Assembly: GCF_016405985.1 (NCBI RefSeq)
Contig: NZ_JAEFCF010000027.1
Coordinates: forward strand, 1-64,000
DNA length: 64,000 nt
Direction of reading: 5' to 3'
Source of the DNA: Paracoccus sp. IB05
GTDB lineage: Bacteria; Pseudomonadota; Alphaproteobacteria; Rhodobacterales; Rhodobacteraceae
The translations under genes and the position numbers were made by a program. Positions within the stretch are counted from its first letter, which is position 1. The number at the start of each line of letters is the position of its first letter. A model generated the notes under the pieces. That model was not told the origin of the DNA. It was given only the letters and a program-made list of their open reading frames with translations, and ran no database searches. Of the stretch, positions 1-64,000 are shown piece by piece.

Positions 1-55
1 CAAAGGGGTCACTTTTGGACGCCGATCAGGGGGCCCGTTTGGATGCCGATTGACA
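1..55. mobile_element. Terminus of an IS21-family insertion sequence (element body lies left of the window)
   Basis: Read on the minus strand, this stretch starts TGTCAATCGGCATCC at position 55 and contains two imperfect copies of a CGGC(A/G)TCCAAA unit, each followed by a C-rich tail. A TG start and short terminal repeats of this type are characteristic of IS21-family ends, and the CGGCGTCCAAA motif is typical of the family in alphaproteobacteria. No transposase gene (istA/istB) is in the window, so the element would extend to the left. The call rests on motif recognition only; the flanking target duplication cannot be checked. Confidence 0.5.
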
Positions 56-578
56 ATCGGAACGGCCAATGGTGGTTCTTTGCTCATCGTGCGGCCACAT
101 GAAGGATGGTCTGCAATCCCCGTTTGGAAGCCTGAGAGCAGGCGCTGACCGCCCCATTTGGTGTGGGAGCAATCGGCATTGCCGTGGTTACGCTCATCGG
201 ATGGCGGCCCCTAGGGGCCTGCCCAAATCGCTGAAGATCTGCAGCGCCCACCCTCGTTGCGAGCTAATGCTGCGCGCTCGCCCGAACGGCAGCTTACGGT
301 AACGCCGCGGCTCAGCATCCCCAAAGGCCAAACGGTCGCTATGGGCCGAGGCCCCGTCGTAGCGTGCGGCGCGTCTGCCGAGACCGTCGAAGCTCTCGGT
401 TGCCGCCACGCCGCATGCCCCCGTTTCAACTCGAACCATCGAACCAAGTCGAAGCAACGCCGCGGCAATGCGCTTGCCAAAGACGGATAGGGACCGCTCC
501 GGCATACATAATGATTAAGGTTGTACAAAATGAATAACTTTGATCAGAATGCATTACAGACTTATTCACGGAGCCGAG
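56..578. other. Intergenic stretch beside the IS end, no convincing gene
   Basis: Several short open frames exist on both strands, but their products are arginine/alanine-rich with no domain, and none has a good ribosome-binding site. The last 60 bases are AT-rich and probably carry the promoter of the downstream XRE regulator. It may contain decayed gene remnants left by the adjacent insertion sequence. Confidence 0.4.
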
Positions 579-1082
579 ATGCAGATCACCGCCGACCAGT
601 GCCGCGCCGCGCGCAGCCTCCTCAACTGGACCCAAGAACAACTTGCAGCGAATGCCGTTGTGTCGCGCGCTACCATCGCGGACTTTGAATCCAGCACCCG
701 CCAACCGATGAAGAACAACCTCCGCTCTATTGCGGACTGCATGTTTGCCGCCGGAGTGGATTTCATCCCCGAGGAAGGTGGCCTCGGCGTGGGCGTCCGG
801 TTCAGCAAACGGAAAGTCACTTACGTGAAGAGTGTCAGGATCGACCGCTTCAACCACACGGCCACGATTCCGATGCGCTTCGCGGGCGAGGACTTCGCCT
901 GTATTATCGATCTCGACGCCGTAGACGACTACCACCGCGCGAACTTCGCGACAGACGAAGAGTTTGCGAAGGCGATCACCGACACCTTCCACCACGTTTA
1001 CGCAGCTGCGGAACGCTACGCATCTACGCATATTGAGGACGGCAGGTTGCTCGTCACTTACGACATGCTGCGAGAGAACTAA
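579..1082 (+). CDS. XRE-type helix-turn-helix regulator with a C-terminal DUF1488-like extension
   Basis: A 167-residue protein. Residues about 3-60 form a lambda-repressor-like helix-turn-helix (RSLLNWTQEQLA ... SRATIADFE), followed by the VDFIPEEGG tail usually found at the end of stand-alone 70-80 residue alphaproteobacterial XRE proteins. Here the chain continues for about 90 residues (FACIIDLDAVDDY ... AITDTFHHVYAAAERY), which resembles DUF1488-type small proteins by eye, so this looks like a fusion. The start at 579 is chosen because GGAG precedes it at proper spacing and the domain begins there; an upstream ATG at 540 lacks a site. The gene lies 12 bases before the next one, so the two are probably cotranscribed. 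The DNA-binding role is secure; its target is unknown, perhaps its own promoter. Confidence 0.75.
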   Translation: MQITADQCRAARSLLNWTQEQLAANAVVSRATIADFESSTRQPMKNNLRSIADCMFAAGVDFIPEEGGLGVGVRFSKRKVTYVKSVRIDRFNHTATIPMRFAGEDFACIIDLDAVDDYHRANFATDEEFAKAITDTFHHVYAAAERYASTHIEDGRLLVTYDMLREN

Positions 1083-1094
1083 TGAGGGCTGGAC

Positions 1095-1796
1095 ATGGAT
1101 TCGATTCAAGAGAACTTGATCAGTTGGAACAACTCGCTCGTGGCGAGCATTCCTGTTGCAGGTCTGCTTTCGCGCAATTCTGTCGCCTACAAATGGAAAG
1201 CTCCGTTTCGATGTTGGCTGCTTCGAGAGGCTGCGTTCTGGCGGATTACTGATCTGCTGACTCAATCCTATGCCCTGCATCAGCAAGGGCATTGCCTTGG
1301 TGCGCGCATCCTGCTCCGAAGCGCCTTTGAAACTCTGGCCACCCTAATATACTTGAACCACAACATACGGCAGGTGGTTGATGATAAGCTCAACTTCCAT
1401 CTGTTCAGCCAAGAGACCGTCGCACTCGCTCTCGGTTCCCGTGACGGCAGCACCGCTTACGTTGCAGTCAACGTTCTGAAGATGCTCGACAGGGGCGACA
1501 AGCGCTATCCCGGCTTGCGTTCTCTCTATGAGAGCCTGTCGGAGAGTGCCCATCCAAACTATGAGGGCTTGGTGTCGGGTTACTCCAAACCTGATCATGA
1601 TGAATATGCAACTCACTTTTCAAATCGATGGATGCGTCGCCACGGAGAACAACATCTCAGATCAATCGATCTGTGCATGATGTCGTTCCATGCCGAGTAC
1701 GACACTGTCTGGACCCTGCTGATGGAAAGGTTGGAGGGCTGGATCGTGGCGAACGATGCACGACTGGAGGCTACCAAGAACGATTTGCATGGATAA
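1095..1796 (+). CDS. Hypothetical helical protein (DUF5677-like)
   Basis: A 233-residue protein, mostly alpha-helical and without signal peptide or membrane segment. The stretch GARILLRSAFETLATLIYL is reminiscent of the RS-x-x-E core of DUF5677-type proteins, a family of unknown function that occurs in mobile and defence-associated regions. The gene follows the XRE regulator by 12 bases on the same strand and probably forms a two-gene operon with it. Its codon use is less GC-biased at third positions than that of the core genes further right, which fits recent acquisition. No catalytic residues can be named. Confidence 0.6.
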   Translation: MDSIQENLISWNNSLVASIPVAGLLSRNSVAYKWKAPFRCWLLREAAFWRITDLLTQSYALHQQGHCLGARILLRSAFETLATLIYLNHNIRQVVDDKLNFHLFSQETVALALGSRDGSTAYVAVNVLKMLDRGDKRYPGLRSLYESLSESAHPNYEGLVSGYSKPDHDEYATHFSNRWMRRHGEQHLRSIDLCMMSFHAEYDTVWTLLMERLEGWIVANDARLEATKNDLHG

Positions 1797-2001
1797 ATGC
1801 ATGGGCCATCCTCAAGCCGCTTTTAAAAAGCGGGCAGTCATGCCCGATGGCGACAGGCAGCAAAGTCCCGCAGCGCTACCTAACTCGCCGGGTGTTTGCT
1901 GTGGTGCAAAACGAACGTCCGCTTCCGGAAATGCTGCCGCGCGGCAACGAGCGGACCCGAATGGCGGCTTTGGGCCGAACATGACAACGTGGTCGCGCAG
2001 C
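1797..2001. other. Hairpin-rich intergenic segment after the DUF5677-like gene
   Basis: Two overlapping inverted repeats occur just after the upstream stop codon: an 8-bp stem at 1817-1824/1826-1833 (CCGCTTTT / AAAAGCGG) and a 6-bp stem at 1831-1836/1841-1846. Neither is followed by a T-run, so they are not a standard terminator, but they could end or stabilise the upstream message. No gene is seen here. Confidence 0.4.
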
Positions 2002-2343
2002 CTAAGGGTGCCATCTTACGGCTGACCGGAGCCAAGCCGTCTCGATCTCTGCCACCTCAGCCCGTTCAAGGTAAGAAACGCTGAAGACCACATGATCATC
2101 TTCAGCAAACTGGTCGACTTCCATCCGCGCAAACGCCGCCGAAACAAACGGATGCTTCACAGCTCTGGCAATCTCGATTCGTCCTATTTCGATCAGTGCC
2201 TGCAACCCTTGCTCAATGGCCTCAAACGCACGCGGCTCACCGCGCGTACCGGACCTTAGCACGCGCTTTGGTGTGACCATGCCAAGGTCGCACAGCCGCC
2301 TCGCATCCTTCATACCGATGCAGCCATGAATCTGAAGATTCAT
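2002..2343 (-). CDS. Possible small hypothetical protein
   Basis: An open frame of 113 codons with a balanced composition (for example FAEDDHVVFSVSYLERAEVA), unlike the arginine-rich translations of noncoding DNA here. No domain is recognised. The start is uncertain; an internal ATG after 20 codons is equally possible. It points away from the tRNA gene and toward the regulator pair. It may be a genuine accessory gene or a remnant. Confidence 0.3.
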   Translation of the reverse strand: MNLQIHGCIGMKDARRLCDLGMVTPKRVLRSGTRGEPRAFEAIEQGLQALIEIGRIEIARAVKHPFVSAAFARMEVDQFAEDDHVVFSVSYLERAEVAEIETAWLRSAVRWHP

Positions 2344-2632
2344 AAGCGCGAGCCCAAGCTGATTGTTTGCATCTTCCGGGAAGGTTGGAGATCTCCGCTA
2401 CATAGGTGGCCGTCGGGTTCGACAGGCGAATATTCTGGCTCTACGTGCTCATCGCGTCGGATGTGGCCGATTAGCGCGTCGTGATGGGACGTGATCTTAA
2501 CCTAGGGCAACAAAAAAGCCAGCAGAGCGAGCTCTACCGGCTTCGTACTCGCCCATCGACGCAGATTTCCAGTAAAATGGACAAACCGCTGTCATTAATG
2601 GAAGATCTATCTGGCACTTGCCACGTTTTAAT
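2344..2632. other. Island-side flank of the tRNA gene
   Basis: There is no gene on either strand. This DNA lies directly downstream of the tRNA-Ala 3' end and would contain the junction if the left-hand accessory region was integrated at the tRNA. No second copy of the tRNA 3' sequence is visible between here and position 1. Confidence 0.35.
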
Positions 2633-2708
<76 letters not shown>

Positions 2709-3329
2709 ACCTTGAGGTATCGCTGACATCACGCCTGCGATGCGGCGTTATTTAGTCTGGGCTTGGGGGAGGTGCAAGAGGAAAAAGGCGCCTTGCGTCA
2801 CGAATTGATGGATCGGGTCAGCGGGGGCTTCCGGGGGGTAAGCCGCTGATCTGCAGGCGTCTGCCGGCGTGCCTGTTGCGAGGATCCGACGTCGTCAGCG
2901 GATCCTGAAAAACAGTCACGGTCACGCCTGGCGCGAGGGGGAGGAGTGGCTTTCGATGGGGGGTGAGGCAGGCATCGTGCCGCAAGGGCCCGGATCCCGT
3001 GCCCGGGCATTTGGTCTTGCCGCGGGACGTGGTGACGGGATCCTTCCGCGATCTGGTTGACAGTCATGCCGGCCTCTCTGAGCCGGAGAGGAGGGGCAGA
3101 TGACTGCGCGAGGCCGGGACGTTCCGGGGGTTTTCAGGCGTGAGGCGGCTGATCGGTTCGCGGGCGGCGGCCTGCGCTCAGGGGCTGTGGCCCGTGTGCC
3201 TGGCCTGCGCGACGGGTTTTTGTCGATGGATATGCGGTTCGGGAAGGAGGCGATGGGGGCTTCTCCTTTCCAGAGGTCATCTTCTGCTGCAAAAACAGGA
3301 TTTTACAGGGCGAGGGGCCGCTTACAAAC
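2709..3329. other. Intergenic region without a recognisable gene
   Basis: About 620 bases between the tRNA and the ettA terminator. Open frames are present on both strands, but their products are low-complexity, rich in arginine and proline, and have no start signals. The part next to 2709-2760 must carry the tRNA promoter; an AT-rich patch (ATTTAG) lies near 2750-2756. A GGATCC-containing inverted repeat lies around 2882-2906. Confidence 0.5.
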
Positions 3330-3333
3330 AAAA

Positions 3334-3371
3334 AAAGCCGCTCCCGATCCGGTCGGATCGGGAGCGGCTTT
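3334..3371 (-). terminator. Rho-independent terminator of ettA
   Basis: A perfect 17-bp stem (AAAGCCGCTCCCGATCC and its complement) with a 4-base loop. In the minus direction it is followed by a run of seven T. It lies 18 bases after the ettA stop codon. Confidence 0.93.
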
Positions 3372-3388
3372 GATACAGGTCGCCGGTA

Positions 3389-5047
3389 TCAGCGGGTGAA
3401 TTTCTTGTATTTCACCCGTTTCGGAGCCGCCGCATCGACGCCAAGACGACGGATCTTGTCTTGCTCATAGGCGTCGAAATTGCCCTCGAAGAATTCGACA
3501 TGCGCGTCGCCTTCAAAGGCCAGGATATGGGTGCAGAGCCGGTCGAGGAAGAAACGGTCGTGGCTGATGATCACCGCGCAGCCCGCGAAATCCTCGATCG
3601 CCGCTTCCAGCGCCTGGAGCGTTTCCACGTCGAGATCGTTGGTCGGCTCATCGAGCAGAAGCAGGTTGCCGCCCGATTTCAGCAGTTTCGCGAGATGGAC
3701 GCGGTTGCGCTCACCGCCTGACAAAAGGCCGACCTTCTTCTGCTGATCGGTGCCCTTGAAGTTGAAGGCGCCGACATAGTTGCGGCTTGAGATCTGCGCA
3801 TCGCCGAGATGGATGATCTCGGCCCCGCCCGAGATTTCCTCCCAGACGTTCTTGTCGGAATCGAGCGCATCGCGCGACTGGTCGACGTAAGACAGTTTCA
3901 CCGTCTCGCCCAGTTTGACCGTGCCCTCATCGGGCTGCTCCAGGCCGACCAGCATCTTGAAGAGGGTCGATTTGCCAGCGCCGTTCGGGCCGATCACACC
4001 GATGATGCCACCGGGCGGCAGCATGAAGCTCAGATCCTCAATCAGGAGCTTGTCGCCCATCGCCTTTTTCAGACCCTCGACCTCGATCACCTTGCCACCA
4101 AGGCGCGGGCCGTTCGGGATGACGATCTGGGCCTTGCCCACCCGGTCTTTAAGCGATGCCTCATCGACCAGCTTGTCATAGGCCTGGATACGGGCTTTCG
4201 ACTTGGTCTGGCGGGCTTTCGCACCCTGCCGGATCCATTCGAGTTCCTTCTCCATGACCTTTTGCTTGGCCTTGTCCTCACGGGCCTCCTGCGCCATGCG
4301 CTTGGCCTTGGCTTCCAGCCAGGAGGAGTAATTGCCCTCATGCGGCAGGCCACGGCCGCGTTCCAGCTCGAGAATCCAGGTCGTGATATCGTCGAGGAAG
4401 TAACGGTCATGGGTGACCGTCAGGATGGTGCCCTTATACTCGATCAGGTGCTTTTGCAGCCAGGCGATGGTCTCGGCGTCAAGGTGGTTGGTCGGTTCGT
4501 CGAGGAGCAGCATGTCGGGCTCTTCGAGCAAGAGCTTGCACAAAGCCACACGGCGGCGCTCGCCGCCCGAAAGGGTCGAGACATCGGCATCATCGGCGGG
4601 GCAGCGCAAAGCTTCCATCGCAATGTCGATCTTGCTGTCGAGATCCCAGAGATTCTCGGCGTCGATCTCATCCTGGAGGCGCGCCATCTCATCGGCGGTC
4701 TCGTCGGAATAGTTCATCGCCACTTCGTTATAGCGGTCGAGCTTGGCCTGTTTTTCCGCCACGCCCAGCTTGACGTTTTCACGCACATTCAGCGTCTCGT
4801 CGAGCTGCGGCTCCTGCGGCAGATAGCCGACTTTCGCGCCCTTGGCGGCCCAGGCCTCGCCCTGGAAATCCTTGTCGAGGCCAGCCATGACCTTCAGAAG
4901 CGTCGATTTGCCGGCGCCGTTGACACCGACGACACCGATTTTGACGCCGGGCAGAAAGTTCAGATGGATGTTTTCGAAAACCTTTTTCCCGCCGGGATAG
5001 GTCTTCGAGACGCCGTCCATGTGATAGACATATTGATAGCTGGCCAT
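3389..5047 (-). CDS. ettA: Energy-dependent translational throttle protein EttA (ABC-F ATPase)
   Basis: A 552-residue ABC-F protein that binds the ribosomal E site and gates entry into elongation according to the ATP/ADP ratio. It has two ABC domains. The first has Walker A GVNGAGKST at 41-49, signature LSGGERRRVAL and Walker B LLLDEPTNHLD; the second has GPNGAGKST, LLSGGERNRVHL and LLLLDEPTNDLD. A charged linker with an EttA-like arm lies between them. There is no membrane domain, as expected for ABC-F. E. coli EttA is 555 residues. The start at 5047 (MASYQYVYHM) follows GGAG at 8 bases; the frame stays open 57 codons further upstream but without a site. It is monocistronic with its own strong terminator. 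Confidence 0.95.
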   Translation of the reverse strand: MASYQYVYHMDGVSKTYPGGKKVFENIHLNFLPGVKIGVVGVNGAGKSTLLKVMAGLDKDFQGEAWAAKGAKVGYLPQEPQLDETLNVRENVKLGVAEKQAKLDRYNEVAMNYSDETADEMARLQDEIDAENLWDLDSKIDIAMEALRCPADDADVSTLSGGERRRVALCKLLLEEPDMLLLDEPTNHLDAETIAWLQKHLIEYKGTILTVTHDRYFLDDITTWILELERGRGLPHEGNYSSWLEAKAKRMAQEAREDKAKQKVMEKELEWIRQGAKARQTKSKARIQAYDKLVDEASLKDRVGKAQIVIPNGPRLGGKVIEVEGLKKAMGDKLLIEDLSFMLPPGGIIGVIGPNGAGKSTLFKMLVGLEQPDEGTVKLGETVKLSYVDQSRDALDSDKNVWEEISGGAEIIHLGDAQISSRNYVGAFNFKGTDQQKKVGLLSGGERNRVHLAKLLKSGGNLLLLDEPTNDLDVETLQALEAAIEDFAGCAVIISHDRFFLDRLCTHILAFEGDAHVEFFEGNFDAYEQDKIRRLGVDAAAPKRVKYKKFTR

Positions 5048-5334
5048 GAGGTCGCTCCGAATGGGATTTCCGTGCAGGAATTGGGCAGGATTGGCCCTCA
5101 TGTAGCGATCCGGACGCGCGGGGGCAAGGCGCGCGCGCCGCGATGCGCCGACCAGCCCGGCGCCGGAACCGGCATGTGCGGGGGAATTCCCCGGGGTGAG
5201 GCGGGGTGACCGCAGCACTTAGCGGCAACCTCGCCGGATTGTGTGGCAAAGACCGGGGGGAGGCCGCAGATGCGCGGTTGCGTCGGGGCAATGGCACCGG
5301 CAGGATCGCCAGGGGGTGAGGCTGGACGGTCCGG

Positions 5335-6369
5335 GTGATGCGGCGCGGCAATGTGGGGAACGACAGGCAGGGGGACGGGCCGGAGGGTGGGCCGCGCAGC
5401 GGGCGGGCCTCTCGGTGGCCGCGGGCCTGTCTTGTTGCGGTCATGGGGCTTTTTCTGGCCGGTTGCGGCCCGGCGCGTCAGCCCGCCGAGGTGACACCAC
5501 AGCCGGAGCGTGGGGCACTCAGCACGACCGTTCCGGGGCCTGCGGCGCTGGTCCACGAGGTCGCGCGGGGCAAGGGCCGGCCAGAGCGGATCACCTATCT
5601 CATCCCCGGCGCGCTTTCGACTGCGCATGTCTTCGGTAAGCTGCGCCGGTCTTCGGGGCCGGGCCATCTGGTGATGGAATACCGCTTTCCGGGGCTCGAA
5701 GGCCAGCCGCTCGACCCGCCGATGCGCGTGGCAGAGGTCGCGGACGCAATCGCGCGTCATGCGGCGCAGTATCCCGGGGCCCGGATCGAGATCCTCGGTT
5801 TTTCCACCGGCGGTGCCATTGCCATCGAGGCGGCCGGCAGGATCGGACCGCAGCGAACCGTCCGCGTTGTGGTCCTGTCGGGGGTCACACCTTTCCCCGG
5901 TGCCTACGAATCCGGGGCGCGGGGCATGCTGGCGGTGGGCGCGTCGGCGCTGACGGCGGGCTCGCTGGCACCGCGCGCGGTCTGGGGCGAGTATTACAAG
6001 GTGCTGCTTTATGGCTATGGCTGGCGCAAGGATCCGACGATAAGGCGCCTGGCCGAACGACGGGCGGCACGGGACCGCGATCACCTGATCCTGCCCGTGA
6101 AGGGCCTCGGGCGGGCACATACCGGCGATCTTCTGCGCTGGACCCTGTCGCCCGCCGCTATCCGGTCGGGGGCCAGTATCCTTTTCCTGCATGGCAGCGT
6201 CGATCCGGTGTTTTCCCCGGGCGGGGTGGGGCGGCTCGTGAAACGGCTGGATGCCACCCTCTGCGTTGTCCCCGGCGGCGGTCATCTGATGCTGGTCACC
6301 CATCCGCGGATCATCGGGCGGATCGACGCCTTCCTGCGCGGCACCTGGCAGGCGGAGGAATGCCGCTGA
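5335..6369 (+). CDS. Alpha/beta-hydrolase lipoprotein
   Basis: A 344-residue serine hydrolase predicted to be anchored as a lipoprotein. A basic N-terminus precedes a hydrophobic segment ending in the lipobox LAGC near residues 41-44. The alpha/beta-hydrolase fold shows the nucleophile elbow GFSTGG, a later acidic position in GSVDPVF and the histidine in GGGHLML, giving a complete Ser-Asp-His triad. The substrate is unknown; an esterase or lipase acting at the envelope is the simplest reading. GTG (5335) is followed at once by ATG (5338), either of which may start translation. It stands alone, 287 bases from the divergent ettA. Confidence 0.8.
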   Translation: MMRRGNVGNDRQGDGPEGGPRSGRASRWPRACLVAVMGLFLAGCGPARQPAEVTPQPERGALSTTVPGPAALVHEVARGKGRPERITYLIPGALSTAHVFGKLRRSSGPGHLVMEYRFPGLEGQPLDPPMRVAEVADAIARHAAQYPGARIEILGFSTGGAIAIEAAGRIGPQRTVRVVVLSGVTPFPGAYESGARGMLAVGASALTAGSLAPRAVWGEYYKVLLYGYGWRKDPTIRRLAERRAARDRDHLILPVKGLGRAHTGDLLRWTLSPAAIRSGASILFLHGSVDPVFSPGGVGRLVKRLDATLCVVPGGGHLMLVTHPRIIGRIDAFLRGTWQAEECR

Positions 6370-6444
6370 ACGCCAGCGCCGGGAACCACCGGTGGTTGAA
6401 TGCGTTAGATCTCTGTCCTGGAACAAATGCGAAAGGAGATCATC

Positions 6445-6522
6445 ATGAAAGGAATTGGCGCCTGGTTGCTGGGTATCCCGATCCCGATCATCATTATCCT
6501 CTACCTGTTCGACGTGTTCTGA
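6445..6522 (+). CDS. 25-residue single-span membrane protein
   Basis: A tiny gene preceded by a near-perfect ribosome-binding site (AAAGGAG, 7 bases before the ATG). The product has a short basic head (MKGIGAW), a hydrophobic core rich in isoleucine with the break IPIPIIII, and an FDVF end, so a single transmembrane helix is expected. The strong ribosome-binding site and clean membrane-peptide composition argue for a real gene despite its length. Its function is unknown. It lies 75 bases after the hydrolase lipoprotein gene and may be read from the same or its own promoter. Confidence 0.65.
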   Translation: MKGIGAWLLGIPIPIIIILYLFDVF

Positions 6523-6694
6523 TCCGGGTAAGGCCAGACCCTTACCTGAGATTTCCCTGACCAGAGCTGGCCTGCCGGACATTGCAGGTCAGCCCTCAGG
6601 GGAAACGCGGTGCAAGGCGGCGGATCCGCCGCATGATGTCCGCCGCATGATGATCACCGCACTGCCCCGGCAATTCACGAATTCGCCACACATT
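6523..6694. other. Intergenic start of a repeat-rich stretch
   Basis: There is no gene. The segment contains a near-repeat CCGCCGCATGATG(T/A)TC around 6628-6656. The gap continues to 7360 and shows several short tandem duplications, annotated separately. Confidence 0.4.
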
Positions 6695-6728
6695 GTTTGG
6701 GGCAGTGCAGGGTTTGGGGCAGTGCAGG
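6695..6728. repeat. Perfect 17-bp tandem duplication
   Basis: GTTTGGGGCAGTGCAGG occurs twice head to tail at 6695-6711 and 6712-6728. It lies 20 bases before the ATG of a small frame-broken open frame. Slipped-strand duplication is the likely origin. Confidence 0.9.
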
Positions 6729-6747
6729 AAAGCAGCGGGAGCAGACC

Positions 6748-6994
6748 ATGGCAATCGTGACGAGGATCACTGGCGGAGCAATGGACTTCCTGAGTGGCCT
6801 CGCCGCGCAGATCTTCGGCGCAGATCTTCGGCGCCGGTCTTCCGGGCGCGCTGTCGCTCCGGGTCACTGTTGCGCCTGGCATGACGCGTCTGGCGGGCCT
6901 CTTCGCGCGGCTGCCGCGTCGCAGTCCCGTACCGCAGTCTCGTAACCGCAGGGGCCTGACCCTGGCTGTCAGCACTGGCTTGCGAGGAGCGTGA
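6748..6994 (+). pseudogene. Possible small gene frameshifted by a 13-bp tandem duplication
   Basis: An ATG at 6748 with GGGAG 8-9 bases upstream begins MAIVTRITGGAMDFLSGLAA. The frame is interrupted by a 13-base tandem duplication at 6808-6833 (CAGATCTTCGGCG twice). If one copy is removed, the reading continues as AQIFGAGLPGALSL and runs to the stop at 6992-6994, giving about 77 residues with an arginine-rich end. With both copies, the frame shifts and gives an unlikely cysteine-rich tail. No homolog is recognised, so this could be chance. Confidence 0.25.
6808..6833. repeat. Perfect 13-bp tandem duplication
   Basis: CAGATCTTCGGCG is duplicated head to tail (6808-6820 and 6821-6833), followed by a degenerate third copy. 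The unit length is not a multiple of three, so it would shift any reading frame through it. Confidence 0.9.
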
Positions 6995-7360
6995 AATCAC
7001 CTCATGTCGACGCCGTGCTCCGGGGGCTGAAAGCCTGCTCCTCTGCTATCACCTGTCCCCCTTGCGCCCGGCGCCCTTGTGCGGGGAGGCTTCGGCTTTA
7101 GCCCTGACGTTAAGGATCCATGGCGACATGCGGCGGATCTCGGGGCGCGGCGAGTGAGGCGGCTACCCCCGGGATCCGCTGGCAAACCGCACAAAGCAGA
7201 GCTTTCACTTGCCCTTTCCCGCATTTCGGGGCATAGCACAGATGCGACGTTATCTTCATTCGACCTGTCTCCGCCATACGGCCTACAGCCATCGACTAAA
7301 AAGCTGACTGCGCCAGTCCGCCACATAACGTGGGCGGAGATACGATCAGGAGAGCTCACG
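6995..7360. other. Upstream region of the cold-shock gene
   Basis: No gene is supported. The last 150 bases (AT-richer, with TTATCTTCATTCGACCTG around 7250) probably contain the promoter and the long structured leader usual for cold-shock genes. A frame open through this stretch into the cold-shock gene is only an upstream extension of it. Confidence 0.4.
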
Positions 7361-7567
7361 ATGGCAAATGGCACCGTGAAATGGTTCAATGAAACCAAGG
7401 GCTTCGGCTTCATCGCCCCCGAGGGTGGCAAGAAAGACGTCTTCGTTCACATCACCGCGCTGGAGCGCGCCGGTCTGCGCGGTCTGAAAGACGGCCAGGC
7501 TGTGACCTTCGACATCGAAGCAGGCCGTGACGGTCGCGAATCCGCGATCAATATCGCGCTGGCATAA
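7361..7567 (+). CDS. Cold-shock protein, CspA family
   Basis: A 68-residue single cold-shock domain that binds single-stranded RNA or DNA and acts as an RNA chaperone. The two RNA-binding motifs are intact: RNP1 KGFGFI (residues 13-18) and RNP2 VFVHI (27-31), with the conserved opening GTVKWFN. The start at 7361 follows AGGAGA at good spacing. The gene is monocistronic, ending in a terminator 28 bases after the stop. Whether it is induced by cold or by stationary phase cannot be told from the sequence. Confidence 0.96.
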   Translation: MANGTVKWFNETKGFGFIAPEGGKKDVFVHITALERAGLRGLKDGQAVTFDIEAGRDGRESAINIALA

Positions 7568-7595
7568 GCCTTCAGGCGCCAGCTGAAACAGAAAG

Positions 7596-7619
7596 GGCGG
7601 CCCCGGGGCCGCCTTTTTT
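7596..7619 (+). terminator. Rho-independent terminator of the cold-shock gene
   Basis: GGCGGCC and GGCCGCC form a GC-rich stem around a CCGG loop, followed by six T (7614-7619); AAA upstream can extend the pairing. Confidence 0.9.
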
Positions 7620-7678
7620 CATTTGCTTGCCTCGCCGGACCGGACCCGGTCTGGAGATCGCCCGGGCCGCCGGGGGCG

Positions 7679-8116
7679 TCAGGCCGCTGCCCAGCGGATC
7701 AGATCGCGCAGCGCATGTTCGCAGCCGATCCGCAGGCTCAGATCCGAAACCGGTGCCCGCAGCAGGATCGGCTCTTCACGGGCGTCAGGGAAAACATGGG
7801 TCGGGAAGCCGGCGCTGATCAGCACCACCGGCACCCGCGACTGGACCGCCCTGAGGGTGCGGGTGACCACCTGAGCCACATCATCCGCGCCCAGGCTGTC
7901 ACAGTCGAACACCAGTATATCGCAGCCGCCCGGATCGTCGATCACGACCGAAAGCGCAGCGTAAAGCTCGGATTCGGTTTCGATACGCCCCCCCAGAGCG
8001 CCCAGTCGCCCGGCGAGGGGCGCAGCCTCGGTGCCGGTGCCGGTGACGCAGAGCACCCTGAACGCATGACCGATCCTGACGGCGCCGCCAAAGTCAAAGG
8101 AGTGAAAAGCCTGCAT
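7679..8116 (-). CDS. Receiver-like (REC fold) hypothetical protein
   Basis: A 145-residue protein with the alternating beta/alpha pattern of a response-regulator receiver domain: a first strand FRVLCVTG, a central DILVFDCDSLG where the phospho-acceptor aspartate would sit, then PVVLISAG and a final LLRAPVS in place of the usual K-P-(F/L) end. The acidic pair after strand 1 (DD) and the conserved lysine are absent, so it is best read as a pseudo-receiver that probably does not undergo normal phosphorylation. There is no output domain. It stands alone, convergent with the cold-shock gene. Confidence 0.6.
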   Translation of the reverse strand: MQAFHSFDFGGAVRIGHAFRVLCVTGTGTEAAPLAGRLGALGGRIETESELYAALSVVIDDPGGCDILVFDCDSLGADDVAQVVTRTLRAVQSRVPVVLISAGFPTHVFPDAREEPILLRAPVSDLSLRIGCEHALRDLIRWAAA

Positions 8117-8313
8117 AGGGATATTCCGGGGATGTGGGGGTGAGCGGGTGCCGGGAGGAAATTCTCTGTCTCATGTGATCTTGCTGTCAGATTGCGCTTA
8201 TTTCAGGGGCGGATTCAGGAATTTCCGCGTCAGATCTGCCTTGATGCTGCCATCTTGATTGTGAGGACAGCTCCGTGCAGGCTGCCCGCATCAATGACGG
8301 CAGGGAGGTGGAG

Positions 8314-9060
8314 ATGAACCAGCACAGTAATCTGACCCATGAAATCCAGCGCTGTGACCTCGCGGCGGCCTTCCGCTGGACGGTGCGGCTCAATATGCAT
8401 GAGGCGGTGGCGAACCATTTTTCGCTGGCGGTGAACCCGGGCGGAACCCGGTTTCTGATCAATCCGAACGGGCGGCATTTCTCGCGCATCACCGCCACCT
8501 CGCTGGTCGAGATCGACGCGGAAGACCCAGATACGATGCAGCGCCCCGATGCGCCGGACCCGACCGCCTGGGGGCTGCATGGCGCCATTCACCGCGCCTG
8601 TCCGCATGCGGTCTGCGTGATGCATGTCCATTCTGTCCATGCGACGGTGCTGGCGGCGCTTGAAGACTCGCATCTGCCCGCCATCGACCAGAATTCCGCG
8701 ATGTTCCATGGCCGCCAGGTGGTTGATGGCCATTATGGCGGCATGGCGTTCGAGGAGGAAGGCGCGCGCTGTGCCGAACTGCTCGCGGATCCCAAGATCC
8801 ACACGCTGATCATGGGCAATCACGGTGTGCTGGTGATCGGCCGCTCGGTCGCCGAGGCCTTCAACCGGCTCTATTATTTTGAACGCGCCGCCGAGACCTA
8901 TATCCGCGCGCTGTCGACCGGGCGGCCCCTGCGGCTGATGTCGGATGCGGTGGCGGAAAAGACCGCCGCTGAATGGGAGGCCTATCCCGGTTTTGCCAAG
9001 GCCCATCTGTCCGAGATCCGCGCGATCCTCGACCGCGAGGAACCCGATTACGCCGGCTGA
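8314..9060 (+). CDS. Class II aldolase/adducin family protein
   Basis: A 248-residue zinc-dependent aldolase-fold protein. The family includes L-fuculose-1-phosphate aldolase, ribulose-5-phosphate 4-epimerase and several proteins of unknown substrate. Family features seen are NHFSLAV near the N-terminus, the metal-ligand pair in HVHSVHATV and a third histidine in GNHGVLVIG. The start at 8314 follows a strong GGAGGTGGAG; an upstream ATG at 8275 lacks one. No sugar kinase or transporter is next to it, so the substrate cannot be inferred. It ends convergently with the ABC operon at a shared terminator. Confidence 0.85.
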   Translation: MNQHSNLTHEIQRCDLAAAFRWTVRLNMHEAVANHFSLAVNPGGTRFLINPNGRHFSRITATSLVEIDAEDPDTMQRPDAPDPTAWGLHGAIHRACPHAVCVMHVHSVHATVLAALEDSHLPAIDQNSAMFHGRQVVDGHYGGMAFEEEGARCAELLADPKIHTLIMGNHGVLVIGRSVAEAFNRLYYFERAAETYIRALSTGRPLRLMSDAVAEKTAAEWEAYPGFAKAHLSEIRAILDREEPDYAG

Positions 9061-9066
9061 ACTGAA

Positions 9067-9100
9067 ACGGCCCGCCTGGTGACAGGCGGGCCGTATCTTT
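9067..9100. terminator. Bidirectional terminator between the aldolase and the ABC operon
   Basis: An 11-bp stem ACGGCCCGCCT / AGGCGGGCCGT (9067-9077 and 9084-9094) with a 6-base loop lies between two convergent genes. The plus side is followed by ATCTTTT. The minus side has AGTT rather than a T-run. Confidence 0.8.
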
Positions 9101-9108
9101 TGGCCGGA

Positions 9109-10782
9109 TCAGTTGCCGGCGCCGGCCTTGCCGATCCCGGTCTGGCGGCGGTGTTCCAGCACGCCTTCCAGCCAGCCCAGCTCCATCTCGGGCACCGAGG
9201 ACAGAAGCAGGTCGGTGTAATCGTCGAAGGGCGGCGCCAGCACATCGCTTTTCTGCCCGTAGCGCCGCACCTCGCCCTTATACATCACCGCGATCTTGTC
9301 AGCGATGGCGCGCACGGTTGCCAGGTCATGGGTGATGAAGAGATAGGCCATCCGCGTCTCGGCCTGCAGTGCGAGCAAGAGCTTCAGGATCCCGTCGGCG
9401 ACCAGCGGATCCAGCGCCGAAGTGACCTCATCACAGATGATCAGCTTCGGTTTTGCCGCCAGCGCCCGGGCGATGCAGACGCGTTGCTTCTGGCCGCCCG
9501 ACAGTTCCGCCGGGTAGCGGTCGGCAAAGCCCTTGCCCATCTCGATCTGATCCAGCAGCTCCTGCACCCGCCTGTCGCGCGCGCTGCCTTTCAGGCCGAA
9601 ATAGAACTCCAGCGGCCTGCCGATGATGGTTCCGACCGTCTGGCGCGGGTTCATCGCGGTATCGGCCATCTGATAGATCATCTGGATCTGGCGCAGATCG
9701 TCGCGTGTGCGTCCGGCAAAAGCCGCCGAAAGCTGGCGCCCGTCAAAACTGATCCGGCCCTTTGACGGCGGCAGGAGGCCGGTAATGGCACGTGCAAGCG
9801 TTGATTTGCCCGACCCGCTTTCGCCAACCACCGCGAGCGTCTGTCCCGGCGGCAGATCAATCGTGATATTCTTCAGCACATCGAAATTGGTCCCGGCATA
9901 ACGCGCCGTGACGCAGTCGATTTTCAGAAGCGGCGCGGCCTCGGGATTCTCCTCGTGTTCGATGCTGCGGACGGAGACGAGGGCTTTGGTATAATCCTCG
10001 CCGGGGTGGTTGATGATCTGATCGGTGGTGCCGAGTTCGACCTTACGGCCATGACGCAGCACCATGATCTCGTCTGCCACCTGCGCCACCACGGCGAGGT
10101 CATGCGTGATGTAAAGGGCGGCGACACCTGTGTCGCGGATCGCCTCTTTGATCGCGGCCAGAACGTCGATCTGCGTGGTCACATCCAGCGCCGTGGTCGG
10201 CTCGTCAAACACCACCAGATCAGGCTTCGGGCATAGCGCCATCGCCGTCATCACCCGCTGCAGCTGCCCGCCGGAAACCTGATGCGGATAGCGGTTGCCG
10301 ATGGTTTCCGGCGAGGGCAGGCCAAGTTTGCGAAACAGAGTGATCGCCCGCGCCTGGGCCTCGGATTTCGACATAAGGCCGTGCGACAGGCAGGTCTCGA
10401 TCACCTGATCCATCAGCCGTTTCGACGGGTTGAACGAGGCGGCCGCCGATTGCGAGACGTAAGTCACCTCTTTGCCCCTGATCCTGCGCAGAGTCGCAGG
10501 GGAGGCCGTACGGATCTCGCGCCCGTTCAGCAGGATCTCGCCCCCGGTCAGCCGCACGCCGCCCCGGCCATAGGACATGGAGGAGAGACCTATGGTCGAT
10601 TTCCCGGCGCCGGATTCGCCGATCAGCCCCAGAACCTTGCCCTTTTGCAGCGTGACATCGACGCCATGCACCAGGGTCACGTTTTTCGGCGGCTCTCCCG
10701 GCGGGTAGGAGGTGGCCTCGATCACGAGACCACGGATTTCAAGCAGCGGCCCGTCATGATGTTTGGGTTTGGCAGGGGTCAT
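9109..10782 (-). CDS. Fused peptide/opine-type ABC transporter ATPase (DppD-DppF in one chain)
   Basis: A 557-residue protein with two complete ATPase domains, as in GsiA or YejF. Domain 1 has Walker A GESGAGKST, signature SGGQLQRVMTAMAL and Walker B LVVFDEPTTALD; domain 2 has GESGSGKST, LSGGQKQRVCIARAL and LIICDEVTSALD. Domain 2 carries the oligopeptide-transporter style C-terminal extension. It powers the importer encoded directly upstream, whose second permease overlaps this gene by 4 bases (ATGA), showing translational coupling. Inner-membrane associated, on the cytoplasmic face. The substrate class (peptides, opines, glutathione, nickel chelates) cannot be fixed by the ATPase. Confidence 0.93.
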   Translation of the reverse strand: MTPAKPKHHDGPLLEIRGLVIEATSYPPGEPPKNVTLVHGVDVTLQKGKVLGLIGESGAGKSTIGLSSMSYGRGGVRLTGGEILLNGREIRTASPATLRRIRGKEVTYVSQSAAASFNPSKRLMDQVIETCLSHGLMSKSEAQARAITLFRKLGLPSPETIGNRYPHQVSGGQLQRVMTAMALCPKPDLVVFDEPTTALDVTTQIDVLAAIKEAIRDTGVAALYITHDLAVVAQVADEIMVLRHGRKVELGTTDQIINHPGEDYTKALVSVRSIEHEENPEAAPLLKIDCVTARYAGTNFDVLKNITIDLPPGQTLAVVGESGSGKSTLARAITGLLPPSKGRISFDGRQLSAAFAGRTRDDLRQIQMIYQMADTAMNPRQTVGTIIGRPLEFYFGLKGSARDRRVQELLDQIEMGKGFADRYPAELSGGQKQRVCIARALAAKPKLIICDEVTSALDPLVADGILKLLLALQAETRMAYLFITHDLATVRAIADKIAVMYKGEVRRYGQKSDVLAPPFDDYTDLLLSSVPEMELGWLEGVLEHRRQTGIGKAGAGN

Positions 10783-11591
10783 CCGCGGCCTCCTTTCAGG
10801 CTGGAGGTGCGCGACAGCACCCAGTCGGCCACCAGGTTGACCGAAATCGCGAGCGCTGCGATCGCGAGCGCCGGCACCAGCGCCGCCGAGATCCCGTAGG
10901 TCAGACCGTCCTTGTTCTCTTTCACCATGCCGCCCCAGTCGGCCAGCGGCGGCTGCACGCCAAGACCAAGGAAAGAAAGCGTCGAGATGAAGAGAACCGC
11001 GAAGATGAACCTGAGGCCGAATTCAGCGACCAGCGGCGACAGCGCATTGGGCAGGATCTCGCGAAAAATCACCCAGGTGCCTTTTTCCCCGCGCAGGCGC
11101 GCCGCTTCGACATATTCCATCACCGCAATATCCATCGCAACCGCGCGGGCGAGACGGAAGACGCGGGTTGAATCGAGCACCCCCATCACAAGGATCAGGA
11201 CCGTAAGGTTCAGCGGCAGGACGGACAGCAGCACCAGCGCGACGATCAGCGAGGGGATCGCCATCATCAGATCGCAGATGCGCGACAGGATCTGGTCGGT
11301 CCAGCCGCCCTGGACTGCCGCCATGAAGCCAAAGAACGACCCCATCGAGAACGAGATGACCGAGGCCGCCAGGGCGACAAAAATCGTGATCTGGCCGCCT
11401 TTGATCAGCCGCGAAAGGATATCACGGCCAATCGTGTCGGTGCCGAACCAATGCGCCGCTGACGGGCTTTCCCACTGGCCTCCGACGGGGAGATCATAGG
11501 CATAGGGCATGATCAGATCGGCGAAGATCGCCGAAAACACGAAGACGCCGGTAAGAATAAGGCCGATTAGGGCTGAGGGCGGTATTCTCAT
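10779..11591 (-). CDS. ABC transporter permease, DppC type
   Basis: A 270-residue inner-membrane permease with about six transmembrane helices. The N-terminal region LFVFSAIFADLIMPY-like is followed by the DppC-typical HWFGTDTIGRDILSRL motif, and the EAA loop (EYVEAARLRGEKGTWVIFREILPN) contacts the ATPase. The start at 11591 is set by the 4-base overlap with the upstream permease gene and by the hydrophobic N-terminus; the frame is open much further upstream but antisense-like. It is the third gene of the importer operon. Confidence 0.93.
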   Translation of the reverse strand: MRIPPSALIGLILTGVFVFSAIFADLIMPYAYDLPVGGQWESPSAAHWFGTDTIGRDILSRLIKGGQITIFVALAASVISFSMGSFFGFMAAVQGGWTDQILSRICDLMMAIPSLIVALVLLSVLPLNLTVLILVMGVLDSTRVFRLARAVAMDIAVMEYVEAARLRGEKGTWVIFREILPNALSPLVAEFGLRFIFAVLFISTLSFLGLGVQPPLADWGGMVKENKDGLTYGISAALVPALAIAALAISVNLVADWVLSRTSSLKGGRG

Positions 11592-12544
11592 TTCGGATGC
11601 CTCAGTCTCGGGTTGGCGATGATCGAGGTTACATCGGCGATGATGTTCAGCCCGATATAGACGGCGGCGAAGATCAGCCCGACGGCCTGCACCACCGGCA
11701 GGTCCCGTTTGGTCACATGGTCCACGAGATACTGGCCTAGCGCATTGTAAGAAAACACCACCTCCACGACGACAACGCCCACGACCAGATAGGCGAGGTT
11801 GATCGCCACCACCGAGATCACCGGCGCAATCGCGTTCGGGAAGGCATGTTTCCAGATGATCGTCATGGGCGAGAGGCCCTTGAGTTCCGCCGTCTCGATA
11901 TAGGCCGATTGCATGACATTGAGGATCGCGGCGCGCGTCATCCGCATCATATGCGCCAGCACCACCATCACCAGAACGATGACCGGCAAGGCCACGGCCT
12001 GCAGTTTCGCCCAGAAGCTCATCCCCGGAAAGACGATGGCGACCGGCTGGAAGACCGGGAAGACGATTGTGAGCAGGTAAATCACGAAATAGGCGGCAAC
12101 AAATTCCGGCAGGCTGATCGTGGTCAGCGTCACCGCCGAGATCACCTTGTCGGGCCAGCGGCCGGCATAGCGGGCGGCCACCGCGCCAAGGATCAGCGCC
12201 AGCGGCACCGCGATCACCGCGGCACATCCTGCCAGGAACAGCGTATTGCCCAGGCGTTGCCCGATGGCCTGCGCGATATCGACACCATTGGTGAGGGCCT
12301 TGCCCAGATCGCCGGTCATCACCCCGCCGAGCCAGTTGAAGTAGCGCGTCAGCGCGGGCTGATCGAGCCCCATCTGCGCGCGCAGGTTCTCCAGCGCCTG
12401 GGGGGTCGCGGACTGGCCGAGAATGGCCTGCGCCGTATCACCGGGCAGGGCCTCGACGCCGAGGAAGATCACCGCCGAAACCGCCAAAAGCAGCACGAGG
12501 CCCAGCGCGATGCGCTGGACCAGAAGTTTCAGGATTGGATGCAC
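11588..12544 (-). CDS. ABC transporter permease, DppB type
   Basis: A 318-residue permease. The DppB hallmarks are the N-terminal helix with VSAVIFLGVEALPGDTA, the periplasmic loop with LRAQMGLDQPALTRYFNWLGG, and the EAA loop YIETAELKGLSPMTIIWKHA. It pairs with the DppC-type subunit to form the import channel. The gene begins 10 bases after the binding-protein gene and ends overlapping the next permease, as in standard peptide importers. Confidence 0.94.
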   Translation of the reverse strand: MHPILKLLVQRIALGLVLLLAVSAVIFLGVEALPGDTAQAILGQSATPQALENLRAQMGLDQPALTRYFNWLGGVMTGDLGKALTNGVDIAQAIGQRLGNTLFLAGCAAVIAVPLALILGAVAARYAGRWPDKVISAVTLTTISLPEFVAAYFVIYLLTIVFPVFQPVAIVFPGMSFWAKLQAVALPVIVLVMVVLAHMMRMTRAAILNVMQSAYIETAELKGLSPMTIIWKHAFPNAIAPVISVVAINLAYLVVGVVVVEVVFSYNALGQYLVDHVTKRDLPVVQAVGLIFAAVYIGLNIIADVTSIIANPRLRHPK

Positions 12545-12554
12545 CGATGCGTCC

Positions 12555-14141
12555 TCAGACCAGCCAGCACTTGGACGGAGCGCGGTAGTTCATCATCTCG
12601 GCATTCGGATCGTCCACCCAGCCGCCGATTTCCGCGGACCGGATACCCGCCACGAATTCGTTGAACATCGGCAGGATCAGACCGCCCTCGTCCCGGACAA
12701 TATGCGCCATTTCCGAGTAATCGGCCTTGCGCTTGGTCTCATCCAGTTCCGCCCGTGCCGCCAGCAGCAGCTCGTCGAATTTGGCGTTCTTGAACCTGGT
12801 GTCATTCCATTCCGCAGTGGACAGGTAAGCGGTGGAATACATCTGGTCCTGGACCGGACGGCCCCCCCAATAGCTGGCGCAGAAGGGCTGCACATTCCAG
12901 ACATTGGTCCAGTAGCCGTCATCGGGCTCGAGCTGGATTTGCAGCGGAATGCCGGCGGCCTGGGCCGAAGCGGCAAAGAGGTTCGCCGCATCAACCGCGC
13001 CGGGGAAGGCACCCGGTGCCGTGCGCAAAATGATCGGGCTGCCGTCATGGCCGGATTTATCATAAGCCGCCTTGGCCGCCGCCGCGTCATATTCGCGTTG
13101 CGGAATGCTGTCGTCGAACAGCGGATAGGCCGCATTGATCGGGAAGTCATTGCCCACAGAGCCAAGCCCGCCCAGCACCTTCTCGACCATCTCCTCGCGC
13201 TTGACCGCAAGCTTCAGCGCCATGCGCAGATCGTTATTGTCGAATGGCGCCTTGTCGACATGCATGATGAAGACATAGTGGCCGCGACCGACCGCACGCC
13301 GCACCTCGACGCCCGGCGCACCCGCCAGCAGCTGCGCGATCTTCGGGTCGATCCGGTTTATGATATGAACCTGACCCGATTGCAGCGCGGCGGTGCGGGC
13401 GGTGTTGTCGTTGATCGAAAGAATCTCGACCGTATCCGCGTGACCCGTATTCGGATCCCAGTGGTTCGGGTTCTTTTGCAATACGTAGCGGACACCCGGC
13501 TCGAAGGTCTCAAGGATATAGGGGCCGGCACCGATACCGGCATTGGGATTGTCGTAGCCACCACCGGGCTGGATGATCAGGTGGTAATCGGTCAGCAGGT
13601 AAGGAAGGTCAGCCGAAGGCGCATCAAGCGTCAGCGTCAGCTTGTCGCCTTCCGCCTTCATATCAGTAATGCCCTTAACGATCCCGAGCGCGCCCGATTG
13701 TGCCTGTTCATCGGTATGGCGTTTGAAGGTCGCAAGCACGTCTTCGGCAGTGACCGGCGCTCCGTTCGAGAAGGTCACCCCCTGGCGGATCTTGAAGGTC
13801 CAGACCTTCGAATCCGGGCTCGACGAGACCTCTTCGCCAATCCGGAAATCAATGGTTCCGTCCGGCTTCATATCAACGAGCTGCTCGCCCCATTGCGCAT
13901 TGCCGACCTGCGGCACGACCGAAGCCGCCAGCGCCGGATCGAGCGTATTGGTGCTTTCGCCGCCTGCCAGGCCCACACGGATGGTGCCGCCCTTTTTCGC
14001 CTCGGCATGGGCCGCTTTGGTGAACAGCGCCGAGGCCAGCGCGGCAGAGACGCCCATCGCGGTGGTCCGGCCGATGAATTCGCGGCGGTTCATTTTGCCG
14101 GCGCGGGCACGGGCGACCATCCAGTCGAGTTTCTCGGACAT
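12555..14141 (-). CDS. Solute-binding protein, family 5 (peptide/opine type)
   Basis: A 528-residue periplasmic binding protein. The N-terminus contains a twin-arginine-like motif (NRREFIGRT) and a hydrophobic stretch ending AKAAHA-like at about residue 45, so export by the Tat route is likely. The mature part shows the SBP_bac_5 pattern (LDPALAASVVPQVGNAQWGE ... FTFSNGAPVTAEDV-like). It delivers substrate to the permeases downstream. The operon order is binding protein, DppB, DppC, fused ATPase. The neighbouring divergent gene encodes choline-sulfatase, which hints at a sulfated or quaternary-amine substrate, but this is inference only. Confidence 0.92.
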   Translation of the reverse strand: MSEKLDWMVARARAGKMNRREFIGRTTAMGVSAALASALFTKAAHAEAKKGGTIRVGLAGGESTNTLDPALAASVVPQVGNAQWGEQLVDMKPDGTIDFRIGEEVSSSPDSKVWTFKIRQGVTFSNGAPVTAEDVLATFKRHTDEQAQSGALGIVKGITDMKAEGDKLTLTLDAPSADLPYLLTDYHLIIQPGGGYDNPNAGIGAGPYILETFEPGVRYVLQKNPNHWDPNTGHADTVEILSINDNTARTAALQSGQVHIINRIDPKIAQLLAGAPGVEVRRAVGRGHYVFIMHVDKAPFDNNDLRMALKLAVKREEMVEKVLGGLGSVGNDFPINAAYPLFDDSIPQREYDAAAAKAAYDKSGHDGSPIILRTAPGAFPGAVDAANLFAASAQAAGIPLQIQLEPDDGYWTNVWNVQPFCASYWGGRPVQDQMYSTAYLSTAEWNDTRFKNAKFDELLLAARAELDETKRKADYSEMAHIVRDEGGLILPMFNEFVAGIRSAEIGGWVDDPNAEMMNYRAPSKCWLV

Positions 14142-14807
14142 TCATTTTCTCCCTGTCGGTTTTCTGTTGGTTTTTCTCCGGACCGCCTTTTGGCATCACC
14201 GGATTCTGTTTTTGATTATTGAGTCAATAAAAGCGTGAAGCGCGGCATCGGGCAAATGTTTTCGTTGCGGACAAACCCTGCGGTTGTCCGTCGAGACCAG
14301 ACAGAGGCAGATGCCCCGGAATATATCAGTCTCTGGTTGTCCATGCTGGCCGCACCGGTTCCGGCACAACCGCGATGGTGTGAAAGATGAGGCGGGGCAA
14401 AGTTGCCCCCGGGCCTGGCCCGTCTGTCTTCAACCATATCGCGGCAAACATAAACGCGCGCCGTCCAGTAATGCAACCCATTGGCAGAAAAGACCTTCCT
14501 GGCGGCGCTTTCGTCAGCACAGCAAGGGCCGGGCCGATCCGGTCGCGGTTGGCATGGCACCTTTGCGGGCGATCTTGCCCGTTTTGCCTCGGTGATGCTG
14601 CCTTGCCCGGAATGCGTCATGGCTGCCTTTCAGAAGGGAGCGCGTAAGCCCGAGTAAATCCACGATCCTTCCGAAAAGTAGCCTGAAAGCGGCAGGTCTT
14701 TGTCTGAGAACGCCCTCGCGCCCGGAGGGAGCCGGAAATGATCTTGCGCCGCGCCGGAACACGCGCCACCAAATTGCGAAATCAATACCGTCTGCAGGGG
14801 AATGAAG
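14142..14807. other. Divergent promoter region between the ABC operon and the choline-sulfatase gene
   Basis: About 665 bases without a convincing gene. AT-rich tracts near 14205-14235 (GATTATTGAGTCAATAAAAG) lie at a suitable place for the minus-strand promoter of the importer; the inverted ATTGAGTCAAT is a possible operator. The right half has only fragmentary open frames with poor codon use. Confidence 0.45.
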
Positions 14808-16313
14808 ATGAATGCGCGTCCGAATATTCTGATCCTGATGGTCGATCAGCTGAACGGAACGCTGTTTCCCGATGGCCCGGCCGCCTTCCTGCATGCGCGC
14901 AATCTCAGGAAGCTCGCGGCGCGCTCGATGAGATTCGCGAACAGCTATACCGGCAGCCCGCTTTGCGCGCCGGGGCGGGCCTCGTTCATGTCGGGCCAGC
15001 TGCCGCGCCGTACCCGCGTCTATGACAATGCCGCCGAATTCACCTCGGACATCCCGACCTATGCGCATCATCTGCGCCGCGCCGGCTATCAGACCGCGCT
15101 CTCGGGCAAGATGCATTTCGTCGGCCCCGATCAGTTGCACGGGTTCGAAGAGCGGCTCACGACCGATATCTACCCCGCCGATTTCGGCTGGACGCCTGAC
15201 TATCGCAAACCCGGCGAGCGGATCGACTGGTGGTATCACAACCTGGGCTCGGTCACCGGCGCGGGCGTAGCCGAGATCACCAATCAGCTGGAATATGACG
15301 ATGATGTCGCCTTTCAGGCGGTGCAGAAGCTTTACGACCTCTCGCGCGGCGGGGATGCGCGGCCCTGGGCGCTGACCGTCTCTTTCACCCATCCGCATGA
15401 CCCCTATGTCGCGCGCCGCAAATACTGGGATCTCTATGAAGGCGCCCCGGAATGCGCGCCGCCCGGGACCATCCCCTTTGACCGGATGGATCCGCATTCA
15501 AAGCGTCTGATGGAGGCCTGCGATTTCCGCGCCTTTGACATCACGCCTGACCACATTCGCCGCGCCCGTCAGGGCTATTTCGCCAATATCTCCTATATCG
15601 ACGACAAGATCGGCGAGATCCTCGATGTGCTCGACGCCACACGCCAGGAGGCGGTGGTGCTTTTCGTCTCGGATCACGGCGATATGCTGGGCGACCGGGG
15701 CCTGTGGTTCAAAATGAACTTCTTCGAGGGCGCGGCGCGGGTGCCGCTGATGATCGCGGCGCCGGGGCTGACACCCGGCCTTGTGGAAACGCCGGTCTCG
15801 ACCATTGACGTGACGCCGACGCTTTGCGCGCTGGCGGGGATCGATATGTCAGAGGTGATGCCCTGGACGGCAGGAGTCGATCTTTTGCCGGTCGCCGCAG
15901 GGGCAGCGCGCGGCCCTGTTGCGATGGAATACGCGGCCGAGGGCTCGATCTCGCCACTGGTCTGCCTGCGTGAGGGGGCCTGGAAATACATCCGCTGCGC
16001 CGCAGATCCCGATCAGCTTTATGATCTCGCCCATGATCCGCAGGAACGCCGCAACCTCGCCGAAGACGCGCGGGCCGGCGAAATCCTCGCCTGGTTCCGG
16101 GCCGAGGCTGACCGGCGCTGGGATCTGGCCGCCTATGATGCGGAGGTGCGGGAAAGCCAGGCCCGGCGCTGGGTGGTTTATGAGGCATTGAGGAACGGGG
16201 CCTGGTTCCCCTGGGACCACCAGCCGCTCCGCGCCGCGTCCGAGCGCTACATGCGCAACCACATGGATCTCAACGTGCTGGAGGATTCCAAACGCTTCCC
16301 GCGCGGCGAATGA
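14808..16313 (+). CDS. betC: Choline-sulfatase
   Basis: A 501-residue arylsulfatase-fold enzyme hydrolysing choline-O-sulfate to choline and sulfate. The N-terminus (NILILMVDQLNGTLFPDG) and the region HFVGPDQLHGFEERLTTDIY closely match rhizobial BetC as remembered. The sulfatase signature with the formylglycine cysteine is intact (SPLCAPGRASFMSGQ, Cys near residue 53), and VSDHGDMLGDRG supplies metal ligands. BetC of Sinorhizobium is about 512 residues. The start at 14808 aligns with BetC and has GGGG at suitable spacing; an ATG two codons earlier is also possible. There is no betA, betB or betI next to it, so choline must be processed elsewhere. Confidence 0.92.
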   Translation: MNARPNILILMVDQLNGTLFPDGPAAFLHARNLRKLAARSMRFANSYTGSPLCAPGRASFMSGQLPRRTRVYDNAAEFTSDIPTYAHHLRRAGYQTALSGKMHFVGPDQLHGFEERLTTDIYPADFGWTPDYRKPGERIDWWYHNLGSVTGAGVAEITNQLEYDDDVAFQAVQKLYDLSRGGDARPWALTVSFTHPHDPYVARRKYWDLYEGAPECAPPGTIPFDRMDPHSKRLMEACDFRAFDITPDHIRRARQGYFANISYIDDKIGEILDVLDATRQEAVVLFVSDHGDMLGDRGLWFKMNFFEGAARVPLMIAAPGLTPGLVETPVSTIDVTPTLCALAGIDMSEVMPWTAGVDLLPVAAGAARGPVAMEYAAEGSISPLVCLREGAWKYIRCAADPDQLYDLAHDPQERRNLAEDARAGEILAWFRAEADRRWDLAAYDAEVRESQARRWVVYEALRNGAWFPWDHQPLRAASERYMRNHMDLNVLEDSKRFPRGE

Positions 16314-16441
16314 TCCCTCGTCCGGCAGCCGTGTTTTCAGCAAATGTTCACAATGCTGTTATCAGGTGGTCCCGTTCCGGCGGCTGTGCGATCTGCGCCG
16401 GATAAGGTAAACACAGGCGGCATAACCGGGGGAATCGGTCC

Positions 16442-17932
16442 GTGATTTCAAGACGTGGATTGCTTGCGGCGATGCTCGCCAGCGCGGCGCTGCCAGCTTG
16501 CGGCGAGGTGATGACCTCTTCGCCGCGTCCGAAGCTCAGAGGCGATGGCCGCGGCGACGGCAAAGCGGCACCGGGGCAGAAAGCCGCTGTGACCACCGAT
16601 GCCGAGGCGCTTGTCCAGGCGGCGAAACTGACGGGCACGGTTGGTTTCGTGCTGATGGATGCGAAGACCGGCGCGGTGCTCGAGGGGCGCGAAGCGGGGA
16701 CAGCCCTGCCGCCGGCCTCGGTGACCAAGGCGGTCACCGCGCTTTATGCGCTGGAAAGCCTCGGGTCAGGGCGGCGCTTTGCGACCCGGCTTCTGGCCAC
16801 CGGCCCGGTCCAGGGCGGCGTGATCCAGGGGGATCTGGTGCTGGCGGGCGGCGGCGATGCCACGCTGCAGACCGACCAGCTGGGCGATCTGGCGGCCCGG
16901 CTGGCCAAACGCGGCGTCAGGGGCGTCTCGGGGCGGCTGCTTTATTGGGAGGGCGCACTGCCCTATGCGGCGCGCATCGCCGCTGATCAGCCGGATCAGG
17001 TCGGCTATAACCCGGCGCTGTCCGGGCTGAACCTGAATTTCAACCGCGTGCATTTTGAATGGAAAAAGGCCGGCGCCGACTGGTCGGTCGCGATGGATGC
17101 ACGGGGCGAACGGTTTATCCCCCAGGTCTCGATGGTCGGGATGAAGGTCGCCAGCCGCGAGACCCCGCTTTACACTTATAAGGGCGGCGCCTCGCGCGAG
17201 GACTGGACGGTCGCCTCCGGCGCGCTTGGCAAAGGTGGCTCGCGCTGGTTGCCGGTGCGGCTGACCGGGCTTTACACCGCCGAGGTCTTCCGCACCCTGG
17301 CGAAAGCCCAGGGCGTCACCCTGCCCGAGGCCCAGGCGGTCCAGGCCCTGCCGCGCGGCGACGAACTCGCACGGGTGGAGAGCGAGGCGCTGCCCGAAGT
17401 GCTGCGCGGCATGCTGCGCTGGTCCACGAATATCACCGCCGAATGTTCGGGGCTTTCAGCCTCGGGCGTCGGGAGCATCGCCGCCTCGGGCCAGGCCATG
17501 ACCGCCTGGGTGCGGCAGAGCTTTGGCGTCGGCGCGAGCTTTGCCGACCATTCGGGCCTCGGTGGCGCTTCACGGATCTCGGCGCAGGATATGGCGCAGA
17601 TCCTGCTCCACGCAGCCCGTGACGGGCGCGGGCTGAAGCCGATCCTCCGCGATGTCGGCATGAAAGACGCGCAGGGCAAGGTGATCAAAGGCCATCCGGT
17701 CAAGGTCATGGCGAAATCCGGCACGCTGAATTTCGTCTCGGCTTTGGCGGGCTATATTACGCCGCCTGGCGGGCGCGAGATGATCTTCGCGATCTTCACC
17801 GGGGACCCTGCGCGCCGCGATGCGGTGCCGGTCGCCGCGCGCGAGAACCCGCCCGGGGCCGAAGCCTGGATCAGCCGTTCGCGCAGGCTCCAGGGCCAGC
17901 TGATCAGCCGCTGGGCCTCGCTCTACGCCTGA
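16442..17932 (+). CDS. dacB: D-alanyl-D-alanine carboxypeptidase/endopeptidase, PBP4 (S13) family
   Basis: A 496-residue periplasmic peptidoglycan hydrolase that trims or cleaves D-Ala crosslinks. It starts with GTG. The N-terminus has SRRGLLAAML followed by LPAC, so it is exported, possibly through Tat and perhaps lipidated. The penicillin-binding motifs are in order: SxxK as PPASVTKAV, SxN as STN in RWSTNIT, and KTG-like KSG in MAKSGTLNF. A large insert between SxxK and SxN is typical of PBP4. It is transcribed alone and closed by a hairpin 6 bases after the stop. Confidence 0.92.
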   Translation: MISRRGLLAAMLASAALPACGEVMTSSPRPKLRGDGRGDGKAAPGQKAAVTTDAEALVQAAKLTGTVGFVLMDAKTGAVLEGREAGTALPPASVTKAVTALYALESLGSGRRFATRLLATGPVQGGVIQGDLVLAGGGDATLQTDQLGDLAARLAKRGVRGVSGRLLYWEGALPYAARIAADQPDQVGYNPALSGLNLNFNRVHFEWKKAGADWSVAMDARGERFIPQVSMVGMKVASRETPLYTYKGGASREDWTVASGALGKGGSRWLPVRLTGLYTAEVFRTLAKAQGVTLPEAQAVQALPRGDELARVESEALPEVLRGMLRWSTNITAECSGLSASGVGSIAASGQAMTAWVRQSFGVGASFADHSGLGGASRISAQDMAQILLHAARDGRGLKPILRDVGMKDAQGKVIKGHPVKVMAKSGTLNFVSALAGYITPPGGREMIFAIFTGDPARRDAVPVAARENPPGAEAWISRSRRLQGQLISRWASLYA

Positions 17933-17938
17933 AATCAA

Positions 17939-17969
17939 GGGCGCGGGAGGAAGCCCCGCGCCCGGTTTT
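17939..17969 (+). terminator. Rho-independent terminator of dacB
   Basis: A 9-bp stem GGGCGCGGG / CCCGCGCCC (17939-17947, 17955-17963) followed by GGTTTT. Confidence 0.8.
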
Positions 17970-18023
17970 GCCTGTCGGCCCTCACCTGTTTCGTGAGGCC
18001 CACCTGTGTCGCGAGGCGACCCC

Positions 18024-20153
18024 CTATTTCGCGAGGCTCTGTGCCAGCCGCATCAGGGTCACTGCTTCGATCCGGTAGCCGAAGTCATCCTCACCCCGCG
18101 CGGCCAGCGCGAGCTTGATCGCATCGCCGTAACCCCAGTCACCGGTATAGGCCGAACCCTGCAAAACCTGGCCAAACCCGGCAATCGCCGCCGCGAAACG
18201 GGTCTCATCCGAGGCCGCTTCCATCCCGGTGATCGGGGTTTCCTTCAGCTGCGAGATGCTTTCCCCCGGCTCTTTCCAGCGCAGCCGCAGAAAGCCCATC
18301 TCATCACTGCTGCCCCCGGGCGCCGCCCCGGAGGAGCCATAGCGCAGCGGGTCGTTTTTCAGGCCCGCCGAACCCGGCGCCGTCACCTCATAGATCGCCG
18401 TGACCTGAAGACCCGCCCCGATCTCGCCGGCATCAACCTTGTCATTGTTGAAGTCTTCCCGCGCCAGCGCCCGGGTCTCATAACCGATCAGCCGGTATTC
18501 CGCGACCTGGGCCGGGTTCCATTCGACTTGCACTTTTACATCATCTGCAATCGGGAAAAGCGCCCCTGTCAGCTGGTCAACCAGCACTTTTCGCGCTTCT
18601 GACAGGCTGTCGATATAAGATGCCGTGCCATTGCCGTTCTGCGCCAGCGCCTGCATCACCGCATCATCCAGATTGCCACGCCCAAAGCCCAGCACCGAAA
18701 GATAGGTGCCGCCGGCACGCTTTTTCGCGACATAGGCCTCGAGTCCGTCAGGGTCCGAGACCCCCACGTTGAAATCGCCATCGGTGGCCAGCAGGATGCG
18801 GCTGACCTCACCTTCGCCCGCCATCTTCGCGGCCAGCTGATAGGCGAGTTCCAGCCCCTCAGCCCCGGCGGTCGAGCCGCCCGCCGACAGGCTGTCCAGC
18901 GCGCTCAGGATCTTATCACGCTCGCCCGCCGGGGTTGGCTCCAGCACGGTGCCGGCGGATCCCGCATAGGCGACGATGGCGACCTGATCCTCGGGCCGCA
19001 ACTCGGGCAGCATCAGCGCGAGCGACTGTTTCAGCAGCGGCAGCTTGTTCATGTCCTGCATCGATCCTGACGTGTCGACAAGGAAGACGAGGTTCAGGGC
19101 CGGGCGGGCGGCGATCTCGGGCAGCGCGCCCTGAAGACCGATGGTCACCAGCCGCGTGTCGGGGTTCCAGGGCGTCGGCATCACCGCGACTGTGGTGGCG
19201 AAAGCCTCGCCCCCTTCGGGCGCGGCGTAAGCATAGGGGAAATAATTCACCATTTCCTCGACCCGCACCTGTTCCGGCGCGGGCAGCATGCCTGCGTTCA
19301 GCGTCGAGCGGATCACCGACCAGGAGGCCGTGTCGATATCGGTCGAAAAGGTCGAAACCGGTTCCTCCACGGTGACCTTGACCGGATTGGCCGCCGCATT
19401 GGCATAGTCCTCGGTCGCGGGGGCAGGGGCAGGCAGATAGGCCATGTCCCCTGCGGGCAAGATGCCGTTCGAGACGCGCAGGCGTGCCTCATTCATCGGC
19501 TGCGAGGGAGCCTCCATCAGCATCTCACCTGCGGCGGAGGTCGCAACCGCATATTCAGCCCTGTCGTCAGGAACGGCTTCTGCCGCAGCCCGCGGTTCTG
19601 ATTCCCGTTCCAGATTTTCTGGCTGGGGGGCTGGTTTTGGGGAACTGTCCCCGGCAGGCACCTCATCGGCGGCAATCTTGGCTGCGGCCTGCGGTGCGGG
19701 TTCTGGTGCCGTGACGACCGGCTCCTCCCCGGCTATTTCGGTCAGGGAGGATGCGGTAAGCGCCGGTTCGGGGGCAGGCGCATTTTGGGCGGGCATATCG
19801 CCGCCCGGGCTTACGGCCCCGGTGACGCCCGTCGTGCCGCCGCCGATCCCGGGAATATTGCCCAGAGGCAGGAAAATCGCCACGCCGACCACCAGGGCCG
19901 CCGCCGAAGTCGTTGCCAGCAGCGCCGGCTTTGAGCTGAGAAATTTCATCATCTGTCGCACTCCGCCAAAGAAGCCCGCCTGCCGGGGCGCATCGGCCCC
20001 CGGGCGGTCTTCCTTGTGACGCGACGCCTCCGCCGATCCCTGGAGGCGGTCGAAATTTTCCATCGCCAGCGCCAAAGCACGGCTGCGGGCTTCGGGGTCC
20101 GAAGCCGGCGCGCGTTTCAGCGCGGCACGCAGATCATTCAGCTCATCGGTCAT
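18024..20153 (-). CDS. Membrane-anchored von Willebrand factor A protein, YfbK-like
   Basis: A 709-residue protein. Residues 1-72 are cytoplasmic and helical. A single transmembrane segment lies at about 76-98, then a long proline/alanine-rich linker to about 255. The YfbK-type N-terminal module comes next (STDIDTASWSVIRSTLN), then a VWA domain with an intact MIDAS motif DTSGSM at 360-365, and a C-terminal DUF3520-like part. VWA domains mediate metal-dependent protein binding. The start overlaps the stop of the ECF sigma gene by 3-4 bases. There is no separate anti-sigma gene, and the cytoplasmic-TM-periplasmic layout would suit that role. The function has not been established for this family. 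Confidence 0.85.
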   Translation of the reverse strand: MTDELNDLRAALKRAPASDPEARSRALALAMENFDRLQGSAEASRHKEDRPGADAPRQAGFFGGVRQMMKFLSSKPALLATTSAAALVVGVAIFLPLGNIPGIGGGTTGVTGAVSPGGDMPAQNAPAPEPALTASSLTEIAGEEPVVTAPEPAPQAAAKIAADEVPAGDSSPKPAPQPENLERESEPRAAAEAVPDDRAEYAVATSAAGEMLMEAPSQPMNEARLRVSNGILPAGDMAYLPAPAPATEDYANAAANPVKVTVEEPVSTFSTDIDTASWSVIRSTLNAGMLPAPEQVRVEEMVNYFPYAYAAPEGGEAFATTVAVMPTPWNPDTRLVTIGLQGALPEIAARPALNLVFLVDTSGSMQDMNKLPLLKQSLALMLPELRPEDQVAIVAYAGSAGTVLEPTPAGERDKILSALDSLSAGGSTAGAEGLELAYQLAAKMAGEGEVSRILLATDGDFNVGVSDPDGLEAYVAKKRAGGTYLSVLGFGRGNLDDAVMQALAQNGNGTASYIDSLSEARKVLVDQLTGALFPIADDVKVQVEWNPAQVAEYRLIGYETRALAREDFNNDKVDAGEIGAGLQVTAIYEVTAPGSAGLKNDPLRYGSSGAAPGGSSDEMGFLRLRWKEPGESISQLKETPITGMEAASDETRFAAAIAGFGQVLQGSAYTGDWGYGDAIKLALAARGEDDFGYRIEAVTLMRLAQSLAK

Positions 20154-20695
20154 GTTCCGACCTCTCTTGCCGCGATCACCCGCAGGCGTTTTTTGACCTC
20201 TGACATCCGCCAGCTGATGGTGCCCTCGGTCACGCCAAGAACCTCTCCGGCCTGGGCCTGGGTCATTTCCTCGCCCAGGACCAGCGCCACCGTGTCCCTG
20301 AGTTCAGCAGACAGCTGCGCCATGGCCTGATGCAGCCAGATTTCGGCCTCGCGCCCGGTTTCGATCTCGTCCTGGCGCGCGAGCTCCCAGTCGCCCCAGC
20401 CCAGGGCGGCCTTTGAGCGTGTCGCCTGGCGGCGGCGCTGGTCATGGGCGGCATTGACCACCACGCGGTAAAGCCAGGTGGTGAACCGCGCCTCAGCGCG
20501 CCAGTTCCTGAGTTTCACCGGCAGCGCGGCGCAGATGTCCTGCGCCAGGTCCTCGGCGTCAGAGCGGTTGCCGCTCAGCCGCCAGGCCAGGCCGAAAATG
20601 CGGTCGTAATGCCGTGCAACCAGGGTCGCAAAGGCGGCGCGGTCGCCTTCGGCCGCAGCGCTGGCAAGGGTTTCATCGGGCGTATCCATCAGCAT
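20150..20695 (-). CDS. ECF-family RNA polymerase sigma factor
   Basis: A 181-residue sigma-70 family factor with only regions 2 and 4. Region 2 contains DAEDLAQDICAAL and FTTWLYRVVVNAAHDQRRR; region 4 has the helix-turn-helix LGEEMTQAQAGEVLGVTEGTISWRMSEVKKRL. The start at 20695 (MLMDTPDE) is the first in-frame start compatible with family length; 20689 is the alternative. The gene is translationally coupled to the VWA membrane protein. No classical anti-sigma factor or ChrR-type zinc motif is nearby, so control through the VWA partner is the leading hypothesis. Confidence 0.92.
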   Translation of the reverse strand: MLMDTPDETLASAAAEGDRAAFATLVARHYDRIFGLAWRLSGNRSDAEDLAQDICAALPVKLRNWRAEARFTTWLYRVVVNAAHDQRRRQATRSKAALGWGDWELARQDEIETGREAEIWLHQAMAQLSAELRDTVALVLGEEMTQAQAGEVLGVTEGTISWRMSEVKKRLRVIAAREVGT

Positions 20696-21261
20696 GGTGC
20701 TAATCAGACGCGGCCCGGCTGGCAATCCCTGGAGGCGCGGCGCATTTTTTCCGCGCGGGCTTTCTGGTCCCGCAATTTTGCCGCCTTGTCGCGCCAGCGG
20801 CTTTGCCGCAGGCTGAGCCCCGGCCATTACCGGCATCGGGCCGAACTCCGGGGTCGTCTCGGCATGCTGGCGCCTCTGCAGGCGGTGCAGCTTGAGAATC
20901 CGGCTTTCAGCTTCATGTTTGAGGGGCCGGGCCAGCTGGTGCTGCAATGGGATTTCACCGCCATGTCGACCGATGTCGCACGGAGCGATCTGTCCAAAGT
21001 GCTGGACGACGCCCAGAAAGTCCATGAGACGACCTGGTTCAATTACGATCTGGACCAGGGGAAGGGCAGCTCTGACCGGCAAGCCCCCTCCATCGGGCAG
21101 GATGAAGGGGGGCGTCCGGTCCCGGATCTCATTTCATCGCATTCTGGTTCCTGTCCCCTGGCCGGCCGGGGGAATAGCCGGCCAGAGGCCCGCCCGGGTC
21201 TCGTCCGCCACTGCCCGCCCGCAGTAACCCGGCTGCAACGGTGCCTGAGATCAGGCCGGGT
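20696..21261. other. Gap with a possible gene remnant
   Basis: No complete gene. On the plus strand from about 20864 to 21075 one frame has coding-like composition (LQAVQLENPAFSFMFEGPG and TTWFNYDLDQGKG) with GC-rich third positions, but it lacks a ribosome-binding site and degenerates after 21080. It could be the 3' part of a lost gene. The sigma-factor promoter must lie in the first 100 bases on the minus strand. Confidence 0.25.
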
Positions 21262-21831
21262 TCAGAACAACAGCCCGTCATAGACGGCAAAGGCGCCGCC
21301 AGTGGTGCGCAGATTGCCGGAGGCGCCAGCATCACGTGCCCAGGCCGAAACGGCGTTATACGTGCCGGTGCCGAACACGCCATCGATGCCGCCATTATAA
21401 TATCCGGCGCGACGCAGCTGGCGCTGGATCGCTTTGCGTTCGCCAGGGCTATAGGTGTTGAACGCTTGGCCCGCCGGTGTCGAATAGACCGAGCTGTAGC
21501 TCTTGGTGCTGCGGCGCGGCTCGCGGTACACCGGCTCGGGCTCATAGTAGCGCGGCTGTTCAACATAGCGTGGCTGTTCGACATAGCGACGCGGCTGGTG
21601 ATCCCGGCGGTGCTGACCGTTCTGGATCAGCTGGTCGACGATGATCGCGGTAGCAACGCCGGCGACGAAACCCTGTTCCTTTTTGCCCCAGGCAAGCGCG
21701 GGCATCGAGGTCAGCGCGACCGAGGCGCTAGCAAGCGCCGCAACAACACCGGCCCGGAATGTGCCGCTATGGTTTCTGGCGGCCCCGCTTTTGACGGTGT
21801 GGTGTCTGTCAGAGCTGGTAACAGGCAGCAT
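21262..21831 (-). CDS. Secreted peptidoglycan-binding domain protein
   Basis: A 189-residue protein. A signal-like hydrophobic segment ends at about residue 48 (SVALTSMPALAWG). A tyrosine/proline-rich repeat region follows (RRYVEQPRYVEQPRYYEPE), then a C-terminal peptidoglycan-binding 1 domain (RKAIQRQLRRAGYYNGGIDG followed by VFGTGTYNAVSAW). It probably binds cell-wall glycan in the periplasm; there is no hydrolase domain. The start at 21831 follows AAAGGA at 6 bases, and the upstream extension has no site. It is monocistronic. Confidence 0.75.
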   Translation of the reverse strand: MLPVTSSDRHHTVKSGAARNHSGTFRAGVVAALASASVALTSMPALAWGKKEQGFVAGVATAIIVDQLIQNGQHRRDHQPRRYVEQPRYVEQPRYYEPEPVYREPRRSTKSYSSVYSTPAGQAFNTYSPGERKAIQRQLRRAGYYNGGIDGVFGTGTYNAVSAWARDAGASGNLRTTGGAFAVYDGLLF

Positions 21832-21995
21832 GGCATGTCCTTTCCTGGATTGGCCTGCGCTCTCCGCTCCGGTCGTGCAGAGAACCGGATCGGGGCGCGA
21901 TGGGCCAAATCTGGGCCCGAGGCGCCTGACAGGCAAAAACGCCGCGTTGATATCAGATAGCAGCCCTGAAATCAGGGGCTTGGAGGAAAAGGAAA

Positions 21996-22015
21996 GGGGG
22001 CGCCCCGGCGCCCCC
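21996..22015 (-). terminator. Hairpin terminator downstream of gabD
   Basis: GGGGGCGCC / GGCGCCCCC with almost no loop, followed in the minus direction by TTTCCTTTTCC. It lies about 90 bases after the gabD stop. Confidence 0.55.
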
Positions 22016-22104
22016 TGAGTCTGTCAGATCCCTTCTCCCTCCGAATATTCCCAAAGGGGGCGCCCATCGGTGTCCGGGGGGCAGACTGCCCCCGCCAGCC
22101 GGGC

Positions 22105-23583
22105 TCAGACGCTGAGGCAGATATATTTCATTTCGAGATAGTCTTCGGTGCCGTGATGGCTGCCTTCGCGGCCAAGGCCCGATTGTTTGACGCCGCCGAA
22201 CGGCGCTTCTGCGGTCGAGATCAGCCCGGTATTGACGCCCACGATGCCATATTCCAGCGCTTCCTGGACGCGGGTGATGCGGCCGATATCGCGCGAGTAG
22301 AAATAGGAGGCCAGGCCGAAAATGGTGTCATTGGCCATCGCAACCACCTCTTCCTCGGTCTCGAACCGGAAGAGCGGCGCCAGCGGGCCAAAGGTCTCTT
22401 CGGTGGTGACCAGCATCTTCGAGGTGACATTGGTCAGGATCGTCGGCTGGAAGAACGAGCCGCCAAGCTTGTGACGCTTGCCGCCAAGCGCCACCACCGC
22501 GCCTTTGGCGGTCGCATCGGCGATATGCTCTTCGACCTTTTCAACGGCGGCCTCATTGACCAGCGGGCCGAACTGCACCGGCTCGGAAAGCCCGTCGCCG
22601 ACTTTGGTCTTCGCGACCGCCTCGGCGAGCTTTTCGGCAAAGGCATCATAGACGCCGGCCTGGACATAGATCCGGTTCGCGCAGACGCAGGTCTGGCCGT
22701 TGTTGCGGAATTTCGACAGCATCGCGCCTTCGACGGCGCGGTCGAGATCGGCGTCATCGAACACGATGAAGGGCGCATTACCGCCAAGCTCCATCGAGCA
22801 TTTCATCACCTGATCCGCCGCCTGGCGCAGCAGGATGCGGCCCACTTCCGTGCTGCCGGTAAAGGTCAGCTTGCGCACGATGGGGTTCTCGCAGAACTCC
22901 TTGCCGATATCCGAGGACCGTTTCGAGGTGATGACCGAGAAGACTTCGCCCGGGATGCCGGCGCGCTCGGCCAGCACTGCAATCGCCAGCGCAGAAAGCG
23001 GGGTCTCGGCGGCAGGGCGGGCGACAAAGGCGCAGCCAACGGCCAGCGCCGGGCCACATTTGCGGGTGATCATCGCATTGGGGAAATTCCAGGGCGTGAT
23101 CGAGGCGACAACGCCGATCGGCTGTTTGATCACCGTGATGCGCTTGTCGGGCTGATGGCCGGGGATGGTCTCGCCGTAAACCCGCTTGGCCTCTTCGGCG
23201 AACCATTCGATAAAGCTCGCGCCATAAGCGATTTCGCCTTTGGCTTCCGCGAGCGGTTTGCCCATCTCAGCCGTGAGGATGGTGCCCAAATCGTCCTGGT
23301 TGGCCATCATCAGATCGAACCATTTCCTCAGGATCTGGCTGCGGTCTTTGCCGGTGCGCGCGGCCCAGGCCTTTTGCCCCTTTTCCGCCGCCGCGATGGC
23401 GCGGGCTGTTTCGGCGCGGCTCAGATTGGGGACCCGGGCAATCACATCGCCGCGGGCCGGGTTGATCACCTCGAAGGTCGAGCCGTCATCGGCATCGATC
23501 CAGGCGCCCGCGACATAAGCCTTTTCGACCAGAAGCGAGGGATCTTTCAGAAGCGAACGCAGATTGGTGACGGAATCAGGCAT
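22105..23583 (-). CDS. gabD: NAD(P)-dependent succinate-semialdehyde dehydrogenase
   Basis: A 492-residue aldehyde dehydrogenase oxidising succinate semialdehyde to succinate, the last step of the 4-aminobutyrate shunt. It shows the family sequence ITPWNFPNAMITRK, the glutamate motif MELGGNAPFIVFDDAD, and the catalytic cysteine in NNGQTCVCANRIYVQ. The vicinal Cys-x-Cys is the one typical of GabD. E. coli GabD is 482 residues. The start at 23583 (MPDSVTNLRS) fits the family; the frame stays open upstream. It is not next to a GABA transaminase. The 4-aminobutyrate route could connect it to the guanidino cluster at 39.8-49.1 kb, but only as inference. Confidence 0.9.
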   Translation of the reverse strand: MPDSVTNLRSLLKDPSLLVEKAYVAGAWIDADDGSTFEVINPARGDVIARVPNLSRAETARAIAAAEKGQKAWAARTGKDRSQILRKWFDLMMANQDDLGTILTAEMGKPLAEAKGEIAYGASFIEWFAEEAKRVYGETIPGHQPDKRITVIKQPIGVVASITPWNFPNAMITRKCGPALAVGCAFVARPAAETPLSALAIAVLAERAGIPGEVFSVITSKRSSDIGKEFCENPIVRKLTFTGSTEVGRILLRQAADQVMKCSMELGGNAPFIVFDDADLDRAVEGAMLSKFRNNGQTCVCANRIYVQAGVYDAFAEKLAEAVAKTKVGDGLSEPVQFGPLVNEAAVEKVEEHIADATAKGAVVALGGKRHKLGGSFFQPTILTNVTSKMLVTTEETFGPLAPLFRFETEEEVVAMANDTIFGLASYFYSRDIGRITRVQEALEYGIVGVNTGLISTAEAPFGGVKQSGLGREGSHHGTEDYLEMKYICLSV

Positions 23584-23724
23584 GGAGGCCTCCGCTGAAG
23601 GGTTTTCCCTCAGGTGGCATCGGTAAGGCCACTTGTCTACTGTCGGACGCGCGATCAGTCCAGTTGCGGCGCAAATCCGGCAAGGGCTGGCGGCATCAAG
23701 CGCGGCTGATCGGGACGCTCCGCG

Positions 23725-23777
23725 GGGAGTATTTAAGTCAGGGGAAATGCCGCTTTCCTCTTGACCCAAATACTCCC
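23725..23777. repeat. Long imperfect inverted repeat
   Basis: Arms 23725-23747 (GGGAGTATTTAAGTCAGG...) and 23754-23777 are nearly complementary over 23 positions around a 6-base loop. The GAGTATTTGGGTCA type arm is reminiscent of dispersed intergenic repeats in Rhodobacteraceae. No T-run follows on either side, so it is not a classical terminator, though it lies between the gabD 5' end and the 3' end of a minus-strand operon. Confidence 0.7.
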
Positions 23778-23813
23778 GCCGGAGGCATCTGCCAAAGAAA
23801 AGGCGCGAAGGCC

Positions 23814-24143
23814 TCAGCTGTTCGCGTGCATCCGCTCGATATAGGCGCGCATCTCTTCGGCCTCCTGGCGGGCCTCGCGCAGCCCGTCCATCGCGGCGCG
23901 CAGTTCGGCTTCGGTCTGGCTGATCTGGTTGCCAAGTTCGGCCTCGCGGCTTTCCAGCCAGACAATCGCCTGATCGCGCATTTCTTCGGTCTCATGCAGC
24001 GATTGCGCCAGGCGTTCCAGCTCGGTCAGGTCATTGCCGGCATTGCGCGAGAACCGGTGCAGCAGCCAGTGGCAGAACCAGCCAAGCGCAAAAGCCAGCA
24101 ACAGGATGACCGAGGTGGCAATGATGAATTCTGTCCGGTTCAT
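23814..24143 (-). CDS. Membrane-anchored coiled-coil protein
   Basis: A 109-residue protein with one N-terminal transmembrane helix (FIIATSVILLLAFALGWFCH, residues 5-24) and a long charged helix predicted to form a coiled coil (ELERLAQSLHETEEMRDQA to the end). Its function is unknown. The start at 24143 (MNRTEF) places the membrane segment directly at the N-terminus. It follows the OmpA-domain gene by 72 bases on the same strand and is probably its operon partner, suggesting an envelope structural role. Confidence 0.7.
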   Translation of the reverse strand: MNRTEFIIATSVILLLAFALGWFCHWLLHRFSRNAGNDLTELERLAQSLHETEEMRDQAIVWLESREAELGNQISQTEAELRAAMDGLREARQEAEEMRAYIERMHANS

Positions 24144-24215
24144 GCAAATCTTCTTTCCTGGTCCCGCTGGCGCCATCCGGGCGACGCATCCGGGGTGATC
24201 AATCGGGCGCGCGGC

Positions 24216-26471
24216 TCAGTCCTGGCCGGCGCTGGCAGGGCGGGTTTTCGGGCGGATGGTCTGCTCTGCCGGGGCCAGCGAGGGGCCGTTATAGGTATAG
24301 ACGATTTCCGGGCCCGGCTCAGATGGCGCCTCCGCCGGGGCGGGGCCGGCTGCGGCATTGGATGCGGGGGCAGGGGGCGTTGCGGCCTCCGCCTGAGCAG
24401 TCCCTTGCGCGGCAGGCACCTGGACATCCTGCTCACCCGCTTCATCAGCGGCAGTTGCGGGATCATCGGGGTCGGAAGAGCCAAGTACCAGGTCTTCGAG
24501 ATCCTCATCCGCCGGGGCGGTTGCGGTTTCGTCTCCGGCGGGGGCTGTTTCTCCGGCGGGTGCAGCTTCTGCCGGCGTTTCGGGGGCGGCGGCGCCTTTC
24601 AGGCTGAATTCGATGCGGCGATTGGCCTCGCGTCCGGCCTCGGTTGCGTTATCCGCGATGGGGGTGCTTTCACCATAGCCGATGGCCGTCATATTCGAGA
24701 CATCGACGCGACGGCCCTGCAAGGCCATCAGCACCGCCTCGGCCCGGGCCTGGCTCAGCGCCGCATTGCCGCTTTCCGAGCCCTGCGAATCGGTATGCCC
24801 GGCGATTTCCATCTGCAGCGCGGGGCAGCGTTTCAGCACTTCGGCGATCTCATTGATCAGCGGCCCGGCCTCGGAGGCGATCTCGGCCGATCCCGGCGTG
24901 AAGGCGATTTTTGATTTCGCCATGATCGCGGCCACATCAGCAGCACATTCCGCGGGTGTCGGCAGCGCGGCCAGCGGGTCGAGCTTTTTGTCATAGGTGA
25001 CTTCGACGCGGAAATTGCGGCCCTGGCCCAGTTTCGACGACAGGATCTGGGTGATACGGCCGCGGGCCTCCTGGCTGCCGGTCACGCCGCGCAGCTCGAC
25101 CGTATCGGCACGCACCACCAGGGTGCCCTCGGCCAGCATTGAGAGCGATTCGAGCCCCGCCAGCACCCTTGACGGCCAGCCATCGGGCAAGGCCGGGTCC
25201 AGCAGCGTCGCCACATAGACATTTGACGCACCGAATGACGCCCTTGCATAGGCATCAATCGCCGCCTGCTGCACCTCATCGACAAGGCGGCCACGCAGTT
25301 CGACCCGTCCCCCCGTCACAAGGCGGGCGGTGAATTCCTCGGGGCCACGGATCACGGCCTCGGTCGAGGGCGGCACCGGCTGCAGCGAGAACACATCCGG
25401 CATTCCGGCGCGCAGATCACCAAGCGCGGTGTCAAAGGCCTCCTGCGTCACGCCATCGCCGGCTTCAAAGGTGATATCCGCATCTGAAAAGGTCACACTG
25501 CCCTGGCCCATGGCGCCCAGCGTGCGGATCGCCAGCGCGGCCGCTTCCGACCAGCGCGGTGTCGGCGTGCCAAGGCCCACGGTGCAGATCGCCGGACCCT
25601 CCATCCCGGTCGCGCCTGCGGCCGCCAGAATCAGGCTGCGGGCGCGTTCGGTATCTGCGGAACAGGCGTCAAACCGCGCGCCGCTGCCATCGACGACAAA
25701 GCGCAGCGTGAAGGGCGTGATCACCGGGCGCGGCGCCGAAATCGCGGCATCAAGCCTGACCGAGGCCGGTTTGCGTTTGGCAAGCTCTGCTTCAAAACGC
25801 CGCTTTTCCGCCGGGCTCTCGGCGATGGCGGTCACCCGCACCTCTCCGGCCGAGACCGAGATTTTCGAGCGTTTCAGCAAAGATAAAGCCTCAAGCCCGA
25901 AGCGCAGCGAGGCGTCCCAGCCCTCGGGGGCCGGCCAGTTCGCGGTTTGCAGCATATTGGCGGGCGGGCTGTCTTCGGCGGTAAAGCCATTGGCCGCCGC
26001 CGCAAGGCCCTCGGAATCCAGTTCACCCTCATTGAGGATCGCCGGGATCAGGCCGATCAGCTGGATCCCGTCATCATTTCTGAGCATCTCGACCGAGAAA
26101 CGCGGCGCCTCGATGGCGGTGGTGGGGGCGACCTCAAGCCCGTCGCGGATCCGCGAGCTGTCAACGAGGCTGCCGACAAGGTTCAGCGCCCGAAACCGCG
26201 CCGCCTCGTTCGGGGCGGTGCCGGTCAGCCCCACCTGCATCCCGTCGGTGGTGACGCCGACCCAGTCCATCCGCGCATCGGTCAGGCGCTGGCCCAGCAC
26301 GGCCCGGGTGCGGTCTTCGATCACCAGCACCGTGCAAAAGGCGATGCCGATCATCAAAACTCCGGCAATTGCGAAAGCAAGGGCACCAAGAGCGGCACGG
26401 GGCAGGGTGAGCAGACGTTGCGGCAAAGGAAGACCCGGGATTTGCGGAACCGTAGGATTCCCGCAGGCCAC
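24216..26471 (-). CDS. Large OmpA-domain envelope protein
   Basis: A 751-residue protein with an N-terminal transmembrane helix (residues 29-50), a long periplasmic region of repeated BON-like alpha/beta units (pattern VELRG.. / RVTAIAES / MQVGLTGTAPNE), then an OmpA C-terminal peptidoglycan-binding domain at about 505-630. The latter has the diaminopimelate-binding motif MEIAGHTDSQGSESGNAALS and YGESTPIADNATEAGREANR. The last 110 residues are an acidic proline/alanine-rich tail. The start appears to be GTG at 26471 with no visible ribosome-binding site, so the N-terminus is uncertain. It probably links the inner membrane to the wall. Confidence 0.8.
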   Translation of the reverse strand: MACGNPTVPQIPGLPLPQRLLTLPRAALGALAFAIAGVLMIGIAFCTVLVIEDRTRAVLGQRLTDARMDWVGVTTDGMQVGLTGTAPNEAARFRALNLVGSLVDSSRIRDGLEVAPTTAIEAPRFSVEMLRNDDGIQLIGLIPAILNEGELDSEGLAAAANGFTAEDSPPANMLQTANWPAPEGWDASLRFGLEALSLLKRSKISVSAGEVRVTAIAESPAEKRRFEAELAKRKPASVRLDAAISAPRPVITPFTLRFVVDGSGARFDACSADTERARSLILAAAGATGMEGPAICTVGLGTPTPRWSEAAALAIRTLGAMGQGSVTFSDADITFEAGDGVTQEAFDTALGDLRAGMPDVFSLQPVPPSTEAVIRGPEEFTARLVTGGRVELRGRLVDEVQQAAIDAYARASFGASNVYVATLLDPALPDGWPSRVLAGLESLSMLAEGTLVVRADTVELRGVTGSQEARGRITQILSSKLGQGRNFRVEVTYDKKLDPLAALPTPAECAADVAAIMAKSKIAFTPGSAEIASEAGPLINEIAEVLKRCPALQMEIAGHTDSQGSESGNAALSQARAEAVLMALQGRRVDVSNMTAIGYGESTPIADNATEAGREANRRIEFSLKGAAAPETPAEAAPAGETAPAGDETATAPADEDLEDLVLGSSDPDDPATAADEAGEQDVQVPAAQGTAQAEAATPPAPASNAAAGPAPAEAPSEPGPEIVYTYNGPSLAPAEQTIRPKTRPASAGQD

Positions 26472-26528
26472 GGGAACCGGGCCGCCGGGATCGTCCCTCT
26501 ACCTAGGCGCTTGGGCGGCAGGGATCAA

Positions 26529-27587
26529 TCAGAGGAAGACTGCGACGGCAAGAAACAGCACAGGGATCAGACCGGCATCGCGGTTCGATTTGAAAAGCCG
26601 CAGGCAGATGGCCGGATCATCGGCATCCAGCTGCCGCAGCTGCCAGAAGAGGTGCAGCCCGAAGGCCCAGATGCCGCAAAGCCCCATCAGGAGCGGCAGG
26701 ATGCCCCGGCCAGCGGGTATGGTGAGGATCACCGCAACCGCAAACAGCAGCACCGAAAGCACGAGAAAGCCCGCAAGCCATTGCCCGGTCCGGTCGGCAA
26801 ACAGCCGCGCGGTGGATTTCACCCCGATCAGCGCGTCATCTTCCTTGTCCTGATGCGCATAAATCGTGTCGTAGAACAGCGTCCAGGCGATCCCTGCCAG
26901 CCAGAGGATCACTGCCGCGACCGGCAGATCTCCGGAATGCGCCGCCCAAAGGAGCAGCGCGCCCCAGTTGAAGGCGAAGCCGAGAAAGACCTGCGGCCAC
27001 CAGGTGAAGCGTTTGGCGAAAGGATAGATCACCACCAGCGCCAGCGAGCCGATGCCCAGCGTGATCGCCAGCCGGTTATAGCTGAGGAGGATCAGGCCCG
27101 CGATCAGCGCCTGGGCCACCATCCAGATCACCGCGCCTTTCACCGTGACCTGGCCCGAAGGCAGCGGGCGGGACCGCGTCCGCGCGACCGAGGCATCGAA
27201 GTCGCGGTCGGTGATGTCATTCCAGGTGCAGCCCGCGCCACGCATCAGAAAGGCGCCTGCGCCCGAGGACGCGACCAGCCACAGATCCCACCAGGAAAAA
27301 CCAGACCCGTCATTCGCCGTCAGCGCCAGCGCCCAGAGACAGGGGAGCCATAAAAGCCAGGTCCCGATCGGCCGGTCTGCCCGCGACAGCCGCAGGAAGG
27401 GCCGCGTCACCGGCGGCGCGAGGTGATCCACCCAATTGCCGCGCGGCGCATCCGCCACCTGGCCGGCGCTGATCTTCGCAGCCGTAGCCTCCAGCTGATC
27501 GGCAAGCCGCGCCGCCTCGACCGGCGACAGCAGATCATCCCCTTCGGGCTGGCCGCTTCCCTCTGGCGTTCTGTCTGTGGGCGCCAT
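26529..27587 (-). CDS. ubiA: 4-hydroxybenzoate polyprenyltransferase
   Basis: A 352-residue integral membrane prenyltransferase of ubiquinone synthesis, attaching the polyprenyl tail to 4-hydroxybenzoate. The two aspartate-rich motifs are present: NDITDRDFD (with the following RTRSRPLPSG) and the second motif in YDTIYAHQDKEDD. About eight transmembrane segments are visible. An N-terminal extension of about 60 residues precedes the catalytic core, longer than in E. coli UbiA (290). The start codon lies 12 bases from that of the divergent rsmE. Confidence 0.93.
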   Translation of the reverse strand: MAPTDRTPEGSGQPEGDDLLSPVEAARLADQLEATAAKISAGQVADAPRGNWVDHLAPPVTRPFLRLSRADRPIGTWLLWLPCLWALALTANDGSGFSWWDLWLVASSGAGAFLMRGAGCTWNDITDRDFDASVARTRSRPLPSGQVTVKGAVIWMVAQALIAGLILLSYNRLAITLGIGSLALVVIYPFAKRFTWWPQVFLGFAFNWGALLLWAAHSGDLPVAAVILWLAGIAWTLFYDTIYAHQDKEDDALIGVKSTARLFADRTGQWLAGFLVLSVLLFAVAVILTIPAGRGILPLLMGLCGIWAFGLHLFWQLRQLDADDPAICLRLFKSNRDAGLIPVLFLAVAVFL

Positions 27588-27599
27588 AGTTTCGCCTCC

Positions 27600-28325
27600 A
27601 TGTCCGGGCCGAAAGTCAGACTTCATGTAGATCAGCCCCTTGGGGAGGGGCAAGCCGTCGCAGTCCTTGAGGGCGCGGCGAATTATCTTTTTGCCGTGAT
27701 GCGGCTGGGGGCTGGCGCCGAAGTGCTCTTGTTCAACGGGCGTGACGGCGAATGGCGCGCGCGCGTGGCCGAGGCGAATAAGCGGCGCGGGGTGCTGGTC
27801 TGCGAAGCGCAGACGAGGCGTCAGGATTTTCCGCCGGATCTGTGGCTTTTGTTCACGCCGGTCAAAAAGGAACGCACGAATTTCATTGTCGAGAAGGCGG
27901 TAGAGCTGGGGGTTGCGCGTCTGATGCCCGTCTCGACCCGGCGCATGAATGCCGAACGGCTCCGGCTCGACAAGCAGCAGGCCCATGCGATTGAGGCGGC
28001 CGAGCAATGCGGCGCGACCTTCGTGCCGGGGATCAGCGATCTGCAACCGCTCGACCGGCTTCTGGCCGGCTGGGATCCGGCGCGGCGGATCTATTGGGCC
28101 GATGAGATCCGGGCGGGGTCGGACGGGACCTGGCCGGGCGTGCCGGGCGCGCCTGTGGCGATCCTGATCGGGCCCGAAGGCGGTTTCACACCCGAGGAAC
28201 GCGCGAAACTCGACAGTCTCGATTTTGTCAGCCCGGTCGCCCTTGGCCCCCGGATCCTGCGCGCCGAAACGGCGGCGCTGGCGGCGGTGACGCTCTGGCA
28301 GCGCACTTTCGGGGACTGGGCATGA
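27600..28325 (+). CDS. rsmE: 16S rRNA (uracil-1498-N3)-methyltransferase
   Basis: A 241-residue SPOUT-class methyltransferase that modifies U1498 in the decoding centre of 16S rRNA. The knot region motifs are LIGPEGGFTPEE and LGPRILRAETAALAAV, both diagnostic of RsmE, with the N-terminal PUA-like domain (ANYLFAVMRLGAG). E. coli RsmE is 243 residues. The start at 27600 gives family length. The next gene overlaps by 4 bases. Confidence 0.95.
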   Translation: MSGPKVRLHVDQPLGEGQAVAVLEGAANYLFAVMRLGAGAEVLLFNGRDGEWRARVAEANKRRGVLVCEAQTRRQDFPPDLWLLFTPVKKERTNFIVEKAVELGVARLMPVSTRRMNAERLRLDKQQAHAIEAAEQCGATFVPGISDLQPLDRLLAGWDPARRIYWADEIRAGSDGTWPGVPGAPVAILIGPEGGFTPEERAKLDSLDFVSPVALGPRILRAETAALAAVTLWQRTFGDWA

Positions 28326-28867
28326 TCCGCCCCGGGATCATCGCCGGCGCGCGGCGCTGGCAGGGTGTGATCGAGGGCGCGGCTTTCCTTCTGTTCGGCA
28401 GCTGGATCTTTGCCGGCGGCACCCTGGTCTGGCAGCTGTCGGGGCTGGCGGTGATGGCGCTTGGGCTTGGCTGGGCGGTCAATGGCTGGCGGCGTATGCG
28501 CTTTCAGGCCGACCCTTCGGCGCCCGGGCTGATCGAGGTGGACGAGGGCCGCATCCGGTTTCTGCATCCGGTGATGGGGGGCGAGGTCAGCCTCAATGAC
28601 CTTGCAGAGCTGAAGCTCGTCACGCTCCGGGGCCGCAGGCTCTGGCAGATGCGCGACCTTTCCGGGGCGCGGCTGATTGTGCCGCTCGAATCTGCCGGGG
28701 CGGGAGAACTTGCCGATGCGCTGACCAGCCTGCCGGGGCTGTCGGCCGCAAGCCTCGTGGCGGCGCTTGACGCAGATGTCGCGCCGCAAGGCAGCACGCT
28801 GCCCTCGACCGGCGCGCGCGAACATCTTGTCTGGACGCGGCCCGGCAGCGGCATCCGGCCCGTGTGA
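28322..28867 (+). CDS. Hypothetical membrane protein
   Basis: A 181-residue protein with two close transmembrane segments in the first 58 residues (GAAFLLFGSWIFAGG and LSGLAVMALGLGWAV), then a soluble beta-rich domain (LIEVDEGRIRFLHPV ... GARLIVPLES). The second part resembles a small PH-like or SH3-like fold by pattern only. Its start overlaps the rsmE stop (ATGA), so the two are coupled. No function is assigned. Confidence 0.7.
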   Translation: MIRPGIIAGARRWQGVIEGAAFLLFGSWIFAGGTLVWQLSGLAVMALGLGWAVNGWRRMRFQADPSAPGLIEVDEGRIRFLHPVMGGEVSLNDLAELKLVTLRGRRLWQMRDLSGARLIVPLESAGAGELADALTSLPGLSAASLVAALDADVAPQGSTLPSTGAREHLVWTRPGSGIRPV

Positions 28868-28997
28868 GTGGCGGTCAGACTGGCGGTCAGACGGGCCTGC
28901 TCACAGGACCTGTGCATCTGGCGGGCTTGACAATATCCTCCGGGACAGGACAGGTCAGTCGCCTGAGACCAGATGACAGCGAAGCCGGAGCCAGCCC

Positions 28998-30344
28998 ATG
29001 TCGATACCACAATCCGGAGGCGGCCCGATCGAGAGCCTGGACCAGCTCGCGGCCTTGCTGGAAAGCGGTTGTAAACCGAAGGAAGACTGGCGCATCGGGA
29101 CCGAGCACGAGAAATTCGGCTGGCTGACCGATACGAAGCAGCCCTTGCCCTATGACGGCCCGCGCTCGATTTCCGCGATTTTCGCAGGGCTTGAGGCGCG
29201 TTTCGGCTGGGAGCCGGTGCTTGAGGGCGAAAACGTCATCGGCCTTACCCGCAACGGCGCCAATATCAGCCTGGAGCCCGGCGGCCAGTTCGAGCTTTCC
29301 GGCGCGCCGGTCCTGACCATCCACGAGACCGCGTCTGAGCTCGACAATCACCTCGCTGAAGTGGCGGCGGTGACCGAGGGCATGGGCGTCCGGTTCATGG
29401 GAATCGGGGCGGCGCCCGAATGGTCGCATGACCAGATGCCGGTGATGCCGAAAGGCCGCTACCGGCTGATGACCGATTACATGGGCCGCGTCGGTACCCA
29501 TGGCACCCAGATGATGTACCGCACCTCGACGGTGCAGGTTAATCTCGACTATGCGTCAGAAGCGGACATGGTGAAAAAGCTGCGCGTGGCGCTGGCCCTG
29601 CAGCCGGTGGCGACCGCGCTTTTTGCATCATCCCCGTTCTTTGACGGCAAGCTGAACGGTCATAAATCCTGGCGTTCCAGGATCTGGCGCGGGCTGGATG
29701 ACAGCCGCACCGGGATGCTGCCTTTTGCCTTTGACGAAGGCATGGGCTTTCAGGCCTATGTTGACTGGGTGCTCGATGTGCCGATGTATTTCGTCTATCG
29801 CGACGGCAAATATATCGATGCGCTCGGGCAAAGCTTCCGCGATTTCCTCAATGGCAAGCTTCCGGCTCTGCCGGGCGAGAAGCCGACTTTGTCCGACTGG
29901 GCCGACCATTTGACCACGGTTTTCCCCGAGGCGCGGGTCAAGAAATATATCGAGATGCGCGGCGCCGATTGCGGCGACCGCGCGCATCTGATCGCGCTGC
30001 CGGCCTTCTGGACCGGGCTGACCTATGATGATGCCGCGCTGGACGCCGCATGGGAGCTGGTCCGCAATATCGACAGCGAGACCCGTGAAGGGCTGCGCGT
30101 CGCGGCCTCGGTTTCGGCGCTGCAGGGCGAGGCGAATGGGGTGAAGCTGGCCGATCTGGCCCATGCGGCGGTCTCGCTCGCCCATACCGGGCTGGCAGAG
30201 CGCGGGTATGGCGAAGAGATCTGGCTTGCGCCGCTGGTCACCTCGGTCAAGGCCGGAAAGGTCCAGGCCGACCGCTGGCTCGACCTGTATCATGGCGACT
30301 GGGCCGGCAGCCTCGCACCGGTCTATGACGCGTCAAGCTACTGA
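28998..30344 (+). CDS. gshA: Glutamate-cysteine ligase, class 3 (plant/alphaproteobacterial type)
   Basis: A 448-residue enzyme of glutathione synthesis that joins glutamate and cysteine with ATP. It belongs to the plant-like class, recognised by IGTEHEKFGW, the substrate/ATP region SLEPGGQFELSGAP, and MYRTSTVQVNLDY. Alphaproteobacterial members are about 455 residues. The start at 28998 (MSIPQSGGG) is preceded by GGAG at about 13 bases. Its last 12 bases overlap the 3' end of the convergent NYN ribonuclease gene. A short direct repeat TGGCGGTCAGAC lies just upstream (about 28869-28892). Confidence 0.95.
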   Translation: MSIPQSGGGPIESLDQLAALLESGCKPKEDWRIGTEHEKFGWLTDTKQPLPYDGPRSISAIFAGLEARFGWEPVLEGENVIGLTRNGANISLEPGGQFELSGAPVLTIHETASELDNHLAEVAAVTEGMGVRFMGIGAAPEWSHDQMPVMPKGRYRLMTDYMGRVGTHGTQMMYRTSTVQVNLDYASEADMVKKLRVALALQPVATALFASSPFFDGKLNGHKSWRSRIWRGLDDSRTGMLPFAFDEGMGFQAYVDWVLDVPMYFVYRDGKYIDALGQSFRDFLNGKLPALPGEKPTLSDWADHLTTVFPEARVKKYIEMRGADCGDRAHLIALPAFWTGLTYDDAALDAAWELVRNIDSETREGLRVAASVSALQGEANGVKLADLAHAAVSLAHTGLAERGYGEEIWLAPLVTSVKAGKVQADRWLDLYHGDWAGSLAPVYDASSY

Positions 30345-30887
30345 TTTACGGGCGCCCTGTTTCCTGGCCGCTTGCCCTGCCGGGGCAAGATCCAGCCATA
30401 GCACATTGTCGCGATAGCCGCCCCGAACCAGACGGCCGGGGCGGGCGAGGTCGGGATATCCGGCGATCCGGTCGCGAAAGCGGTCATTGCTGATGATCAC
30501 CGCTGCGCTTTGATTTGCGAAATCCAGCAGGAAGGGATCGGCCTGCGCGCCCCGGGGCACCACCAGAACATGGTCCTGTTCCAGCCCGAGCAGCTGGCAG
30601 AATTGCCGGTCATTCATATAGCGCCCGGTCAGCAGGTAGCCGGCATTGGCGTCAAAAACCACGCCGCAGCCATAGCCCATCAGATCAAGCCGGCCCAAAA
30701 CCTCGGACAGGGTGGCGATCTGCGGCCTGCCGTCGCGCCAATGCATCACATTGGACCCATCAAGCACCGCAAGCGGTCTGCGCGCCTTTGCCCGCGCCCG
30801 CCACCGCCGCCGCAAGCCCAGGGCAAGCGCCAGCAGCCAGGCGAGCAGCAAAAGCGGAAGCAGGACCGCGAGGCTGAGTTCAACCAT
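30333..30887 (-). CDS. Membrane-tethered NYN-domain (Zc3h12a-like) ribonuclease
   Basis: A 184-residue protein. One N-terminal transmembrane helix (LAVLLPLLLLAWLLALALGL, residues 6-25) and a basic stretch are followed by a PIN-like NYN domain. Its acidic positions are in VLDGSNVMHW, VVFDANAGY and VIISNDRFRD, matching the metal-binding aspartates of Zc3h12a/Regnase-type RNases. It is therefore probably an endoribonuclease anchored at the inner membrane. It begins 6 bases after the plsY stop as the last gene of the pyr-plsY operon and overlaps the gshA 3' end. Confidence 0.8.
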   Translation of the reverse strand: MVELSLAVLLPLLLLAWLLALALGLRRRWRARAKARRPLAVLDGSNVMHWRDGRPQIATLSEVLGRLDLMGYGCGVVFDANAGYLLTGRYMNDRQFCQLLGLEQDHVLVVPRGAQADPFLLDFANQSAAVIISNDRFRDRIAGYPDLARPGRLVRGGYRDNVLWLDLAPAGQAARKQGARKSVA

Positions 30888-30893
30888 CGCAGA

Positions 30894-31544
30894 TCAGGAC
30901 TTCTTCCCGCCGATTTTCGGCTCGGTCCCGGATTTGATCCGCTTCAGATTGGCGGCGTGGCGGATATAGATCAGCACCGTCAGCAGCACGACGAGGATCA
31001 GCATTCGCCCCGCACCGGGGGAAGCAATCCAGACCGGCATATCTTTCATCCCGGCAACCAGCACCCAAAGCGGCGTCAGCGCCGCCGCGATCAGGGCCGC
31101 CGCCGAGGACATCCGGGTCGCAACCGCGCCGATCAGCCATGTCAGACAGGTCAGAATGCCGACCGGCGGCGCCAGCGCCAGCAGGATCCCAAGGAAGGTC
31201 GCAACCCCTTTGCCGCCGCGAAAGCCGCTCCAGACCGGAAAGAGATGGCCAAGGAAAGCCGCCAGCGCCGCGACCTGGGCGGCATCTTCCGCGCCAGCCC
31301 AGCTCCGCGCCAGGATAACCGCCAGCGCGCCCTTGCCGCCATCGAGCAGCAATGTCGCCAGCGCCGCCGCCTTGTTGCCGGTCCTGAGAACATTGGTCGC
31401 GCCGATATTCCCGGATCCGATCTGGCGCAGGTCGCCAAGGCCCATCGCGCGGGTGATCAGCACCCCAAACGGCACCGATCCCAGCAGATAGGCCAGGATG
31501 GCCACCAGGATCAGTGTCTCACGCCCGGTTACAAAGTCCGGCAT
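30894..31544 (-). CDS. plsY: Glycerol-3-phosphate acyltransferase PlsY
   Basis: A 216-residue integral membrane enzyme that transfers an acyl group from acyl phosphate to glycerol-3-phosphate, starting phospholipid synthesis. The three family motifs are present: LLGSVPFG, GSGNIGATNVLR and GFRGGKGVATFLG. Five or more transmembrane helices are visible. It lies 65 bases after the dihydroorotase-like gene and 6 bases before the NYN RNase gene, all on the minus strand. Confidence 0.95.
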   Translation of the reverse strand: MPDFVTGRETLILVAILAYLLGSVPFGVLITRAMGLGDLRQIGSGNIGATNVLRTGNKAAALATLLLDGGKGALAVILARSWAGAEDAAQVAALAAFLGHLFPVWSGFRGGKGVATFLGILLALAPPVGILTCLTWLIGAVATRMSSAAALIAAALTPLWVLVAGMKDMPVWIASPGAGRMLILVVLLTVLIYIRHAANLKRIKSGTEPKIGGKKS

Positions 31545-31609
31545 TTATTCTCTCTCCCCTGCGCTCACAGGGCCCGCGCCCGATGACAGCGTTTAACCCA
31601 GGCTGCGTT

Positions 31610-32887
31610 TCAGATTGACGAGCGAAAGACTTCGCGCCCGCCGACCCAGCTGGCCAGCACGCGCCCCTCCATCCGCGCCCCGTCAAAGGGCGTATTCTTC
31701 GATTTCGACTGCAGCGTAAAGCGGTTCATCAGGAAAGGCGCATCCGGATCAAACAGCACCAGATCCGCCGGGGCCGAGACCGAGAGCCTGCCCTGCGGCA
31801 GGCCAAGCCGGTTCGCCGGGTTCAGCGCCATGGCGCGGAAGATCTGCGGCAGGCTCAGATGGCCGGCATGGTAGAGCCGCATCGCGGCCGGCAGGATCGT
31901 TTCAAGCGCCACCGCGCCGGGGGCCGCCTCTTCAAAAGGCAGACGTTTCGATTCCTCATCGGCAGGCGTGTGGAAGGACGCGATCACGTCGATCAGCCCA
32001 TCCGCCAGCGCCGCGATGATTGCCTGACGGTCTTCCTCCGACCGCAAGGGCGGCGTCAGTTTAAAGAAGGTGCGGTAATCACCCAGATCCAGCTCATTCA
32101 GCGTCAGATGGTGGATCGAGGTGCCGGCGGTGACGTCGAGCCCCGCCGCTTTGGCGCGGGCCAGAGCGGGCAGCGAATGCGCGGTGGTGATCTGATCGGC
32201 GTGATAGCGGGCGCGGGTCATCTCGACCAGCGCAAGATCGCGTTCCAGCCCCATCCGTTCCGCAATGGGCGAAACCGCCGGAATGCCGCGGAAGCTCGCG
32301 AATTTGCCGCTTGTCGCGGCGCCGCCCTTCGAGAGCGCGGGTTCCTGCGGATGGCCCACGACCAGCGCGCCAAGCGAACGCGCATAGGTCAGGGCACGGC
32401 TCAGCGCGCGGGTATCGGTCGAGACATGGAAAGCATCCGTAAAGGCCAGTGCGCCTGCATCAAGGAGAAAGCCGATCTCGGTCATCTCATGGCCCGCGCG
32501 GCCCTTGGTCAGCGCCGCCATATGGCGGATGCGGACCGGCGCAGCTTCGGCGGCGCGCCTTGTGACGAATTCCAGCACTTCGGGCGTGTCGATCGCGGGC
32601 AGCGTGTCGGGTCGCGCGATCACCGTGGTCACGCCCCCCGCCGCCGCCGCGAGGCCCGCCGAGCGGAAGCTCTCGCGGTGGCGCTCGCCCGGCTCACCGA
32701 TCTTGACGCCCCAGTCGACGATCCCGGGGGCGAGGCATTTGCCGCCGCAATCGATGGTGACCGCGCCTTTCGGCAGTTTCTTCGCGGGCTCGGCGATCAG
32801 GCCATCCACCACGGTCAGGCTGCCCGTCGTATCGCTCAGCGTTTCGGGGTCGATCAGGCGGGCATTGGTGAAATGAAGGATGGTCAT
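31610..32887 (-). CDS. pyrC: Dihydroorotase-like protein lacking metal ligands (PyrX-type)
   Basis: A 425-residue amidohydrolase-fold protein usually annotated as dihydroorotase of pyrimidine synthesis. The overall pattern (LAPGIVDWGVKIGEPGERH, TAGTSIHHLTLNELDLGDY, NPANRLGLPQG) is of class I dihydroorotase. However, the HxH metal ligands after the first aspartate are replaced by G60 and K62, and the catalytic aspartate of the TDHAPH motif is missing (SFHTPADEES). It is therefore probably inactive as an enzyme and may act as a structural partner of PyrB, like PyrC' (PyrX) of Pseudomonas. It overlaps the upstream membrane gene by 4 bases in the pyrB operon. Confidence 0.88.
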   Translation of the reverse strand: MTILHFTNARLIDPETLSDTTGSLTVVDGLIAEPAKKLPKGAVTIDCGGKCLAPGIVDWGVKIGEPGERHRESFRSAGLAAAAGGVTTVIARPDTLPAIDTPEVLEFVTRRAAEAAPVRIRHMAALTKGRAGHEMTEIGFLLDAGALAFTDAFHVSTDTRALSRALTYARSLGALVVGHPQEPALSKGGAATSGKFASFRGIPAVSPIAERMGLERDLALVEMTRARYHADQITTAHSLPALARAKAAGLDVTAGTSIHHLTLNELDLGDYRTFFKLTPPLRSEEDRQAIIAALADGLIDVIASFHTPADEESKRLPFEEAAPGAVALETILPAAMRLYHAGHLSLPQIFRAMALNPANRLGLPQGRLSVSAPADLVLFDPDAPFLMNRFTLQSKSKNTPFDGARMEGRVLASWVGGREVFRSSI

Positions 32888-33543
32888 CCGGGATCCGTGT
32901 CGGGCTGGGATCTGGCCAGCTTTGCCTTGGCCAGCGTTGCTTCGGCCTGAATGTCGAGCACCAGCTGCAGGACCTGTTCTGCATCCGTCAGACGTTCAAA
33001 CCCGGTGCGGGTGTAGGACGTGTCACCGTCGCTGTCTACCGTGACGAGCATCGCCAGATGCAGCGAGGCAGTGCCATGGCGCGGATCGCCGGTCATCTCG
33101 AGGATGCTTTCGGGCAGGATCGGCCAGGAGGTGAGCTTCGGGCGCGAAAACCGCGGCGCGGGGCCGGTCAGCCGCAGCAGCGCGCGCCGGTCGGTCAGCG
33201 CGTAGAAGCTGCGCTCAAAGTCCCGCTCACGCGTGAGCCAGCCGCGCCACAAAAGCCAGGAGGCGAGGAACAGGCTCAGCACCGCGACAATGGCGCAAAA
33301 CACCATCACCAGCCCAAGGAGCGGCGCCTGGGCCGGTGCCATGGCCGGATCGCGCAGGAATGTCGCCGCAAAGGCGATCCACAAGAAAGCGAAAAGGGCC
33401 ACCATCACGCCGATCAGCGTCATGCCCAGATCATTCCGGCCATAACGCCGCCCCGGCGCCGGGCGTCCGGTCCAGAGCAGCCGTTCTCCCGGCGCGAGAT
33501 CGCGGCTCCAGTCGGGCGGGGCGGGGGGCGCGGTTGCGGTCAT
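32884..33543 (-). CDS. PH-like membrane protein, paralog 3 of the pyr operon
   Basis: A 219-residue protein. A soluble N-terminus with the motif PGERLLWTGRPAPG is followed by two transmembrane helices (about residues 41-62 and 74-98), and a C-terminal bPH2-like domain with FYALTDRRALLRL. Two other genes upstream share the LWxxRP motif and the same layout, so the three are paralogs. The stop overlaps the start of the dihydroorotase-like gene (ATGA). Its function is unknown. Confidence 0.72.
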   Translation of the reverse strand: MTATAPPAPPDWSRDLAPGERLLWTGRPAPGRRYGRNDLGMTLIGVMVALFAFLWIAFAATFLRDPAMAPAQAPLLGLVMVFCAIVAVLSLFLASWLLWRGWLTRERDFERSFYALTDRRALLRLTGPAPRFSRPKLTSWPILPESILEMTGDPRHGTASLHLAMLVTVDSDGDTSYTRTGFERLTDAEQVLQLVLDIQAEATLAKAKLARSQPDTDPG

Positions 33544-33601
33544 CGGGGCGGGTCTCGGGGACAGGATTTCAGGTTCGGGGTGTGCGGATCAGTTCCGGGG
33601 C

Positions 33602-33892
33602 TCAGGTTTCCGGGAGCGCGACAATGGCCTGGCGCATCCTCCTAAGGGGTGAAGCGCCGCCCCGGCGGGTTGCCGGCCAGGGCGTCGGAACGGAACCGGA
33701 TCGTGCACCGGCACCCGTAGCAGGGGGCTTCGCTTCAGCGGATTGTGCCAGACCAGAACGGCGCATTTCGAAGAAGGGACGCGTAGCGCAGGCGGGCTTT
33801 CCGATGAGCGCGACTTGCCAGAGCCAGGTCATGGCGATCAGGCCGCCCGCGAACTGGTCTCTGGTGGTAAGGCCTGCACGCTCCAGGCTCAT
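33602..33892 (-). CDS. Doubtful small open frame coupled to a PH-like gene
   Basis: A 96-codon frame whose ATG overlaps the upstream stop by 4 bases. It contains one hydrophobic stretch (GGLIAMTWLWQVALIG), but the C-terminal half is arginine/alanine/proline-rich and unlike a folded protein. It fills an otherwise empty 345-base gap in a tightly packed operon. It may be real, decayed, or chance. Confidence 0.25.
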   Translation of the reverse strand: MSLERAGLTTRDQFAGGLIAMTWLWQVALIGKPACATRPFFEMRRSGLAQSAEAKPPATGAGARSGSVPTPWPATRRGGASPLRRMRQAIVALPET

Positions 33893-34500
33893 CTGGTGCC
33901 ACCTGTGATGTCACCTGGCCTGCTGATTGCGTCGAGGAGCAGGCGGTAGACAGTGCGGGCCTCGGGGATTTGCTCGAAGCCGATCTTTTCTCCGAAAATC
34001 CCGATGCTATGGACAAAGCCGATGAGGCTGCCGCGCGTCAGGCTGACCACATCCCAGCTGCGGGTCGCGAACCAGACCGAACCTGGCAGCCCCTCTTCCA
34101 GCGCCGGATGCAGGCCGGAGTTCAGCGCAAAGCGCTGCAGCCGGCGGCGGCCAAGAATTTCAGTCGCAATAAAGGCATGACGGTCGGTCAGCGTGTAGAA
34201 GCTGCCTCTGAGCCGCAGCCAGCGCCCGAGCGGCGCACCGAAACACAGGGTCAGGCCGATGAAAAGCACGGGCAGGCCGAAGGCGATAAAGATCAGGTTG
34301 ACCGGAAAGGGCAGCCCAATGCCAGCCCCCGAGGCCATATAGATCCAGATCAGCGCGAAGCCGGTGAAAGGAAGGCCTGCGATCAGGCGGAAACTGAGGA
34401 TGCTCGTCCAGTCGAACCGTGCCTCCGGGCGCCCCTGCCATAGAATCTCCTCGCCCGGGTCGAGAATATCCTCCCAGCCTGGCGGGGGGGCGGGGGTCAT
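33889..34500 (-). CDS. PH-like membrane protein, paralog 2 of the pyr operon
   Basis: A 203-residue protein with the N-terminal motif PGEEILWQGRPEARFDW, two transmembrane helices (about 36-58 and 66-90) and a C-terminal domain beginning FYTLTDRHAFIATEI, characteristic of bPH2/DUF304-like proteins. It is paralogous to the two neighbours. It begins 3 bases after the 41-residue membrane protein gene. Its role is unknown; PH-like membrane proteins often act in envelope assembly. Confidence 0.72.
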   Translation of the reverse strand: MTPAPPPGWEDILDPGEEILWQGRPEARFDWTSILSFRLIAGLPFTGFALIWIYMASGAGIGLPFPVNLIFIAFGLPVLFIGLTLCFGAPLGRWLRLRGSFYTLTDRHAFIATEILGRRRLQRFALNSGLHPALEEGLPGSVWFATRSWDVVSLTRGSLIGFVHSIGIFGEKIGFEQIPEARTVYRLLLDAISRPGDITGGTR

Positions 34501-34503
34501 GGA

Positions 34504-34629
34504 TCAGCCTCCCACCCAGACAAAAACCACGGTCAGCACCACAAGTCCCAGCAGCACGGCGGTGGCGACCATGCCGCCCTGGCGCATCTCGGATTTTGTG
34601 GGTTTGCGATTGGGGTCGGGCGTGGTCAC
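34504..34629 (-). CDS. 41-residue single-span membrane protein
   Basis: A small gene starting with GTG that overlaps the upstream stop codon (GTGA) and ends 3 bases before the next ATG, the close packing of a real operon member. The product has a basic hydrophilic head (TPDPNRKPTKSEMRQGGM) and one transmembrane helix (ATAVLLGLVVLTVVFVWVGG). It lies between two PH-like paralogs. No function is known. Confidence 0.65.
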   Translation of the reverse strand: MTTPDPNRKPTKSEMRQGGMVATAVLLGLVVLTVVFVWVGG

Positions 34630-35207
34630 GGGAAGGTTCCTTCCGGCAGCGCGCGGCGCAGGCTGTCACGCTCGGCTGCACTGAACAGGGTTATGGTGGA
34701 GCTGGCAGGCCAGCTGCCGTCAGGGCCGGGTTTTCCGGCCTGAACCAGGCAGGAAAACCTGCGGATGCGAAAAAAGCGGAGCCCGGATACGGCATAGGCG
34801 CGGCTGCGGAGCCTGCCGAGAAACCGGCGCTCGACAAAGAAAGTCCCTTGCTCCAGCCGATATTCGATCACGAGCCCGCCAGCCAGGATGACAACCAGCA
34901 TGAAGACCGCGAAAACGCAGATTGCCGCCGCGATCAGCGCGAAGGCGATCTCGACCGGCGGCAGCGGCTCACCGGTGCCGGCTAGGGCAGTGGCAAGGCG
35001 CAGGACGGGGTAAAAGCCCATCACAGAGCCGATGACCGCGATCAGGGCATAGATGCGCATATCCGGCCGGGCCTGCCACAGGATCACAGATGCAGGCACG
35101 GCGCCAGCTCCGGCCTGTACCCGCGTCACGGCCTGCTCCTGTGCCCCGGTCTGTCCCTGTGCCCCGGTCTGTCCCTGTTCCCCGGCCTGTCCCTGTTTCG
35201 CGGTCAT
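34626..35207 (-). CDS. PH-like membrane protein, paralog 1 of the pyr operon
   Basis: A 193-residue protein. The first 25 residues are a low-complexity repeat (GQTGAQ units) encoded by an 18-base tandem repeat. The motif VILWQARPDMR follows, then two transmembrane helices (about 52-74 and 86-112), then a domain with the pattern GTFFVERRFLGRLRSRAYAV. The layout matches the two downstream paralogs, but the FYxLTDR motif is lost. It begins 9 bases after the pyrB stop, in the same operon. Confidence 0.7.
   Translation of the reverse strand: MTAKQGQAGEQGQTGAQGQTGAQEQAVTRVQAGAGAVPASVILWQARPDMRIYALIAVIGSVMGFYPVLRLATALAGTGEPLPPVEIAFALIAAAICVFAVFMLVVILAGGLVIEYRLEQGTFFVERRFLGRLRSRAYAVSGLRFFRIRRFSCLVQAGKPGPDGSWPASSTITLFSAAERDSLRRALPEGTFP
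35133..35204. repeat. Four imperfect 18-bp tandem repeats inside the 5' end of a coding region
   Basis: Units at 35133-35150, 35151-35168, 35169-35186 and 35187-35204 follow CTGTCCCTGTGCCCCGGT with few changes. Each encodes a six-residue GQTGAQ-like block on the minus strand. The length is a multiple of three, so copy number may vary without a frameshift. Confidence 0.85.
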
Positions 35208-35216
35208 CCGGCCGCC

Positions 35217-36179
35217 TCAGACATAGCTCTCGGCGATACGGCGACCGCGCTCGCTGCGCAGATTGCGCGCCAGCAGATCCATACAGGCCATCCGCACCGC
35301 AACCCCCATCTCGACCTGGTCCTGGATCACCGAGCGGTTGATGTCATCGGCGATCTCGCCGTCGATCTCGACGCCCCGGTTCATCGGCCCCGGATGCATC
35401 ACGATGGCATCGGGTTTGGCATAGGCCAGTTTCTCGGCATCGAGCCCGTAGCGGTGGTAATATTCCCGCATCGAGGGAATGAAGCCGCCATCCATCCGCT
35501 CTTTCTGAAGCCGCAGCATCATCACGACATCGGCGCCTTTCAGCCCCTCGCGCATATCCTCGATGATGGTCGCGCCCAGTTCGGCAAAGCCCGAGGGCAT
35601 CAGGGTCGGCGGCCCGATCAGGCGCAGGTTATTGCCCATCTTGCCCAGAAGGATCAGATTCGAACGCGCAACGCGACTATGGGCGACATCGCCGCAGATC
35701 GCGATGGTGAGCCGGTCGATCCGGCCTTTCGCCCGCCGGATCGTCAGCGCATCCAGCAGCGCCTGGGTCGGGTGCTCATGGCGCCCGTCGCCCGCGTTCA
35801 GCACCGCGCAATTCACCTTGGACGCCAGAAGATTGACCGCCCCCGAGGCGCCGTGCCGCACCACCAGCAGATCCGGATGCATCGCGTTCAGCGTCATCGC
35901 GGTGTCGATCAGCGTCTCGCCCTTTTTCACCGAGGAGGTCGCCATATTCATGTTCATCACATCGGCGCCTAGGCGCTTGCCCGCGATTTCGAAACTCGAC
36001 TGCGTGCGGGTCGAGTTCTCGAAAAACATGTTGATTTGCGTCATCCCCGCCAGGGTGTCCGACTGTTTCACCGTGCGGCGGTTCAGATCGACATAGCGGT
36101 CGGCGAGATCGAGGATGGTGGTGATCTCCATGGGCGAGAGCGGCTCGATCCCGAGAAGGTGGCGGGCATGGAAAGCCAT
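35217..36179 (-). CDS. pyrB: Aspartate carbamoyltransferase catalytic subunit
   Basis: A 320-residue enzyme joining carbamoyl phosphate and aspartate in pyrimidine synthesis. The carbamoyl-phosphate motif [13 protein letters not shown] and the HPTQALLD motif are intact, with the C-terminal [13 protein letters not shown]. The start at 36179 (MAFHARHLL) fits the family; the open frame continues upstream. There is no pyrI, so the enzyme is not of the E. coli regulatory type; pairing with the metal-less dihydroorotase-like protein of the same operon is likely, as in Pseudomonas-type complexes. Confidence 0.96.
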
Positions 36180-36307
36180 GGCGTGATCCCTGTAATGTGC
36201 GTGATCTCTTATCGCAAAGCGGGGGAAAAGGGGCAAGCGCCGCTGACGGTGCTGCTTTGGCGGCGGCTGGCTTGTGGCGCGGCGCTGCGGGCATTAGCCT
36301 GCGCGCT

Positions 36308-37216
36308 ATGGGAATCGAAACCGGTATCATGACAGAGACGGCGGCACCGGATGGCGAAGGGCCGGACCCGGAGGCTTTTGCCGCCGCCGTGGCCGAAGAC
36401 TGGAATGCCTCTTACGCCGCGCTGGACTGGCAGCTTGACTGCGGCATTGACGAGGTGATCGGCGAGGCACCCGTCAACCGCTATGAGGTCGTGATTGAAA
36501 AGCCGGCCCGCGCGGCGCAGTCAGAGACCCCTGCGCGCGTCCAGAACGCCCGGAATGCCGCTGGTCAAAACGCCGCCCCCCAGACTTACGACCCCTCGCC
36601 CGAGCCGCAGATTGATCCGGTCGCGGTCGCCAGCGCCATAGCCGCCTCTGCCGCCACGCTTGAAGCGCTGGAAACAGCCATTCGCGGCTTCGACCTGTGC
36701 GATCTGAAACGCGGCGCCCGCAACACGGTCTTTGCCGATGGCAATCCGAAGGCACGGGTTCTGATCCTCGGCGAGGCGCCCGGCCGCGAAGAGGATATCG
36801 AGGGGCGCCCCTTTGTGGGCGAGGCCGGAAGGCTTCTGGACCGCATGTTCGGCGCCATCGGCCTGACCCGCCAGAGCCCCGATCCGGCCGCCTCTTTCTA
36901 CATCACCAATGTCATGCCCTGGCGCCCCGAAGGCAATCGCGACCCCAGCCCCGCCGAGATCGCCATGCTGCGCCCCTTTGTCGAACGCCATATCGCGCTG
37001 GCTGACCCGGATGTGATCGTGGTCATGGGCAATACACCGCTGATCGCGCTGACCGGCAATCGCGGCATCCTGCGCGCGCGCGGCACCTGGACGACCGCGC
37101 TGGAAAAGCCGCTTTTGCCGATGACGCATCCCGCTTACCTTTTGCGCACCCCCGCCGCCAAGCGCGAGGCCTGGGCCGATCTGCTCGCTTTGCGGGCCTT
37201 TCTCGACAAGGCGTGA
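36308..37216 (+). CDS. Uracil-DNA glycosylase, family 4-like without the Fe-S cysteines
   Basis: A 302-residue base-excision repair enzyme removing uracil from DNA. The catalytic domain starts near residue 115: motif A GEAPGREEDIEGRPFVGEAG, central ITNVMPWRPEGNR, and motif B MTHPAYLLR. Family 4 enzymes normally have four cysteines binding a 4Fe-4S cluster; this protein has only two cysteines in total (LDCG, DLCDLK), so a cluster is unlikely. An N-terminal extension of about 110 residues is acidic and alanine-rich. An alternative start is ATG at 36329. It is divergent from pyrB. Confidence 0.88.
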   Translation: MGIETGIMTETAAPDGEGPDPEAFAAAVAEDWNASYAALDWQLDCGIDEVIGEAPVNRYEVVIEKPARAAQSETPARVQNARNAAGQNAAPQTYDPSPEPQIDPVAVASAIAASAATLEALETAIRGFDLCDLKRGARNTVFADGNPKARVLILGEAPGREEDIEGRPFVGEAGRLLDRMFGAIGLTRQSPDPAASFYITNVMPWRPEGNRDPSPAEIAMLRPFVERHIALADPDVIVVMGNTPLIALTGNRGILRARGTWTTALEKPLLPMTHPAYLLRTPAAKREAWADLLALRAFLDKA

Positions 37217-37542
37217 TCATGCGTCCTGCCGCCATTCTTACACTGGCGAAGATGCCGCTGCGCCCGCGCGCGCCGGGGTACGGGCAGCCCCTGCCTGCAA
37301 AGGCCGTCGCCGCCCAGGGGGAAGAGGGAGAGGACGCCCGCCTTGCAAACTGCAGGCAGTTACAGCCAGGGCCCGATGGCGATCTGGCTGGGATGCGGTC
37401 TTATATCCCGGGCGAAGCATTCGGCGCAGAAATCCTGGCCGCGCTGGATGAGGTGCTGGCAAAACTGCGCCTGCCGGTGGTGAACCCATGTCTGTAACGC
37501 CTTGCCCGCAAATCATCGTCCTCAGACACTTGGTGGCTTTTG
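37217..37542. other. Gap between the uracil-DNA glycosylase and lysE genes
   Basis: About 325 bases. A frame overlapping the glycosylase stop (from 37213 to 37497) ends in a helical-looking GAEILAALDEVLAKLRLP, but its first half is low-complexity and it has no recognised domain, so a gene is not called. An inverted repeat CTGCCTGCA / TGCAGGCAG occurs near 37289 and 37351. Confidence 0.35.
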
Positions 37543-38172
37543 ATGTTTCCCATTGATGCTGTGACATTGCTGGCCTTCCTGCCTGCCGCGCTGGCGCTGA
37601 ACCTCACGCCAGGGGCGGATATGATGTTCGTGCTGGCCCAGGGGCTGAAAGGCGGCGCGCGTGCGGGCATGGCGGCCAATTTCGGCATTGCGCTTGGCTG
37701 TTTCGTGCATGTTCTGATCGCCGGGCTGGGGCTGGCGGCGCTCCTGAAAGCGCATCCGATGGCTTTTGAGGTGATCCGCTGGGGCGGTGTCGGCTATCTT
37801 CTGTGGCTGGCAGTCAGATCCTGGAATGCGGGGCGGCCCGAGATCGCGCCTGTCGCGCGCGCCCCCGCCGCCAGGGTGTTTCGCGAGGCGCTGGTGGTCA
37901 ATCTGCTGAACCCGAAAGTGGCGCTGTTCATCCTTGCCTTCCTGCCGCAATTCGTGATGGCGTCAAAGCCGGTATTGCCGCAATTCCTGGCCCTTGGGGT
38001 GATCATCTGCGCCGGCGGCCTCGTGATCAACGGCGCGGTCGGGATCTTTGCCGGGCGCCTCGGGCGGGCGCTGCTCGGCTCGGACCGGCTGGCGCGGGGC
38101 ATGAACCGCGCGACAGGCGGCATTTTTGCCGCGCTTGCCCTGCGCCTTGCCGTGATGGAGCGTGCTGCATGA
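37543..38172 (+). CDS. LysE/RhtB-family amino-acid exporter
   Basis: A 209-residue inner-membrane exporter with about six transmembrane helices. The family opening is seen: LNLTPGADMMFVLAQGLKGG and ARAGMAANFGIALGCFVHV, followed by NLLNPKVALFILAFLPQF. Members export lysine, homoserine, threonine or related compounds. The ATG at 37543 is preceded by a TTG one codon earlier. The stop overlaps the start of moaB (ATGA). Confidence 0.88.
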   Translation: MFPIDAVTLLAFLPAALALNLTPGADMMFVLAQGLKGGARAGMAANFGIALGCFVHVLIAGLGLAALLKAHPMAFEVIRWGGVGYLLWLAVRSWNAGRPEIAPVARAPAARVFREALVVNLLNPKVALFILAFLPQFVMASKPVLPQFLALGVIICAGGLVINGAVGIFAGRLGRALLGSDRLARGMNRATGGIFAALALRLAVMERAA

Positions 38173-38699
38173 CCGAAAGAGACTTCATCCCCACCCGCAT
38201 CGCGGTTCTGACGGTGTCGGATACCCGCAGCCTCGCCGAGGACCGCTCGGGCGATACGCTGGTGGCGCGTCTGGAAGGGGCGGGCCATATCCTCGCCGCC
38301 CGCGCCATTGTCACCGATGACCGCGCGCTGATCGCGGCGCAGCTCAGCGCCTGGATCGCCGACCCCGCTGTGGATGTGGTGATCTCGACCGGCGGCACCG
38401 GGCTGACCGGGCGCGATGTGACGGTCGAGGCGCATCACGACGTTTATGAGAAGGAAATCACCGCCTTTTCCACCGTTTTCACCATTGTCTCGATGCAGAA
38501 GATCGGCACCTCCGCCGTGCAAAGCCGCGCCTGCGCCGGCGTCGCGGGCGGCACCTACCTCTTCGCGCTGCCGGGCTCGACCGGCGCCTGCAAGGACGCC
38601 TGGGACGAGATCCTCGTCAAACAGCTCGACTACCGCCACGGCCCCTGCAATTTCGTCGAGATCTTCCCGAGGCTGGAGGAACATAAACGGCGCAAGTGA
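38169..38699 (+). CDS. moaB: Molybdenum cofactor biosynthesis protein B
   Basis: A 176-residue MogA/MoaB-fold protein that binds molybdopterin and takes part in its adenylylation. The core motifs are VLTVSDTR, VISTGGTGLTGRDVT, and the loop ALPGSTGACKDAWDEIL. E. coli MoaB is 170 residues. It is translationally coupled to the LysE exporter gene. No other moa or moe gene is in the window. Confidence 0.93.
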   Translation: MTERDFIPTRIAVLTVSDTRSLAEDRSGDTLVARLEGAGHILAARAIVTDDRALIAAQLSAWIADPAVDVVISTGGTGLTGRDVTVEAHHDVYEKEITAFSTVFTIVSMQKIGTSAVQSRACAGVAGGTYLFALPGSTGACKDAWDEILVKQLDYRHGPCNFVEIFPRLEEHKRRK

Positions 38700-38773
38700 G
38701 GGGCTGCGGCCTCACATTGGGAAAGCCCCGGACGAGGCTTAGAAATGCCTCGCATCCAGGGCATGGGAGGACG

Positions 38774-39793
38774 ATGAAACATCGCTTGCCCCGATCTCTT
38801 TTGTTCTTCGTGCCAGGGATATTCGGACTGGTGACGGGCTGGCCATTGATGCTCTTGCCCCTCCTGCCGCGGCCCCCGGATCAGCTGCGGCTGGTGCTGA
38901 CAAGTTTTTTCGCGCTGTTTCTGGCCTGTGTTTCCTTTGCTCTCCCATGGCTTGGTCTGCTCGGGATCGTCCTTGAGGTGCGGCGCGGCAAGGTTCATCG
39001 GTCCTGGCTTGCTCCGGTCATCGCGGTTTTCGTCGGCTATTATGCCGTATTCGCCTGGGACAGTCTCCGCTACGCGCGCGAACGGCACGAGCGGGCAGAG
39101 GCAAATGCCGCGATGCGCGTTGATTTCGACCCGACCCGCCAGGCGCTGGTGGCACCGCTTTTTCCGGCGGGCGAAATGGTGAGAAATTACGGGCTGCCGG
39201 TCGCATATATTGGCAATCCGCTGGATCATTCCGTGCAGTTATTGTCCCGGCGCTATATTGATGACGCATTGTGCCAGGAGCTTGAGGCGCGGCTGCCGGA
39301 GCGGCTCACCCGGATCCAGCTGTATCGGCCCAAGCCATGGCAACAAGAGCCCTGTCTTCTCACCATGCCCGAGGTGCCGGAACTGCCGGTGGTCAGGGTC
39401 GGGCCGCCGCCAGTGGGGTCAGCGGGGCGAGGCGCTGACCACTCTGATCGGGGCTATATGATTGAACTGCCCGGCGGGGCCGCGCCGGTCATCCTGCGCG
39501 ATCCGGCGCCTGGCTGGCTGCCCTTGCCCCGGTGGCCGGATCTCGGCGCGGTTTGCAACAGGCTTTTCGGGTCCAGGGCGGGGGCCGTCGGCTGCGTGAG
39601 CCCCGACTGGCGCCAGGAATGGCATGCCGGGCCCAATTCGCTTGACGCGCTGGCAGCGGCGCTCGGGCTGGAAAAACCCGGTCCGGAGGGGCGGGTTCTG
39701 GCGGATCCGGATCTCGTGCGCCGCAAATTTGACGTGGCGCTGGCGGGGTTGAAGGCTGGTCAGCCACGCGAGGCAAAGCCCGCGCGCGACTGA
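38774..39793 (+). CDS. Hypothetical membrane protein
   Basis: A 339-residue protein with about three N-terminal transmembrane segments (residues 9-30, 40-66 and 79-94) and a soluble C-terminal part of 240 residues with no recognised domain. The start at 38774 follows GGGAGGAC. The C-terminal half has several cysteines (CQELEA, EPCLLT, AVCNRLF, VGCVSPDW) that could form disulfides if it is periplasmic. Its function is unknown. Confidence 0.65.
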   Translation: MKHRLPRSLLFFVPGIFGLVTGWPLMLLPLLPRPPDQLRLVLTSFFALFLACVSFALPWLGLLGIVLEVRRGKVHRSWLAPVIAVFVGYYAVFAWDSLRYARERHERAEANAAMRVDFDPTRQALVAPLFPAGEMVRNYGLPVAYIGNPLDHSVQLLSRRYIDDALCQELEARLPERLTRIQLYRPKPWQQEPCLLTMPEVPELPVVRVGPPPVGSAGRGADHSDRGYMIELPGGAAPVILRDPAPGWLPLPRWPDLGAVCNRLFGSRAGAVGCVSPDWRQEWHAGPNSLDALAAALGLEKPGPEGRVLADPDLVRRKFDVALAGLKAGQPREAKPARD

Positions 39794-39807
39794 CCAGCAG
39801 ACGAGAT

Positions 39808-40731
39808 TCAGCCCTGACGTTTCAGTGCCTGGGCCATGCAATGGATGCCGCCGCCGGTTTTCGAGATCTCTGCGGTGTCGACCACGGCCACGTCAAAGCC
39901 GCGCGCTTTCAGCTGGCTGATCAGGCTCTGCGAGACCTGGGGCGCGATGATGCGATCCCCGCCAAGGCTCATGAAATTGCAGCCAAGCGCCATCGTGTCC
40001 TGGAAGGGCACGTCGATGATCTCATGGCCTTTCGCCTTCAGCCAGTCGACAATCGCAGGGTCTGTGCAGGCGAGGCAGACGGCGGTCAGTTTCGGTGCGA
40101 TCGGCACCACCATCAGGTCGATATGGACGTAATATTCGTCGATAAAGGCGAGGCGGACCTCCCAGCCCTCCTCCTCGAACCAGCCCGCCACCTGGCGGGC
40201 GCCATCTTCATTGGTGCGCGCGCCGCCGCAGCCGACCAGCAGCACGCCTTCCTCGATCACGTTGAAATCGCCGCCCTCGAAAGTGCCTGCCGTGACCATG
40301 TCATAGATCGGGATGCCGAGGCTCTCGTAATGGCGGATCGCGGCGTAGTTTTCGCCGCGCCGCCAGGGCTGGCTCATGGCGGTGATCACCGCGCCGTAAG
40401 GGGTCATCACCGAGGAATCGCGGGTATAGACCTGCATCGGGAGTTCCGCCTCGGGCGGCACGGTATGAACGCGAACGCCAAAGCTTTCATAGGCCGCTTT
40501 CAGCTCTTTATGCTGGGCCTGGGCCTCCTGGATATTGCAGGGGTTTTCGCGCAGATGTTTGCGTGACAGCGACGAGGTTGCCATATGGCGCAGATAGGCC
40601 GGATCGCCCAAAAGCACATCGGTCAGCCGGTCGGTCTCATTCGCAAACCCCCAGTTCGCCAGCGGCGCGGTGCCGCCACCTGCCTTGCGGCGCTGGAGGG
40701 AAAAGGCTTCAGGCTTTGCTTGCACGTTCAT
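39808..40731 (-). CDS. Guanidine-modifying hydrolase/amidinotransferase family protein (DDAH-like)
   Basis: A 307-residue member of the pentein superfamily, which includes arginine deiminase, dimethylarginine dimethylaminohydrolase and amidinotransferases. The catalytic set is visible: an aspartate in YTRDSSVM, the acidic pair in GTFEGGDFNV, the histidine in YVHIDLMV, and the nucleophilic cysteine in GGGIHCMAQ near the C-terminus. It would hydrolyse or transfer a guanidino group. The start at 40731 follows AGGAGAG. It is 17 bases downstream of the M20 amidohydrolase gene and belongs to the putative guanidino-compound cluster. Confidence 0.82.
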   Translation of the reverse strand: MNVQAKPEAFSLQRRKAGGGTAPLANWGFANETDRLTDVLLGDPAYLRHMATSSLSRKHLRENPCNIQEAQAQHKELKAAYESFGVRVHTVPPEAELPMQVYTRDSSVMTPYGAVITAMSQPWRRGENYAAIRHYESLGIPIYDMVTAGTFEGGDFNVIEEGVLLVGCGGARTNEDGARQVAGWFEEEGWEVRLAFIDEYYVHIDLMVVPIAPKLTAVCLACTDPAIVDWLKAKGHEIIDVPFQDTMALGCNFMSLGGDRIIAPQVSQSLISQLKARGFDVAVVDTAEISKTGGGIHCMAQALKRQG

Positions 40732-40748
40732 TTTTCTCTCCTGTTGGG

Positions 40749-42347
40749 TCAGGCGCCTGGCATGGTGGACGGAATCCACCAGTCGCGCCCGCGTGGGGTG
40801 GTGACATATTCCGGCCAGCGGAAATGGATGGGCGGGTCGTAATCGCAAAGGGGCGGGATCGGCGCGGCGGCGCGGCGGGTCTCGAATTCGGCCCACATTG
40901 CTGCGCGGGCATCGGCATCTTCGAGGATGCGCAGCGCCGAGAGCGCCAGCACCCCGGCGGCGGTCTGCACCATCGGGTCAATGGTCTCGGGGATGCCGCC
41001 AAGTGCGTTCATCACCCAGGACGGGTAGACATAGCCCTGCGGTGCGCTCAGCGCGGGCCGCGCGATGTAGAACCGCGCGGTGGGCGCGTGCCAGCACATA
41101 TCGGTGTAGTCATCCGAGGTGGAATTGGCCTGTGAGGGCGGCAGATCCTCGCGCAGGATCCGTTCGGCCTCTTGCGGCGCGATGAGGCGGGTCATTTCGG
41201 GGATGAAGGGATCGCTCATCGGCTCGAGGCCGAGATTTGTCTGAACCTCGCGGGCGATCACTTTGGCCGCCTCGCCCCACTGCGGCGCGCCGGTGGCCTG
41301 CATCGCCTCCCAGACCACATTTGCGATGGCGTGGTTCGCAAGGCCGGGGCGTGATTTGCAGACCCAGTGCCTCTCGACCCGGCAGCCGGTCATCGCCGCT
41401 GCATGTTCGGCGTTGCGGTCAAGTGCTGCGGTCACCGCTTCGGCCATGGCAAGGGTCGGCACCCGCATCATATACTGGATCTCGGCGAGGCCTGCGGGCA
41501 GGTTGTCGGCGGTGGCCTGGCCTGCGGTCAGGATTGCCTCGGAAATCGACCAGCCGCCCTGATGCGGCAACATCGAATCGCGCAGGGATTTTGACGTCAG
41601 GAACATCAGGTTCAGCGCGTCATTGGCGCCAGGCGCGCGCACCGCCGAATGCGATTGCGGGATCGGCGCGCCGTCTTTTGCATAGGGGGCATGCGCGCCC
41701 CAGTTTTGCGGCTCATCGCAGATAAACCGGTAGATCATCGCATAAGCCGCGCCACAATGTGTGTTCCAGCGCACCGTGTTACACATCGGCAGCATGTAGA
41801 ACGGGTGGAACGACAGGATCGCCGCCAGCCCGTCATAATAGCCCTTCGCGGCATGGATCGGTTTCGATCCGCGCACTTTTTCCGCCGGTTCGCCGGTAAA
41901 GCGCAGCCCGCCTTTGATGCCGTGTTTCTCCATCGCGGCTTTGGTGGCCAGAAGCCCCGCGAGCCCGGCAATCCCGAGACCCGAATGCGGATCGGTATGG
42001 CCGCCTGCCTGGAAGCCGAGGCCCGCGCGCGGCTCGCGCCGGGTCGAGGCGGCCTGGCAATTCCCCGGAACGGCGTCATATTCCGCATACATGCCGATCA
42101 CCGGGGCGCCGTCAGAGTCGGGCCCGTTCGACCAGGTGGCACAAAAAGCGGTCGGCATCCCCGCCGATCCCTCTTCGACGTCGAACCCCTCGGCGCGCAG
42201 CTTTTCGACATACCAGGCGCAGGAGCGGTATTCGCGCCAGGCGGTTTCGCCATAGGAAAAGATCGTGGCGCACCAGTCCGAATGCTCGGCTGCGCGGGCG
42301 TTCACGCTGGCGAGGGCGGTGGTCTGGGCGGCGGAAAGCTGAGACAT
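40749..42347 (-). CDS. M20-family amidohydrolase (AbgB-like)
   Basis: A 532-residue metal-dependent amidohydrolase of the p-aminobenzoyl-glutamate hydrolase / amidohydrolase branch. Metal-site motifs are GMYAEYDAVPGNCQ, GGHTDPHSGLG, the glutamate in RFTGEPAEKVRG, and the ILSFHPF histidine; the late DDYTDMCWHAPT is typical of the subfamily. It hydrolyses amide bonds of N-acylated amino acids or small peptides. The start at 42347 is set by family length. It is divergent from the LysR regulator, with a shared 183-base control region, and leads a two-gene operon with the guanidine-modifying enzyme. Confidence 0.85.
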   Translation of the reverse strand: MSQLSAAQTTALASVNARAAEHSDWCATIFSYGETAWREYRSCAWYVEKLRAEGFDVEEGSAGMPTAFCATWSNGPDSDGAPVIGMYAEYDAVPGNCQAASTRREPRAGLGFQAGGHTDPHSGLGIAGLAGLLATKAAMEKHGIKGGLRFTGEPAEKVRGSKPIHAAKGYYDGLAAILSFHPFYMLPMCNTVRWNTHCGAAYAMIYRFICDEPQNWGAHAPYAKDGAPIPQSHSAVRAPGANDALNLMFLTSKSLRDSMLPHQGGWSISEAILTAGQATADNLPAGLAEIQYMMRVPTLAMAEAVTAALDRNAEHAAAMTGCRVERHWVCKSRPGLANHAIANVVWEAMQATGAPQWGEAAKVIAREVQTNLGLEPMSDPFIPEMTRLIAPQEAERILREDLPPSQANSTSDDYTDMCWHAPTARFYIARPALSAPQGYVYPSWVMNALGGIPETIDPMVQTAAGVLALSALRILEDADARAAMWAEFETRRAAAPIPPLCDYDPPIHFRWPEYVTTPRGRDWWIPSTMPGA

Positions 42348-42435
42348 GACCCGGGCTCCGGTTCTGCGGCAAAGGGGGGCGGAAGGGGCCGCCATCCTTC
42401 TTTCAGGGCTAACAGCGCGTCACGGTTGCGCGAAA

Positions 42436-42476
42436 GTGAAACCTTTTCCCTGCTTCGGCAAAGAAAATTCACCTTT
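42436..42476. promoter_or_regulatory. Putative LysR operator between the M20 and LysR genes
   Basis: GTGAAACCTTTTC at 42436-42448 and GCTTCGGCAAA at 42452-42462 lie in the divergent region. Both GTGAAANNNTTTC and the 11-mer recur upstream of the ABC operon. AAAGTGAA (42433-42440) is also nearly complementary to TTCACCTTT (42468-42476). Confidence 0.45.
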
Positions 42477-42530
42477 TGCTTGTGCCGCGCGGGGAAAGCC
42501 GCAGACTGGCACAAAGCCAGCGAGGTGAGC

Positions 42531-43415
42531 ATGGCCCGTATCCCCTCGACCCAGGCGTTGCGCGCGCTGGAAAGCTTTGCCCGCCATGGCACGGTCTGGC
42601 AGGCGGCGGATGAGCTGAACCTGACCCGCAGCGCGGTCAGCCACCAGCTGCGGCTGCTGGAGCGCGATCTCGGCTTTCGCCTGACCAGCCGTATCGGCAC
42701 AAGGGTCGAGCTGACGCCGCAGGGCCAGGCCTATGCCACAGATATCCGCCGCGCGCTTTCAATGATCGCGGGATCGGCCACGCGCAACGCCGCGCGGGGC
42801 GTGACCGGGGCGCTGTCGGTCAGCTGTCCGCCGGGTTTTGCCTCCAGCTGGCTTTGCGGCAAGATCGGCGGGTTTGTTGCGGATTTTCCGGATGTTACGC
42901 TGTCGGTGCAGACGCCGCGCCGGCTCGATGATGTTGCCAATCCCGATGTCGATATCTTCATCACCTTTGGCGAGGGCAACCAGCCCGGGATGGATGTCGA
43001 GCTGCTGAAGGCGGTGGATTTCACCCCGCTTTGCAGCCCGGCCTGGCTGAACCGGTTTGAATCGATGGCGGATACCGGCGCGCTTCTGGGCGCCACTTTG
43101 CTGCATCTGGGCGATTACGAGGATTGGGAAAGCTGGTTCCGCCTCGCCGGTATGCCGGTTGAGGCGGCGCAGAATGGCATCCGCTTTGCCGATATGAACC
43201 TGGTTTACGCGGCAGCGCTTGGTGCCCAGGGCATCGCAATGGGCGACGAGTTCATCTGCCAGGACGCGATCCGCGCCGGCCATCTGGTCAGGCCCTTTGA
43301 CCTTTCGGTGCGCTCGGTCCGGTCCTATTTCATGGTTGTGCCACCGGAAAAGGCCGGCAACCCGGCGGTTGGGGCCTTTCGGGACTGGCTTCTGGGCGAG
43401 CTGATCGACGATTGA
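42531..43415 (+). CDS. LysR-family transcriptional regulator (GcvA-like)
   Basis: A 294-residue regulator with an N-terminal winged helix-turn-helix (TVWQAADELNLTRSAVSHQL, residues 21-40) and a periplasmic-binding-type effector domain (LSVSCPPGFASSWL ... DVDIFITFGEG). It resembles the GcvA branch. The start at 42531 follows GAGG. It lies between the M20/guanidine-modifying operon and the ABC importer operon. Shared motifs on both sides suggest that it controls both, probably in response to the imported compound. Confidence 0.9.
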   Translation: MARIPSTQALRALESFARHGTVWQAADELNLTRSAVSHQLRLLERDLGFRLTSRIGTRVELTPQGQAYATDIRRALSMIAGSATRNAARGVTGALSVSCPPGFASSWLCGKIGGFVADFPDVTLSVQTPRRLDDVANPDVDIFITFGEGNQPGMDVELLKAVDFTPLCSPAWLNRFESMADTGALLGATLLHLGDYEDWESWFRLAGMPVEAAQNGIRFADMNLVYAAALGAQGIAMGDEFICQDAIRAGHLVRPFDLSVRSVRSYFMVVPPEKAGNPAVGAFRDWLLGELIDD

Positions 43416-43438
43416 CCCTTTTTTGATCGGCTGGCGGA

Positions 43439-43479
43439 GCTTCGGCAAATTCTGTTTCCCGAATGGGTGAAAAACTTTC
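43439..43479 (+). promoter_or_regulatory. Second copy of the LysR-region motifs before the ABC operon
   Basis: GCTTCGGCAAA at 43439-43449 is identical to 42452-42462. GTGAAAAACTTTC at 43467-43479 matches GTGAAANNNTTTC seen at 42436-42448. They lie 110-150 bases before the importer ATPase gene. Confidence 0.45.
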
Positions 43480-43587
43480 TATTGTTTTTCAGAGCCCCGC
43501 ATCTCAGGCTCAGGTGGATATTCTGCCCGGTTCCCGCCGCGACCTGCGGCCGGCACCGGCACCCGGAACTCTGGCAAGGGATACCAA

Positions 43588-44616
43588 GTGACGCAGGCAG
43601 CAGAAATCGGAGCATCAGGGATCGGCAAGATGTTCGGGCGCTTCACTGCGCTGAAGGACATTTCCATGACCGTCGGGCGCGGCGAGTTTGTGACGCTTCT
43701 CGGGCCTTCGGGATCGGGGAAAACCACGTTCCTGATGATCCTTTCGGGTTTCGAGGCCCCCACATCGGGGCAGCTGACACTGGACGGGCGCGAGATGACC
43801 GAAACGCCGCCCGAGGCGCGCGGTTTTGGCATGGTGTTTCAGGGCTATGCGCTGTTCCCGCATATGACGGTCGAGGAAAACATCGCCTTTCCGCTGAAGG
43901 TGCAGGGGCGCTCGGGTGCGGATATTTCCCGGCGTGTCAGGGACATGGTGGAAATGGTCGGCCTTGGCGGGCATGGCCATAAACGGCCCGCAGGCCTGTC
44001 GGGCGGGCAGCAACAGCGGGTGGCTCTGGCCCGCGCGCTGGCCTATTCGCCGCCGGTCCTGCTGCTGGACGAGCCGTTTTCGGCGCTCGACAAGAACCTG
44101 CGCGGCCAGATGCAGGATGAGATGCGCCGCATTCATCAGGAAACCGGCACCACCTTTGTTTTCGTAACCCATGACCAGGAAGAAGCCCTCGCTTTGTCCT
44201 CGCGGATCGCGATTTTCGAGAAGGGACAGTTGCAACAGATCGCCCCGCCGCGCGAGGTCTATGAGCGGCCCTCGAATCGGTTCGTTGCGGAATTTCTGGG
44301 CGATATCAACATTCTGCCGGTGACCGCCTCGCAGATCGAAGGCCGCGCCATTCACCTGCCGGACGGCACGGGCGACAATCTGGCGATCCGGCCTGAGAAT
44401 ATGGGCCTCTCGCTGACCGAGCCCACCTGCGGCAATGCGCTGCCGGTCGAATTGCGCGACCTGACCTATCTGGGCGCCGAAACCCGCCTCGCGCTGGCCA
44501 CCAAAGGCGGCGTGGCGGTCACCCTTCATATGCCGACTGCGAAACTCCCGGAGGGTCTTGCCCCGGGGGCTGCGGTCTGGACCAGCTGGGAGGCGAGCCG
44601 CGGTTTCATGCTTTAA
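43588..44616 (+). CDS. Polyamine-type ABC transporter ATPase (PotA-like)
   Basis: A 342-residue ATPase of a PotABCD-type importer. Walker A GPSGSGKTT, Q-loop MVFQGYALFPHMT, signature LSGGQQQRVALARAL, and Walker B LLLDEPFSALD are all intact. The C-terminal 100 residues form a TOBE domain (LAIRPENMGLS). It starts with GTG after AAGGG. First gene of a five-gene plus-strand operon: ATPase, binding protein, two permeases, ThDP enzyme. The substrate is probably a guanidino compound or polyamine, judged by the neighbours. Confidence 0.92.
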   Translation: MTQAAEIGASGIGKMFGRFTALKDISMTVGRGEFVTLLGPSGSGKTTFLMILSGFEAPTSGQLTLDGREMTETPPEARGFGMVFQGYALFPHMTVEENIAFPLKVQGRSGADISRRVRDMVEMVGLGGHGHKRPAGLSGGQQQRVALARALAYSPPVLLLDEPFSALDKNLRGQMQDEMRRIHQETGTTFVFVTHDQEEALALSSRIAIFEKGQLQQIAPPREVYERPSNRFVAEFLGDINILPVTASQIEGRAIHLPDGTGDNLAIRPENMGLSLTEPTCGNALPVELRDLTYLGAETRLALATKGGVAVTLHMPTAKLPEGLAPGAAVWTSWEASRGFML

Positions 44617-44691
44617 GCGAACGATCCGGGACAGATCCGCCATCAGATGCGGGCGCCGGGAGACGGAAAATCCTCAACAGGGAGATGGATT

Positions 44692-45804
44692 ATGAACGGA
44701 CCTTTCCAGCGTGACCAGTTGGAAATCCTCGCGATGAAAGCCCGCAAGGGTCAGATTTCGCGGCGGAATTTCAACACGGGCCTCGCGCTATTGCTGGGAA
44801 CATCGGCGCTCGGGCTGGGGAGCCGCGCCGATGCCCAGACCAAAGAACTGGTGCTGGTGAACTGGGGCGGCGATGCCGGCACCGCCTATGATGCGGCCTA
44901 TGGCAAGCCCTTCCTCGAGGCGACCGGCATCACCGTGCGCCAGGATGGTTCGGGCCCGACCGAAGGTGCGATCCAGGCCCAGGTGGAAAGCGGCAAACCG
45001 ACCTGGGACCTCGTGGATGTCGATCCGTTCTCGGCCGAGGCGCTTGGCAAAAAGGGCATGATGGAGCCCATCGACTACGCAGTGGTCGATAAGTCGAAAT
45101 TCCGCGAGGGTTTTGGCTGGGACTATGCCGCCTCGACCTATTTCTTCTCTTACGTCATCGCCTATGATGCGAAAAAATTCGGAGATAACCCGCCGACCGG
45201 CATCGCAGATTTCTTCGATGTGGAAAAATTCCCCGGCAAACGCGCGCTTTATAAATGGGGCGTTGGTGTCTGGGAGGCGGCTTTGCTGGCCGATGGTGTG
45301 GCGCCAACAGATCTTTACCCGCTGGATATCGAGCGCGCCCATAAGAAACTTGCGGCCTTCAAGGACAATGTCGTGGCCTTCTGGGGCGGCGGGGCGGAAA
45401 GCCAGTCGCTGCTTCTGGATGGTGAGGCCTCGATGGCCATCGTCTGGTCGACCCGCGCGCGGCTGATCGAACAGGATTCGGGTGGCGATGTGAAATTCAT
45501 CTGGAAGGATGGCTTCGTTTCGCCCGGCGCGCTTGGCGTGGTGAAGGGCAACCCGGGCGGCGCCGCAACCGCGATGCAGTTCCTCGCCTCGGTGCAGGAT
45601 CCCGCGAAACAGCTGATCATGTTCGAGATGCTGGGCCAGGGGCCGGCGAATCCGGCGGCCGATGCGCTGTTGCCGGCCGAGGATGCCAGATACAACCCGG
45701 TGGCTGCGGATAACTATGCCCAGCAAATGCCGATCGACATGGCCTGGTATGAGACCAATTACGGCCCGGCGCTGGATGAATATCTGAAGATCATCTCAGC
45801 CTGA
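44692..45804 (+). CDS. Polyamine-type solute-binding protein (PotD-like)
   Basis: A 370-residue periplasmic binding protein. A Tat-like motif (ISRRNFNTGLALLLG) and a hydrophobic segment precede cleavage near residue 48 (SRADAQ). The mature protein starts with the PotD-type LVLVNWGGDAGTAYDAAY, and WDLVDVDPFSAEALGKKG follows. It captures the substrate for the two permeases. The start at 44692 follows GGGAGAT. Family members bind spermidine, putrescine, agmatine or related cations. Confidence 0.92.
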   Translation: MNGPFQRDQLEILAMKARKGQISRRNFNTGLALLLGTSALGLGSRADAQTKELVLVNWGGDAGTAYDAAYGKPFLEATGITVRQDGSGPTEGAIQAQVESGKPTWDLVDVDPFSAEALGKKGMMEPIDYAVVDKSKFREGFGWDYAASTYFFSYVIAYDAKKFGDNPPTGIADFFDVEKFPGKRALYKWGVGVWEAALLADGVAPTDLYPLDIERAHKKLAAFKDNVVAFWGGGAESQSLLLDGEASMAIVWSTRARLIEQDSGGDVKFIWKDGFVSPGALGVVKGNPGGAATAMQFLASVQDPAKQLIMFEMLGQGPANPAADALLPAEDARYNPVAADNYAQQMPIDMAWYETNYGPALDEYLKIISA

Positions 45805-45874
45805 CCTGACCCCGTCCTGAACCCCTGACCCCTGGGCCATCCCGGCCCGGGGTCTCTTGCCCGAGGGGGTGCCC

Positions 45875-46687
45875 ATGCTCCGATCCCGCCTGTTCCTGCT
45901 GGCCCCGCTGCTGATCTTTCTGGCGCTGGCCTATCTGATCCCGTTTCTCGGCGTCATGCGCTGGAGCGTGACCCTGCCCGAGCCCGGTCTTGGCCAATAT
46001 AAGACCGCGCTGACCGACCCGCTGGTCCTGAGCGTGATCTGGCGTACGGTCAGGATCTGCGCGCTGGTCACGGTACTGGCCGTCGCAATGGCTTATATGA
46101 TCACGCTGCTCTGGGTGCGGGGCGGGCCGGTGATGCGGCTTTTCGTTGAGCTCTGCATCCTGATCCCCTTCTGGATTTCCGTTCTGACACGGGCCTTTGG
46201 CTGGCTGGCGCTGCTTTCAAACCGGGGCATCATCAACACCTGGGGCCAGGATCTCGGGCTGCTCGCAGAGCCGCTGACGCTGGTCCGCAATGAATTCGGC
46301 GTCGTGCTGGGGATGGTGCATTTCCTGATCCCCTTCGCCGTCTTCCCGCTGGCCTCAGCCATGCGCGCGGTGGATGAGCGTGTGCTGCTGGCCGCGCGCG
46401 GCATGGGGGCGTCGCGGGCGCGCGTCTTCTGGCAGGTCTTCGTTCCCATGACCAAAACCGGTATTTTCGGAGCCCTTTTGCTGGTCTTCGTCTTTGCGCT
46501 TGGCTTCTTTGTCACGCCGGCCCTTCTTGGCGGAGGCCGTTCAGTGCTGGTCGCGGAACTGATCTGGCTCAGGATCTTCCAAAGCCCGGACTGGGGCCTT
46601 GGTGCGGCAATCTCGGTGATCATGATGGTCGCCATCGGGTTGTTGCTGATGCTGACGATGAAATATGCGAAAGGGCCGGGCCGATGA
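45875..46687 (+). CDS. Polyamine-type ABC permease (PotB-like)
   Basis: A 270-residue inner-membrane permease with six transmembrane helices and an EAA-type loop (VDERVLLAARGMGASRARVF). The start at 45875 follows GAGGGGG at good spacing; a TTG 6 codons earlier is possible. It overlaps the next permease gene by 4 bases. Confidence 0.92.
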   Translation: MLRSRLFLLAPLLIFLALAYLIPFLGVMRWSVTLPEPGLGQYKTALTDPLVLSVIWRTVRICALVTVLAVAMAYMITLLWVRGGPVMRLFVELCILIPFWISVLTRAFGWLALLSNRGIINTWGQDLGLLAEPLTLVRNEFGVVLGMVHFLIPFAVFPLASAMRAVDERVLLAARGMGASRARVFWQVFVPMTKTGIFGALLLVFVFALGFFVTPALLGGGRSVLVAELIWLRIFQSPDWGLGAAISVIMMVAIGLLLMLTMKYAKGPGR

Positions 46688-47493
46688 TCACGCTCAAGCC
46701 AGGTCTCCTTGCGACGATCCTTGCGGCTCTGGTCGCGGTCTTCCTGCTGATGCCGCTGATTGCCGTGGTGCCGGTCAGCTTCACGCCCGGGCGCAATCTT
46801 TCCATGGCCGGGGATGAATGGTCCTTGCGCCATTACCGGGCGCTGATCGAGAATCCGGCCTGGGGGCAGGGGGTCTGGCTCTCGATTCGCATCGGGCTGG
46901 TTGCGAGCCTGTTTTCCACCGCGCTTGCCACCGCTTTCGCGCTTGGGATCTGGATGCTGCAGCCGAGATTTGCCGGGATTTACATGGGGATCGCGATGCT
47001 GCCGATGGTGGCGCCGCCGGTCGTCTCGGCGCTGACGCTTTACTTCTTCCTGACCTCGCTCAGCCAGTGGAACGGGGTCATTGGCTATGACACTTTCTTC
47101 GGCGTGGCGCTGGCGCATTCGGTCATGGTCGCGCCCTTCGCCGTCGTGCTGATCACCGTCGCGCTCAGCCAGGTCGACCGCCGCATCGACCTCGCCGCGC
47201 GCTCGATGGGGGCGGGGCTGATGACGCGGGTGTTCCGCATCATTATGCCAAATATCCGCTTTGGCCTGATTGCCGCACTTTTCCTGAGCTTTGTGCTGTC
47301 CTGGGAGGAAATCGGCGTGACATTGTTCATCACCTCGGTCAATGCGGTGACATTGCCGCGCCTGATGTGGATGGGCTTGCGGGATAATATCGATCCGGCA
47401 ATTGCCGCGATTTCGGTGGTGCTGATCGCGATTGTGGTTGCGGTCGTGTTGATCAAAACCGTTATGCAATTGCGGCAGGGCCAGCAAAGATAG
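46684..47493 (+). CDS. Polyamine-type ABC permease (PotC-like)
   Basis: A 269-residue permease with six transmembrane helices. The EAA loop is VDRRIDLAARSMGAGLMTRVFRIIMPN-like, and LSFVLSWEEIGVTLFI is the usual last-helix region. It pairs with the PotB-like subunit. The ThDP decarboxylase gene starts 10 bases after its stop, so uptake and metabolism are one transcription unit. Confidence 0.92.
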   Translation: MITLKPGLLATILAALVAVFLLMPLIAVVPVSFTPGRNLSMAGDEWSLRHYRALIENPAWGQGVWLSIRIGLVASLFSTALATAFALGIWMLQPRFAGIYMGIAMLPMVAPPVVSALTLYFFLTSLSQWNGVIGYDTFFGVALAHSVMVAPFAVVLITVALSQVDRRIDLAARSMGAGLMTRVFRIIMPNIRFGLIAALFLSFVLSWEEIGVTLFITSVNAVTLPRLMWMGLRDNIDPAIAAISVVLIAIVVAVVLIKTVMQLRQGQQR

Positions 47494-47503
47494 GGATGAA
47501 GAC

Positions 47504-49105
47504 GTGACTGCGAATATCTCAACCGGGGTTTATCTGACCCATCTTCTGCGCAGCTATGGCGTCGAGGTGGTGTTCGGCATCCCCGGCGTTCACACGGTAG
47601 AGCTGTATCGCGGGCTCGCCGGTTCCGGCGTGCGCCATGTTACGCCGCGCCACGAGCAGGGTGCGGGGTTCATGGCCGATGGCTATGCACGGGCGAGCGG
47701 TAAGCCCGGGGTTTGTTTCATCATCACCGGGCCGGGGATGACCAATATCGTGACCGCAATGGGCCAGGCCTATGGCGATTCGATCCCGATGCTGGTGATT
47801 TCGACCGTCAACGCGCATGGGCGGATGGGCTCGGGCGAGGGCTGGCTGCATGAGCTGCCCAATCAGCAGGCGCTGGTTTCGGGCGTGGCGGCGTTCTCGC
47901 GCACGGTGAACCGGCCCGAGGAACTGGCGGGCGCGCTGGCCCAGGCCTTTGCGGTGTTTTACGGCGCGCGGCCGCGCCCGGTGCATATCGAACTGCCGAT
48001 CAATGTGATGCTCGCGGATGCCGGTCATCTGCCTTTGCCGAAACCGATGATGCTGTCGCTGCCCGCGCCCGCGCCCGCGGCCCTGCGCGAGGCGATCCAG
48101 GCGCTTGAAGGCGCCGCACGCCCGGTGATCCTCGCCGGTGGCGGTGCGCAGCGGGCCGAAGTCGGGCGGCTGGCCGAGCTGTTCGACGCGCCGCTGGTGA
48201 TGACGACCAATGCGCGGGGGCTGCTGCCGCCGGGTCATGCGCTGGCGGTGCCTGTCTCGGCCTCGGTCGCCAGCACGCGCGCGCTGATCGCGGGCGCAGA
48301 TGTCGTTCTGGCGATCGGGACCGAATTGGGTCTGACCGATTACGACATGTATGAGGATGGCGGTTTCGCGCTGCCAGGCACCCTGATCCGCGTCGATCTC
48401 GACCCGGTGCATATGGCGCGGGGGATCCCCCCTTCGCTCGCGATCACTGCGGATGCGGCGGAATTTGTGGCGGCAGTTCTGGCCGACCCGCCCCCGGCCG
48501 TGAAGAAGGATGGTGCGGCGCGGGCGGCAGAGGCGCGCAAGGGGCGTGCCGGTCTCTTGGATGCTTATCGGCGCGACCTGGCGCTGCTCGATATCGTGCG
48601 CGATACGCTGCCAGGTGTGCGGATGGTGGGCGATTCCACCCAGCTGACTTATGCCGGGAATATGGCATATGAGGCGGCCTCGCCCGGCACCTGGTTCAAT
48701 TCGGCTACGGGCTACGGCACTTTGGGCTATGGCCTGCCGGCGGCGATTGGGGCGAAACTCGCGGATGACCGCCCGGTGGTAGGGATCTCGGGCGATGGCG
48801 GGCTGCAATTCTCGCTCTCGGAACTGGCATCGGCCACCGAGGCCGAAGTGCCGGTGATCCTGCTTGTCCATGACAACAGCGGTTATGGCGAGATCAAATC
48901 CTATATGGTCGCGAAGAACATCCCGACGCTTGGCGTCGATATCTACACGCCCGATCTGGCGGCGATCGCGGCAGCTTCGGGCTGGCATGTCGAGCGGGTG
49001 ACAGAGCTTGAGACCCTGCCGGGCCTCCTGCGCGAGGGGGCTGCACGCAAAGGGCCGACCATGCTGATCTTCGGCGATGATCTGCGCGCCCAGGTATCGC
49101 TGTAA
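47504..49105 (+). CDS. Thiamine-diphosphate 2-keto-acid decarboxylase (5-guanidino-2-oxopentanoate decarboxylase-like)
   Basis: A 533-residue member of the acetolactate synthase / benzoylformate decarboxylase family. Visible features are VVFGIPGVHTVELYRGL, the active-site glutamate in TPRHEQGAGFMADGYAR, FIITGPGMTN, and the ThDP-binding motif ISGDGGLQFSLSELASATEA followed by NNSGYGEI-like residues. The closest functional match recognised is AruI, which converts 2-ketoarginine to 4-guanidinobutyraldehyde in arginine degradation. It starts with GTG after AGGGA. The operon with a polyamine-type importer and the nearby guanidine-modifying hydrolase support a guanidino substrate. The exact substrate is inferred. 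Confidence 0.78.
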   Translation: MTANISTGVYLTHLLRSYGVEVVFGIPGVHTVELYRGLAGSGVRHVTPRHEQGAGFMADGYARASGKPGVCFIITGPGMTNIVTAMGQAYGDSIPMLVISTVNAHGRMGSGEGWLHELPNQQALVSGVAAFSRTVNRPEELAGALAQAFAVFYGARPRPVHIELPINVMLADAGHLPLPKPMMLSLPAPAPAALREAIQALEGAARPVILAGGGAQRAEVGRLAELFDAPLVMTTNARGLLPPGHALAVPVSASVASTRALIAGADVVLAIGTELGLTDYDMYEDGGFALPGTLIRVDLDPVHMARGIPPSLAITADAAEFVAAVLADPPPAVKKDGAARAAEARKGRAGLLDAYRRDLALLDIVRDTLPGVRMVGDSTQLTYAGNMAYEAASPGTWFNSATGYGTLGYGLPAAIGAKLADDRPVVGISGDGGLQFSLSELASATEAEVPVILLVHDNSGYGEIKSYMVAKNIPTLGVDIYTPDLAAIAAASGWHVERVTELETLPGLLREGAARKGPTMLIFGDDLRAQVSL

Positions 49106-49116
49106 AATCAAACAAA

Positions 49117-49146
49117 ACCGCCCGGAAACCTGTGTTTCCGGGCGGT
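49117..49146. terminator. Bidirectional terminator between the ThDP enzyme gene and pckA
   Basis: A perfect 13-bp stem ACCGCCCGGAAAC / GTTTCCGGGCGGT with loop CTGT. The minus side is followed by TTTGTTTGATTTT, a good tract for pckA; the plus side has only TCTGATTTC. Confidence 0.88.
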
Positions 49147-49169
49147 TCTGATTTCACTTATCGAACATT

Positions 49170-50771
49170 TCAGCCAATCGCGGCGGCGCGCACATCGGCG
49201 TCGATATGTTCGACATATTGTCCGAAGTTTTTCGAGAACATGCCGACCAGAATCTGGGCCTGCGCGTCATAACCCGCCTTATCCGCCCAGGTCTCGCGCG
49301 GGTTCAGCAGCACCGGATCCACGCCGGGCACATCGACCGGAACCTCAAAGCCGAAATTCGGGTCCTTGCGGAACTGCACGCGGGCAAGCGAGCCATCCAG
49401 CGCCGCCGTCAGCAGCGCGCGCGTCGCCCTGATCGGCATCCGCCGACCCGTCCCATGCTTGCCGCCGGTCCAGCCGGTGTTCACCAGCCAGCAGGAGGCG
49501 CCGTGCTTTGCGATCTTCTCCTGCAAAAGCTTGCCATAGACCTCGGGCCGGCGCGGCATGAAGGGGGCGCCGAAACAGGTCGAGAAGGTCGGCGTCGGCT
49601 CGGTCACGCCGCGCTCGGTCCCGGGGGTTTTCGAGGTGAAGCCCGAAAGGAAGTGATACATCGCCTGGGCCGGCGTCAGCCGCGAGATCGGGGGAAGCAC
49701 CCCGAAGGCGTCACATGTCAGCATCACCACATTCTTCGGCATGCCACCCAGACCGGTGGGCGATGCGTTGGAAATATACTCCAGCGGATAGGCGCAGCGC
49801 ATATTGTCGGTGAGCGAATTGTCTTCGAAATCAAGCTCGAACGTCTCGGGATCCCAGACCATGTTTTCGACCACGGTCGCGAAACGATGGGTGGTGCCAT
49901 AGATCTCCGGCTCGGCCTCGGCCGAGAGATTGATCGTCTTGGCATAGCAGCCGCCTTCAAAGTTGAAAGTGCCGGTATCCGACCAGCCATGTTCATCATC
50001 GCCGATCAGGATGCGCGAGGGATCGGCGGAAAGCGTGGTCTTGCCGGTGCCGGAAAGGCCGAAGAAGACGGCCGTGTCATCCGGATTGCCGATCGCGTGA
50101 TTGGCCGAGCAATGCATCGGCATCACGCCCTTTTCGGGCAGCAGGTAGTTCAGGATGGTGAAGACCGCTTTTTTGTTCTCGCCGCCATATTCGGTATTGG
50201 CGATCAGTACGGTCTTTTCGTCGAAATTCAGCGCGATCACCGTATCGGTGCGGCAGCCGTGCCGCTCGGGGTCGGCCTTGAAGGACGGCAGGTTGATGAT
50301 TGTCCATTCTGGTTCGAAATGGTCAAGTTCAGCGGCCTCAGGGCGGCGCAGAAGGTGACGGATGAACAGATTATGCCAGGCAAGCCCGCTGACCACCCGC
50401 ACATCGACACGGTGTGCGGCATCGGCACCGGCATAGAGATCCTGGACGAAAACCTCGCGCCCCTTCAGGTGGTCGAGCATATCGGCCTTGAGCAAAGCCC
50501 AGGCGCTCTCCGCCATCGGCGCGTTGTTCTCCCACCAGATGGTGTTCTCGGTCGAAGCCGAACGCACCACGAATTTATCCTTCGGCGAACGGCCGGTAAA
50601 TTTCCCCGTCGTGCAGAGAAAAGCGCCGCCTTTGCCGATATGGCCCTCGCCGCGGGCAACCGCGGCTTCGACAAGTGCAGGTTCGCGATAGTTGTAATGA
50701 ACAGTGCCGGCGCCGCTGATCCCCTGGTGGTCCAGAGTGCGTTTCGGGTTCACGCGTCCGTTCATAGTCAT
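49170..50771 (-). CDS. pckA: Phosphoenolpyruvate carboxykinase (ATP)
   Basis: A 533-residue gluconeogenic enzyme forming phosphoenolpyruvate from oxaloacetate with ATP. Motifs are the kinase-type P-loop [34 protein letters not shown], and [18 protein letters not shown]. coli PckA is 540 residues. Either ATG at 50771 or the one two codons later can start it. It is divergent from chvI; in Agrobacterium pckA is known to be controlled by ChvG-ChvI. Confidence 0.97.
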
Positions 50772-50924
50772 ATCCGTGCCAAGCTCCGGTCGCCGCGCGC
50801 CTGGCGCGGCCTTGGTTGAAACTGCGCCCGGGCCTTGGGCGCAAGGGCAAACCTATCCGTTTGTACTGCCCTCTTTGCGCCTATAACACGCGGCCCGGAA
50901 AGGAAAACAGCAACCTTTCAGGGA

Positions 50925-50957
50925 GTTAGCGCAACCATTCCCAGGTTAGCGCAACCA
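50925..50957. promoter_or_regulatory. 13-bp direct repeat between pckA and chvI, candidate ChvI operator
   Basis: GTTAGCGCAACCA occurs identically at 50925-50937 and 50945-50957, a 20-base period close to two helical turns, as expected for an OmpR-type regulator dimer pair. It lies about 155 bases before the pckA start and 155 before chvI. Confidence 0.5.
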
Positions 50958-51052
50958 CCGGCGGCACCTTGCCCACAGTGAGGCATATTCGCCATGCTGC
51001 CGCATTTTCGTGACGCTTTTCCTGCCGGAACGGGTGGGTGATTCGTTTCCTG

Positions 51053-51081
51053 TTGATTCCTGCCCGCGCATTGAGGATTAT
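51053..51081 (+). promoter_or_regulatory. Candidate sigma-70 promoter of chvI
   Basis: TTGATT (51053-51058), a 17-base spacer, then GATTAT (51076-51081), 30 bases before the chvI start. Good agreement with the housekeeping consensus, but not verified. Confidence 0.45.
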
Positions 51082-51111
51082 ATCCGGATAAGAAACAGAG
51101 CAGGATATATT

Positions 51112-51813
51112 ATGTCGCGCATCGCCCTGGTGGACGACGACAGGAACATTCTGACGTCCGTCTCGATGACCCTCGAAGCTGAGGGGTTCGAAGTCGAAAC
51201 CTATACTGACGGCCAATCGGCCCTGGACGCCTTTAATCGCCGCATGCCCGACATGGCGGTTCTTGATATTAAAATGCCCCGCATGGACGGGATGGATCTC
51301 TTGCAGCGGCTGCGCCAGAAGACGGCGATGCCGGTGATTTTCCTCACCTCGAAAGATGACGAGATCGACGAGGTGCTCGGTCTGCGGATGGGCGCGGATG
51401 ACTATGTCAAAAAGCCTTTCTCGCAGCGGCTGCTGGTCGAACGGATCCGGGCGCTGTTGCGGCGTCAGGATGCCGGTGTGGCGACCGATGCACCGGTCTC
51501 GGAAGAGAATAAGGTGATCGAGCGCGGCGAGCTCAGGATGGATCCGCTGCGCCATGCGGTGTCCTGGAAAGGCCGCGATGTCTCGCTGACCGTGACTGAA
51601 TTCCTGCTTTTGCAGGCCCTGGCGCAGCGCCCGGGTTTTGTGAAGTCGCGCGATCAGCTGATGGATGTGGCTTACGATGATCAGGTCTATGTCGATGATC
51701 GCACCATCGACAGCCATATCAAACGGCTGCGCAAGAAGATGCGGACCGTTGATGAGGAATTCTCGGCCATCGAAACGCTTTACGGCATTGGTTATCGCTA
51801 CAACGAAGAATGA
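51112..51813 (+). CDS. chvI: Response regulator ChvI (OmpR family)
   Basis: A 233-residue response regulator of the ChvG-ChvI system that senses acid or envelope stress. The receiver domain (1-120) has the acidic pair in LVDDDRNI, phospho-acceptor D in [12 protein letters not shown], and K in YVKKPFSQR; the C-terminal winged helix (130-233) ends in the typical [11 protein letters not shown]. The start at 51112 follows AGGA. Its stop overlaps chvG by 4 bases. Confidence 0.95.
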
Positions 51814-53552
51814 CAGCCTCGCCGCGCCTTGGGTCTGACAACCGCAACTCCCGCACCGGAACTGGCCGGCGCGGGGGGCAAGTGCTGCTGGGCGAAGACT
51901 GGGTCTCGCCGGAAAGCATTCCTGATGAACAGCGCGGCGCCCGTCCGCTGGGGGGGCTTGTCGCGCTGAACCGCAGCCCGCTGGCGCGCAAGATCGTCAT
52001 TTTCAACCTGATGGCGCTGATCATCCTTGTGGCAGGGGTACTGTTCCTCAACCCGTTCCGCGACAGCCTGGTCCTCAGCCGCGAGGCGGGACTTGTCCGC
52101 GAGGCGCGGCTGATTTCCGGCGTGTTCGAGGCCAGCCAGACGGGCCCGGCCACTGCACCGGATCAGGCAGGCCCGGAGGGGCAGATCACCCCGGCGGCGC
52201 CTTACGACTATTCCGCCGCGCTGCGTCGTGTCGACCTGGCGCCCGGTGTGGTGGCCTTTATCTTTGACGCCGAGGGCGCGATTCTTGCGACCCGCACCGG
52301 CCCCGAAAGCGATCTGGTGGCCCGTCGCCCGACGGTGATCACCGATTTCCTGAACTCGGTCTGGGACGGGGTTTCGGTGGTGCTTTCGCTGGGCCGTACC
52401 CAGCTGGAAGGCGAGGACAGTGCGACGCTGGCGCGCCAGCTTTTGCCCAATGCGATGGCGGGGCAGACTGCCTCTTCGACCGGTCTGGGCCCGGATGGCG
52501 GCAAGGTTTTCTCGGTCGCGACCCCGGTGGCGGTTGCGGGCGAGGTGCGTTCGGTCCTGGTCCTGTCTTCGGCGGCGGGCGAGATCGACCGGCTGGTGCG
52601 CTATGAGCGGGAACAGGTGCTCCAGGTCTTCATCGTGGCGCTGCTGGTCTCGGTCGGGCTTTCGCTGGTGCTGGCCTCGACCATCGCCAATCCGCTCTCG
52701 GATCTGGCGGCGGCGGCAGAGATCGGACGCGGCGGTGACGGCGGTAAGGTCTCGCCGGGGCGGGTGCGGATCCCGGACCTCGCGGCGCGTCCCGATGAGA
52801 TCGGACGGCTTTCGGTCGCAATGCGCGGCATGGTGGCGGCGCTATACGATCGCATTGATGCCAATGAACAATTTGCCGCCGATGTGGCGCATGAGATCAA
52901 GAACCCGCTCGCCTCGCTGCGTTCGGCGGTCGGCTCGCTGCGCTTTGTGAAAAAGGAAGAGCATCGCGAGAAACTGCTCGATGTGATCGAGCATGATGTG
53001 CGCCGCCTTGACCGACTGGTTTCGGATATTTCGAATGCCTCGCGCCTCGATTCCGAACTGGTGAAAGAGGAAGAGGAAGAATTCGACCTCGTCCATACCC
53101 TGACCAATCTGACGCAATATCTGGGCGAACAGGCGGCCGGGTCGGAGGTCGATTTCCTGACCGACCTGCCTGCGGGCAAGATCATGATCCGCGGTCTCGA
53201 AGCGCGGCTGGCCCAGGTCTTCGTCAATCTGATCACCAATGCGATCTCGTTTTGCGAGGCCAGCGATGCGGTGCGGGTCTGGGCGCGTCAGCGCGAGAAC
53301 CGCGTGCTGATCGTGGTCGAAGATACCGGCCCGGGCATTCCGGAACAGGCGCTGACCAAAGTGTTCAAGCGCTTTTATTCCGACCGGCCCGAGACGCATT
53401 TCGGCAATAACTCCGGCCTCGGCCTGTCGATCTCGAAACAGATCGTCGAGGCGCATGGCGGGGTGATCTGGGCCGAAAACATCCGCCACCCGAATGCCGA
53501 CCCCAATTCCGAGCCGCTGGGCGCGCGTTTCGTGGTCGGTCTGCCGGTTTGA
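51810..53552 (+). CDS. chvG: Sensor histidine kinase ChvG
   Basis: A 580-residue membrane sensor kinase. A cytoplasmic N-terminal extension of about 60 residues precedes the first transmembrane helix ([18 protein letters not shown]), then a periplasmic sensing region of about 185 residues, and a second helix ([20 protein letters not shown]). HAMP, the H-box [19 protein letters not shown] and the ATPase with [10 protein letters not shown] and [19 protein letters not shown] follow. It phosphorylates ChvI. The kinase core is complete. The PTS-like genes follow directly in the same operon. Confidence 0.95.
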
Positions 53553-53556
53553 CGAT

Positions 53557-53982
53557 GTGACGGCAGTGCAGATCCTGCATGCCAGTTCGGTTGCCATCCT
53601 GGGCAGGGGGGTGCTGATCCTCGGCCCTTCGGAGGCGGGGAAATCGGCGCTGGCGCTGAAACTCATGGCTTATGGCGCGGCGCTGGTCGCGGATGACCAG
53701 ACCGCGCTGACCGTGTCTGGCGGCGGGGTCGAGATCTCCTGCCCCTCGCAGGCGATCAGCGGGCTGATCGAGGCGCGGGGGATCGGCATCCTGCGGGTGA
53801 CGCCCTCGGGCCCGGTGCCGCTTGCTCTGGTGGTCGATCTGGGGCAGGCGGAAACCGAGCGACTGCCCCCCCGGCGACACATATCTATACTTGGATATGA
53901 ACTGCCGCTTGTGCTGCGCGCGCAAAATGACCATCTTGCCGAAGGATTGCTTGCCCTGATGACGGGCGGGCGACAGGAGTGA
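53557..53982 (+). CDS. hprK: Truncated HPr kinase/phosphorylase (alphaproteobacterial type)
   Basis: A 141-residue protein corresponding to the C-terminal kinase domain of HprK, without the N-terminal domain of Firmicutes. Walker A is GPSEAGKSALALKL, followed by GAALVADDQTAL. It phosphorylates HPr on a serine and can reverse this. It starts with GTG at 53557, 4 bases after the chvG stop. The position between chvG and rapZ is conserved in alphaproteobacteria and suggests a metabolic input to the ChvG-ChvI response. Confidence 0.9.
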   Translation: MTAVQILHASSVAILGRGVLILGPSEAGKSALALKLMAYGAALVADDQTALTVSGGGVEISCPSQAISGLIEARGIGILRVTPSGPVPLALVVDLGQAETERLPPRRHISILGYELPLVLRAQNDHLAEGLLALMTGGRQE

Positions 53983-53985
53983 GCT

Positions 53986-54939
53986 ATGGATGCCTCTCTG
54001 GTGGCCGGTTCTGAGGCGGCCCAGTCCCGGGACGCGGTGCCCGGGGAATTCAGACTGGTCCTTGTGACCGGGCCGTCAGGCGCCGGGCGGACCACTGCCA
54101 TCCGGGTTCTGGAAGATATCGGCTATGAGACGATCGACAATATTCCCCTGAGCCTGATCCCGCGTCTGCTGGAGGGCACTGCCCCTGACCGGCCTGTGGC
54201 CCTGGGGCTTGATGTCCGCAACCGCGATTTCAACGCCACCGCGCTGATCGAGCTGATCGACGGGATGGTGCGTGACCCCGGGGTCTCGCCGATGGTGGTC
54301 TATCTGGACTGCGCCTCGCCCGAACTGATCCGCCGCTATTCCGAGACCCGCCGGCGCCACCCTCTGGCCCCCGATGAGACCCCGGCCGAAGGCATCGCGC
54401 GCGAGCTGGATCTGCTGACCCCGATCCGGGTCCGGGCCGATCTGCTGATCGACACGACCGAGCTGTCGCCCCATGACCTGAAAGCCGAGATCAAGCGTTG
54501 GTTCGAGCCGGACAGATCCGGCCGCCTCGCGGTGTCGCTGCAAAGCTTCAGCTACCGCCGCGGCCTGCCGCGCGGGGTGGATATGGTCTTTGACTGCCGC
54601 TTTCTGAAAAACCCGCACTGGAACCCCGCGCTCCGCGCTTTGGACGGGCGGGATCCGGCTGTGCAGGCGTTTCTGGCGCAGGATCCGAATTTTGCCCCCT
54701 TCCTTGACCGGGTGCGGGATCTGGTTGAATTTCTGCTGCCGGCTCAGGTGGGCGAGGGCAAGGCGCATCTCGCAATCGGGTTTGGCTGCACCGGCGGGCA
54801 ACACAGATCGGTTGCTATAGCAGAATTGATGGGCAGTGCCCTTGCGCAGGCCGGCTGGCCGGTGTCAAAACGGCACAGGGAACTGGAACGCAAGGCCGGC
54901 GAGATGCCTGGCCCAGCTGACAAGGTGTCTGTGGCTTGA
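53986..54939 (+). CDS. rapZ: RNase adapter protein RapZ
   Basis: A 317-residue P-loop protein. The Walker A is [14 protein letters not shown] (the usual lysine is arginine), followed by [15 protein letters not shown]. The C-terminal domain has the conserved [18 protein letters not shown] and KRHRELERK. In E. coli it targets RNase E to the glmZ small RNA; in alphaproteobacteria without GlmZ its target is unknown. It begins 3 bases after hprK. The K-to-R change in the P-loop is notable and may weaken nucleotide hydrolysis. Confidence 0.93.
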
Positions 54940-55331
54940 TCGGGATCGTAATCGTCGCTCATGGAGGGCTGGCGCGGGAATATCTTTCCGCTGTGGAGCA
55001 TGTTGTCGGCAAACAGGACGGCATGATCGCCATTGCGATTGAAGATGACCATGACCGCAACGCCAAACAGGCCGAAATCATCGCTGCCGCCAATTCGGTT
55101 GACAGCGGTGAGGGGGTCGTTGTGGTGACGGATATGTTCGGGGGATCGCCCTCGAATCTGTCCTTGCCGGCCTGTACGGCGTCGGGACGTCGCATTCTTT
55201 ATGGCGCGAACCTGCCAATGCTGATTAAGCTGGCGAAATCGCGCGATATTCCTGTGCCGGAGGCAGTTGCCGCCGCGTTGGATGCCGGGCGCAAATATAT
55301 CAATAGCCTTGATCTCGGCGGCGGGATCTGA
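54936..55331 (+). CDS. manX: PTS mannose-type EIIA component
   Basis: A 131-residue EIIA domain of the mannose family with the phosphorylatable histidine in [13 protein letters not shown] (His-9 region) and [14 protein letters not shown]. No EIIB, EIIC or EIID is present, so it should have a regulatory role rather than sugar transport. It starts with TTG overlapping the rapZ stop by 4 bases. Confidence 0.92.
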
Positions 55332-55358
55332 GGCGGAATTTCGACCTGGGGATTGCGC

Positions 55359-55622
55359 TTGAGGACTTTCAAAATCGTCAATGAGAAGGGGCTTCATGCC
55401 CGCGCCTCTGCGAAATTCGTCGAGACGGTCGAGGCACATGACGCCCGCGCGCTCGTCTCCAAGGACGGGATGGAGGTTTCGGGGGATTCGATCATGGGTC
55501 TTTTGATGCTTGCCGCCTCGCGCGGAACCTCGATTGACGTGACGACGTCGGGCGCCGATGCGGAGAAACTTGCCGATGCCCTGGAGGCTCTGGTTGCCGG
55601 GCGCTTCGGAGAAGACTATTGA
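55359..55622 (+). CDS. ptsH: Phosphocarrier protein HPr
   Basis: An 87-residue HPr. The active histidine is in NEKGLHARASAKFV and the regulatory serine lies in VSGDSIMGLLMLAAS. It would pass phosphate from enzyme I to the mannose-type EIIA and be modified by HprK. The TTG at 55359 has GGGGA at good spacing; a TTG two codons earlier is also open. It closes the chvI-chvG-hprK-rapZ-manX run. No ptsI is in the window. Confidence 0.92.
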   Translation: MRTFKIVNEKGLHARASAKFVETVEAHDARALVSKDGMEVSGDSIMGLLMLAASRGTSIDVTTSGADAEKLADALEALVAGRFGEDY

Positions 55623-55696
55623 GGGCTGTCCTCGTGGAATGAGGGGTCCGGTTTTCGGGCCTGTACCGGGGACCACACGCTGAGGATCGTCGCTTC

Positions 55697-56575
55697 GTGA
55701 CCGAGCAAAGCCCGCCCACCGCCAAACCCGCAGCGCCGGCTCCGGTGGACAAACCCTATGATATGCGCCGGCTGTCTTATGCCGGAACATTCCGCAACCC
55801 GTTCAAGGCGAATTCGATTCGCGCGATTGAATGGCTGACGGCGAAGATCCAGCTTTTATCGCTGATCCGCAGCTTCGAGAAGTCCGGTGCCCCCTTTGGT
55901 GCCCCCTTCTGGCCCAAGGCGATCCGCCATATGGGCATCCGCATCGACACGCCGCCCGAGGAAATCGCCCGTATCCCCAAAACCGGGCCGGTCGTCGTTG
56001 TGGCGAACCACCCCTCGGGTCTGGTCGATGGCATGATCATGGCCGAGCTGATCACCCGCGTGCGGCCCGATTTCAAAATCCTCACCCGTTCGCTTCTGAC
56101 CGGCATCCCCGAGGTCGAGGAATTCATGATCCCGGTTCCCTTCCCGCATGAAGACAATGCGCGCGAAGAGGGGCTGAAGATGCGCAACGAGACGCTCGCG
56201 CAGCTGAAAAACGGCGGCGTGATCATTCTCTTCCCCGCCGGCAAAGTCGCGATGTCCGAGACATATTTCGGCCCGGCGATCGAGGCGGAGTGGAATGTCT
56301 TCACCCATAAGATCGTGAAATCGACCGGTGCGACCATCCTGCCGATCTATTTCCCCGGCCAGAACAGCCGCAGCTTCCTGATCGCGAACAAGCTGTCGGA
56401 TACATTGCGCCAGGGCCTCTTGCTGCGCGAGATTAAGCGCGCGCTGTTCAAGCCGCAGCGCCCCTTTATCGGCGAGCCGATCCCGGCGGATGAGCTGAAG
56501 AAATGGGAAGGCAATCCGCGCGGCTTCCTCGCCTGGCTGCGCGAACATACACTGGCTTTGGGCAAGGCGCGCTGA
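55697..56575 (+). CDS. Lysophospholipid acyltransferase family protein
   Basis: A 292-residue acyltransferase of the PlsC/LPLAT superfamily. It has the catalytic H-x4-D motif in VVVANHPSGLVDGMIMAEL, the second motif VPFPHED-like, and GGVIILFPAGKVAMSE. It starts with GTG and has an N-terminal extension of about 50 residues. The substrate may be lysophosphatidate or an ornithine-lipid precursor; the sequence does not decide. It is likely peripheral at the inner membrane. Confidence 0.85.
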   Translation: MTEQSPPTAKPAAPAPVDKPYDMRRLSYAGTFRNPFKANSIRAIEWLTAKIQLLSLIRSFEKSGAPFGAPFWPKAIRHMGIRIDTPPEEIARIPKTGPVVVVANHPSGLVDGMIMAELITRVRPDFKILTRSLLTGIPEVEEFMIPVPFPHEDNAREEGLKMRNETLAQLKNGGVIILFPAGKVAMSETYFGPAIEAEWNVFTHKIVKSTGATILPIYFPGQNSRSFLIANKLSDTLRQGLLLREIKRALFKPQRPFIGEPIPADELKKWEGNPRGFLAWLREHTLALGKAR

Positions 56576-56650
56576 CGCAACCCGGGCTTTCGGCCCGCGC
56601 CGGAATGGGTAAGATATGCGCCGGCTTCGCTTCGGGGCCTAGTGCGGGGC

Positions 56651-57331
56651 ATGATGAGCGTTTCACCTGAGCTGCTGATCCTCGATTGCGATGGCGTGCT
56701 GATCGACAGCGAGATCATCAGCGCGCAGATGCTGGTGGCGGAACTGGCGCAGCTGGGTGTTGAGATCGACCTGGCCTATGTCGCCCGCCATTTTCTGGGG
56801 CGCAGCTATCCGACGGTGATGGCGACGATCCGCGCTGATTTTGGCCTCGATCTGCCGCCCGAATTCGAAACGGGCTACCGCGAGGCACTGCTGGCCGCGT
56901 TCAGGCGCGATCTGCGCATCATGCCGGGTGTGGCCGGGATGCTGGACAAGCTGGCAGCGCCGGTCTGTGTGGCGACCTCGTCCAGCCCCCGCCGGGTTGA
57001 GACCTCGCTCAGGCTGGTCGGGCTCTGGGACCGGCTTGGCGCGGTGACCTTTACCGCAAGCGAGGTAGCACAGGGTAAACCGGCACCGGATCTGTTTCTC
57101 CATGCTGCGGCGCGGATGGGGGTGGCGCCTGCGGCCTGCCTCGTGATCGAGGACAGCCTGACGGGTTTGCGCGCGGCGAATGCGGCGGGCATGGAGGTCT
57201 GGCGCTTTATCGGGGGCAGTCATATGGGCTCTGATACGCCGGAAGAGCCCGAAGACGCCCGACCCGCCCGCCGTTTTGACGATTTCTCGCGGTTTTTTGA
57301 CATGGTGCCAGAGTTGAGGAGGCCGCAATGA
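56651..57331 (+). CDS. HAD-family phosphatase
   Basis: A 226-residue haloacid-dehalogenase-type hydrolase with motif I LILDCDGVLIDSE, motif II VATSSSPRR, motif III GKPAPDLFL, and motif IV VIEDSLTGLRAA. Such proteins dephosphorylate sugar phosphates or similar metabolites. Its end lies 10 bases before the SorC-type regulator gene, so it is probably cotranscribed and may act on a polyol phosphate. The start at 56651 is chosen over GTG 9 bases upstream. Confidence 0.85.
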   Translation: MMSVSPELLILDCDGVLIDSEIISAQMLVAELAQLGVEIDLAYVARHFLGRSYPTVMATIRADFGLDLPPEFETGYREALLAAFRRDLRIMPGVAGMLDKLAAPVCVATSSSPRRVETSLRLVGLWDRLGAVTFTASEVAQGKPAPDLFLHAAARMGVAPAACLVIEDSLTGLRAANAAGMEVWRFIGGSHMGSDTPEEPEDARPARRFDDFSRFFDMVPELRRPQ

Positions 57332-57341
57332 GGAAACCACA

Positions 57342-58298
57342 ATGAGCCGGGCCGATACAGAACCCAGCCTGCTTGACGATGCAGCCCGTGCCGGCTGGCT
57401 TTACTATGTCGGTGGCATGACCCAGGACCAGATCGCGGGCGAGCTGGGCATTTCGCGCCAGCGCGCCCAGCGGCTGGTCAGCCGCGCCATGGCCGAAGGG
57501 CTGATCCAGGTGCGGCTCAATCACCCGATTGGCGCCTCGATGGATCTGGCGGCGCGGCTGAAGGAGCGTTTCGGGCTGGCCACCTGCCGGGTGGTCCCGG
57601 GCCTCGGGCCGGGCGCTGACCCTGCCGCCGGGATCGCCGGCGCGGCGGCGGCTGAACTGGAGCGGGTCCTTCGGATGGAGGATCCCCTGACCATCGGCTT
57701 TGGCACCGGCCGCGCGCTGCGGGCGCTTGTCGAGGCGCTGGAGCCGATGGCCGCGCCGCAGCATCGGCTGGTCTCGCTGATCGGCAATATCGCCCCGGAT
57801 GGTTCGGCGAGCTTTTTCGATGTGGTGATGCGGCTCGCCGACCGGGTCCAGGCGCCGCATTACCCGATGCTGGTGCCGGTGGTGTCCTCGACCGCCGCGG
57901 AACGTGCCGAATTCCACGCGCTTGGCCCCGTCAGGCGGGTGCTTGAACTCGCGCGCGGCGCGGATGTGGTCTTTGTCGGCGTCGGCCAGATGTCGGATGA
58001 CGCGCCGCTGCACCGGGACGGATTTGTCAGCGATGCCGAGCTGCGCGAGATGCAGGCGGCGGGTGCCGCAGGCGAGGTCGCGGGCTGGGTGTTTGATTCG
58101 GATGGCCGCTATCTCGATTTCGGCATCAACACCCGCACCGGCGGCCTCAGGGTCGAACCTGGCCTCTCCCGCCCTGCCATCGGCATTGCTGCGGGTGCAT
58201 CCAAAGTGCCGGGCATCCATGCCGCGCTGAAATCCCACATTATCAACGGTCTCATCACCGATTCCCCCACCGCCGAGGCGCTGCTGGCGCGCATCTGA
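57342..58298 (+). CDS. smoC: SorC/DeoR-type polyol operon regulator
   Basis: A 318-residue regulator of the SorC family. The N-terminal helix-turn-helix (MTQDQIAGELGISRQRAQRL, residues 26-45) is followed by a sugar-binding domain (PLTIGFGTGRALRALVEAL, VVFVGVGQMSDDAPL, NTRTGGLRVEPG). Named by position next to the smoEFGK importer. It likely binds the palindrome at 58359-58391 and responds to sorbitol or mannitol. Confidence 0.85.
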   Translation: MSRADTEPSLLDDAARAGWLYYVGGMTQDQIAGELGISRQRAQRLVSRAMAEGLIQVRLNHPIGASMDLAARLKERFGLATCRVVPGLGPGADPAAGIAGAAAAELERVLRMEDPLTIGFGTGRALRALVEALEPMAAPQHRLVSLIGNIAPDGSASFFDVVMRLADRVQAPHYPMLVPVVSSTAAERAEFHALGPVRRVLELARGADVVFVGVGQMSDDAPLHRDGFVSDAELREMQAAGAAGEVAGWVFDSDGRYLDFGINTRTGGLRVEPGLSRPAIGIAAGASKVPGIHAALKSHIINGLITDSPTAEALLARI

Positions 58299-58358
58299 GC
58301 CGCCGGTCCCCCTCGCAGCTGCAGCGGAGGAAAGGGATTGACGAAACATATCCAGATG

Positions 58359-58391
58359 TGAGCAATTGATCACAGTGCGATGAATTGCTCA
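58359..58391. promoter_or_regulatory. Palindromic operator upstream of smoE
   Basis: TGAGCAATT (58359-58367) and AATTGCTCA (58383-58391) are perfect 9-bp inverted repeats separated by 15 bases (24 bases centre to centre). They lie 37-69 bases before the smoE start, with TTGACG at 58338 as a possible -35 element. The size is typical of SorC-family operators. SmoC is the likely ligand. Confidence 0.65.
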
Positions 58392-58427
58392 TTTAGGTGA
58401 TTCAGACGCAGCCAGGGAGGAAAACCA

Positions 58428-59741
58428 ATGAAACTGTCGCACCGCGCCATGTTTGGCGCGACGGTTGCGCTCGCCCTTTCCGGGGCGGCGATGGCCGATA
58501 CCACCATCACCGTCGCCACCGTGAACAATGGCGACATGATCCGGATGCAGGGGCTGATGGAGGCGTTTTACGCGAAACATCCCGACATCAGGGTCGATTG
58601 GGTGACGCTTGAGGAAAACGTCCTGCGCCAGCGCGTCACCACCGATGTGGCGACCAAAGGCGGCCAGTTCGACGTTATGACCATCGGCACCTATGAGGCC
58701 CCGATCTGGGGCAAGCAGGGCTGGCTTCTGCCGTTGAATGACCTGCCCGCCGATTACGATGTCGATGACCTGCTGCCGGCGATCCGGGGCGGGTTGACGG
58801 TTGACGGCAATCTCATCGCCGCGCCGTTCTATGGTGAAAGCTCGATGGTGATGTATCGCACCGACCTGATGGAGAAGGCCGGGCTCACGATGCCAGATGC
58901 GCCGACCTGGGCCTTCATCAAAGAAGCCGCCGCCGCGATGACCGACAAGCCGAATGAGGTTTACGGCATCTGCCTGCGCGGCAAGGCGGGCTGGGGCGAG
59001 AATATGGCCTTCCTCTCGGCCATGGGGAACAGCTTCGGCGCGAAGTGGTTCGACATGGACTGGAAGCCGCAATTCGACCAGAAGCCCTGGAAGGATACGC
59101 TGGATTTCTACCTTGATCTGATGGGCGATTATGGCCCGCCCGGGGCGGCGAATAATGGCTTCAACGAGAATCTCTCGCTGTTCCAGCAGGGCAAATGCGG
59201 CATGTGGATCGACGCGACCGTGGCGGCGAGCTTTGTGACCAATGCGGCGGAATCAACCGTGGCGGATAAGGTCGGCTTTGCCCTGGCGCCGGATAACGGG
59301 CTGGGCAAGCGCGGCAACTGGCTCTGGGCCTGGAACCTTGCAATCCCTGCGGGCACGCAGAAGGAAGAGGCCGCGAAGTCCTTCGTCGCCTGGGCGACCA
59401 GCAAGGACTATCTCGCGCTGGTGGCCGAGAAAGAAGGCTGGGCCAATGTGCCCCCCGGCACCCGCCAGTCGCTTTACGACAACCCGGAATACCAGAAGCT
59501 GCCCTTCGCAAAGATGACGCTTGAATCGATCAATGCGGCCGATCCGAACAATCCTGCGGTGGATCCGGTGCCCTATGTCGGGGTGCAATTCGTGGCGATC
59601 CCGGAGTTCCAGGGGCTCGGCACGGCGGTCGGGCAGATGTTCTCAGCGGCGCTGGCGGGGTCTGATACGGCTGAGGGAGCGCTGGCCAAGGCGCAGGCCT
59701 TCACCACGACCGAGATGACCCGTTCGGGCTATATCAAGTGA
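58428..59741 (+). CDS. smoE: Polyol ABC transporter, periplasmic binding protein
   Basis: A 437-residue family 1 binding protein. A signal peptide (MKLSHRAMFGATVALALSG) ends near AMA-D. The mature protein starts with TTITVATVNNGDMIRMQG and later has GKCGMWIDATVAASFV. It binds sorbitol or mannitol for the SmoFG permeases. It begins 129 bases after smoC with GGAGG just upstream. First gene of the importer. Confidence 0.9.
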   Translation: MKLSHRAMFGATVALALSGAAMADTTITVATVNNGDMIRMQGLMEAFYAKHPDIRVDWVTLEENVLRQRVTTDVATKGGQFDVMTIGTYEAPIWGKQGWLLPLNDLPADYDVDDLLPAIRGGLTVDGNLIAAPFYGESSMVMYRTDLMEKAGLTMPDAPTWAFIKEAAAAMTDKPNEVYGICLRGKAGWGENMAFLSAMGNSFGAKWFDMDWKPQFDQKPWKDTLDFYLDLMGDYGPPGAANNGFNENLSLFQQGKCGMWIDATVAASFVTNAAESTVADKVGFALAPDNGLGKRGNWLWAWNLAIPAGTQKEEAAKSFVAWATSKDYLALVAEKEGWANVPPGTRQSLYDNPEYQKLPFAKMTLESINAADPNNPAVDPVPYVGVQFVAIPEFQGLGTAVGQMFSAALAGSDTAEGALAKAQAFTTTEMTRSGYIK

Positions 59742-59823
59742 CCGGTTAAGAGGTTCCTCCCGGCGGGGCTGCAAGATCTTTTCGCGGCCCCGCCACTTTC
59801 CCCCCGTATTTCAGGACCACATC

Positions 59824-60696
59824 ATGGCGACCGAACAGTCCAGGACGGCTGCGCGTCTTATGGTCTCTCCGGCGGTTATCCTGTTGTTTTTGTGGATGAT
59901 CGTGCCGTTGGGCATGACGCTTTACTTCTCATTCCTGCGCTACAACCTGCTGATGCCGGGGATGGAGAGCTGGACCGGGTTCGACAATTACTACTATTTC
60001 ATCACCCAGCCCGCCTTCTGGCCTGCCCTGACCAATACGTTGCTCCTCGTGCTGGGCGTGCTGGCCATCACGGTGATCGGGGGCATCGCGCTTGCCCTGC
60101 TCCTGGATCAGCCGTTCAGGGGGCAGGGCGTGGTGCGGGTCATGGTGATTGCGCCCTTCTTCGTCATGCCGACCGTCGCCGCGCTGGTCTGGAAGAACAT
60201 GTTCATGAACCCGGTAAACGGCATGTTCGCGCATCTCTTCAAATCCGTGGGGCTGCAACCCTTTGATTTCCTGAGCCATGCGCCGCTGGCCTCGATCATC
60301 CTGATCGTGGCCTGGTCCTGGCTGCCCTTTGCCACGCTGATCCTGCTGACCGCGTTGCAAAGCCTTGACCGCGAGCAGATGGAGGCCGCCGAGATGGACG
60401 GCGCCGGCTGGCGCAGCCGCTTCTGGCACCTGACCCTGCCGCATCTGACGCGGCCCATCACGGTCGTGATCCTGATCCAGACGATTTTCCTGCTTTCGGT
60501 CTTTGCCGAGATCCTCGTTACCACCAATGGCGGCCCGGGCACAGCCTCGACCAACCTGCCTTTCCTCGTCTATTCGCAATCGCTTTTGTCCTTTGACGTC
60601 GGTGGAGGGGCTGCCGGGGGCATCATCGCGGTCATCCTCGCCAATATCGTTGCGGTCTTCCTGATGCGGATGATCGGCAAGAATCTGGAGGTCTGA
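59824..60696 (+). CDS. smoF: Polyol ABC transporter permease
   Basis: A 290-residue MalF-type permease with six transmembrane helices. The EAA loop is EQMEAAEMDGAGWRSRFWHL. It lies 82 bases after smoE and 3 bases before smoG. Confidence 0.9.
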   Translation: MATEQSRTAARLMVSPAVILLFLWMIVPLGMTLYFSFLRYNLLMPGMESWTGFDNYYYFITQPAFWPALTNTLLLVLGVLAITVIGGIALALLLDQPFRGQGVVRVMVIAPFFVMPTVAALVWKNMFMNPVNGMFAHLFKSVGLQPFDFLSHAPLASIILIVAWSWLPFATLILLTALQSLDREQMEAAEMDGAGWRSRFWHLTLPHLTRPITVVILIQTIFLLSVFAEILVTTNGGPGTASTNLPFLVYSQSLLSFDVGGGAAGGIIAVILANIVAVFLMRMIGKNLEV

Positions 60697-60699
60697 GCC

Positions 60700-61530
60700 A
60701 TGGCGCGCAGCACAAGCCCCGCCCGGACATGGGCCGTCACCGTCGCGGCCTGGACGATCGGTTTCCTGATCTTCTTCCCGATCCTGTGGATCTTCATCCT
60801 CTCCTTCCGGAGCGAGGGTGATGCGATCAAGGCCCCGCTTGAGGTCCTGACCTCATCCTGGACTCTGGAGAGCTACCATGTCGTGCAGGAGCGCTCGAAC
60901 TACTTCCTGCATTTCATGAATTCGGTGATCATCTCGCTCGGATCGACGGTGCTGGCGCTGGTGATCGCGATCCCGGCGGCCTGGTCGATGGCCTTTGTCC
61001 CCGGCAAACGCACCAAAGATCTGCTGATGTGGATGCTCTCGACCAAGATGATGCCGGCGGTCGGCGTGCTGGTGCCGCTGTATCTGTTGTTCCGCGATTT
61101 CGGGCTTCTGGACAGCCGCATTGGTCTGGTCGGCGTGCTGACCCTGATCAACCTGCCGATCGTGATCTGGATGCTCTATACCTATTTCCGCGAGATCCCG
61201 GGTGAGATCCTCGAAGCCGCGCGGATGGATGGCGCCAGTCTGGGCCGTGAAATCCTCTATGTCCTGACCCCGATGGCCGTGCCCGGGATCGCCTCGACCA
61301 TGCTGCTGAACATCATCCTGGCCTGGAATGAGGCCTTCTGGACGCTGCAGCTGACCACCAAAAACGCAGCCCCCCTGACGCAGTTCATCGCGAGCTATTC
61401 CAGCCCCGAGGGCCTTTTCTACGCAAAACTCTCGGCGGCCTCGACCATGGCCATTGCGCCGATCCTGATCCTTGGCTGGTTCAGCCAGAAACAACTCGTC
61501 CGCGGCCTGACCTTTGGCGCGGTGAAGTGA
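60700..61530 (+). CDS. smoG: Polyol ABC transporter permease
   Basis: A 276-residue MalG-type permease with six transmembrane helices and the EAA loop GEILEAARMDGASLGREIL. It forms the import channel with SmoF. The ATPase gene follows after 8 bases. Confidence 0.9.
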   Translation: MARSTSPARTWAVTVAAWTIGFLIFFPILWIFILSFRSEGDAIKAPLEVLTSSWTLESYHVVQERSNYFLHFMNSVIISLGSTVLALVIAIPAAWSMAFVPGKRTKDLLMWMLSTKMMPAVGVLVPLYLLFRDFGLLDSRIGLVGVLTLINLPIVIWMLYTYFREIPGEILEAARMDGASLGREILYVLTPMAVPGIASTMLLNIILAWNEAFWTLQLTTKNAAPLTQFIASYSSPEGLFYAKLSAASTMAIAPILILGWFSQKQLVRGLTFGAVK

Positions 61531-61538
61531 GGTAAAGA

Positions 61539-62534
61539 ATGGGACAGATTACCCTTTCCGCGGTCACGAAAAGCTTTGGCGAAGTGAATGTCATTCCGCC
61601 GCTCGACCTGACCATCAATGACGGTGAATTCGTTGTTTTCGTGGGGCCTTCGGGCTGCGGCAAATCGACCTTGCTCAGGCTGATCGCGGGGCTTGAGGAT
61701 ATATCCTCGGGCCAGGTCGTGATCGATGGCAAGGACGCGACCGATACCGCGCCGGGAAGCCGGGGGCTCGCGATGGTGTTCCAGTCCTATGCGCTTTATC
61801 CGCATATGACGGTCCGCAAAAACATCGCCTTCCCGCTGAAAATGGCCGGGCTCAGCCCCGATCAGCAAAAGGCAAAGGTCGAGCAGGCGGCGAAGGTGCT
61901 GAACCTGACGAATTACCTCGACCGCCGCCCGGGCCAGCTGTCCGGTGGCCAGCGCCAGCGCGTCGCGATTGGCCGCGCCATCGTGCGTGAACCGGCGGCG
62001 TTTTTGTTCGACGAGCCGCTGTCCAACCTGGATGCGGCCTTGCGCGTGACCATGCGGCAAGAGATTTCCGAGCTGCACCAGTCACTTAAGACCACGATGA
62101 TCTATGTGACCCATGATCAGGTCGAGGCGATGACCATGGCCGATAAGATCGTGGTGCTGAATGCGGGCCGGATCGAACAGGTCGGCTCGCCGCTGGAGCT
62201 TTATCGCCAGCCGAAGAACCTCTTTGTCGCGGGCTTTATCGGCAGCCCGAAGATGAATTTCATCACCGGGGCCGAAGCCGCGCGTGAGGGCTGCGCGACA
62301 CTTGGCGCGCGCCCGGAACATATCGCGGTGACGCAAGGCGGGCGGTGGACCGGCGTGGTGGGCCTTGCCGAACACCTGGGCTCTGACACGTTCCTCAAGG
62401 TTCAGACCGCCGAGGCGGGCGAGCTGACCGTCCGCGTCTCGGGCGAGATGGCGCTGCATCACGGCGACCGCGTCAGCCTCAGCCCGCAAGAGGGCAAGCT
62501 TTACCGCTTCGACCATGAGGGAAGGGCGCTGTGA
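61539..62534 (+). CDS. smoK: Polyol ABC transporter ATPase
   Basis: A 331-residue MalK/UgpC-type ATPase. Walker A is GPSGCGKST, the signature [15 protein letters not shown], Walker [12 protein letters not shown], and the C-terminal TOBE domain contains [10 protein letters not shown]. Its stop overlaps the start of the mannitol dehydrogenase gene. Confidence 0.93.
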
Positions 62535-63991
62535 TGCGGGGGTCGGAGACGGAGCCTGATCTCTCGGTGCAAATGCCCGGCTATGATCGCAAATCCCTGA
62601 CACCGGGCATCGTCCATATCGGGCTGGGGAATTTTCACCGCGCCCATATGGCGGTCTATCTTGATGACCTGTTCGGCCTTGGCCTCGGGCAGGACTGGGC
62701 CATCATCGGCGCCGGTGTGCGCCCGGCGGATGCAGCGATGCGCGAGGCCCTGCTGGCCCAGGATTGCCTCTCGACCGTGATCGCGCTGGACCCGCAGGGG
62801 CGCAGCTGTCGCCGCATCGGCGCGATGGTGGATTTCCTGCCGGTTGAGCCTGGCAATGCCAGCCTGATCGCGGCGATGTCGCGGCCAGAGATCCGCATCG
62901 TTTCGCTCACCGTGACCGAAGGCGGCTATTTCATCGACCCGGCCTCGGGCGCGTTTGACCCGACCGCCCCGGCGATTGTCGCCGATGCGGCGCGCCCTGA
63001 TGCGCCCGGCACTGCCTTCGGCGCGATTGTGGCCGCGCTGAAAGCGCGCCGCCTTGCGGGGATCGCGCCCTTTACCGTGATGTCCTGCGACAACCTGCCC
63101 GGAAATGGCGATGTCACCCGCAACGCGGTGACGGGCCTCGCGCGTCTGTCGGACCCGGATCTGAGCGCCTGGATCAGGGCGGCGGTCGCCTTCCCGAATG
63201 CGATGGTTGATCGCATCACCCCCGCGACCGGCCCGCGCGAGCGCGCAATGGCGGCGGCTTTTGGTCTTGATGATCCGGTACCGGTGACCTGCGAGCCCTT
63301 CCGTCAATGGGTGGTCGAGGATCACTTCCCCGCCGGACGCCCGGCCCTGGAACGGGTCGGCGTGACCTTCAGCCACGAGGTGCATGCCTATGAGATGATG
63401 AAAATCCGCATTCTCAACGGCGGGCATGCGATCATCGCCTATCCGGCCGGGCTGATGGATATCGAATTTGTCCATGAGGCGATGGCCGATCCGCTGATCG
63501 CGGGCTTCCTTGACCGGGTCGAGACGGAGGAGGTGGTGCCCTATGTGCCGCCGGTCCCGGATACGGTGATCGCCGATTACTATGAGGTGATCCGGCAGCG
63601 GTTTTCCAATCCCGAAGTGGCCGATACCACGCGGCGGCTTTGCCTTGACGGGTCGAACCGGCAGCCGAAATTCATCATCCCCTCGCTGCGCGACGCGCTG
63701 GCGGCAGGCGGGTCGGTCGAGGGGCTGGCGCTGGTCTCGGCGCTCTGGTGTCGCTATTGCGCCGGGGTGACGGACAGCGGCGCCGTGATTGCGGCGAATG
63801 ATCCGGACTGGGATCGGCTGACTGCGCTGGCGCAACAGGCGCGGGCACAGCCCGACCTCTGGCTGGCACAAAAAACGATCTATGGTGAAACCGGCGAGGA
63901 CCCGCGATTTCGCGCGGCCTTCGCGCATCATCTGACGCGCCTCTGGGCCGAGGGAACGCGGGCAGTTCTGGGCGCGTATCTGGCGCGGTAA
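62531..63991 (+). CDS. mtlK: Mannitol 2-dehydrogenase
   Basis: A 486-residue long-chain polyol dehydrogenase that oxidises mannitol to fructose with NAD. It shows the opening nucleotide-binding stretch [20 protein letters not shown] and the catalytic-helix motif [20 protein letters not shown]. sphaeroides MtlK is about 477 residues. GTG (62531) overlaps the smoK stop; ATG at 62534 is the alternative. In related bacteria a short-chain sorbitol dehydrogenase (smoS) usually lies in this operon; none is seen between smoK and mtlK here. The gene is complete, 9 bases from the window end. Confidence 0.93.
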
Positions 63992-64000
63992 GCCCGGGCC

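Follow-up and report, generated by a model that had tools for sequence, protein, structure and literature searches.

A tandem direct repeat upstream of pckA in Paracoccus sp. IB05 as a predicted CceR operator

The 13-bp direct repeat that lies between pckA and chvI in Paracoccus sp. IB05 is very probably a tandem operator for pckA, bound by the LacI-family regulator CceR (= GapR, the RSP_1663 ortholog). It belongs to pckA, and it is probably not an operator for ChvI, the product of the adjacent gene. This reading draws on the sequence of the repeat, its conservation, its co-occurrence with cceR, its fixed spacing to promoter-like blocks and the presence of the same motif at other carbon genes, all of which were observed here. 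It corrects the assignment of a regulator to the repeat, where the adjacent gene misleads, and it locates to the base a control element of pckA that is conserved in much of the Rhodobacteraceae.

The repeat and the pckA promoter region

The window analysed is a stretch of 64,000 nucleotides, in which GTTAGCGCAACCA occurs as two exact copies on the plus strand, at 50925-50937 and 50945-50957, with a period of 20 bp. The earlier note had described an exact 13-bp direct repeat of 20-base period spanning 50925-50957, and the span is correct. The repeat sits inside a 340-bp divergent gap between pckA (minus strand) and chvI (plus strand), with the following features:

49170..50771, minus strand: pckA, ATP-dependent phosphoenolpyruvate carboxykinase (NF006822, 952.8 bits; TIGR00224, 653.6 bits; both above cut-off)
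50882..50888, minus strand: conserved -10-like block TGTTATA, possibly an extended -10; putative -10 role
50905..50910, minus strand: -35-like block, CTGTTT here (consensus CTGTTC), a poor match to TTGACA; putative -35 role
50925..50937, minus strand: proximal copy, centred at 50930/50931; one CceR dimer is predicted to bind near -56 of pckA
50945..50957, minus strand: distal copy, GTTAGCGCAACCA on the plus strand and TGGTTGCGCTAAC in the pckA sense, centre 50950/50951; CG-centred pseudo-palindrome, where a second CceR dimer is predicted to bind near -76 of pckA, counted from a putative start point
51112..51813, plus strand: chvI, OmpR-type response regulator (Response_reg and Trans_reg_C), divergent neighbour of pckA
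51810-53552, following chvI: ChvG-like kinase (best NCBIfam match NF058527 ChvG, under cut-off)

Beside pckA, the segment 51112-55622 runs in one direction and comprises chvI, the ChvG-like kinase, a short gene (53494-53982, without an NCBIfam match), rapZ, a PTS IIA-like gene and HPr.

In the pckA sense each copy reads TGGTTGCGCTAAC, an imperfect form of the even palindrome with halves GTTAGC and GCTAAC and a central CG. With halves GTTAGC and GCAACC, a copy scores 10/12 against the perfect palindrome GTTAGCGCTAAC and retains the central CG; read in the even register, the copies have CCA or TCA as their outer arm. Most LacI-family operators are even palindromes with a central CG (PMC4052901). 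RSP_1663 was predicted to control pckA through the inverted repeat [AGT]GTT-N6-8-AAC[ACT] (PMC4344238); the arms of the copies are spaced as GTT-N5-AAC, just outside the printed N6-8.

Conservation upstream of pckA is extensive. Scanning the GTDB species genomes for TTAGCGCAAYCA-N7..9-TTAGCGCAA yielded at least 119 stretches, 80 of which are listed by name. In 118 of the 119 tandem loci examined, the pair is located 79-167 bp upstream of the pckA start and always in the same orientation; in the remaining one (L161) the locus ends 61 bp from the tandem, and pckA is out of view. The repeat is thus conserved upstream of other pckA genes, and its description in the earlier note as an operator-like element belonging to pckA is borne out. 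The 80 listed loci come from Rhodobacteraceae genera or alphaproteobacterial MAGs, save one titled Exiguobacterium (L123). Four loci (L098, L120, L122 and L129) have three copies upstream of pckA at steps of 19-21 bp. Since the scan and script patterns fix most of the core, the near-invariance of the core in the 119-locus alignment is partly built in and cannot fairly show asymmetry; the fair set for that purpose is the 46 genomes described below, selected at a threshold of 9/12.

In an ungapped alignment anchored at the proximal copy, 119 tandem loci display two blocks on the pckA side, CCTGTTC and TGTTAWR, with 16 bp between them. The CTGTTC and TGnTA columns are also present, at fixed spacing, in the 39 of these loci that did not come from the tandem scan. 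In 117 loci the pckA side of the pair holds 31.1 bits over 70 ungapped columns, compared to 7.8 bits on the chvI side. A guess from these conserved blocks places the pckA start point near 50875, which would put the two dimers near -56 and -76; they would thus lie upstream of a -35 hexamer that matches the consensus poorly, where an activator would be expected to bind. A simple consensus scan of 50700-51200 called no promoter. Tracking of pckA by the distance to its start codon failed, with a standard deviation of 23 bp to pckA versus 17 bp to chvI, and the fixed promoter spacing was therefore used instead.

Co-occurrence of the sites with cceR

We surveyed 61 genomes of the family, one per genus; the genomes G036-G053 lie outside the family and do not enter any of the counts. 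An ortholog of the LacI-family CceR candidate, with at least 65% identity, is present in 48, pckA in 60 and chvI in 54 of the 61. The region upstream of pckA is readable in 58 genomes, after removal of G065 (a pckA fragment), G070 (no pckA) and G019 (a degraded pckA). A site was defined as a CG-centred match of at least 9/12 at -60 to -230 of pckA. By this definition, all 46 genomes with cceR have a site, versus 3 of the 12 without it (Fisher p 2e-8 over the 58 genomes, not corrected for phylogeny; the genomes are not independent, as those lacking cceR tend to be more divergent). Shuffled stretches from -60 to -220 of pckA contain a site in 4% of cases.

The three genomes that have a site and lack cceR are G013, with one weak 9/12 site, G031 and G081. 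The assembly of G031 is 91% complete and carries a perfect palindrome at zwf, which suggests that cceR is present in the genome and absent from its assembly. The case of G081 (L230) is unexplained: its assembly is 99% complete and it has two pckA sites of 9/12 and 10/12, with no CceR protein match at E 1e-10 and no perfect palindrome. In G019 (L264), pckA survives as low-identity pieces with stops, chvI is intact and a cceR ortholog is present; a single 10/12 site is left, some 2.2 kb from the pckA remnant.

In the 46 genomes with cceR, the pckA sites form a pair at 19-22 bp in 38, a pair at 31 bp in three and a single site in five; none of them is a perfect palindrome. The suggestion that two dimers would occupy one face of the DNA is thus a good reading of the 20-bp period. 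Among the last-listed sites of these genomes (selected at 9/12 or better with a central CG), one half, GCTAAC, is retained in 39 of 46; in 32 of 46 the opposite half reads either GGTTGC or GATTGC, a conserved departure from symmetry. The fba site of the Paracoccus sp. IB05 genome, GTTAGCGCGACC, is likewise one-sided.

The motif at other carbon genes and the proposed regulator

The shorter pattern GTTAGCGCNANC occurs at 14 places in the genome, 11 of which are at central carbon or regulator genes: cceR, gnd, edd, zwf, gap1, gap2, a fructokinase-like gene, fba, pgk and pckA (two). The remainder comprise one near pntA/kynU, one near an MFS gene and one near a lyxose/mannose-isomerase-like gene. 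The match count (9+8) is barely higher than that of the reversed control (7+7), and therefore it is the identities of the genes that form the evidence. The places at gnd, edd, gap2 and pgk lie between divergent genes, where the assignment is our choice, and the names pgk and fructokinase come from matches under the NCBIfam cut-off. The list agrees with the GapR regulon (PMC4052901) and with what was predicted for RSP_1663 (PMC4344238); pckA is in both. With one mismatch allowed, TTAGCGCAACCA has 12 places in the genome, fewer than the 16 of its reversed control; they comprise the two pckA copies, gnd, the fructokinase-like gene, fba and seven others.

The perfect palindrome GTTAGCGCTAAC occurs 29 times in 13 genomes of the genus (reversed control, 1), and all 19 occurrences examined there are at zwf (10), edd (6) or pgk (3). 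In 31 chosen genomes of the family it also occurs 29 times (control, 15), divided into 27 against a control of 7 in the 19 genomes with cceR and 2 against a control of 8 in the 12 without. Among 17 of these family occurrences examined, eight are at zwf, seven at edd, one at gap1 and one at none of these, the last in the cceR-lacking genome G029. Combined, 35 of 36 examined occurrences are at zwf, edd, pgk or gap.

The CceR candidate is encoded in the same genome as the repeat (G000:C10:43346-44380) and belongs to the LacI family. We call this protein (L032) a CceR ortholog on the basis of family-wide conservation, motif and literature rather than of a sequence comparison with RSP_1663. A quite unlikely alternative is that the repeat serves a different LacI-family regulator with the same motif, for instance a gluconate regulator. 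The genome has nine LacI-type helix-turn-helix matches, the candidate itself comes closest to GntR models, without reaching their cut-offs, it has homologs at about 30-47% identity in some genomes, and G081 retains its sites without a detectable CceR ortholog. Against this, orthologs of the L032 protein at 65% identity or more, present in 48 of the 61 genomes, track the sites, in an analysis that covered this protein alone among the nine; and a site of at least 10/12 is found upstream of the orthologs' own gene in 18 of 30 cases, versus 0.7% of shuffles.

CceR/GapR is a LacI-family global regulator of central carbon metabolism in the Rhodobacteraceae, with pckA in its regulon (PMC4052901). Deletion of cceR in P. 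denitrificans lowers PckA on glyoxylate and Fba as well, and raises Zwf and Edd; the authors term CceR an activator of gluconeogenic enzymes (PMC11323563). The protein senses gluconate-6P (6-phosphogluconate) according to PMC5507952, citing Imam 2015. The effector, the lower PckA in the absence of CceR and the regulon membership thus come from published papers; we infer direct binding of CceR at the repeat, cooperativity, effector release at the pckA promoter and activation in this organism.

Under the CceR reading, each copy, with halves GTTAGC and GCAACC, would form an even, CG-centred and asymmetric palindrome for one CceR dimer. GapR sites are 20 bp long (PMC4052901), and if this holds for each site here, the two abut exactly. 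Two abutting 20-bp sites, two helical turns apart and just upstream of the pckA promoter, would place two dimers side by side on one face of the DNA. Distances between LacI-family sites peak at 13, 22 and 32 bp, and those of 22 and 32 bp were read as cooperative pairs (PMC4052901). During gluconeogenic growth, without 6-phosphogluconate, CceR would bind and activate pckA; upon sugar breakdown, 6-phosphogluconate would release it from the pckA operator.

The similarities to known systems are closest for the CceR/GapR regulon, with which the repeat shares a LacI-type CG-centred palindrome, pckA as a member (PMC4052901, PMC4344238, PMC11323563) and sites at zwf, edd, gap, fba and the regulator's own gene. 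The differences are that the pckA sites here are tandem, in one orientation and asymmetric, with an arm spacing other than the one printed. In a limited search of the CceR/GapR literature we found no description of such a tandem asymmetric arrangement at pckA, and we do not claim novelty for it. PckR of the Rhizobiales is also a LacI-type dual regulator, with predicted pckA activation and glycolytic repression, but it is stated to be non-orthologous and to have a different motif (PMC4052901). Cra/FruR of enterobacteria is a further LacI-family switch between glycolysis and gluconeogenesis (PMC4052901). It differs in lineage and in regulon. The effectors of Cra/FruR and CceR also differ.

A more tentative proposal, which we consider possible but doubtful, is that the form of the site might encode the sign of CceR regulation: the perfect GTTAGCGCTAAC would mark zwf, edd and other glycolytic genes, and conserved asymmetric sites with one strong half, all in one orientation and in helical phase (20 or 31 bp), would mark pckA; the signs of regulation behind this code are those reported for Zwf, Edd, PckA and Fba. 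The weak half and the pairing could then have been selected for cooperative, effector-sensitive activation rather than reflect decay. Activation through asymmetric phased pairs and repression through single perfect palindromes is an attractive, still speculative idea; the RSP_1663 targets fall into two spacer classes (PMC4344238), which may touch on it already. The system is suited to ask how a LacI-family protein activates one promoter class and represses another.

ChvI and chance as unlikely explanations of the repeat

The earlier note had read the repeat as an operator of the OmpR-type regulator ChvI, serving both autoregulation of chvI and control of pckA, which we consider very unlikely. 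Its position between the two genes speaks for ChvI. In 76 of the listed 80 loci the gene divergent from pckA is chvI; the four others are Paracoccus sp. MKU1 (L081) and three ended by contig or locus ends (L112, L134 and L143). The literature premise of that reading is sound, as control of pckA by ChvG-ChvI in A. tumefaciens is stated in PMC3687685, which also reports that S. meliloti ChvI bound a fragment upstream of chvI. Moreover, a pckA reporter became more active on JspA induction in the ExoR-ExoS-ChvI pathway (PMC10659215), and the B. abortus genes with four BvrR binding sites include pckA and bvrR (PMC9491525). In our survey the sites are also associated with the presence of chvI, being found in 48 of 53 genomes with chvI and one of five without (p 0.0014 over the 58 family genomes).

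However, among the 53 genomes with chvI the sites still follow cceR, with 45 of 45 against 3 of 8. The pckA sites are kept in G035 and in Paracoccus sp. MKU1 (L081/G060), where chvI was not found (no match in L081 at a threshold of E 1e-60), and in G032, where chvI lies on another contig and pckA keeps a 22-bp pair; each of these three genomes has a CceR ortholog of about 70% identity. G035 is the only genome in the survey with cceR and without chvI, so that the separation of the two regulators rests on few cases. Conversely, the site is absent from three of six pckA-chvI gaps in genomes lacking cceR (G027, G029 and G094), the other three having one weak site (G013) or good sites (G031 and G081). 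Perfect forms of the motif sit at zwf, edd, pgk and gap. The persistence of the sites without chvI and the CG-centred LacI-type palindrome leave ChvI unsupported as the protein at the repeat. Autoregulation of chvI through the repeat fares no better: the 400 bp upstream of chvI in G032 contain no site. Among seven chvI upstream regions examined, one 9/12 match each occurs in G038 and G047, both outside the family.

The form of the sites also departs from that of an OmpR-type regulator of R. sphaeroides, CenR, which recognizes TGA-N8-TGA with a 10-bp step (PMC9275681), compared to a CG-centred palindrome with a 20-bp period here. The Caulobacter ChvI motif TTGC-N3-GCAA (PMC9731502) has no match in the pckA-chvI gap, even with one mismatch, and the sole occurrence there of the S. 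meliloti motif GCC-N8-GCC (PMC9731502) is at 50868, outside the repeat; the comparison covered these two among the published ChvI motifs. Compared to the ChvI/BvrR sites of the Rhizobiales and Caulobacter, the locus shares the pckA-chvI gene order and the known control of pckA, whereas neither of the two motifs is in the repeat and the sites follow cceR rather than chvI.

ChvI may still control pckA or chvI through other sequences in the gap, one of which could be the neighbourhood of a conserved TGATTCG block at 51039-51045, upstream of chvI; this block is a better lead than the repeat for chvI control. GATTCG is present in 80 of the 104 loci with an adjacent chvI. A TTG lies some 13-16 bp beyond the block, here within TTGATT at 51053-51058.

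That the repeat is a product of chance or inert is hardly credible, given that family genomes conserve it at constant spacing from a promoter-like block, even though exact 13-bp short-distance repeats recur at four other places in the window. With up to two mismatches, GTTAGCGCAACCA has five matches in the window versus 0.83 expected, namely the two repeat copies and three with two mismatches, and as a tandem at 20-bp spacing it is a single occurrence in the 5.29-Mb genome, even allowing three mismatches. Exact 13-mers recurring at 13-40 bp are found at five places in the window, the pckA repeat and the four others, all of the latter within short tandem arrays at about 6.6-6.8 kb and 35.1 kb; Markov-shuffled windows have a mean of 0.1 such pairs (60 shuffles). 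As these other exact 13-mer repeats also occur, rarity by chance is a modest argument, and it is the family-wide conservation that is the strong evidence for the repeat. The arrays themselves, with units of 13-18 bp, extend over 6625-6951 and 35110-35196 of the window.
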